DNA of 29,106 bases. It comes from a virus. A program made the position numbers and the translations under genes. The notes under the pieces are model-generated. The model did not search any database. It had not been told where the DNA came from and saw only the letters and a program-made list of their open reading frames with translations. The DNA is taken from the IMG/VR virus record IMGVR_UViG_3300030104_001854, positions 1 to 29,106 of that record; one strand, written 5' to 3'. Below, in pieces: positions 1-29,106 of this stretch (positions are counted from its first letter, which is position 1; every line of letters starts with the position of its first letter).

Positions 1-802
1 AACTGTGTCCGATTTTTTCATCACCAGCTCCATATAGGAACGCATATGTGATTGTCTTCACTTGAGATCTTGAAACGCCCACCTTGTCTGCATTTACTTG
101 GTGGATGTCCCCGTTGAGGAGGATCTCTGCATATCGCCCAGAATCGTACCTAGATAAGAAGTGCGATAGCATTCTCAGCTCGACCCCTGACAAATCAGCC
201 CCGCACATAACTTGGCCTGGAGTAGGTATAAATAATTCTCGGGTTCTTCCATCACTGGGAACCTGAGCCAAATTTGGGTTTCGGTGGATACATCTAAAAG
301 TTGCAGCCCCCGTTGAACAATAGTGATGAATCCTAGACTTCGTACATAGCCTCAGCCATGCGTTCGCGCCTTCCGAGATCATCCCCAATGTCTTTGTAAT
401 ATTGAGCAACTTGAGAAAGTCCTCGGCAATCGTAATCCCATCGGAGGCAGCCTCTTTCAAGGTGATCTCGTCGATGATCGGCTTCCCAGTAGCTGTCAGT
501 TTCGTCGGCTTCCAGCCATGAAATGTTTGCAGGATCCATGCGATATGATCTCTCGATGTTGGGTTTAATTCTTTGAGTCGGGTACTCTGAGCGCCAGCGA
601 CATAGCCTTGGGTCCGATTATTTCGTTTAGGATTAAATAGTGGTCCCTCAACGTAAGGGTGCCTGTCGCGAAGTAGTTTGTTAGTTTCTTCAAGCTCCTT
701 TCTGAGAGTAGATGCAAGTTTCCATGCAGATTGCTCATCAAAGTGCCATCCATGTTCCTCCTGTGTGTTGAGTAGTTCAGCGATTTGGTGCTCGAAAGTC
801 AC
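1..802 (-). CDS. DNA polymerase, polymerase domain (family A, T7 gp5-like), 3' part beyond window
   Basis: This reading frame carries the thumb/palm part of a T7 gp5-type replicative DNA polymerase and continues past base 1. Translation from GTG 802 gives VTFEHQIAELLNTQEEHGW, matching the start of the T7 gp5 polymerase half. It then shows SRDHI, RNPNLAQVP, motif A (GADLSGVELRMLSHF, catalytic Asp) and motif B (VKTITYAFLYGAGDEKIG, with the Lys and Tyr equivalent to T7 K522 and Y526). The stretch that forms the thioredoxin-binding loop in T7 is much shorter here. The frame is -1 relative to the exonuclease gene just upstream, and the two overlap as GTGA. No Shine-Dalgarno precedes the GTG, so expression would need translational coupling or a -1 frameshift. 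A one-base assembly error in the GGG run would also explain it. Confidence 0.85.
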   Translation of the reverse strand, partial: MTFEHQIAELLNTQEEHGWHFDEQSAWKLASTLRKELEETNKLLRDRHPYVEGPLFNPKRNNRTQGYVAGAQSTRLKELNPTSRDHIAWILQTFHGWKPTKLTATGKPIIDEITLKEAASDGITIAEDFLKLLNITKTLGMISEGANAWLRLCTKSRIHHYCSTGAATFRCIHRNPNLAQVPSDGRTRELFIPTPGQVMCGADLSGVELRMLSHFLSRYDSGRYAEILLNGDIHQVNADKVGVSRSQVKTITYAFLYGAGDEKIGHS

Positions 803-1320
803 CCATTCAGGTATTTGTGGAAATGCTTCCATAGTTTGGTGGTTACCTTTACGTCTTGTTCGCAATACAAGCCCATCTCTTCGGAGTATTCAGACCAATC
901 GGAGGTCTTACCAAAGGATCCCTTGTATTCACCCAGTCGGTATCCGTAGGACTCCAAGCTGTGGCGTCCATACATACCCAAAGGCATGTGATTCCAATTC
1001 TTAGCCTTGTCTAAGGCAAGCATGTCTGGGTGATATAACCGGCTTAAAAGAAGAGTGTCAATGACAATCGTAGGTTCAAACCAGGGATACATCTTCTTGA
1101 TCACAGGTACGTCATACGAGATGACGTTGTGGCCAATGATTACATCCGCATCGTGTAACCTTTGAATGCCTCTAACAACCGGTTCCGAATCTCCACTATC
1201 GTTGTACGAAATGATTTTATTCGTCTCTGAATCGTAGATAGAAACGCAGTGGATGGTAGTAACATCTTCTTTTAGTCCGTCTGTTTCAATATCAAAGATA
1301 AGAGTCAATTCCCTTTCCAT
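799..1320 (-). CDS. DNA polymerase, 3'-5' proofreading exonuclease domain (T7 gp5 N-terminus)
   Basis: The 173-residue product is the proofreading half of a T7 gp5-type polymerase. It has Exo I (FDIETDG, Asp10 and Glu12), Exo II (HNVISYD, Asp70) and Exo III (CEQDVKV, Asp156), plus RHSLESYGYRLGEYKG, which closely follows T7 gp5. All catalytic acids are present, so the domain looks active. It stops at TGA 801-799 exactly where the T7 exonuclease domain ends, and the polymerase half follows in another frame. The two chains would have to associate, or a frameshift would fuse them. It sits downstream of the primase-helicase, as gp5 follows gp4 in T7. Confidence 0.9.
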   Translation of the reverse strand: MERELTLIFDIETDGLKEDVTTIHCVSIYDSETNKIISYNDSGDSEPVVRGIQRLHDADVIIGHNVISYDVPVIKKMYPWFEPTIVIDTLLLSRLYHPDMLALDKAKNWNHMPLGMYGRHSLESYGYRLGEYKGSFGKTSDWSEYSEEMGLYCEQDVKVTTKLWKHFHKYLNG

Positions 1321-1394
1321 CTGTAGGTCTTGTCCACGAATTGTGCACGTTGTACCGCTTCAGGTGTTGGCGGATTAGGTTTATGCAACTTCAT
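1305..1394 (-). CDS. Possible 29-residue small ORF between primase and polymerase
   Basis: ATG 1394 opens a 29-codon frame (starting MKLHKPNPPTPEAVQRAQF) 10 bases after the primase-helicase stop. It ends 16 bases inside the exonuclease gene. It fills the only gap in this tightly packed block, and T7 also has small genes between genes 4 and 5. No Shine-Dalgarno, domain or recognisable family is visible. It is rich in Pro, Lys and Arg. It may be a real coupled small gene or simply leader sequence. Confidence 0.35.
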   Translation of the reverse strand: MKLHKPNPPTPEAVQRAQFVDKTYRWKGN

Positions 1395-1404
1395 TGATTT
1401 AAAA

Positions 1405-3000
1405 TCAGAAATCAGTTGCTGGGTCGAAGTCTTTTTCTGGCGGAGTTTCATTAAAGGTACAAGTTTCAAGGTTATACGAAAGTGAACAAGCTATGCCTGT
1501 CTCGCCTGAGTATCGATTCTTAAGGATTCGGACAGTTGTATCGCTAGCTGAACCGTCTGATTGCTGATCCCGCTCAAGTGCGATGACGCTGTCAGACAGT
1601 TGCGCAATTGCTGCGCTTCCACGTAATTGAGATAGAGAGACTCTTTGGCCCTCTTCATGTCCTGAGTCTGTTGATCCACGTTTCAAATGGGATACAAGGA
1701 ACAAGGCAATGCCAGTCCGTTCAACTAGTGAACGTAGACGTGTCATTGTCTGGTCAATCATTCGTCGTTCGTCTCCATCGAGACCTGACATAAGGATTGA
1801 TAGGTGATCAAGAAAGATAATTTTGCAATCTAATCCTGATGCTAAATACTCGATCCGATTATATATAATATCAGGATCAAAAGAACCGAAGCCATCAAAA
1901 AGATAAAGGCCCCAGTTATTAATACTGGCGTCAAACGCTGCCGTAAGTTCTTCATGTGTGTGCTCTCCAAGTGTGAGGTTCTTACCCACTGCAGAGGACA
2001 TGATGCCTAGAGCTGTGCGCCGATTTGACTCCTCAAGCGCCAGGTAACCAACCCGCTCTCCCGAGCGTAAAAGGTGAGTGCATAAGTCTCTACAAACGCT
2101 GGATTTTCCTTGACCAGATCCTGCAGTAATAGTTGTAAGCTCTCCAAGCCTGATCCCGTGTAGTTTTCGGTTGAGTCCTTCAAAGGGGTATTCATAATCT
2201 GAGGGTGGTTGTGGTGTAGTAACTAGATCGAGCAGGGATTTAGCTTCAACAATTCCGTCTGGACGGTGCTGTGTGTGGTCGTAATTACATACAGCTCTGA
2301 TTGCTTCGCTATCGCCTGCCTGTAGAGCGTCTGAGGCGTCCTTATATGCCTCTAGAAAGCCGATGTAAACCTTTCCAGGTGGTAAGACACCGGCAGCTTG
2401 TTTAGCGCCCTCCTGACCGGCTTCATCGTTATCGAAGAAAAGCACGATCTTGTCGTATTCATTGATCCATTCATAATTATGTTGGATCGCTTTCTTTGCA
2501 GCTGGTGCACCATTAGGAATAGAGACCACATCCCAACCGGGTTGTACCTCCCAGACAGACATTGCATCCATCTCTCCTTCAGTGATCACCAGCTTGGTTG
2601 CACGTTTGCTGGTCTTACGACGGAAGTTCTGCATACCAAACAGGCTCTTGACCTGCCCTTCACACCTGAATTCTTTGCCTTTGGTCCTGACCTTGGCTCC
2701 AACAGGTTTTCCGTCTTCGTAGTAGTAATGCCTTAGGGTGTTGCCATCCTTAAAGGTCTTGAAGTATTCACATGTTTCTTGTGAAATACCTCGTTTCTGC
2801 AGCCGTTCAGCTGAGCCTTGCATAAAGATTTCATCGAGCATTGATGATTGTGATCGTTGTGGTGGGGAATCTTCACCTGCTTTCCAGGTGTGACACACGA
2901 AACAAAAGGTGTGGCCATCGTCATACAACGAATTGCCGTCAGATGAACCACACTCGATACATTCCACATGCCTTACAAACTGATTGTCTACATCAGCCAT
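1405..3000 (-). CDS. DNA primase/helicase (T7 gp4-like)
   Basis: This bifunctional replication protein (531 residues from ATG 3000) synthesises primers and unwinds DNA at the fork. The N-terminal zinc-binding domain has four Cys (residues 14, 17, 33, 36) in a segment nearly identical to T7 gp4A (CGSSDGNSLYDDGHTFC). A TOPRIM fold follows (ITEGEMDAM near 140, FFDNDEAG near 190). The RecA-type helicase has Walker A GSGQGKS (294-300) and Walker B KIIFLDHL (393-400). The acidic C-terminus ends in Phe (EKDFDPATDF), like the T7 gp4 tail that contacts gp5. A GTG at 3030 would add ten residues. ATG 3000 is preferred because it matches the T7 N-terminus and only slightly overlaps the endonuclease gene. 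Confidence 0.95.
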   Translation of the reverse strand: MADVDNQFVRHVECIECGSSDGNSLYDDGHTFCFVCHTWKAGEDSPPQRSQSSMLDEIFMQGSAERLQKRGISQETCEYFKTFKDGNTLRHYYYEDGKPVGAKVRTKGKEFRCEGQVKSLFGMQNFRRKTSKRATKLVITEGEMDAMSVWEVQPGWDVVSIPNGAPAAKKAIQHNYEWINEYDKIVLFFDNDEAGQEGAKQAAGVLPPGKVYIGFLEAYKDASDALQAGDSEAIRAVCNYDHTQHRPDGIVEAKSLLDLVTTPQPPSDYEYPFEGLNRKLHGIRLGELTTITAGSGQGKSSVCRDLCTHLLRSGERVGYLALEESNRRTALGIMSSAVGKNLTLGEHTHEELTAAFDASINNWGLYLFDGFGSFDPDIIYNRIEYLASGLDCKIIFLDHLSILMSGLDGDERRMIDQTMTRLRSLVERTGIALFLVSHLKRGSTDSGHEEGQRVSLSQLRGSAAIAQLSDSVIALERDQQSDGSASDTTVRILKNRYSGETGIACSLSYNLETCTFNETPPEKDFDPATDF

Positions 3001-3338
3001 TTCAAGGGAATTCCATTGAATGAACACCACGGAATGCCTAACTTGTCGCAGTATTTGGCATACGTGGTTTTGGATTTCTTACTAATAGTGTTATACGGAG
3101 ACTGAAAGACCATCCGCAGATCAATGTCAGGGTTTAATTCCTTGACAGCTTTAATCTTACGTCGGTCTTCAGCATCCCAGTATCCCTTACATTCCAGATA
3201 AATCCCGTTAGGGAGTTTAAAGTCAGGTGTATATCGATGATGAATTACATAATCAAGTTTTTCTGACTCATATTCTGCATTAATGCCAAGGTCTACTAGA
3301 AGATCAGAAACCTTTTCCTCTAGTTTTGACCGAAACAT
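2988..3338 (-). CDS. Endonuclease I, Holliday-junction resolvase (T7 gp3-like)
   Basis: The 116-residue protein is a homologue of T7 endonuclease I, which cuts branched DNA before packaging and helps degrade host DNA. The active-site residues line up: Glu7 in FRSKLEEKV, Asp39 in YTPDF, and Glu49/Lys51 in YLECKG. The later segment DIDLRMVFQSPYN also follows the T7 protein. It is somewhat shorter than T7 gp3 (149 residues), lacking the extra N-terminus and the basic C-terminal tail. The start overlaps the stop of the ssDNA-binding protein gene, and its end overlaps the primase start, so the three genes are probably translationally coupled. Confidence 0.93.
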   Translation of the reverse strand: MFRSKLEEKVSDLLVDLGINAEYESEKLDYVIHHRYTPDFKLPNGIYLECKGYWDAEDRRKIKAVKELNPDIDLRMVFQSPYNTISKKSKTTYAKYCDKLGIPWCSFNGIPLKWLM

Positions 3339-3913
3339 CAGAAGTCATCCTCATCAACAGGATCTTCATCCTTGGGCACCACATTGGGCTCTGTTTGCTT
3401 GAACCCTTTGGTGTTGCCGAACATGGCAGCCACGTCCTCAGCAGACATGTCTCCAGAATCAACACCAGCCTTGCTCTCAAGGCTCACTAGCTGGGCTCCA
3501 AGGAGCTTCAGAGTGGTTCCATAGGTGACACCATCCTTCAGGATGTAAGGCTTTTGGTAGAAACCGACCTTGACAGTTGAACCTGAATAGACAGGTGTGC
3601 TCTGGTCAGTGACTGGCGTGCCTTCAGTGTCAACAATGGGAGGGCAATTGTCCTCATTCCAGCTGAACTTGACTTTGTACTTACCATCTGCAACCTCTTC
3701 CCAAGGTTCAGGCTTGAGAGTGGAGCGACGTGGGTTCTTGAGCCTTGATTCAGCCCATTTGAGAGTTTCAGTGCGATCCTCCTCCAAGGAATCAATCAGA
3801 TCTTGATCCTCGATGATGCATACCAGGGAGTGACCATACTTTGATGGCTTCAATACAGCCTGGTATCCATCGAGAACAACAGGCTGATCGGTTTTGAATG
3901 TTTTGCGGGGCAT
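3338..3913 (-). CDS. Single-stranded DNA-binding protein (T7 gp2.5-like)
   Basis: The 191-residue product is assigned as the T7 gp2.5-type ssDNA-binding protein. The assignment rests on its place between RNA polymerase and endonuclease I, its size, and the diagnostic acidic C-terminus ending in Phe (KDEDPVDEDDF). In T7 that tail binds the polymerase and helicase. A central segment (GSTVKVGFYQKPYILKDG) fits an OB-fold strand pattern. It starts at ATG 3913, one base before the RNA polymerase stop ends, so it is co-transcribed with the replication genes. Confidence 0.88.
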   Translation of the reverse strand: MPRKTFKTDQPVVLDGYQAVLKPSKYGHSLVCIIEDQDLIDSLEEDRTETLKWAESRLKNPRRSTLKPEPWEEVADGKYKVKFSWNEDNCPPIVDTEGTPVTDQSTPVYSGSTVKVGFYQKPYILKDGVTYGTTLKLLGAQLVSLESKAGVDSGDMSAEDVAAMFGNTKGFKQTEPNVVPKDEDPVDEDDF

Positions 3914-6325
3914 TTAACAAAAGAAATAAGTGGATTCAATTACTGAAGACGGTTCAAGGTCTCCAATAATCGGTGGTTCAGTCTCTGCTCCAATCTGTGA
4001 AGCAAAGTCTTTTAGATAATCGTTCTCTGCAAACAAATGCATGTATGTCTCGCGTACGATTGTGGACAAAAGCCCCATATCAGTTGCACGACAAAGAACG
4101 GAATCATGGATCAATGCAATCGGTGCATCGAACCGTAAGACACTCAGATGCAGTAAGGATGCATCCAGTGAATGAATAAGGTTTGGACTTGTAGCTGCTT
4201 TATGTTTTGGGACATTGACTACATCAGAGTCACCAGTAGCTACGTTCACTTGCTTGACCTTGCCAAGAAGTTGAAGTTCCATTCTTGTTATGTCTGGCTT
4301 CATCATCTTTTGATAGACAACGAAACCTGAAGGTGTAGTCCATGAGAGTTCCGTGTGACCGGCTCTCATGCGTTTACCAACCTCCTTTTCAATCCATTCC
4401 ATCACCTTTGTAGGACCAGGGAACAGCTCAAACACTGCTTCACGCAATGCATGAGTGATGATTGTGATGTCATCTTTGGGTACATCTAAACCCTTCCCCT
4501 TCTTAGGATGATTCAATGCCGTTTGAACATAATTCCAATTGGATTTGAACTTCGCATTGTATGGAATGGTCATCACTAGCCTTTTGGCTACTGACCTGTC
4601 TATGTGTTCTCTCCACTGAGCAGGGCAGTTAAGAGCAGCTTTCTCAGCTACAGCTCTATATGCATCCTGAGGTGAATCAGAAGGGAGAACATTTACTAAC
4701 GCAGCGGTTGATTTATCTCTGGCCAATCCTGCCAGGATCTGCATTCCACTACAGGTGGCGTCCGTGGCAATTGGGAGAGAAGTATAATTACGGTCACAAA
4801 CAATGACCACGTGATAATACTCGTCACACGCTGCGAGGAATTGCCACGGTTCATCAGCTACTTCCCATTCGTGTATATATTCGAGCGGATCTAGTGCTAT
4901 ACGGGTGATTAAGTCTTCATTGTCTAATGTCCACTGAACCCGCTCTTGCATAGTCTTTTTATCAAGACCATATGTTGTTGCTACTTGAAAGCGCAACCAA
5001 TCTTCCGCTTCAAACGTAACATTAGCTTTGTTAGCGAATTGAAGTAGTGACTTACCAAAGTCAGTGTCTTGTGGTGTCAAGAATGCAGGGATTGGATAAG
5101 CTCTCCCCCGATAGTCAAATGACCACGGAAGATAGAATCTTTCCACGTCCTTGAAGCGTTCAACCGCTTTCATTGTCATCCTTGTCCTGCAGGACTTCTT
5201 AACCAGTTCGTGGTTCTTGTTATGGACCTTTGCAGCAGCTCTGCACCAGTCCTTCCTTGCTACTGCATTTGTATCAATGTCTGCTGGCTTAGGAGGTAAT
5301 TCCAAAGTTGCAGTAGATGGTATGAACTTTGCGTCCTTACCTACTGTCCTTCCAAGCTTGTATAGCTGTTCAGCTACGTTTGCTGTGAAGGGATTAATGC
5401 AGTATGCAACCTTCTGAATCCTGTTCAGAAAGGCAACAGGGTTTTCTCCCTGTATAAGGCCCGGATTACCCTTGCGGACCATCTCATGCCCACGCATTAC
5501 CTCATCCAGTACATAACCACCATCGGATGTTTGTGTCCAATCTCTAGGTGGGATCAACATTGGCCATTGCTCTGCACTGAAGAGTTTGGCTTGATCAATT
5601 ACTTGATCTTTGATGTCATTAAACCGAGCTGTAGGTACTAGGTAGTTCTTTGTTTTGTGTCCTACCCTCATTGTAAATGGTTCAAACCAGCCTGATTTTG
5701 TTAACATGCAATCAAGCAATATGTTGCCCAATTTAATGCGAACTGTATTAGGCCATGCTGACCATTTGACATCAGCTTTATTCATCATAATCTGTACATC
5801 AGTCAGTTTCTGCTGAGTACCACAAGCTCGATGCCAATAATTCTCCTTTAAACACTTAAGGAGTCCAGGTGCTTTGCGCTGGTAGTAGCGCATCTGACAT
5901 TCCTGCATGACAGCAGTGCCAATTGCGTCATATACGTTTACAAGCAGGTTGTCGTCATCATTCTTAACACTAAAGATCTTATCAAACGCCACCTTGCAAG
6001 TAATACCTGCAGCTACTAACGGTTCTATGTCAATGAGATGTTCTTTGAACTCTTTGAACATAACCCCATTCTTCGCTTTCCATATCCTTAAATGAATTGA
6101 TTCAATAGCCTCAGTAACAATAGGTATGAGTTGTTGAATAGAAGTGACACCATATATGGTGGAGGAAGCATATGCTTGCTTCTCTGCCTTAAGTGTGTTC
6201 TTCTCTAGGTTCTTTTCACCAAGGTATATCTGCAACCGTTCTTGTTCTATCTGTTTATCGATAAGTTCTTGGGATACCGTATTCATCACATTCTCTTTCA
6301 AGTATCGAGACACGGTGTTCGTCAT
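3914..6325 (-). CDS. Single-subunit DNA-directed RNA polymerase (T7 gp1-like)
   Basis: This 803-residue single-chain RNA polymerase transcribes the middle and late phage genes. Catalytic motifs are present: Asp522 (PIATDATCSGMQ), Lys581 and Tyr589 (AKRLVMTIPYNAK), HSLDASLL, and Asp741 (LIHDSVL). The C-terminus ESTYFFC is equivalent to the T7 ESDFAFA foot. The specificity-loop region lies near residues 670-705. Start choice is open. ATG 6325 has AAGGA upstream but overlaps the preceding gene by 71 bases. ATG 6286 (MNTVSQELIDKQ) overlaps by less. A promoter-like 21-bp repeat lies inside the gene at codons 287-293. Confidence 0.95.
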   Translation of the reverse strand: MTNTVSRYLKENVMNTVSQELIDKQIEQERLQIYLGEKNLEKNTLKAEKQAYASSTIYGVTSIQQLIPIVTEAIESIHLRIWKAKNGVMFKEFKEHLIDIEPLVAAGITCKVAFDKIFSVKNDDDNLLVNVYDAIGTAVMQECQMRYYQRKAPGLLKCLKENYWHRACGTQQKLTDVQIMMNKADVKWSAWPNTVRIKLGNILLDCMLTKSGWFEPFTMRVGHKTKNYLVPTARFNDIKDQVIDQAKLFSAEQWPMLIPPRDWTQTSDGGYVLDEVMRGHEMVRKGNPGLIQGENPVAFLNRIQKVAYCINPFTANVAEQLYKLGRTVGKDAKFIPSTATLELPPKPADIDTNAVARKDWCRAAAKVHNKNHELVKKSCRTRMTMKAVERFKDVERFYLPWSFDYRGRAYPIPAFLTPQDTDFGKSLLQFANKANVTFEAEDWLRFQVATTYGLDKKTMQERVQWTLDNEDLITRIALDPLEYIHEWEVADEPWQFLAACDEYYHVVIVCDRNYTSLPIATDATCSGMQILAGLARDKSTAALVNVLPSDSPQDAYRAVAEKAALNCPAQWREHIDRSVAKRLVMTIPYNAKFKSNWNYVQTALNHPKKGKGLDVPKDDITIITHALREAVFELFPGPTKVMEWIEKEVGKRMRAGHTELSWTTPSGFVVYQKMMKPDITRMELQLLGKVKQVNVATGDSDVVNVPKHKAATSPNLIHSLDASLLHLSVLRFDAPIALIHDSVLCRATDMGLLSTIVRETYMHLFAENDYLKDFASQIGAETEPPIIGDLEPSSVIESTYFFC
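5448..5468 (-). promoter_or_regulatory. Candidate phage RNA-polymerase promoter, copy 1 (inside RNA polymerase gene)
   Basis: On the minus strand this reads TAATCCGGGC, then CTTATACAGGG, followed by AGAA. It resembles T7 class III promoters (TAAT..., then TATA, then GGGAGA). The same 21 bp recurs exactly at 11894-11914 in the same orientation. Here it encodes NPGLIQG within the RNA polymerase. Transcription from it would run through the 3' part of the polymerase gene into the replication genes. Promoter function is inferred from resemblance and repetition only. Confidence 0.55.
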
Positions 6326-6575
6326 AGGCTTCCTTGTAAAGATCAGATAGTGGTTTAACGATTGACATTGCTTTGCTGGAATGGCCGTTGTTCAACAGCC
6401 AATCCACATAGTCCCATTCAGTCAAAGCAGTACTAGGGAGTTTTGGGTGTGGTCTAGTTTTTAACTCTGAAACCACTGATGGTGTGCAGTGCTTAGCGCG
6501 GAAGACCTTCCCTTGCATCTCCTCTCTGCGACGGCTGATACGGTCTCTCTGCTTCTGGTTTCGTTCGTAGCTCAA
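6255..6575 (-). CDS. Hypothetical early protein upstream of RNA polymerase
   Basis: The 106-residue frame starts at TTG 6575, chosen because GGAG lies at a good distance upstream and no ATG is available near the 5' end. It is rich in Arg, Lys and Glu at the N-terminus (SYERNQKQRDRISRRREEM) and ends 71 bases inside the RNA polymerase frame. I do not recognise a family. It lies between the integrase and the RNA polymerase, so it is probably co-expressed with both. The 97 bases between it and the integrase stop carry the TAGTGCA repeats described separately. Confidence 0.65.
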   Translation of the reverse strand: MSYERNQKQRDRISRRREEMQGKVFRAKHCTPSVVSELKTRPHPKLPSTALTEWDYVDWLLNNGHSSKAMSIVKPLSDLYKEAYDEHRVSILERECDEYGIPRTYR

Positions 6576-6605
6576 AGCGGAATTCTCCGATGATTGTGAT
6601 TAATG

Positions 6606-6675
6606 TGCACTAACGCAACAGTGACGTGTACGCTAGTGCAATCCATTAGATAGTGCAGCTTAGATCAGCAATCTA
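6606..6675. repeat. Short inverted/direct repeats beside integrase (candidate attP arm sites)
   Basis: TGCACTA (6606-6612) is inverted against TAGTGCA (6634-6640), and TAGTGCA repeats directly at 6651-6657. A further 5-bp inverted pair, TAGAT (6661-6665) and ATCTA (6671-6675), flanks five bases and overlaps the integrase stop. Clusters of short repeats next to a tyrosine-integrase gene are typical of phage attachment sites, where they act as arm or core sites. No tRNA-like sequence is visible here, so the core cannot be defined without the host. Confidence 0.35.
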
Positions 6676-7521
6676 GTTAAATACACTAGAGATCGCCTCA
6701 TTGCGTGCCTTATCTGTGGTTTTAGCATACCGCAAAGTGGTCTTGTAGTTGCGGTGTCCCATCAGGCTCATGAGCACCCTAAGTGGAGTTCCAGCCTCCA
6801 CATTCCATGTAGCAAATGAATGCCTCAAGCAGTGAAACACATAGTGTGGTTCTTTACCAATGTGCCTACATGCCTTCTTGAAATACCAATTAACAGACAT
6901 AGGACCAATCCATTCATCACCAAAAATAAGTACCTCTGGTGGTGTATCAGTGCACCTGCTAGTTAATATCTCACGGATAGGTTCAGCAATAGGTACAGTC
7001 CTCCAATCACCATTCTTGGTGTTGAATCCTGGTCTACCGCCAAAGTAAATGTCACCTTTTTCAAGGTCAACATCCTTTGCCTTGATCTTTAAGCATTCAC
7101 TGATCCTTCCACCAGTACAGGATGCAAACCTGACTAGCTCAGACAATCTGTTATTAGTGATGCTGCAGATTTCATCAACCTCATCCTGAGTGAAGAACCA
7201 AGGTCTGCCTTCTGACTCCTTGTATTGTTTAATACGTGGAGGCACCCAGTCAATCTCTTCATCATCATAAAGTTGATTCAAGACTGTTGTAACTGGTGAC
7301 AACTTGCGGTTGATGGTGCTGTGTGCAAGTTCACGATCCTCAAGCTCTAATTGATAGGAATTGAGGAACTTCTTTGTGATATCCCGTAGTGGATAATCAG
7401 CCCCATAAAGATCAGTGAATGTTTGCACATTGATCTCAGTTGGTTTCTTGCCACTTCCATGTCTCCATGCGTGGCGATGTTTGAAGGTGTAGTCAACACC
7501 TTGTTGCCATGTTTCAATCAT
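6673..7521 (-). CDS. int: Tyrosine-type site-specific integrase
   Basis: The 282-residue protein is a tyrosine recombinase, predicted to catalyse phage integration at a host attachment site. The catalytic set is complete: Arg139 (CTGGRISE), Lys169 in the beta-hairpin (NTKNGDWRTVPI), His230 and Arg233 (HCLRHSFATW), His256 (LMGHRNYKTT) and Tyr265 (LRYAKTT). The N-terminal part looks like a SAM-like core-binding domain. Its ATG overlaps the end of the MarR-like gene by 8 bases, so the two are probably translated together. An intact integrase suggests temperate ability or recent loss of it. T7-like cyanophages with integrases are known, but lysogeny in them is rarely shown. Confidence 0.93.
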   Translation of the reverse strand: MIETWQQGVDYTFKHRHAWRHGSGKKPTEINVQTFTDLYGADYPLRDITKKFLNSYQLELEDRELAHSTINRKLSPVTTVLNQLYDDEEIDWVPPRIKQYKESEGRPWFFTQDEVDEICSITNNRLSELVRFASCTGGRISECLKIKAKDVDLEKGDIYFGGRPGFNTKNGDWRTVPIAEPIREILTSRCTDTPPEVLIFGDEWIGPMSVNWYFKKACRHIGKEPHYVFHCLRHSFATWNVEAGTPLRVLMSLMGHRNYKTTLRYAKTTDKARNEAISSVFN

Positions 7522-7867
7522 AAAGATCGGACAATAGGTCTTTGATTAAGTCTCTACCTTTGGCAGATAGAGTGCAAATGATCCTGCGTTTGTTATCAAG
7601 ATCACGCTCCTTGATGACTAACCCTAAGCCAGGTTTATTAAGCCTGTGCTTATCAGTAAGCCAGTCAATGTTACGTGAACTTGATGCAGTGGTGAATCCT
7701 AAATCCTCTTCAAGTGCCTCCTTGTGACAATGATTGTGAGAAGCTATGTAGAGGAAACAAGAGATCACCTGTGCAGGTACTTCACGATCCAACACTCGTA
7801 AGCGTTCGATCGCTATCAGAATTCCTTCTACCTTGACGTCGGTAAGGTCGCGGCGAATTGGGTCCAC
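7514..7867 (-). CDS. MarR-like winged-helix transcriptional regulator
   Basis: The 117-residue protein starts at GTG 7867. It has a winged-helix layout: a helical segment (REVPAQVISCFLYIASH), a recognition region (LEEDLGFTTASSSRNIDWLT), and the MarR wing followed by its typical closing motif (KERDLDNKRRIICTLSAKG). It probably dimerises and represses or activates nearby phage promoters. It overlaps the integrase start by 8 bases, so regulator and integrase form one operon. A TATAAT hexamer 27 bases upstream of the GTG could drive it. No Shine-Dalgarno is seen, so the message may be nearly leaderless. Confidence 0.78.
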   Translation of the reverse strand: MDPIRRDLTDVKVEGILIAIERLRVLDREVPAQVISCFLYIASHNHCHKEALEEDLGFTTASSSRNIDWLTDKHRLNKPGLGLVIKERDLDNKRRIICTLSAKGRDLIKDLLSDLYD

Positions 7868-7893
7868 TGAATGGCTTGGAAATCTGCACCACC

Positions 7894-7899
7894 ATTATA
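7894..7899 (-). promoter_or_regulatory. Host-type -10 box (TATAAT) for regulator-integrase operon
   Basis: A perfect TATAAT lies 27 bases before GTG 7867 and places a start site about 20 bases upstream of the MarR-like gene. No good -35 hexamer is seen at the right spacing, so activation or a weak promoter is likely. This would be read by host RNA polymerase before or independently of the phage enzyme. Confidence 0.45.
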
Positions 7900-7910
7900 C
7901 CGATGTGTAT

Positions 7911-8075
7911 ATGGAGAGTGCGACGAGCGTACCAAACGTCACATTGGCCTGGACGTTGAATGGACAAGTACAAATGTTCTACTCCATGGGAACTGGTGAC
8001 CTTAGCACGGCTTGCCGAGACATGCCAGTGACGGTTATCAGGAGAATAATGAAGACGCTATTTTCAATCAAGTAG
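7911..8075 (+). CDS. Possible divergent 54-residue protein opposite the regulator-integrase operon
   Basis: This would be the only plausible plus-strand gene in the window. The open frame extends back to 7833, but ATG 7911 lies outside the MarR-like gene. The product (starting MESATSVPNVTLAWTLNGQ and ending in VTVIRRIMKTLFSIK) has mixed, protein-like composition, and DLSTACRDMPVTVIRRIM could form a helix-turn-helix. No Shine-Dalgarno precedes ATG 7911. An inner ATG at 8049 does have AGGAG upstream but gives only eight codons. The 258 bases between the two minus-strand genes hold nothing else that codes. Divergent pairs are typical of lysogeny switches, but the evidence is weak. Confidence 0.3.
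   Translation: MESATSVPNVTLAWTLNGQVQMFYSMGTGDLSTACRDMPVTVIRRIMKTLFSIK
7967..7980. promoter_or_regulatory. Candidate cyanobacterial LexA (SOS) box
   Basis: AGTACAAATGTTCT fits the published cyanobacterial LexA pattern RGTACNNNDGTWCB at every position. On the plus strand it sits between TTGAAT (7956-7961) and TCTACT (7978-7983), a -35/-10-like pair with a 16-base spacer. LexA binding there would block a rightward promoter. It is about 100 bases upstream of the regulator-integrase operon. The pattern would be expected about 0.4 to 0.5 times by chance in a window this size, so position is the main support. Confidence 0.35.
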
Positions 8076-8125
8076 CTGTTGCTACCAAAACTTTTTTCAT
8101 GCACAAACGGGGTCCAATTAAACAC

Positions 8126-8359
8126 TTATGCACCTTTGTGCTTTTGTATCTTTTCCTTTAAAGCCTGTGCACGACTGCCTTCTGGGTAGTTACCGTTTAC
8201 AAACAGCGTATAAATTGCATCATCAGTGTTGACCAAATCCTCGAAGTCAACTGCTATCAAGTCGTACACATAAGTACTAACTGGTACCCGTTTAAGTGCA
8301 CATACCGACTTAAGTAAGGCATGACATTCGTCACTCATATTGATGCTCACCCGTGCCAT
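8126..8359 (-). CDS. Ribbon-helix-helix (CopG/Arc-like) DNA-binding protein
   Basis: The 77-residue protein opens with a typical ribbon-helix-helix pattern: a beta strand (ARVSINMSDE), helix A (CHALLKSVCALKRV) and helix B after PVSTYVYDLIAVDF. Such proteins dimerise and insert the paired strands into the DNA major groove as repressors. The C-terminal third is charged. ATG 8359 has no clear Shine-Dalgarno. A candidate operator of two TGATAG copies exactly 10 bp apart lies just upstream, which suggests autorepression. The gene directly precedes the MarR-like/integrase operon in reading direction. Confidence 0.7.
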   Translation of the reverse strand: MARVSINMSDECHALLKSVCALKRVPVSTYVYDLIAVDFEDLVNTDDAIYTLFVNGNYPEGSRAQALKEKIQKHKGA

Positions 8360-8370
8360 GTTTAAATAGC

Positions 8371-8395
8371 TGATAGTAAATGATAGCGGATAATA
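8371..8395 (-). promoter_or_regulatory. Promoter/operator of the ribbon-helix-helix gene
   Basis: TGATAG occurs at 8371-8376 and 8381-8386, one helical turn apart. Next to it, the minus strand has TATTAT (8395-8390), a -10-like hexamer 31 bases before ATG 8359. The tandem half-sites would cover the predicted start site. Ribbon-helix-helix repressors often bind such 10-bp-spaced repeats and regulate themselves. Confidence 0.45.
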
Positions 8396-8509
8396 CTAAA
8401 CTTCGCCCAAATGGGACCAACGCAATTGGTCACAATAAGTTTGATGAAGCAATTCATCTTCATCCTTGACACCGTATGCTAAAAAGAATGCATACTCTTC
8501 TTCAGTCAT
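8396..8509 (-). CDS. Small acidic hypothetical protein (37 residues)
   Basis: ATG 8509 overlaps the stop of the preceding gene as ATGA. It opens a 37-residue frame beginning MTEEEYAFFLAYGVKDEDEL and ending RWSHLGEV. A second in-frame ATG at 8518 adds MNS. The composition is acidic and aromatic, with no family recognised. The stop-start overlap and operon position support it being real. It ends in the control region of the ribbon-helix-helix gene. Confidence 0.6.
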   Translation of the reverse strand: MTEEEYAFFLAYGVKDEDELLHQTYCDQLRWSHLGEV

Positions 8510-8813
8510 TGAGTTCATCTGATTTGAAGTGATAAAGTTCGGAGTGTGTAGCTGTAGCAATGTCTAAATCCTCATTGGTAAGTAAACTGGCCAAGTACTT
8601 TGTTGCAGCTCCTTGTTGTTGATAAGCTTTCTCCGTGACTTTGCCTGTTTTGGTGTTGTAAACTCTGTTAACTGAGACATAACTATCTCTCAGTTCCCAT
8701 GAATGCACTCTTTCTTCCATAAACTCCTCAAATGTTGGAGTTGGAAATACTTCTTCCGGTGCATTCTTGATCAGACGCCAATTATTAGCGCCATACGGTT
8801 TCTTACTGTTCAT
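8502..8813 (-). CDS. Hypothetical early protein (103 residues)
   Basis: The frame starts at ATG 8813 and gives MNSKKPYGANNWRLIKNAPE followed by a mixed, charged sequence with VSVNRVYNTKTGKVTEKAYQ in the middle. I do not recognise a family, and it shows no membrane segment or signal peptide. It overlaps the 58-residue gene upstream by 11 bases and the 37-residue gene downstream by 8. It is therefore the middle of a compact run of small early genes, likely of the host-takeover type. Confidence 0.65.
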   Translation of the reverse strand: MNSKKPYGANNWRLIKNAPEEVFPTPTFEEFMEERVHSWELRDSYVSVNRVYNTKTGKVTEKAYQQQGAATKYLASLLTNEDLDIATATHSELYHFKSDELND

Positions 8814-8979
8814 ACGAAAGCCTCACATCCTTTAAAAACTGGCTGCCACCACATAGCATTGCTGCAATATCCGCAGCTTCATGGTCGTCTTTTGCCAAGA
8901 TGTAACTAACCTGGCCGTTCAGTTTTTCATACTCATACACAGTTAATGGCTCCCAGTTGTCATGATTAGCTTGAGTCAA
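8803..8979 (-). CDS. Small hypothetical early protein, TTG start (58 residues)
   Basis: TTG 8979 follows an excellent GGAGG ribosome site at nine-base spacing and overlaps the previous stop as TTGA. The product starts MTQANHDNWEPLTVYEYEKL and contains VSYILAKDDHEAADIAAML before ending RLSYEQ. The strong ribosome site decides this start. No family is recognised. The globular composition and stop-start coupling make it a convincing small gene. Confidence 0.72.
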   Translation of the reverse strand: MTQANHDNWEPLTVYEYEKLNGQVSYILAKDDHEAADIAAMLCGGSQFLKDVRLSYEQ

Positions 8980-9116
8980 TAGTCGTTACCTCCTTGAATG
9001 TCTTCGATTGCATCCAAATACATAAGGATGTATTCAGTTGGTAGATTGTTCTCATAACAATCGTTCAGTGATGTGTACCAATCATTGGTATATTCATGGA
9101 CTAATTCAATACCCAT
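8976..9116 (-). CDS. Small hypothetical early protein (46 residues)
   Basis: ATG 9116 is preferred over the longer frame from 9164 because AAGGAG lies seven bases upstream of it. The acidic product begins MGIELVHEYTNDWYTSLNDC and ends AIEDIQGGNDY. It overlaps the end of the gene before it by 11 bases, and its own stop forms TTGA with the next start. The family is unknown. It belongs to the early small-gene operon. Confidence 0.65.
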   Translation of the reverse strand: MGIELVHEYTNDWYTSLNDCYENNLPTEYILMYLDAIEDIQGGNDY

Positions 9117-9291
9117 TGGTTGACTCCTTGAATTTGGTTTGTTCAAGTAGACGAATCCGGTCAATTCGATCTTGCATTTTGTTAACTGAATCCATGTGTT
9201 TTAGATTGTTCATTAACTCTGCGTCTATGTATTTAATGGTGAGAGGATGTGCCTCCTTGATAAAGTCAGAGATCCTTTCGCTACTTGTCAT
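9106..9291 (-). CDS. Hypothetical early protein, helical and charged (61 residues)
   Basis: ATG 9291 opens a 61-residue frame (MTSSERISDFIKEAHPLTIK at the start, then alternating charged and hydrophobic residues that look fully helical). No family is recognised. No Shine-Dalgarno is present. The leader contains the repeated TCACAATCAT element and a near copy. It is the first gene after the terminator at 9321-9343, so it needs its own promoter or readthrough. Confidence 0.6.
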   Translation of the reverse strand: MTSSERISDFIKEAHPLTIKYIDAELMNNLKHMDSVNKMQDRIDRIRLLEQTKFKESTNGY

Positions 9292-9320
9292 GATGACTGT
9301 GAGATGATTGTGAATGCATT

Positions 9321-9343
9321 AAAAAACCGGGTGATTAACCCGG
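9321..9343 (-). terminator. Intrinsic terminator between early gene groups
   Basis: On the minus strand CCGGGT and ACCCGG form a perfect 6-bp stem around a 5-base loop, followed directly by six T residues. It lies 8 bases after the stop of the 58-residue gene at 9351 and separates two early gene groups. This is the cleanest rho-independent terminator in the window. Confidence 0.85.
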
Positions 9344-9350
9344 CTGTTTG

Positions 9351-9527
9351 TTAGTAGTGGTGATAACTAGCTTTTGACATTGGATCAGTGAACCAAGAAT
9401 CATCATCATTATCTGCCAATTCTTCCTCCATTTGTTCATACAAACGCTCCATAATTAACGCATAATTGCGTTCCTGAATTCGGAACAATGTTTCATCATC
9501 AATGTTTGGATGGTAGTTGTAACTCAT
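9351..9527 (-). CDS. Small acidic hypothetical early protein (58 residues)
   Basis: ATG 9527 has GGAGG eight bases upstream and overlaps the preceding stop as ATGA. The product begins MSYNYHPNIDDETLFRIQER and carries a strongly acidic stretch (EEELADNDDDSW) before ending SYHHY. No family is recognised. Small acidic early phage proteins often bind host enzymes, which is only a general expectation here. The intrinsic terminator follows at once. Confidence 0.72.
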   Translation of the reverse strand: MSYNYHPNIDDETLFRIQERNYALIMERLYEQMEEELADNDDDSWFTDPMSKASYHHY

Positions 9528-9595
9528 TGTTCATTCCTCCAAAGAATGAAAGCAGTTGCTAAAAACCAGGTGAGAACAATACTTTCTAAGATCAT
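9524..9595 (-). CDS. Possible 23-residue single-span membrane peptide
   Basis: ATG 9595 shares a base with the stop of the gene before it (TGATG), and its TGA overlaps the next ATG as ATGA, so both ends are coupled. The 23 residues (MILESIVLTWFLATAFILW, then RNEQ) form one uninterrupted hydrophobic helix with a polar tail, as in tiny phage membrane proteins. Its length is at the limit of what can be called by eye. The coupled ends are the main support. Confidence 0.5.
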   Translation of the reverse strand: MILESIVLTWFLATAFILWRNEQ

Positions 9596-9822
9596 CAGAA
9601 CACCTCACCAAAAAAACCAGAGATAGTGTCAATGTGTGCACTTATCCATGCTCGCTTAGACTTTGTTACCGCATAGATTGTTGACGCCTTGCCATAGTAA
9701 AGATCCATCAGTTGTGGATACTTGAGCCCGAATAATTGCTTGAAAGTGTACCCTTCACAATTAATCAGAAAGTCTCTCAAGTTGTTGTAGCGTTCAATGT
9801 TACCAAAGGTGGATGATGCCAT
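9595..9822 (-). CDS. Hypothetical early protein (75 residues)
   Basis: The frame starts at ATG 9822 (MASSTFGNIERYNNLRDFLI) and contains a helical, aromatic-rich body (KQLFGLKYPQLMDLYYGKAS). Its form suggests a small DNA- or protein-binding domain, but I cannot name one. The leader holds TCACAATCAT directly before the ATG and an imperfect palindrome at 9851-9866. It is the first gene of the group that ends at the terminator at 9321. Confidence 0.62.
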   Translation of the reverse strand: MASSTFGNIERYNNLRDFLINCEGYTFKQLFGLKYPQLMDLYYGKASTIYAVTKSKRAWISAHIDTISGFFGEVF

Positions 9823-9850
9823 GATTGTGAATTGAGTGAGTTGTTGTTAA

Positions 9851-9866
9851 TATACGGAAGTGTATA
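9851..9866 (-). promoter_or_regulatory. Imperfect palindrome with -10-like box, upstream of small-gene group
   Basis: The minus strand reads TATACACTTCCGTATA, an inverted repeat TATAC/GTATA, and continues into TATATT, a near-consensus -10. A close copy lies at 10953-10968 in the same orientation, also ahead of an early gene group. Its place between the GP88-type gene and ATG 9822 fits an operator or promoter. The binding protein is unknown. Confidence 0.4.
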
Positions 9867-9871
9867 AGTTG

Positions 9872-10615
9872 CTATTTAGAATAGCCTACAAATTCTTTAG
9901 CCTTCTTTCTTTCTTGGATAGCTTTGCTCCATTCAGAACCCTTGGGCTGAGTCCCATGCACTAGAAGTGCAAACGGACGGGAATAGAAACAGTGGGAATC
10001 ATCATGATCAACCTCAAGTCCCAGCAAGTCTGCATCACGTTGTGTTTTACAGACAACAGAATACCGCTTGAAATAACCTTGATCAATCAATGCATCATGA
10101 CGCCCGCCATATGATGCTGTCATGTAAAAATTCTCAGGCAAAGCAATATCAATAAAAAGATTTAAAGATTTGCTGTAGCAGTAGAACTTAAGATCAGGGT
10201 TCCGATTAGCAACATCAATCCAGGCAGCAAGATAATACTGACTGAAAAAATCTCCAGATTCATGAATCCTCACGAGTGAAGTTTTCTTGGTGCGATGATG
10301 CTGCAACGATGAATCAATGAGATCCACTAAGTCGGAATGCTGCTTGTAACCTTTCACGTGGCCAATGATGATCTCATTAATAAGATCAAAATTATGTTTT
10401 CTTGAGGCATAGACAGCGTTGTACTGAACCTCAGCAGATGCTGCAAAACATCTGAATTCAGTCTCCGGGCCATCTTGAATTGATCGCTTGCCGTTGACAT
10501 CAACAACAGCGGAAGACTTACAAAACTTCGCTGCTGGACATGTTTTACCTGCTGGCAGGTTAAAGATCAGGGTGTGTTTGCCTAGTTTGGCGTTCCCTTT
10601 TGAAAACTTAAGCAT
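9872..10615 (-). CDS. GP88-type phage protein of unknown function
   Basis: The 247-residue protein matches the family first named for mycobacteriophage gp88. It has the N-terminal signature FSKGNAKLGKHTLIFNLPAG followed by KTCPAAKFC (Cys26, Cys32), with another Cys near 56. Further on are RIHESGDFFSQYYLAAWIDV and YSKSLNLF, also typical of the family as I recall it. The paired cysteines suggest a metal site, but no activity is established. ATG 10615 has GGAG seven bases upstream and overlaps the stop of the 71-residue gene. It is the largest protein of the early region. Confidence 0.75.
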   Translation of the reverse strand: MLKFSKGNAKLGKHTLIFNLPAGKTCPAAKFCKSSAVVDVNGKRSIQDGPETEFRCFAASAEVQYNAVYASRKHNFDLINEIIIGHVKGYKQHSDLVDLIDSSLQHHRTKKTSLVRIHESGDFFSQYYLAAWIDVANRNPDLKFYCYSKSLNLFIDIALPENFYMTASYGGRHDALIDQGYFKRYSVVCKTQRDADLLGLEVDHDDSHCFYSRPFALLVHGTQPKGSEWSKAIQERKKAKEFVGYSK

Positions 10616-10823
10616 TCAGCTCCTTGATGATTGATCTTGCTGTTTGTGGGTCAATGCCTGACTCACATAAGTGTTTGAACTTGATTTGATCCCGTGTTGC
10701 CTCCTTTTGTGAATAGGTTGTGTTGCTGTGTTTAGGCGGCTGGGAGTAGTAGCGATAGCGATACAGCTGTTGACGCTGTATGGCCGCTGACCGGCTCATA
10801 GCAGCCCTGTGTCGCTGTCTCAT
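10608..10823 (-). CDS. Hypothetical first early protein (71 residues)
   Basis: ATG 10823 gives a basic N-terminus (MRQRHRAAMSRSAAIQRQQL) and a helical C-terminal part (TRDQIKFKHLCESGIDPQTA, then RSIIKELNA) that looks like a small helical domain. The better-conserved-looking half starts near residue 40, and ATG 10799 is an alternative start. An in-frame stop upstream prevents further extension. The 3' end overlaps the start of the GP88-type gene. It would be the first gene read after the genome-end region. Confidence 0.55.
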   Translation of the reverse strand: MRQRHRAAMSRSAAIQRQQLYRYRYYSQPPKHSNTTYSQKEATRDQIKFKHLCESGIDPQTARSIIKELNA

Positions 10824-10952
10824 ACGAGAGTGTACAGGGTGATGACTGTGAGGCCTTCTGGTTATGACTCAGACAGTCCGCGTGGTTTGACGCACTTGAC
10901 CGGGTGTCTGGTGTTTGTCCAGGTGCAGACCGTTGCCGGTCGTGAGCACACC

Positions 10953-10968
10953 ATATACGGAAGCGTAC
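10953..10968 (-). promoter_or_regulatory. Second copy of the TTCCGTATA element, upstream of early genes
   Basis: The minus strand reads TGTACGCTTCCGTATA, differing at two positions from the element at 9851-9866. Nearby, TTTACA and TATGGT form a -35/-10-like pair with a 16-base spacer that overlaps it, about 125 bases before ATG 10823. It is either an early host-type promoter or an operator shared by two early groups. Confidence 0.38.
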
Positions 10969-11081
10969 AGCTGTAAACGGCCAATTGATGCAGGGATAGC
11001 GTGATAAATAATACGCAATGATTATCGTTATCACCAGATCCATTGGAATCACTGCACCATATGTGGATTGATTAGTTAATC

Positions 11082-11172
11082 CTATCTGTTATTAAGTATT
11101 GATAAGTGAGCGACAACAGATAGCAAGAGTTAAATCGATACGGATTCGTATCACACACTATTTATGGTGTGA
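11082..11172. repeat. Three nested-type inverted repeats in the genome-end region
   Basis: CTATCTGTT (11082-11090) is repeated inverted as AACAGATAG (11115-11123). GATACG and CGTATC (11137-11142, 11147-11152) flank GATT. TCACAC (11151-11156) pairs with GTGTGA (11167-11172). Such a run of palindromes in AT-rich, non-coding DNA suggests protein-binding sites. Both arms of the first pair contain ATCTGTT, the heptamer of T7 class II pause/termination sites. Confidence 0.45.
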
Positions 11173-11230
11173 AATCGTATTTTATGCACTAAATGCAGTG
11201 AATTAATGAAGATATAACATCTAATTAACA

Positions 11231-11254
11231 CAAAAGAACACCCCCCATGGGGGT
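11231..11254 (-). terminator. Intrinsic terminator after the 103-residue gene
   Basis: ACCCCC and GGGGGT form a six-pair, very GC-rich stem with a 3-base loop (11240-11254). On the minus strand it is followed by GTTCTTTTG. It lies about 60 bases after the stop of the gene at 11314 and would end late transcription before the early region. Confidence 0.72.
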
Positions 11255-11313
11255 CTTTCGGCTCCTGGTGCACGCGATAATAGGCTTCAGAAATTTATGT
11301 CAAAATCTAAGGG

Positions 11314-11625
11314 CTACATGACCATCTTAGTATTGTCATTTGGCTCCGGCATATGATCAAAGAACATATCACTGACCTCTTTATCAATATTATCAGTGTA
11401 ATCCTTAGGACCATAGGTATCATGCATTTCCTGACACCATTCTTTTAGTTTCTTACCTGTATCTGTGAATTTAGCTTTACCTAGAGTACGCCATGCTTCC
11501 ATGGGATCTACCTGACCTTTACTTGCGTCTTTGTAGTAACACAAGAACCAGTTAGGACCTTCACGTGTGCGGTAATAGGAGACACTAAAGTCTTTTTCAT
11601 TGAGTGGGAATGGAATTACTTTCAT
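11314..11625 (-). CDS. Hypothetical right-end protein (103 residues)
   Basis: ATG 11625 opens MKVIPFPLNEKDFSVSYYRT, with a WFLCYYKDAS segment and an acidic C-terminal half ending NTKMVM. No family is recognised, and no Shine-Dalgarno is seen. It stands alone between the large terminase and the inferred genome end, the place of T7 gene 19.5. It is bounded by hairpins upstream and a terminator downstream. A promoter-like repeat 290 bases upstream could transcribe it if the intervening hairpin is read through. Confidence 0.68.
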   Translation of the reverse strand: MKVIPFPLNEKDFSVSYYRTREGPNWFLCYYKDASKGQVDPMEAWRTLGKAKFTDTGKKLKEWCQEMHDTYGPKDYTDNIDKEVSDMFFDHMPEPNDNTKMVM

Positions 11626-11893
11626 TGATTAGTTTATCTTATATACAGTAATCAAATAATGATCGGTGTAATGTTGTATTCAGATCCACTTCGTGGATAT
11701 TGGCTTGAGCAGATTCACGGATTTCTAGATCATTGTAGATACCAACTACTAGCGTCTGTAAAAAAAAATAAAATAGATGTACTTATCAGATGTCAGTCCT
11801 TCGGACCTTGACATAAATAAAGGGAAGATGGTCTTTCTACGAAGTAGAAGGACTGTCTTCCCTAGTTGAGGGTTCGGATCCACCCTTTCCTCC
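11626..11893. other. Non-coding hairpin cluster after the large terminase
   Basis: These 268 bases contain no supportable gene. They hold four hairpins, three with a TTC or GAA triloop (UUCG-like): ATCCAC/GTGGAT at 11684-11698, GTCAGTCC with GGAC-CT-TGAC at 11792-11812, the 41-nt hairpin at 11822-11862, and AGGGT/ACCCT at 11869-11886. A T-rich stretch (minus strand) lies at 11760-11776. Such structure suggests RNA processing, termination or packaging signals. Confidence 0.55.
11813..11862 (-). terminator. Large hairpin with T-rich tail just downstream of promoter-like repeat
   Basis: On the minus strand a GGGAAGA arm pairs with TCTTCCC, enclosing GTC/GAC and TTCTAC/GTAGAA stems with a 3-base loop. 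The arms are 19 nt long with three mismatched positions, and TTTATTT follows the stem. This fits an intrinsic terminator. It lies only 32 bases below the promoter-like repeat at 11894, predicting an RNA of about 80 nt if the repeat is a promoter. Confidence 0.68.
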
Positions 11894-11914
11894 CCCTGTA
11901 TAAGGCCCGGATTA
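11894..11914 (-). promoter_or_regulatory. Candidate phage RNA-polymerase promoter, copy 2 (after large terminase)
   Basis: This is the same 21 bp as at 5448-5468, in the same strand orientation, three bases after the terminase stop. On the minus strand it is followed by GGAGGAAAGGG, a purine-rich initiation-like stretch. The non-coding setting means protein coding cannot explain the repeat here. The position matches T7 phiOR, the promoter near the right end linked to replication and end maturation. Confidence 0.6.
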
Positions 11915-11917
11915 GAC

Positions 11918-13651
11918 CTAAACCCAGGTGTGGACTGACTTGTCAACATTCAACAATCTAGCCTTTCTACGGGTATTTAAGTCCATTCCAAAAGCCATGT
12001 GATTAGCAGCTTGTTGAGGGTCATCAAGCCAAGCATCTTCGATGTCTTGCCAATCTTCTTGTCTTTGGACTTTCATATTTTCGTAGGCAGAGATTGCCAT
12101 TGCATCTGTGTAGTACTTAACGCCTTGAGCTAGGCAGTCGAGTCTATCGTCATGTTTAACTGCGAATTTCTCACGACACATGCGGCTCATCTGATAGAAG
12201 AGCATGTAAAGGAGACGTTCTTCAGGAGGAGCGTCAGGGTTTGATTTAAAGTCCCATTCAATGACCTTTCTGTCTACGATTAGACGGTGTTGGTTCATGA
12301 CAGGTTCTAAGGAGTCAATGATCCTGTCTTCTTTACGTACGTTGGCACGTACTTCTTCTACGTCTATAAATTGTTTAGTTTGTTGGAGATGTTTTTTGAA
12401 TAGTTCACCAACGATACCGTCACCGAAGTTAGTTTCGATGAGTAGTTTAGTTACTCCGAACTTCTTGCACCCTTTGAGAATGTCCAGAAGCGTTTTGTCT
12501 GAGTATCCGTCTCTATAAGCACGCATTTCATGCAAGTACAGAAAACCGTTTCGTTGGCTAATAAAAGCTGCTGCCGTCTCGTCTGTTCCTCTACCCGACG
12601 GATCAACCGAGCAAATTGTTTCGTCGTAAGGTTGCCAGTCTCCCTGTAATAGCATTGGACTGTAGAAATAATCTCCAGGTAAGCCAATAATGGGTAGGTC
12701 TTTGATGACATTGGCGGGGTCTGAGCACCAAACGACTGCATCGGGGCAAGTAACAGGATTAACAGAGGTGACAACAAGGTCAGCACATTTAAGTGGGAAT
12801 TTTTCAGCATCACTAAGAGAGGTATCGAGCATGAACTGGAGCATGAAGTTGCTCCGACCCATGGATGCTTCACGATCCATTAGGTCATCGTTATCGAATC
12901 TGTCTGGGTCAGTTACGTCCCATTCGGGAGCACCGTTATCTATATCTTCAACCAGCTGAGGCGCTAGGAGGCCTTCGTAGTTATCAATGACCCTAGGATA
13001 CCTAGCAGGCCAAACAAAGGGCTTGTAGGACCTCTCAGCTAGCTTACGATAGACAGTAAAGGTTGTCTGAGGAGTACCAAGAATAGCAATCCTAGAATCT
13101 GGTTTAGGAGTAAGGATAGATTCAACTTCAGTAGCTAGTTGCAAGAGTTTCTCTCGCATTAGTTCTGTCATTGAGTTACCAGGGACTTCGATGTCATCAA
13201 GTACCATTAAATCTGCACGACTTCCAGTCAATTGACCTGTGATTCCTACTGATTTGACTGAGGGGGCCTGGTGAGGATTACAATTAACATCAAAGCTAAT
13301 ACGAGACCAGCGAGCATTATCATCTTTAGGTTGGAGATGGGATAACCAGGGTGTTTCAATAATTAGTTTCTGAAGGAAGATAGACATGTTGTCTGCGCGT
13401 TCTTTAGAAGCGGAGATAATCATGATCTTCTTTTCTTTGTCATTAAACAGGGTCCACAGGACGAATGCACCTGTAATCCAAGATTTACCTACACCACGGA
13501 AGGCTTGAATCTGTAGACGTTTAGGACCATGTTGTAAGTAGTCAGCAATAGCGTATTGGGCACGAGTGGGTGAAGGGAGATCAAGCTGTCCCCAAAGGGC
13601 TTGGAGAAACAGCTTGAAATCACCTTGTAGTGCCTCTAGGGCATTAGTCAT
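11918..13651 (-). CDS. Terminase large subunit / DNA maturase B (T7 gp19-like)
   Basis: The 577-residue packaging motor cuts concatemers and pumps DNA into the prohead. The ATPase half has Walker A FRGVGKSW (51-58) and Walker B LMVLDDIE (148-155), with the coupling motif ILGTPQT near 190. The nuclease half has Asp350 in SVDPSGRGTDET and the late acidic pair in HDDRLDCLAQG. Length and motifs match T7 gp19 (586 residues). Its ATG overlaps the end of the basic protein gene. The stop is followed at once by the promoter-like repeat, so it is the last gene of the main late operon. Confidence 0.95.
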   Translation of the reverse strand: MTNALEALQGDFKLFLQALWGQLDLPSPTRAQYAIADYLQHGPKRLQIQAFRGVGKSWITGAFVLWTLFNDKEKKIMIISASKERADNMSIFLQKLIIETPWLSHLQPKDDNARWSRISFDVNCNPHQAPSVKSVGITGQLTGSRADLMVLDDIEVPGNSMTELMREKLLQLATEVESILTPKPDSRIAILGTPQTTFTVYRKLAERSYKPFVWPARYPRVIDNYEGLLAPQLVEDIDNGAPEWDVTDPDRFDNDDLMDREASMGRSNFMLQFMLDTSLSDAEKFPLKCADLVVTSVNPVTCPDAVVWCSDPANVIKDLPIIGLPGDYFYSPMLLQGDWQPYDETICSVDPSGRGTDETAAAFISQRNGFLYLHEMRAYRDGYSDKTLLDILKGCKKFGVTKLLIETNFGDGIVGELFKKHLQQTKQFIDVEEVRANVRKEDRIIDSLEPVMNQHRLIVDRKVIEWDFKSNPDAPPEERLLYMLFYQMSRMCREKFAVKHDDRLDCLAQGVKYYTDAMAISAYENMKVQRQEDWQDIEDAWLDDPQQAANHMAFGMDLNTRRKARLLNVDKSVHTWV

Positions 13652-14781
13652 TAATAGTTACGGTTACCTTTCCATCCAGCAGCATTAGCTCTGGATTTCT
13701 TTTTATCGCTTGGCTTATCTGCCTTAGGCTTGTTATTAATAGCCTTGTAACCAGCTTGTCCTTTTTTGACCTTAGCGGCTAGTTTTGGATTAGCTTTGGC
13801 CCAAGCTTTGTAGTTCTCATCCATATTCTTGGATTGAGGCTTACGTGTTGGTGTTGGTTTTACTTTCAGACTGCCTTTGTTAGAGTTATTGTTAGATTGG
13901 TTACTATTGTTGTTGTCATTAGAATTTTTAGAGGAGGGTTTTGAACTATTGCCGTAAGGTGTTTGATTAACATTAGTTGCTCCTTTTCTAGTTGAAGCTT
14001 TAACAGTTCGTGCACCAGCTGCAGTGGTTGCTTTAGGTGTACGGTTGGAAGGTGAACCAGGATTAGCTTTTGAAGAACTAGAAGAAGTTGCATTTCTCCT
14101 ACGAGTACGTCCAGAACGATTACCTGTACCTGGTGCAGCGGGAACGCTTGCTCTTGGTGCTGAACGGGAGTTAGATCCTCCTCGACCACCTTTATTGTCA
14201 GTACCAACAGTTCTGCCGCCAGTACCACCGGAAGTAGCACGTCTTACAAGACTAGGAATACGTGCGTAACCTTCACCACGTCCAAGACTGTCAGCAAGAC
14301 TTTTAGCAGTACTTACGCCAGCTGCAAGCAGACCAGCGGGTCCTGCAATACGTCCAAGACCACCTTTGGCAGCACCTTTGAGACCAGCTTTGGTAATGGC
14401 ACGGCTACCACTTCTAGCCAGTGAGGAACTACCAGGATTACCAACTCTTGTTGTACCTCTTGGGTTAGAACTTGTACCAGTGCTTACACGTTGTGAAGTC
14501 AGGTTTGGAGATGTACGGGATCCAGACTTACCTTTGGTAGTCAGTGCTCCACCTTTCTTACCAGGTGGAAGTGCAGGGCGACTGCCACCGGTTACACGTG
14601 CACGGCCAGTGCTAGTACGACGAGAGTCACGGGTAACCCTTGCAGCACCACCACCACCTTGACCACCACGAGTTACTTGTGCATTACTACTATTAGACCG
14701 AGTAGCACGGGTTTTGGAAGATGTAGGACGCCTAGAAGCTTTGCGCTTACTACGATTGGAACTTGATGTTGTTCTTGCCAT
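13651..14781 (-). CDS. Very basic, low-complexity protein of the packaging region
   Basis: The 376-residue protein is dominated by Ser, Arg, Lys, Gly, Thr and Asn and is largely disordered. Blocks run Arg/Ser-rich (N-terminus), Gly/Arg-rich, and Asn/Ser-rich (about 285-310). One short Ala/Gly/Leu segment near 140-160 (GRIAGPAGLLAAGVSTAKSL) could form a helix. The C-terminal motif AWAKANPKLAAKVKKGQAGY also occurs in altered form in the 90-residue basic protein two genes upstream. The charge suggests DNA or RNA binding, perhaps packaged with the genome, but function is unknown. It lies between HNH nuclease and large terminase with almost no spacing. Confidence 0.75.
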   Translation of the reverse strand: MARTTSSSNRSKRKASRRPTSSKTRATRSNSSNAQVTRGGQGGGGAARVTRDSRRTSTGRARVTGGSRPALPPGKKGGALTTKGKSGSRTSPNLTSQRVSTGTSSNPRGTTRVGNPGSSSLARSGSRAITKAGLKGAAKGGLGRIAGPAGLLAAGVSTAKSLADSLGRGEGYARIPSLVRRATSGGTGGRTVGTDNKGGRGGSNSRSAPRASVPAAPGTGNRSGRTRRRNATSSSSSKANPGSPSNRTPKATTAAGARTVKASTRKGATNVNQTPYGNSSKPSSKNSNDNNNSNQSNNNSNKGSLKVKPTPTRKPQSKNMDENYKAWAKANPKLAAKVKKGQAGYKAINNKPKADKPSDKKKSRANAAGWKGNRNY

Positions 14782-14783
14782 AA

Positions 14784-15107
14784 TTAATTGATATAAGAGA
14801 GAATTAAATGTTCACGAAGTCTGTTGACTCCGTTTTGTCTCATGTAAGAGAGCCAATTGGTACTTCCCTTTTCCTGATTGCATCGACGACATGCAGGGAC
14901 AAGATTTCTGAAATCTCCGCCACCTTTACATTTAGGTTGCACATGGTCGAGTGTGAGCTGGTTAAATTCATAGGTTTCTCCGCAATAAACACATGTACAG
15001 TCAAAATGCTCTTTGATACTGCGCCTCCAAAGGCGCTTGGCTTCAGAGGACGTCATGGTTATTAGGTTGTGTATGTAGTGATCAGGTGTTGGAAGTAACG
15101 GTGTCAT
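14784..15107 (-). CDS. HNH endonuclease
   Basis: The 107-residue protein has a classic HNH site: Cys pair CVYC, the catalytic LTLDHVQPKCKGGGD, the Asn of FRNLVPAC, and a second Cys pair CRRC followed by NQEKG. The zinc-stabilised beta-beta-alpha-metal fold would nick or cut DNA. ATG 15107 overlaps the previous stop as ATGA. An inner ATG at 15056 would remove 17 residues without touching the domain. It sits among the packaging genes between small and large terminase, so it may help genome cleavage, or it may be a free-standing homing nuclease. Confidence 0.9.
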   Translation of the reverse strand: MTPLLPTPDHYIHNLITMTSSEAKRLWRRSIKEHFDCTCVYCGETYEFNQLTLDHVQPKCKGGGDFRNLVPACRRCNQEKGSTNWLSYMRQNGVNRLREHLILSYIN

Positions 15108-15376
15108 TTACGAGTTTTTTTCTTTTTACACTTGAGTTTGTTTCTATTTCTAGCTCTGTTCTTAGAAGCTTTTTCTAAGACAGTGCCGCCACAATTTGTG
15201 TGAGAAACATCTTTACCGTCACCGTTACCATAGGTGCCACGTTTTCGATTCTCTCTATTAAGTGCTACTCGTTTTTTAACTCGATCTGGTCGTTTTTGAT
15301 ATTCAGACTGTTGCTTACGTCTCCGTGCAGCAGCCTTAGGATTAGCCTTGTAATAGGCGCTAGTACTTTTTGCCAT
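15104..15376 (-). CDS. Small very basic phage protein (90 residues)
   Basis: The product starts MAKSTSAYYKANPKAAARRR and is about one-third Lys and Arg. The middle segment (KRVALNRENRKRGTYGNGDG, then KDVSH) recalls small basic phage proteins usually annotated as structural or hypothetical beside terminase genes. The tail is a Lys/Arg run (KCKKKKTRK). It shares the KANPK-x-AA motif with the 376-residue protein. It overlaps the small terminase gene by 17 bases and the HNH gene by 4. DNA binding is likely from charge, but the role is unknown. Confidence 0.7.
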   Translation of the reverse strand: MAKSTSAYYKANPKAAARRRKQQSEYQKRPDRVKKRVALNRENRKRGTYGNGDGKDVSHTNCGGTVLEKASKNRARNRNKLKCKKKKTRK

Positions 15377-15605
15377 ATAGTCTGGATTGGACTAGTTCTG
15401 GATCCACTTTGGGGATCACATTTGCAAGTTTGTCTAGTGGGTTACCGTCATAAGCAACACCACTAATGTCATTTGTTTTGAGCCAGTCGCAGGCTGCTTT
15501 CAAATCAGCAGTAGTAGCCTCCCCCGACTTAATGCGGGAGAGGAACTCTTTAGTGACTAGATTATGCAGATCATTGAACTGGTCTTCAGTCGCTTTCTTT
15601 TTCAT
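15360..15605 (-). CDS. Probable terminase small subunit / DNA maturase A (T7 gp18-like)
   Basis: The 81-residue protein has the size and place of T7 gp18 (89 residues) and contains a helical pattern seen in small terminases of related phages (LVTKEFLSRIKSGEATTADL, then KAACDWLKTNDI). It would recognise the phage ends and load the large subunit onto DNA. It lies three genes ahead of the large terminase in the same operon. Overlaps with both neighbours (20 and 17 bases) suggest coupled translation. The assignment rests on position and family resemblance, not on a catalytic motif. Confidence 0.75.
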   Translation of the reverse strand: MKKKATEDQFNDLHNLVTKEFLSRIKSGEATTADLKAACDWLKTNDISGVAYDGNPLDKLANVIPKVDPELVQSRLYGKKY

Positions 15606-15948
15606 TTAATTCATCGGAATCATATACCTCTACCCACCGAGCAGAACGGTTAAGAGGTGTTGGAACCTCAGCGTCTGGATCTAACTCAAGGTCAGGTAGT
15701 TGAAAATCTCTATCGTCGTTGTCTTGGAGAGCACGGTAAACACTGTCACCAAACATGACTCGCTCACCTTCCATATACATTGCTTCTCTATCCCACTTAG
15801 GGAAGAAAGTTGCATCGAGTTCTACGACACGTCCAACAGCTTGAAACTCATCAGTGAACTCCTCTTGGTTTAGTTGACCAGAGGCAACTGCTGAGTCACT
15901 ATCGATGAAGTGAACGACACCAGGGCCGTGAAAGATTTTGTAAGTCAT
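15586..15948 (-). CDS. Hypothetical late protein between adhesin and small terminase
   Basis: ATG 15948 (MTYKIFHGPGVVHFIDSDSA) is chosen because it lies two bases after the stop of the adhesin gene. An earlier frame start would overlap it. The 120-residue product is acidic in its last third (PDLELDPDAEVP and a DELNEKESD end). No family is recognised. It is co-transcribed with tail and packaging genes, so a minor virion or tail-fibre-associated role is possible. T7 has the holin 17.5 here, but no membrane segment is visible. Confidence 0.68.
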   Translation of the reverse strand: MTYKIFHGPGVVHFIDSDSAVASGQLNQEEFTDEFQAVGRVVELDATFFPKWDREAMYMEGERVMFGDSVYRALQDNDDRDFQLPDLELDPDAEVPTPLNRSARWVEVYDSDELNEKESD

Positions 15949-15950
15949 GG

Positions 15951-18872
15951 TTAAGCGTTGAATGAAATTGTCCAACCTTTTCCTGTGTCACCAGGAACCG
16001 CAGGGTCGCCTGCAAGGTTGTTGAAAGCAGTGATAGCTGCAGCAGTCCAGGTTGACTTGGCAGCGTTAGTACCCCCATCAATACCAAGAACGATGTTGGA
16101 TTGACCGTTAGTATCTAGCGAAACAAGTAGGTTCTCAATTGCTATTGCGGTAAGAGCACAGCCTGTGAAAGCAGCATCAAACGCGTTAGAATCAAGGGTT
16201 CCCGTTACATCAAACACACCAGAGTCAATATCAGTAAGAGACGAACAATTCTGGCAGAAAGTGTAAAAGTTAGTTGCAGAAATGAAGCTGAAATCAGGCA
16301 CCTCAGTGATGCTACTTGTCGATAAGGCTCTCCGGAAAGTAGTACAGCCACTGGTATCCAATGCTGACGCAAAGCCAGTGATGTTTGCACTCGCAAACGC
16401 TCCCTGAAGCGTTAAACATTCATTGCTAACGTTTAGAGACGGAACGGTTCCAGTAAAGCCACTATTAGAAAATGTGTTGTATAAGGTTGTAGTTTTAGAA
16501 AAGTCTAAATTTCCGATATTCGTAAAAGTGGTTATGCCAGGGCAATTAGACCAAGCCTGGTAAAAGGAAGTACACTTGGTTAGATTGGTGATAACAGGTG
16601 ATACTAATAAACCTGATTCGCTAAAGGTTAAAGACAGTATAGTACATTCGCTTAGGTCAAGCTCGGGAAGACTTGTCAATGAAGAGCAACCCTGCCAAGT
16701 GCCAAGCATAGTTGTTGATTTACTAAAATCAAGTTCGGGGAAATTGTTTAGCTGTGTACAATATGCCCAAGCTTTCTTAAAATTCGTACCTTCGCTTGTA
16801 GTAATAAGTGGGAAGGTTTGCAGGTTGCTACATCCATACCAAGTAGATTCAAACCTCTCACAATTTGAAGTTTGAATGAACGGAAACGTTACAATCTCTG
16901 TGCTCTGGTAAAATGCCTCTTTCAGGTTTGTTGCTGCAGAAGTATCTACATCTATATCTGTAAATGTAGAATTCTTAAAACAAGCAGACCAATCTGTGAC
17001 ATTAGATGTATCAGTGAAAGGCTTGTTTGTAAAGGAATTACTAGGTGTCAGCCATCCCGTAAATCTACTATTTTTAAAACAGTTACTAACATTTACCAGC
17101 TTGTCTGAAGTCTGGAGTTGAGGGAATTTAGTGTAAGCAGGACTTGATTGATTTTGAAACCAGTATGTATAACCAAGCTGAGAAAAAGTATTAAATAGAC
17201 TCGTGCAATCAGGTAGGTCAACAGGCACCCAAGGCCAATAGGGTTCAGCATTTCTAGGCAAAACAGCTTTATTGCCCCTAAAGGTACTTTGTAAGCTGGT
17301 TATGTTTGTGTATTTGAATTCAGGGATGTATGTGCATGTACTTTGTTCAGCCAATAATGTAACAAGCTGGTTTCCAGTAAAACCGTCTCCAGAAGCATCA
17401 ATGCGATAATCTGGATGCCAAGCTTCTACCTTATTAATTTGATCAGCAGTTGTTTGAACTTTGAGGTTAGCTAATCCATCATCAGCTTTAACTTGTACCC
17501 GATACTTCCCAGGGTATGGATAGTCGTGTGATGGAACTACTCCTACTTCATACGCACTGGTATTACCGTCGCCCCAATCAATCGTCATGTTGTTGTTTGG
17601 TACAAGCTCAGGGAAAGTAACATTGGTGTTTCCAACGCTCGTTGGGTCTGGATCAAAAATAAAGCTATATGCGTCAGGTTGAATTGGAGCAGACGAAACA
17701 ATGTTGTACTTACCTTTAATTAGCGATACAGCATTAGTTTCATCTAGCTGACCATCCCATACATACAAAGCTTTGAGCAACTGAGGCACGCCAAATTCAA
17801 TCTGATCCGCGTCAGGGGCAACGACGGCGGCAGTAGGGAATGACAGTCCGGTTGTATAGAGATAGTTGTCCTGGCTTTCACCATCAGCAGGACCAAAGCT
17901 ACTAATAGTCCTAGTCCTACCTTTAACAAAACCAACCTGTGGGTAGCTCCCCGCAGTTTGTGCAGAGACACCATCAATAGTCCATTCAAGGGTGCCAGCA
18001 TTATTGGCTAGCTGGGAGATTTCGCTTCCATTAGAATTGATTTTATAAATGTAATCAACATCTCCAGCATCTGAGTCAGTCATCATTGAGAACCCAGAGT
18101 TAAAGTTGCTAGTAGAGGCTAGACTTAGAAAATCAGGTTCTCTGATTGCAGGACCATCACTTAAGAGTGCGGATGTATTTCTAATGTAGGATGTTGCTTC
18201 ATTTAAGGTGTCAACAGTACCAAGGTTTTGCGATTGGGATATACTAATTACTGCGCCCCATAGGTAAATAGGAGTTTCTGTAGGGTATATGCTTACATTC
18301 CTTCTTTGAGAGTTTGCAAGATAACCACCAGAAATGTCTATCCTTGTCCACTCAGGCCCAACGGTGTAGTCATAGCTGGCTGTGTTACTGTTGTTTAAGC
18401 GTATTTTTATGTCAGTTGAGCTTACACCATCAACTGTTTTGACATACACAGAAAAAGCTATAGCACTTCCATCTCCGCCGCTTGCTGTTCCTATTCTCCA
18501 ACTATCATCCTGCGATGTGTCTGCAACACTAAGAGATATGCATTGACCAATACCAGCAGGAGTATCGACATTGCTTTCTACAACTTTTAATATGTTTGCA
18601 ACAGCTGAGTTGAAGTTTCCACAAAGGTCAGACTCCGTTACATAGTTTTTCCCCTCAGTTTCTAACAATAGCCCTAAAAACTCACGAGTATCAGGGTCAT
18701 GATCAAACCTTGGGGCATTTGCTGCAGCATCAACTATTAATCCAGAGCTATTAACGTAAGTACCTACAGAAGCCCTTGTAAACGTACTGTTTACGGGTAA
18801 CTCTGCTCTACCGTTGATGACATTGTAGACATAGGTAGGGCGCTGGGTTGGATAAAGATTTTTGATTGTCAT
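15951..18872 (-). CDS. Tail adhesin with PKD domain and BspA-type leucine-rich repeats
   Basis: The 973-residue protein is a likely receptor-binding tail protein. Residues 25-75 hold a segment common in phage tail proteins (TFTRASVGTYVNSSGLIVDA, later GLLLETEG). Residues 80-215 look like a carbohydrate-binding jelly roll (AFSVYVKT, EWTRIDISGGY, YLWGAVIS). A PKD domain lies near 415-465 (IDWGDGNTSAY, HDYPYPGKYRVQV). From about 515 to 905 run irregular BspA/DUF285-type repeats of about 22-25 residues (for example CSNLQTFPLITTSEGTNFKK). The C-terminus (GKGWTISFNA) is typical of phage repeat proteins. It directly follows the tail fibre gene, with 2 bases between. Confidence 0.82.
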   Translation of the reverse strand: MTIKNLYPTQRPTYVYNVINGRAELPVNSTFTRASVGTYVNSSGLIVDAAANAPRFDHDPDTREFLGLLLETEGKNYVTESDLCGNFNSAVANILKVVESNVDTPAGIGQCISLSVADTSQDDSWRIGTASGGDGSAIAFSVYVKTVDGVSSTDIKIRLNNSNTASYDYTVGPEWTRIDISGGYLANSQRRNVSIYPTETPIYLWGAVISISQSQNLGTVDTLNEATSYIRNTSALLSDGPAIREPDFLSLASTSNFNSGFSMMTDSDAGDVDYIYKINSNGSEISQLANNAGTLEWTIDGVSAQTAGSYPQVGFVKGRTRTISSFGPADGESQDNYLYTTGLSFPTAAVVAPDADQIEFGVPQLLKALYVWDGQLDETNAVSLIKGKYNIVSSAPIQPDAYSFIFDPDPTSVGNTNVTFPELVPNNNMTIDWGDGNTSAYEVGVVPSHDYPYPGKYRVQVKADDGLANLKVQTTADQINKVEAWHPDYRIDASGDGFTGNQLVTLLAEQSTCTYIPEFKYTNITSLQSTFRGNKAVLPRNAEPYWPWVPVDLPDCTSLFNTFSQLGYTYWFQNQSSPAYTKFPQLQTSDKLVNVSNCFKNSRFTGWLTPSNSFTNKPFTDTSNVTDWSACFKNSTFTDIDVDTSAATNLKEAFYQSTEIVTFPFIQTSNCERFESTWYGCSNLQTFPLITTSEGTNFKKAWAYCTQLNNFPELDFSKSTTMLGTWQGCSSLTSLPELDLSECTILSLTFSESGLLVSPVITNLTKCTSFYQAWSNCPGITTFTNIGNLDFSKTTTLYNTFSNSGFTGTVPSLNVSNECLTLQGAFASANITGFASALDTSGCTTFRRALSTSSITEVPDFSFISATNFYTFCQNCSSLTDIDSGVFDVTGTLDSNAFDAAFTGCALTAIAIENLLVSLDTNGQSNIVLGIDGGTNAAKSTWTAAAITAFNNLAGDPAVPGDTGKGWTISFNA

Positions 18873-18874
18873 GG

Positions 18875-21800
18875 TTAAGTAAGCGGGATAGCAGAAGAGG
18901 AAAGAACAGTGCCGTCAGACTTGGCGACTTTGATAATTAGATCAGAGCCTACAAGCTCAAACTTAACTTCATTGGCAATAGGCGGTTCTGTAGTAAGTCC
19001 AACAGAGACGGGTTGATTGGTGAAAGCAAGTTCACCTAACAGGCCAGAGACCGGAACTTCATTAGCGTCATACCCAATATCGTTCTGTGTAACGACAGGA
19101 GACGCTAAGTTCAAATCTTTCTGGTTGATCCCTGTGTATCCATCTGGGAGTTGTTCAAGGATCGGTGCCATGATTGGCGATGGTGTAATCCGCTCCCCGT
19201 CTGAATTAATGTCTTCAGTGCCAAAGACCATGGCTCCAGTACCTGATGGCTGGAGTTGTATGTCAGCGTTCCTGCCTGCTGTTGCTGGATCTTGCCAAAT
19301 CTTGTAGCCGCGAAGATCAAGATCATCTGTCAACCTAAATGCAGACTTAACTGCCTCAGGAAGAATGTAAATTGATCCTGTTTTCTGGTTTACCGTGAAT
19401 GTCTCACCGACCTTAAAGTTGCCATTCTCATCTGTACTGGATAGCCAAACACGACCACCGTTCAGATAAGCAAGCCTGGACCCGCTAGAACCCACACCAC
19501 CAACTTCCAGCGTTTGATTCTCTGGCTTAGGAACACCACCGAAGTCAGGGTGAGCACGGTAGTCCGTACCTGAACCAACAAACTCCATGGTGTGACCACC
19601 AGTAGAGATGTATGACTGCAAATAGAACTTGACCGTCGTATTGTCCGGTGAGTCTTTCTGCAGACCACCATTCTCAAACGTATCTGGGTTGATATCAGTG
19701 GGAGTAACGACGCCACCGCTTACGTAGTTATGTACCTTGTCGTTAGGTCCGACATAAATAATGAATGTAGTTGAACCAGTTACATCCTGAACCTTGAACT
19801 CTGTCTCTATTTGTGGGAACTGATCGGTACCTGCGTTAGGAGCAGGACAGCTCCAAGTCATCGGAGAGATAAACGCTGTTCTACCTGCAAGCAGCGAGTG
19901 ACTCTTATCAGTCGTGATCGTAACGAAGCCGGTCTCGTTGTTATAAGCAGCATTAACAACATTAGAAGCGTTAGCAGGAATTTTTACAGCCGACTCATCA
20001 GACTTCGGTGCAAAGATATTGATCTCATACCCATCAGCGTTCTTACGTGAAGCAAGGATTGGATAAAGAACACCACCAACCTCAACCACCATGTTGTCAA
20101 CGGGGCTCATGACACGAGGCACATCCCAACCTGCCCCCCTGGTGAATGAGTCGACTTGGAAGAATTGATCACCTTTTGAAGCATCGCCTTTGAGGCTTCC
20201 GTTGAAAATGCTTAATGGGCTCTTGCCATCAGCGATCAGTCCGTACTGGCCAAAGTCCGTGGTGCAATTACTGAGGTTGAGCTGTCCCCCGTTAAGTGAC
20301 TTAGCGTGATACCAGCAGAACGTTCCAAAGAAAGAAACAAGTTGAGCGTATCCATTGTTTGTACAGAGTACACCGGGTCCTCCGAGTGCAATTTGCGTGA
20401 AGGAATCAACAACGTAGCTTCTCAACGGAGACGATGGATTAACTCTGTTTCCATCAACTAGGATGCCGCCACCGGCTGGACCTGATGAAGTATCACCACC
20501 TTCACCAGCTAAGAAATTAATGTCAAAGTCAGCGTTATTTGTTTGAAGGTCAGAGAAGTGAGTGCAGTTCTGAATGTAAGGTGACTTAGTAATAAAGCTT
20601 TTTTCAGGAACGTTCCTGTGAGCTGATACCCAGCCTTGTTGAGGTGGCAGTCCATAGGTTGGGTCAGGGTCAACGCTGCCGCCGCCGCGTACACCCAAAC
20701 TCTTGAGACCACACATGGTGAATCCTGTGAGGTAGGAACCACTATCCATCTCAAACATGATCTGGAGTTCCTGCTCATAAATATCAACTCCTTGCTGTTG
20801 ACCAATCGGTGTCATCAACACTCGATCAGGAGATTCGTATGGCGTTCTTCCAGAACCACCATCACTGCTGGAACTTTCGTAAATATCTGGGTGAATGTAA
20901 GTGTTGCGAAGCGACTTACCAATGATTGACAGGTTCTTAGCTTCAATCCTGATAGGAAGCTTTTCATGGTAAACACCAGGAGCACATTGGATGGTGTAGC
21001 CATCTCCTTTCCGTACATCTAATGGTGTAACTATTCCACCACTCACGTAGGTGTGAGCCAACTCTGTTGGTCCTACATAAATTCTGAACTCAAACGGAGT
21101 TACGATTGAGCTTACCCTAAACTCTTTATCAGAAAGAGGGTACGATTTACTACCTTCTGTACAACTCCAAACAATAGGGCTTAGTGTAATCGTATAGCCA
21201 GCAATCAGGTTATGATTAGCGGCTGTTTGGATATTGATGAAGCCACTGACATTGTTGTAGGTAGCAGCAGTAACAGTTGAAACCGTGCTTGGAACTTTTT
21301 CATTTGCATCTTTTACAGCAGCTCCAATCGTCCTATAGGCTTCATCTTTCTGGCGACCAGGGTTGTTGTCGTTACCCTGAGGATCAACGTAGATAACGCT
21401 GTCAGGTTGAAAAGCATTAGGAATTACTTGACCTGATGCAATGTTTCGCCATTGGTTGCCGTTCCAAATGTTGAATGATTGGACTTCTTTACCATCAGCA
21501 GTTGTGTACTCCTGATACCATAACTTTCCAGGTTCAAAAATTTCGTCAACTGGAGGTTTAACTGCTGCCTGAAGTGGCTGAAAGAAACGCTTCTGTGCTC
21601 CGGCAGTACTGATCTTAGTGTCATCCCATTGTGAAAAGGTCTGACTATCAAGCATCTCTGACTCTTCAATGATGCCAGCACGATCAAGTTGGTCAATGCC
21701 AATAATAGCTTCAGCTAAGGATTTTTGAACTTTACCTTCTACTTCTTGCAGTGCAAGTAGAATCTGAGTAAAATCATTATTCAGATCTTGTGCACGAATA

Positions 21801-22147
21801 GAAGTACCAGGGAAGAACCTGGCAACCATATTGCAAATATCTGTCTCTCTAGTAATAAAGACATTTTTAAAATCAGCTACTTTATCAATAGGTGGTAGCC
21901 CAGGCGCAACACAGAAGTAAAGTTCTACAGGAGTTGATGAAGTGAAATAGTATTCAGTTGTTGAACCAGTACACGAAGCAGCGTCATCCACTTCTGTACA
22001 TAAAACATATTTATTTGTAGTGTCATTCCAAAGATAGACAAGGATGTCTTCCTTATTGATGTATTGGAATGCAAAGGAATATTTAGTTGTAGATCCATCA
22101 CCCCTGTAACCAGCGGGGATTGCATCTTGGCAAAGATTTTCAGCCAT
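18875..22147 (-). CDS. Tail fibre (T7 gp17-type N-terminus)
   Basis: The 1090-residue protein begins with a T7 gp17-type virion-attachment domain (residues 1-150; CQDAIPAGYRGDGSTTKYSF, later FFPGTSIRAQDLNNDFTQIL). A coiled linker follows. From about 250 there is a beta-helix-like entry (VIYVDPQGNDNNPGRQKDEA), suggesting a tailspike-like body. An 80-residue module is duplicated at about 296-378 and 735-819 (both containing SP-x-x-WSC, IYVGP and YVSGG-x-VTP). The C-terminal 100 residues are divergent. It binds the host surface and sets host range. It lies between gp16-like and adhesin genes in one operon. Confidence 0.9.
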   Translation of the reverse strand: MAENLCQDAIPAGYRGDGSTTKYSFAFQYINKEDILVYLWNDTTNKYVLCTEVDDAASCTGSTTEYYFTSSTPVELYFCVAPGLPPIDKVADFKNVFITRETDICNMVARFFPGTSIRAQDLNNDFTQILLALQEVEGKVQKSLAEAIIGIDQLDRAGIIEESEMLDSQTFSQWDDTKISTAGAQKRFFQPLQAAVKPPVDEIFEPGKLWYQEYTTADGKEVQSFNIWNGNQWRNIASGQVIPNAFQPDSVIYVDPQGNDNNPGRQKDEAYRTIGAAVKDANEKVPSTVSTVTAATYNNVSGFINIQTAANHNLIAGYTITLSPIVWSCTEGSKSYPLSDKEFRVSSIVTPFEFRIYVGPTELAHTYVSGGIVTPLDVRKGDGYTIQCAPGVYHEKLPIRIEAKNLSIIGKSLRNTYIHPDIYESSSSDGGSGRTPYESPDRVLMTPIGQQQGVDIYEQELQIMFEMDSGSYLTGFTMCGLKSLGVRGGGSVDPDPTYGLPPQQGWVSAHRNVPEKSFITKSPYIQNCTHFSDLQTNNADFDINFLAGEGGDTSSGPAGGGILVDGNRVNPSSPLRSYVVDSFTQIALGGPGVLCTNNGYAQLVSFFGTFCWYHAKSLNGGQLNLSNCTTDFGQYGLIADGKSPLSIFNGSLKGDASKGDQFFQVDSFTRGAGWDVPRVMSPVDNMVVEVGGVLYPILASRKNADGYEINIFAPKSDESAVKIPANASNVVNAAYNNETGFVTITTDKSHSLLAGRTAFISPMTWSCPAPNAGTDQFPQIETEFKVQDVTGSTTFIIYVGPNDKVHNYVSGGVVTPTDINPDTFENGGLQKDSPDNTTVKFYLQSYISTGGHTMEFVGSGTDYRAHPDFGGVPKPENQTLEVGGVGSSGSRLAYLNGGRVWLSSTDENGNFKVGETFTVNQKTGSIYILPEAVKSAFRLTDDLDLRGYKIWQDPATAGRNADIQLQPSGTGAMVFGTEDINSDGERITPSPIMAPILEQLPDGYTGINQKDLNLASPVVTQNDIGYDANEVPVSGLLGELAFTNQPVSVGLTTEPPIANEVKFELVGSDLIIKVAKSDGTVLSSSAIPLT

Positions 22148-22153
22148 TAATTA

Positions 22154-25100
22154 TTACCTAGTAGGCAGTAAGATTTCATTGATGGTGGAGAAGTCGCGAG
22201 TATTCTGAGCACGTTTCAGGGCTTGTTTACGACGTCCTACGTCTCTCAGTTCAGGCCATTCTTTCTCTAAGGTTGCCTGTGCTCTGTTCTTAGCATTGTT
22301 AAATGCACGTGTCATTAGTCGATAGACCTTAGATTGTTCAAACGGAACATTATTTGGATCTGTATCAGTATTACCTGGGACTCCATCATTACGGAGCTTC
22401 CGGTAGTATTCAATCTCTTTTTTGTTAACTGGATCAGTGAGGATTTCCCTAAGTACATCTTCCAGGTTTTTACCGTTTACTTTCTGACCCATTAACTGCT
22501 GCATACGGCTGATCTGCTCAGGTTCGAGCTTCAGGCCATACTTATCAGTTTTAAAGGTAGTAGCTAGGTCATAGCCACTTTCACGGAGTAGACGTCGTGT
22601 CTCTGTATCTTTACCAGAGATATTGATTGGAGAGATTGAGTTCCACATACGAGTAGGGAAGTCCCAATCTTTAACTAGTGAACCGTCAAGCGGGTCATAC
22701 TTCTTAGGCAGAGAGTTCCTACCACCTGGGTTACGGTTTTTAATTGTTTGCCAGAAGTCAGCCTCTAGCTCACGCATACCAGGGTTAAAGACGTTTGCAA
22801 TCTCGTTACGTACAGCGGCAAACGGAATAAAGTTATTAGTAAGGTTGGCTACCCAAACAGTATTACGCTCCATATCAGTTGACAAAATATCCTGCAGAGG
22901 TTCAATACCAGACAAGAAACTCTTGTTAGTCAGGTTCTGAGCTACTAAATAACCCATCTTTCTAAATAGGTTTTCTGTAGCTGTTTCACCTAGCTGCTCT
23001 GTCCAGTCACCAATATCAGCACCAAGGGCAAGGAATGAAGCAAAGGGTTCAAGTCCCTCGTATTTCACCCATTGACCGTTGATCTTGATTGACCGTGCTT
23101 GCCAGCCATTCTGAATCCACGACTGTTTAGTTTCAAAGTCTTCGGGTCCATTGCCTGTAAGATTTCCACTGGTGTAAAGACCCATGGTTGCTCCAACAGT
23201 TAGGTAACCAGTAGCAATGCGTCCTTTAACTAGAGCTTGTGCTTGCTTCAGACTGTTGGCATCAGAGATTCCATACTGAAGTACATCATCAAGACGCTCA
23301 GGCGTAGCTCCAAGTATTGCTCGTGTTTCATCATTGAACCGTGCCAGCAGCGGTGTGTGCTTCTGTACGATCTCCAGGGCATTAGCGCCAGTCTTCATGA
23401 ACAGGAAGAACGGCTTAAGCAAAGGGACACTAGAAATAAATTTATCAAGTTCTTTTAGTTTTCCAGTAAGCGGCCTTTGCAGTGCCACCTCCTTACCAGC
23501 CAGTTCAGATACATCATCAATAATTTCACCTTTACTGTTAAAGATATAATCCCTCATACGCTTCTCTGTGTCCCTCAGAAGCTCCTTAGTGACGTTTCCA
23601 TCGCTTGCTGTGTAAGCAGCGTCAAAGGCACGCGCTGTAAGCTCCTGGCGGGCAATCAGAGTCTTTGAGAATATATCAATCTGTGCCAATGCACGACCAG
23701 GATAATTAACCCAAGGTTTAGCGTTGAAGTTACGGATAGTATCGGTCAGTTGGTACATATACTTTGCACCATTACTGTCACCATTTTGTACAACCATGCC
23801 CAGCATCTTCCACTGTTCATCATCTACAGCTTTATAAGCTTGGCTGATGTGTGAACCGTCAATCAGTGCACCTTGTGCATTACGGCTCAGTGTGAATGCT
23901 TCACGGATAGTGTTGAAGCCATTGAATGCCATATGGGCACCCTTAGCCATGGTTTTCTTATCTCCAGCCAGCGCACCACCCATTGCAATCTGAATAGGTC
24001 TCAGTACTACCAGCATGTTTGTACCTAGGAAAGCTCTGGATAAAGTCTTAGGTGCTGACAGAACAGAGTTATACAAAGAGCTGAACATAGACTCAATAAA
24101 GAAACTCTTCTTTTTACCTAACAATGCGCCAGGTCGGAACAACTGGTCAGTCATATACTTACGCATTGCTTCGAGAGTAACGATCTCTCCATCAGACTCA
24201 GCAAATGCACGTAGCAATGCAGGAGCCATATCAGGGTCAGTCTTAACTACTTTCCGAAGCTGTTGCATCATCTTGCTTACCTGCTGCTTCTTATCCTTTG
24301 TGGCAAGTCTTGCAGCAGTTGTAATACCAGCCTTACGATCACCAGCCCTTGCACGTAGCAAAGAACCTGCAAACTCACTGGACTCTTGTGCAAACAGCAT
24401 TGCAGCTTCCACATTGTCTAGCAGCTGATCCATGCCTTCCTTTGCAGGAATAGCATTAGCAGTGATCAATGCAGATGCTCTGTCAGATACAGCAGCAGCC
24501 ATATCAGTCAGCAGCATTTCATTAGCAATGACAGCACTAGGATCCATGAACTCTTTGGTTACTGATCCTGTCTTCTTAGTGATCGAGTCTTCAAGCAGTG
24601 ACTTCTTAACTTCATCCCAATCAGCTTTTGCTAGATCAGGAAAGGTCTCCATGATGTCTGCATACCTGACAACAGCTAGTTGCCGGATCTGTTCCATAGT
24701 GAAATCAGTACCACCAACACGCTTACCAGCTGTCAGGTCAAAGCCTTTCTCTACTTCAGTCTTCAGTGCTTTAACCCACTTAGTAGCGTCAGTATCAAGA
24801 CCCTTAGCAACACGGCTTAGAGCAGCTTCTGTCATCAGTGAAGCTCGACGTCCTGCAGCCATATCACCACGGTTAGCCATAGTGAATAAATCACGCAGGT
24901 TGTTATATGTACTGTTCTTACCTACACTCCTAATTCCTTTATCAGGTGCTTCAAAGTATCCAGGATGGATCTGAGGTCTAGCTTTGGAGATGTTTGGATC
25001 GATCTCCATATCCAGTTTGATCTGATCTTTGATTGCAGCGTCTTGATTAGCACGTAGTTCTTTGGTTGTGCTTTCAATTGCTTCCTGGGGTGACTGGGTA

Positions 25101-25882
25101 GCTTTACCAGCATCCATCTTCTTAGCAGCTTTACCGCCAGCTCTAAAGCCAAACAGCACCTCTACTAGACCACCTAAAGCAATGTCTTCCATCACAGCAA
25201 TTGCTCGCCGTTCAAGAGGATTCAGACCTTCATCATCAGAAGTAAAGACACGTGGGAACCAAGGCAGTACATCAGATACTGCATCATTGATTGTTCCCTC
25301 TTCACTTGATGCCTGGTTAAAGGTGACAAATGCACCCTTAGCTGTACCTTGCACAGCACTACCAAGTTTGGTTGTTCGTGTAGACGCAACGAGGCGTCCA
25401 GCTTGAACCAAACCTGGGATCTTTGATGCCTTAGCTAACGTACCTAGTCCACTAGTACCTACAAAACCAATACCAAAACTAAGGACACCCCGTAGAGCTT
25501 CACCCCATCGTGTGGTTTGCATAGGTTCTACATCATCATCAACCTGCAGCCAGTCAGGTTCAAACTTATCGTCGAACCATTTACCTTGTACTGTTCGTTG
25601 TGCTGTCTCACCTACATCCTCTGCAAAATCAATACCAGCACCCATAACAGCGGTGCCAATCTCTTGTAGAGGGTTGTTGCTATAAGCCTCACCAGTCTCA
25701 GGGTTAATCTGATCATTGATGGGCTCTGGTTTCTTGTTCTCTTCCTCTTCCTCTGTAGGTTGAGGCTGTTCTATTTGAACAGGATCTTGGATTAGTCCAG
25801 CGGAGATCCCGCCTAGACCCTGTTGTGCATAGTAATCATCTACATTTCCCGTAGGAGTATAGTTGAGTTCATCAGGATTCAT
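22154..25882 (-). CDS. Internal core / ejection protein (T7 gp16 position)
   Basis: The 1242-residue protein fits the length and order of T7 gp16 (1318 residues), which is ejected into the cell with the DNA. The N-terminus is acidic and Pro-rich (QIEQPQPTEEEEENKKPEPI). Hydrophobic Gly/Ala segments near 130-160 and 825-900 could insert in membrane during ejection. The middle is long, helical and Ala-rich. The transglycosylase domain found at the T7 gp16 N-terminus is absent; wall-degrading domains are on the preceding protein instead. Assignment rests on size, order and composition. Confidence 0.78.
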   Translation of the reverse strand: MNPDELNYTPTGNVDDYYAQQGLGGISAGLIQDPVQIEQPQPTEEEEENKKPEPINDQINPETGEAYSNNPLQEIGTAVMGAGIDFAEDVGETAQRTVQGKWFDDKFEPDWLQVDDDVEPMQTTRWGEALRGVLSFGIGFVGTSGLGTLAKASKIPGLVQAGRLVASTRTTKLGSAVQGTAKGAFVTFNQASSEEGTINDAVSDVLPWFPRVFTSDDEGLNPLERRAIAVMEDIALGGLVEVLFGFRAGGKAAKKMDAGKATQSPQEAIESTTKELRANQDAAIKDQIKLDMEIDPNISKARPQIHPGYFEAPDKGIRSVGKNSTYNNLRDLFTMANRGDMAAGRRASLMTEAALSRVAKGLDTDATKWVKALKTEVEKGFDLTAGKRVGGTDFTMEQIRQLAVVRYADIMETFPDLAKADWDEVKKSLLEDSITKKTGSVTKEFMDPSAVIANEMLLTDMAAAVSDRASALITANAIPAKEGMDQLLDNVEAAMLFAQESSEFAGSLLRARAGDRKAGITTAARLATKDKKQQVSKMMQQLRKVVKTDPDMAPALLRAFAESDGEIVTLEAMRKYMTDQLFRPGALLGKKKSFFIESMFSSLYNSVLSAPKTLSRAFLGTNMLVVLRPIQIAMGGALAGDKKTMAKGAHMAFNGFNTIREAFTLSRNAQGALIDGSHISQAYKAVDDEQWKMLGMVVQNGDSNGAKYMYQLTDTIRNFNAKPWVNYPGRALAQIDIFSKTLIARQELTARAFDAAYTASDGNVTKELLRDTEKRMRDYIFNSKGEIIDDVSELAGKEVALQRPLTGKLKELDKFISSVPLLKPFFLFMKTGANALEIVQKHTPLLARFNDETRAILGATPERLDDVLQYGISDANSLKQAQALVKGRIATGYLTVGATMGLYTSGNLTGNGPEDFETKQSWIQNGWQARSIKINGQWVKYEGLEPFASFLALGADIGDWTEQLGETATENLFRKMGYLVAQNLTNKSFLSGIEPLQDILSTDMERNTVWVANLTNNFIPFAAVRNEIANVFNPGMRELEADFWQTIKNRNPGGRNSLPKKYDPLDGSLVKDWDFPTRMWNSISPINISGKDTETRRLLRESGYDLATTFKTDKYGLKLEPEQISRMQQLMGQKVNGKNLEDVLREILTDPVNKKEIEYYRKLRNDGVPGNTDTDPNNVPFEQSKVYRLMTRAFNNAKNRAQATLEKEWPELRDVGRRKQALKRAQNTRDFSTINEILLPTR

Positions 25883-25885
25883 AAT

Positions 25886-28837
25886 TTATCCGGCAGTGCC
25901 ATGTAAGAATGAGTATCTTTCTCCATTAGGCAATTCAATTACTAGGTAATCTCCATGCTCAGTAGAGTCATTTGAAACGACAGTTGCGCCGTTCTTTAAA
26001 TAAACCGGGGTTCCACTCCAAGTACCGTAGTCTCTTCCGTGTGAATTCCGATTTGTGTGGCTAGCCCAATCACCTGTCTGTGGCAACTTACTCAACGGAA
26101 CACGACCAAAGTCTTTGTCGTCTACCTCAACGTATTGATCGAGGTCTCCATATTCAAAGAATGAACCATCAGTACGTTTAACGTCAAGATGTTGTCCTGT
26201 TGATGTAGGTCCAATGTTGCCAGTGATATACACAGCAGCCATAGGACTCATCACTGAAGTATTGCTCCAGGGAGAGGAAGTAAGTTGTACAGGTTGATAA
26301 GGCTTATTAGGATCAATGCCCATTGTTTTCCAAGTCGCTGCTACGTCTTGTACGTAACTAGGACTGGTGGCATACCCTGCAGCCTTGAGTGCCTTCAGAG
26401 CTTCCATAGGAGTTTGTGCAGTTAGCACAGCGGCGTACCGCTCATTGCTTTGCAAGAAATCCCAGAAGTCCTTTACGCTCTCTGTTCCAGTTTTGTAATC
26501 TTTAAATTGTGTAGATTCTGTCCATGTATCTCCACTACCATTAATATCTCCTTCCTGTACTACTGCTGCAGAACCAGCACCTTTGATATTAAATAGATTA
26601 TTCTTACCACTAAAGTACTTACCCCATCCAGTTTCATTCGCATAGACAGCCGCAGCAAGTGGTGCAAGGGCAGGGGGAGCACCAAAGGCTACTGATGCTT
26701 GGATTACATCACGACCGCCCTCTACGCCCCTTCTGATGACCGGTGGTGGTTGACCACCCTGTACAGCAACACTATTAGGACCAGACTTATAAGGTGAATA
26801 CAGTTCATTCAACATGTCCTGATCAAGTGCTGTCTCCTCCCAAGGGTCAGCTTCCATGGGTCGTTCAGACTTCAGACCATAAATACCTAGAACTTTCTCT
26901 CTAGCTTCTGCAAGGGTCATACGTTCACCACCCTCAATACTATTCAACTCATTAAGATAAGTTCTCAGTTTAGTATCAGCTGCAGATGCAGCCCTGCTAT
27001 TAGGGTTAGACAATGCCTGAGCTTCTTCCTGAGTCCACAGCACTTCATTACTGAAGACCTTTGTACCTTGATCTTGTGTGTAAGTCTTCCACTGGTTGAT
27101 CTGTGCACGTGCCTCTTCACCAGTCTTTTTATCAGTTACATATCTACTGAAGGAATTATCACCAGAAGTTTTGTTAGCTACATACCACTGACTACCTTCA
27201 ACTGTTTTACTAGCTTTGATCTCTTGTACCAGTTCCATACCAGCACGGTTATAAGCTTCACCCCATTCCAGACCTTCAGATACACGTAGTTCACGTGCTC
27301 TACGATCCAGCAATGCAAGTGCATCAGCCTCAGCAAAGCTCTTGGAAGGGTCTACATACTCACCAGGCAATGGACGACCAATGTTATCTAGGATTTGGTT
27401 CTTAACTGCTTCCTGAGCTGATGCAGCAGCAGCAACACGGGCGTTGGAATTAGCTCCAAGTTTCTCTGATTGCTGTGCCAGTGATAGCCATGTTTGATAC
27501 TTATTAGCATCCAGACCTTGATACTTACCACTCTGCAGCTCAGCAACTGTAAGGTCACCAGCTTGCCAAAGAGACTTCAGTTGTGCCTCCATGTCATCTG
27601 CAGACCTAGCCTCAATGGTGCTGTTGCTATAGAAGTCCCTCAGTCCTTTCAATTCCCTAGAACCTGGGTACTTCTTAGAAAGACCATCCAGAACCTGCTG
27701 TACCTGTTCCTGTGAGTAGTTACCAGTCTGGAACTTAGTCAGCCATTCCTTAGCTTCAGCATCGTGTGCCTGTTGCTGTTCATTATCTCGTAGGTTCTGT
27801 TCCGTTACATTATCACTTCTAGCTGCAATCTCTGCATCTTCAAATGCAAAGGAATTTGTAGAACCCCAAGTACCACCACTACCAAATGGTGTAGCTTTAA
27901 TTGCTTCGTATTGTTCTTGTGTGATCTTATTGTCATAACGCAGTCGTGCAGCTCTAGTAATCAGAGCCTTACGTGCATCACCAGCAGACATACCAGAATT
28001 AACTAGACGTGTCCACGTATCAGCAATATTGACAGCACCATTATCGAAGTCACTAAATGCCTCTTGCATCTGCTCATCCTTCAGAGCAGCTCCACGTGAC
28101 CGTGCCCATTCAGTGGCTTGCTTACCATCTGTCTGACGCATACCTGGGAACAGGTGCTCATTCAATACAGCAGGGTTAATACCTGCAAACTGCTTCAGAT
28201 ATTGAGACCGTGCCTCAGCTTGTAGTGCAGCAAATTCTTCAGGTTCTGTAGCTGTTGCATAGGTCAGAGTCTTTTGATTACCATTCTCATCAGTAATGGT
28301 GACACTCAGATCATCTTTAACACCAGCTAGGAATGCAGGATAGTTAGCAGCTCCAAGTTGAGCCTTAGCGATAACCTGTCCGTAGGCTCTCCAGCCTGAA
28401 GCTCGACGAACCTTGTCTGCCTGAAATACATCAGCACCTTTCTTTTCAAGACCAGCTGCCACTCCTTCAGTGGTCATCATGGTGCCACGGAGTTCATTTA
28501 CTCCCTGGTCATATGAAGTGGTATCTAATCCATTTTCGTATACATCCATCATGCCCTGCTGCATCTCAGCCTCATTCCTCTTCTTCTGATCCTCTACTAA
28601 TTGCTTAGAGAGTGAAGTAGAGAAGGTGGCAAGAGCCTCCATATCTTTGCCAGCCTGTTTGGCATTAGCAATGTTGGTCTTTGTGTCCTGGGCAATGGAT
28701 TCAAAGACTACCCTTTGATTGCGTTCAGCTTGTGCATCACGCTCTGCTCGTTGCTTATCAAACTTAGCTCGTTTCCTAGGTTGGAAACCAGGCAAATCGA
28801 TAAGACCTGATTGATACTTTTGTTGTTCGATTGCCAT
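25886..28837 (-). CDS. Internal core protein (gp15 position) with glucosaminidase and M23-like C-terminus
   Basis: The 983-residue protein starts at ATG 28837, sharing one base with the stop before it. Residues 1-700 are helical and charged, as in T7 gp15. At about 708-845 lies a FlgJ-type glucosaminidase domain (AAAVYANETGWGKYFSGKNN, then LFNIKG; catalytic Glu735). At about 865-983 lies an M23/LytM-like fold (GQHLDVKR, SHGRDYGTWSGTPVYLKNG, YLVIELPNG, SFLHG). The first zinc-binding His seems shifted (HGRD rather than HxxxD), so that domain may be inactive or binding only. The protein probably opens peptidoglycan during DNA ejection. Confidence 0.82.
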   Translation of the reverse strand: MAIEQQKYQSGLIDLPGFQPRKRAKFDKQRAERDAQAERNQRVVFESIAQDTKTNIANAKQAGKDMEALATFSTSLSKQLVEDQKKRNEAEMQQGMMDVYENGLDTTSYDQGVNELRGTMMTTEGVAAGLEKKGADVFQADKVRRASGWRAYGQVIAKAQLGAANYPAFLAGVKDDLSVTITDENGNQKTLTYATATEPEEFAALQAEARSQYLKQFAGINPAVLNEHLFPGMRQTDGKQATEWARSRGAALKDEQMQEAFSDFDNGAVNIADTWTRLVNSGMSAGDARKALITRAARLRYDNKITQEQYEAIKATPFGSGGTWGSTNSFAFEDAEIAARSDNVTEQNLRDNEQQQAHDAEAKEWLTKFQTGNYSQEQVQQVLDGLSKKYPGSRELKGLRDFYSNSTIEARSADDMEAQLKSLWQAGDLTVAELQSGKYQGLDANKYQTWLSLAQQSEKLGANSNARVAAAASAQEAVKNQILDNIGRPLPGEYVDPSKSFAEADALALLDRRARELRVSEGLEWGEAYNRAGMELVQEIKASKTVEGSQWYVANKTSGDNSFSRYVTDKKTGEEARAQINQWKTYTQDQGTKVFSNEVLWTQEEAQALSNPNSRAASAADTKLRTYLNELNSIEGGERMTLAEAREKVLGIYGLKSERPMEADPWEETALDQDMLNELYSPYKSGPNSVAVQGGQPPPVIRRGVEGGRDVIQASVAFGAPPALAPLAAAVYANETGWGKYFSGKNNLFNIKGAGSAAVVQEGDINGSGDTWTESTQFKDYKTGTESVKDFWDFLQSNERYAAVLTAQTPMEALKALKAAGYATSPSYVQDVAATWKTMGIDPNKPYQPVQLTSSPWSNTSVMSPMAAVYITGNIGPTSTGQHLDVKRTDGSFFEYGDLDQYVEVDDKDFGRVPLSKLPQTGDWASHTNRNSHGRDYGTWSGTPVYLKNGATVVSNDSTEHGDYLVIELPNGERYSFLHGTAG

Positions 28838-29106
28838 TAGCCTTTAATTCTAAGGTTCTTGTATGGGTCTGGTGCTTTAAGCCCTTGGTATGCACTAAAG
28901 CCACTTACACCTGCGTTAGCCAATCCAGAGATGAGAGACAATTGAGATGGACCCTGCTGCATGGTTGGTGCTGGTGGTGCTATGTCAGCCTGTGGAGCGA
29001 ATGCCACCTCATCAAATGCCATCTCATTCTCATCAATCTGCTGTCTCCGAATATCTTCAGTCTGTTGTTGATAACCTTGTTTAGCACTTGTGAGTGACGC
29101 TGCTTT
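28837..29106 (-). CDS. Internal virion protein (T7 gp14 position), 5' part beyond window
   Basis: The frame is open to the right edge, so the start is outside. The visible 89 residues begin KAASLTSAKQGYQQQTEDIR and end SGFSAYQGLKAPDPYKNLR followed by IKG. The Gln-rich helical part and the Ala/Gly/Ser-rich hydrophobic C-terminus (LISGLANAGVSGFSAY) recall T7 gp14, the channel-forming ejection protein. Position just ahead of the gp15-like gene supports this. Its stop TAA overlaps the next ATG. Confidence 0.68.
   Translation of the reverse strand, partial: KAASLTSAKQGYQQQTEDIRRQQIDENEMAFDEVAFAPQADIAPPAPTMQQGPSQLSLISGLANAGVSGFSAYQGLKAPDPYKNLRIKG

Follow-up and report, generated by a model that had tools for sequence, protein, structure and literature searches.

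A predicted terminal promoter for the phage's own RNA polymerase and a conserved structured RNA at the genome end of T7-like cyanophages

The window, a 29-kb stretch (29,106 nucleotides) of viral DNA from IMG/VR record IMGVR_UViG_3300030104_001854, represents part of the genome of a T7-like cyanophage, with all of its main genes on the minus strand. Directly beyond the gene for the terminase large subunit (terL), the minus strand carries at positions 11914-11894 what is almost certainly, judged from its sequence, a promoter recognised by the single-subunit RNA polymerase (RNAP) of the phage itself, one of two such promoters per genome. Two hairpins and a U-rich tail follow this promoter, and the layout recurs well beyond chance, showing it to be real and conserved. 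Our main reading, to which we assign a probability of roughly 0.55, is that of a phiOR-type terminal promoter whose transcript would carry a conserved structured RNA that serves concatemer processing or packaging.

The RNAP gene is located at 3914..6325 (phrog_414, E 7.5e-212; Pfam RNA_pol) and terL at 11918..13651 (phrog_38, E 7.8e-113), both on the minus strand, as are the genes for an integrase (6673-7521) and for a transcriptional regulator that was assigned through PHROG (7514-7867). Beyond terL lie large later ORFs. A 247-aa protein encoded on the minus strand at 10615-9872 matches the Pfam family GP88 (PF17338), the function of which is unknown. A 103-aa ORF on the same strand (11625-11314), placed between the predicted RNA and the inferred direct terminal repeat (DTR), has no Pfam or PHROG match, and the same slot is occupied by talC or thyX in other cyanophages. 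In two environmental contigs, L167 and L172, the RNAP matches each contain one in-frame stop codon (TAG and TAA, respectively).

The terminal promoter, which extends from -15 (11914) to +6 (11894), starts 3 nt past the terL stop codon. It belongs to a 24-nt repeat (11914-11891, minus strand) whose sole other copy in the window with at most 3 mismatches is found within the RNAP gene (5468-5445), and no match was obtained in 100 shuffles. This partner promoter (5448..5468, minus strand, with +1 at A5453) would yield a long transcript covering most of the genome. The best 20-mer common to the 3' flank of terL and the RNAP gene had at most 1 mismatch in 23 of 23 T7-like cyanophage genomes, whereas the same comparison between genomes usually gave 4-6 mismatches, the lowest value being 1. 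In a profile of these 23 genomes, in which SS120-1 was anchored wrongly, the within-genome identity was 0.83-1.0 over positions -15..+6, with a drop just outside this block (0.43 at -16, 0.52 at +7). Over -15..-4, the identity between genomes was just 0.22-0.48 and nearly random. The upstream two-thirds of the promoter vary freely, as exemplified by ATTGGGCACCCGTAA in Syn5, ATTGGTGACAGTAA in P60 and AACCCCTACGTAT in P-SSP7. When up to 4 mismatches were allowed, exactly two promoter copies were present in each of the nine isolate genomes.

For Syn5, the 15-bp promoter ATTGGGCACCCGTAA has been biochemically defined and initiation by the cognate RNAP established, in a genome with only two promoters, one of them in the RNAP gene (PMC3950665). 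Indeed, only two exact copies were found in the Syn5 genome, one at 4929 within the RNAP gene, which is the counterpart of the partner promoter in the window, and one at 44797, 6 nt past the terL stop codon. The start site in the window was placed at A11899 because the two promoter types could be aligned with Syn5 as the anchor. The cyanophage promoters predicted here are additional members of this known kind. In P-SCSP2, a more distant phage, no repeated site was convincing. The Desulfovibrio phage ProddE (L188) contains an exact 20-mer repeat at 8629, just past the RNAP gene, and about 186 nt past the terL stop codon at 42105. This repeat is likely to be the promoter pair of ProddE, and the two-site layout may therefore extend to more distant phages.

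In T7 RNAP, residue N748 contacts the promoter around -11/-10, as is known from work on T7 and T3. An E or D at the equivalent residue was accompanied by C at -10 in 9 of 9 cases, compared with 3 of 13 for other residues (P 5e-4), and a K by G at -10 in 4 of 5 cases, compared with 0 of 17 (P 7e-4); these P values, obtained with the right anchor for SS120-1, are indicative only, because related sequences are not independent. A Mantel-type scan, which included the wrong anchor for SS120-1, placed the RNAP segment 735-749 third of 146, behind two segments near the embedded promoter, with a weak association (partial r 0.15-0.20). The predicted promoter, over positions -15..-4, tracks the RNAP specificity residue equivalent to T7 N748. 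A few RNAP residues moreover vary with the promoter because one promoter copy sits in the RNAP gene, and the residues encoded at this site are NPGL in the window and KPLR in P-SSP7. The embedded promoter (5468-5445 in the window) marks a short hypervariable stretch of a few polymerase residues, which drifts in step with the promoter that the enzyme recognises.

Transcription from A11899 would produce a predicted short structured RNA of about 85 nt (11813..11899, minus strand), with its start placed by alignment with the Syn5 promoter and its end by the U-rich tail of the second hairpin. The 5' hairpin of this RNA, hp1 (11870..11896, minus strand), carries the 9-nt loop AAGGGUGGA at 11887-11879. 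Among 45 distinct sequences, counted without the window's own row, standard pairs made up 93.6% of the hp1 stem, as compared to 74.9 +- 1.4% after shuffling, and 61 cells were changed on both sides, as compared to 20.3 +- 3.4. Within this set, compensation was detected in 6 of 6 tested pairs, in line with the compensatory stem changes that the first-pass annotation had looked to across relatives, and the signal was lost when the partners were slid. When 85 non-redundant elements were tested separately, pairing reached 95.3% against 77.2%. The window's own hp1 is among the weaker versions. Taken together with the conservation of the loop, hp1 is very probably under selection at the RNA level, as far as can be judged from comparison of sequences.

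The invariance of the loop within the 85 elements is a product of how this set was collected, and the unbiased figure is 26 of 31. This figure derives from 31 loci that were gathered by terL alone and have enough downstream sequence, several of which are near-identical to one another. In 30 of these 31 loci the element is located directly past terL, L022 being the sole terL relative without it. The loop of the 30 elements is AAGGGTGGA in 26 cases, AAGGGTGAA in two, and AGGGTGGA and AAGTGGTGC in one each. A pattern scan of viral contigs, together with loci gathered before it, gave 144 matches, 140 of which lie just past terL, mostly 16-25 nt beyond the last aligned terL codon. A second RNA type was found in Syn5, P60, S-CBP42, SS120-1 and 9515-10a; it follows the same plan with a AGUGGUGC-type loop and then a GUGUGGA-type single strand. 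WH8109 is the host of both Syn5 and S-TIP37, and the loop types of these two phages differ. The predicted RNA type follows the phage lineage rather than the host. A search of Rfam revealed no family at or above the gathering score, just microRNA-type matches far below it. No description of this RNA was found in the open-access papers searched, and the terminal-promoter RNA appears to be undescribed.

The second hairpin, hp2 (11821..11863, minus strand), is a terminator-like structure of 41-43 nt with a UUC triloop. Its folding energy of -21.7 kcal/mol corresponds to a z of -5.7, and none of 200 shuffles was equally stable. It is followed by the U-rich tail UUAUUUAU (11813..11820, minus strand), as read from the sequence. 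The inverted repeat of hp2 is present in 84 of 85 relatives, albeit with variable length, and the 8 nt after hp2 contain 3.8 T residues on the sense strand against 1.0 on the antisense strand across the 85 relatives. The mean z of the region downstream of hp1 is -3.9. A weak third hairpin (11791..11813, minus strand; z -1.7) has, by eye, a similarly placed counterpart in many relatives; it often reads (A)TATCC...GGATAT with a GTGAAT or TGAAT loop, followed by TTCTGTAAG-like letters. We consider it fairly probable that hp2 acts as a terminator or pause site for the phage's RNAP. A class I terminator of T7 does not stop Syn5 RNAP (PMC3950665), and hp2 may therefore not terminate the phage RNAP. 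An RNA from the opposite strand was considered and rejected. In the window, the plus strand folds better than the minus strand because three mismatches are G-U on the plus strand; however, there was no fold bias in 84 relatives (24 GU versus 33 AC), and T-runs after hp2 occur solely on the minus (sense) strand. A small coding gene was likewise rejected, since the reading frames shift, by eye, among relatives.

The features described by the first-pass annotation, namely a promoter-like repeat at 11894, a small hairpin and a 41-nt hairpin with a T-rich tail reaching about 11813, were all located at these places on the minus strand. The identity of the repeat as a promoter is borne out by the two-copy pairs, the Syn5 anchor and the RNAP specificity residue, and the 80-nt RNA proposed there agrees closely in predicted length with the approximately 85 nt from 11899 to the U-rich tail. 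The further suggestions made there, that the RNA would be long-lived and might prime replication, are more speculative.

The inferred DTR is represented in the window by a single collapsed copy (11122..11279, minus strand), with its left edge set by homology to the DTRs of S-TIP37 and P-SSP7 and its right edge by the abutting ATCTGTT (11115..11121, minus strand). It starts at about 11279, roughly 620 nt downstream of the terminal promoter, and homology thereby upholds the earlier placement of the RNA at a genome end. A CCCCCAT/GGGGG hairpin (CCCCCATAGGGGG; 11241..11253, minus strand) lies close to where the DTR begins, as it does in T7. In relatives, a hairpin formed by a C-run and a G-run (CCCCC/GGGGG) lies about 25-35 nt into the DTR, and it is common to T7. 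The DTRs measure 206 bp in P-SSP7, 237 bp in Syn5 and 150 bp in S-TIP37, and start about 0.8-1.2 kb past the RNA start; the genome ends of P-SSP7 have been experimentally determined (PMC3350473). The terminal promoter is thus situated between terL and the right-end DTR in the same orientation, with the DTR about 0.6-1.2 kb downstream.

In T7, ATCTGTT abuts the DTR at the concatemer junction, where it is the pause signal. The first base after the DTR opens ATCTGTT in T7 (161) and Syn5 (238), ACCTGTT in P-SSP7 and ATCTGTC in S-TIP37. The relaxed pattern A[TC]CTGT[TC], which was picked after the isolates had been seen, occurs downstream of the DTR hairpin in 28 of 36 environmental loci, as compared to 0.098 expected for each, and the strict ATCTGTT in 9 of 40 (P 3e-6). 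DTR edges with the relaxed pattern include 11121-11115 (minus strand) in the window and those of L164, L165, L166 and L191. The T7 concatemer-junction signal seems, at the level of these motifs, to be conserved in cyanophages.

T7 phiOR, which occupies this slot in T7 and is connected with replication and packaging, is annotated 98 nt past the terL stop codon. The genome ends of T7 and the cyanophages share a promoter about 0.1 kb or less past terL, the CCCCC/GGGGG hairpin in the DTR and ATCTGTT abutting the DTR. The likeness to phiOR that had been suggested from the position is thus extended to the rest of the genome-end module, and the analogy appears well supported by the anatomy. T7 differs in having many promoters, whereas the cyanophages analysed here have only two per genome. 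In addition, by eye, phiOR lacks a pair like hp1 and hp2, and the RNA part therefore exceeds the T7 analogy. Phage phi29 encodes its packaging RNA (pRNA) near the genome end, but this is a loose analogy only, the RNA described here having no Rfam match. The Syn5 RNAP promoters are alike in having one copy in the RNAP gene and one just past terL, in comprising 15 bp upstream of +1, and in the downstream plan of a GCAAGAG..CUCUUGU hairpin followed by a terminator-like hairpin. Compared with the window, however, the promoter letters differ almost wholly and the loop is of the AGUGGUGC type, not the AAGGGUGGA type. The Syn5 promoter text that was consulted does not mention the RNA or contain the word 'hairpin'. 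The Rfam families PhotoRC-II, manA and wcaG are also structured cyanophage RNAs (PMC2864571), but they go with metabolic or photosynthesis genes, whereas the RNA described here would be promoter-initiated at the genome end.

We infer that the phage RNAP, once made, would start at A11899 and make the RNA of about 85 nt, terminating or pausing at hp2. The terminal promoter would launch transcription towards the concatemer junction. Since the site fills the phiOR slot in a genome-end module of the T7 type, its main task would most likely be to bring RNAP and RNA to the end of the concatemer, where they would serve processing, packaging or terminal replication. A putative binding site for a phage factor is the best reading of the hp1 loop, given that the RNA type goes with the lineage of the phage and not with its host. 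For a role in genome-end processing or packaging as such, we see about an even chance. A more specific version, which we put forward tentatively, is that of a new phage RNA family from a polymerase-matched terminal promoter, acting in genome-end processing or packaging, in which hp1 would be recognised by a phage factor (e.g. terminase or RNAP), tethering it to the concatemer end or gating the passage of RNAP to ATCTGTT. Full termination at hp2 would prevent the promoter from feeding RNAP to ATCTGTT, so that the terminator and junction-feeding roles conflict.

The first-pass annotation had suggested that either the act of transcription or the RNA itself matters. If only the act mattered, this would be a plain phiOR-type promoter with hairpins that just end or insulate an irrelevant transcript, as would fit its position, the T7-type junction signals and the absence of comparable hairpins from T7 phiOR. 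Such a reading is quite unlikely, because a terminator alone needs neither an almost invariant hp1 loop nor a stem that changes by compensation; the conserved structure favours the RNA option instead. The hairpins could also mark an ordinary late-operon end. In that case the long transcript started in the RNAP gene would be terminated by hp2 and its 3' end stabilised by hp1, with the nearby promoter dedicated to the last gene. The position of hp2 directly past terL and its U-rich tail would suit this view, but the element is constant though the downstream genes differ (talC, thyX or an ORF without known function), and a promoter ahead of a terminator is poorly suited to expressing downstream genes, which makes this view distinctly improbable as well.

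A short, promoter-driven, structured RNA with an exposed conserved loop might also act in trans, regulating host or phage mRNAs or sequestering a protein. We regard this as unlikely, though as a rival to be taken seriously: in four isolate genomes, the loop AAGGGTGGA had no perfect complements or just scattered ones, with no conserved target among them, the loop type goes with the phage clade and not the host, and a trans-acting RNA would not need a fixed place beside terL and the DTR. A further view, likewise to be taken seriously, is attenuation, in which a late phage factor, by binding to hp1, would determine if the polymerase is halted at hp2 or continues into the terminal genes and on to the concatemer junction. 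The order of promoter, hp1, hp2, DTR and ATCTGTT would suit this view, as would an hp2 of variable length that is nearly always there; no alternative pairing of hp1 with hp2 was seen, however, and the factor is a hypothetical one, so that we consider attenuation unlikely too. Lastly, there is next to no chance that the element is an attP site or tRNA remnant. An integrase is encoded in the window and the plus-strand sequence GAGGGTTCGGATCC resembles, by eye, a T-arm, but neither ARAGORN nor Rfam identified a tRNA, and the T-arm-like letters, unlike the element, are not conserved.

The reading of a phiOR-type terminal promoter with a structured RNA has several implications. The present analysis provides predicted promoters for cyanopodovirus RNAPs, which matter because promoter prediction has been a bottleneck. 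According to the text of a 2024 screen, AAAATTCTTCAAGTTTACAA was used as the P-SSP7 promoter, and 18 of 26 enzymes were inactive, with wrong promoters among the suspected causes; P-SSP7 is not named there among the inactive ones (PMC11475235). The paired P-SSP7 site identified here, AACCCCTACGTAT followed by ACAGGG, is unlike AAAATTCTTCAAGTTTACAA. The promoter pairs moreover represent a natural series of polymerase-promoter co-evolution in which the sequence coding for the polymerase itself contains one of the two promoters. As for the RNA, it seems to be novel. With it, the genome-end module of marine viruses gains a conserved RNA, and what the terminal promoter does there can now be put to the test.
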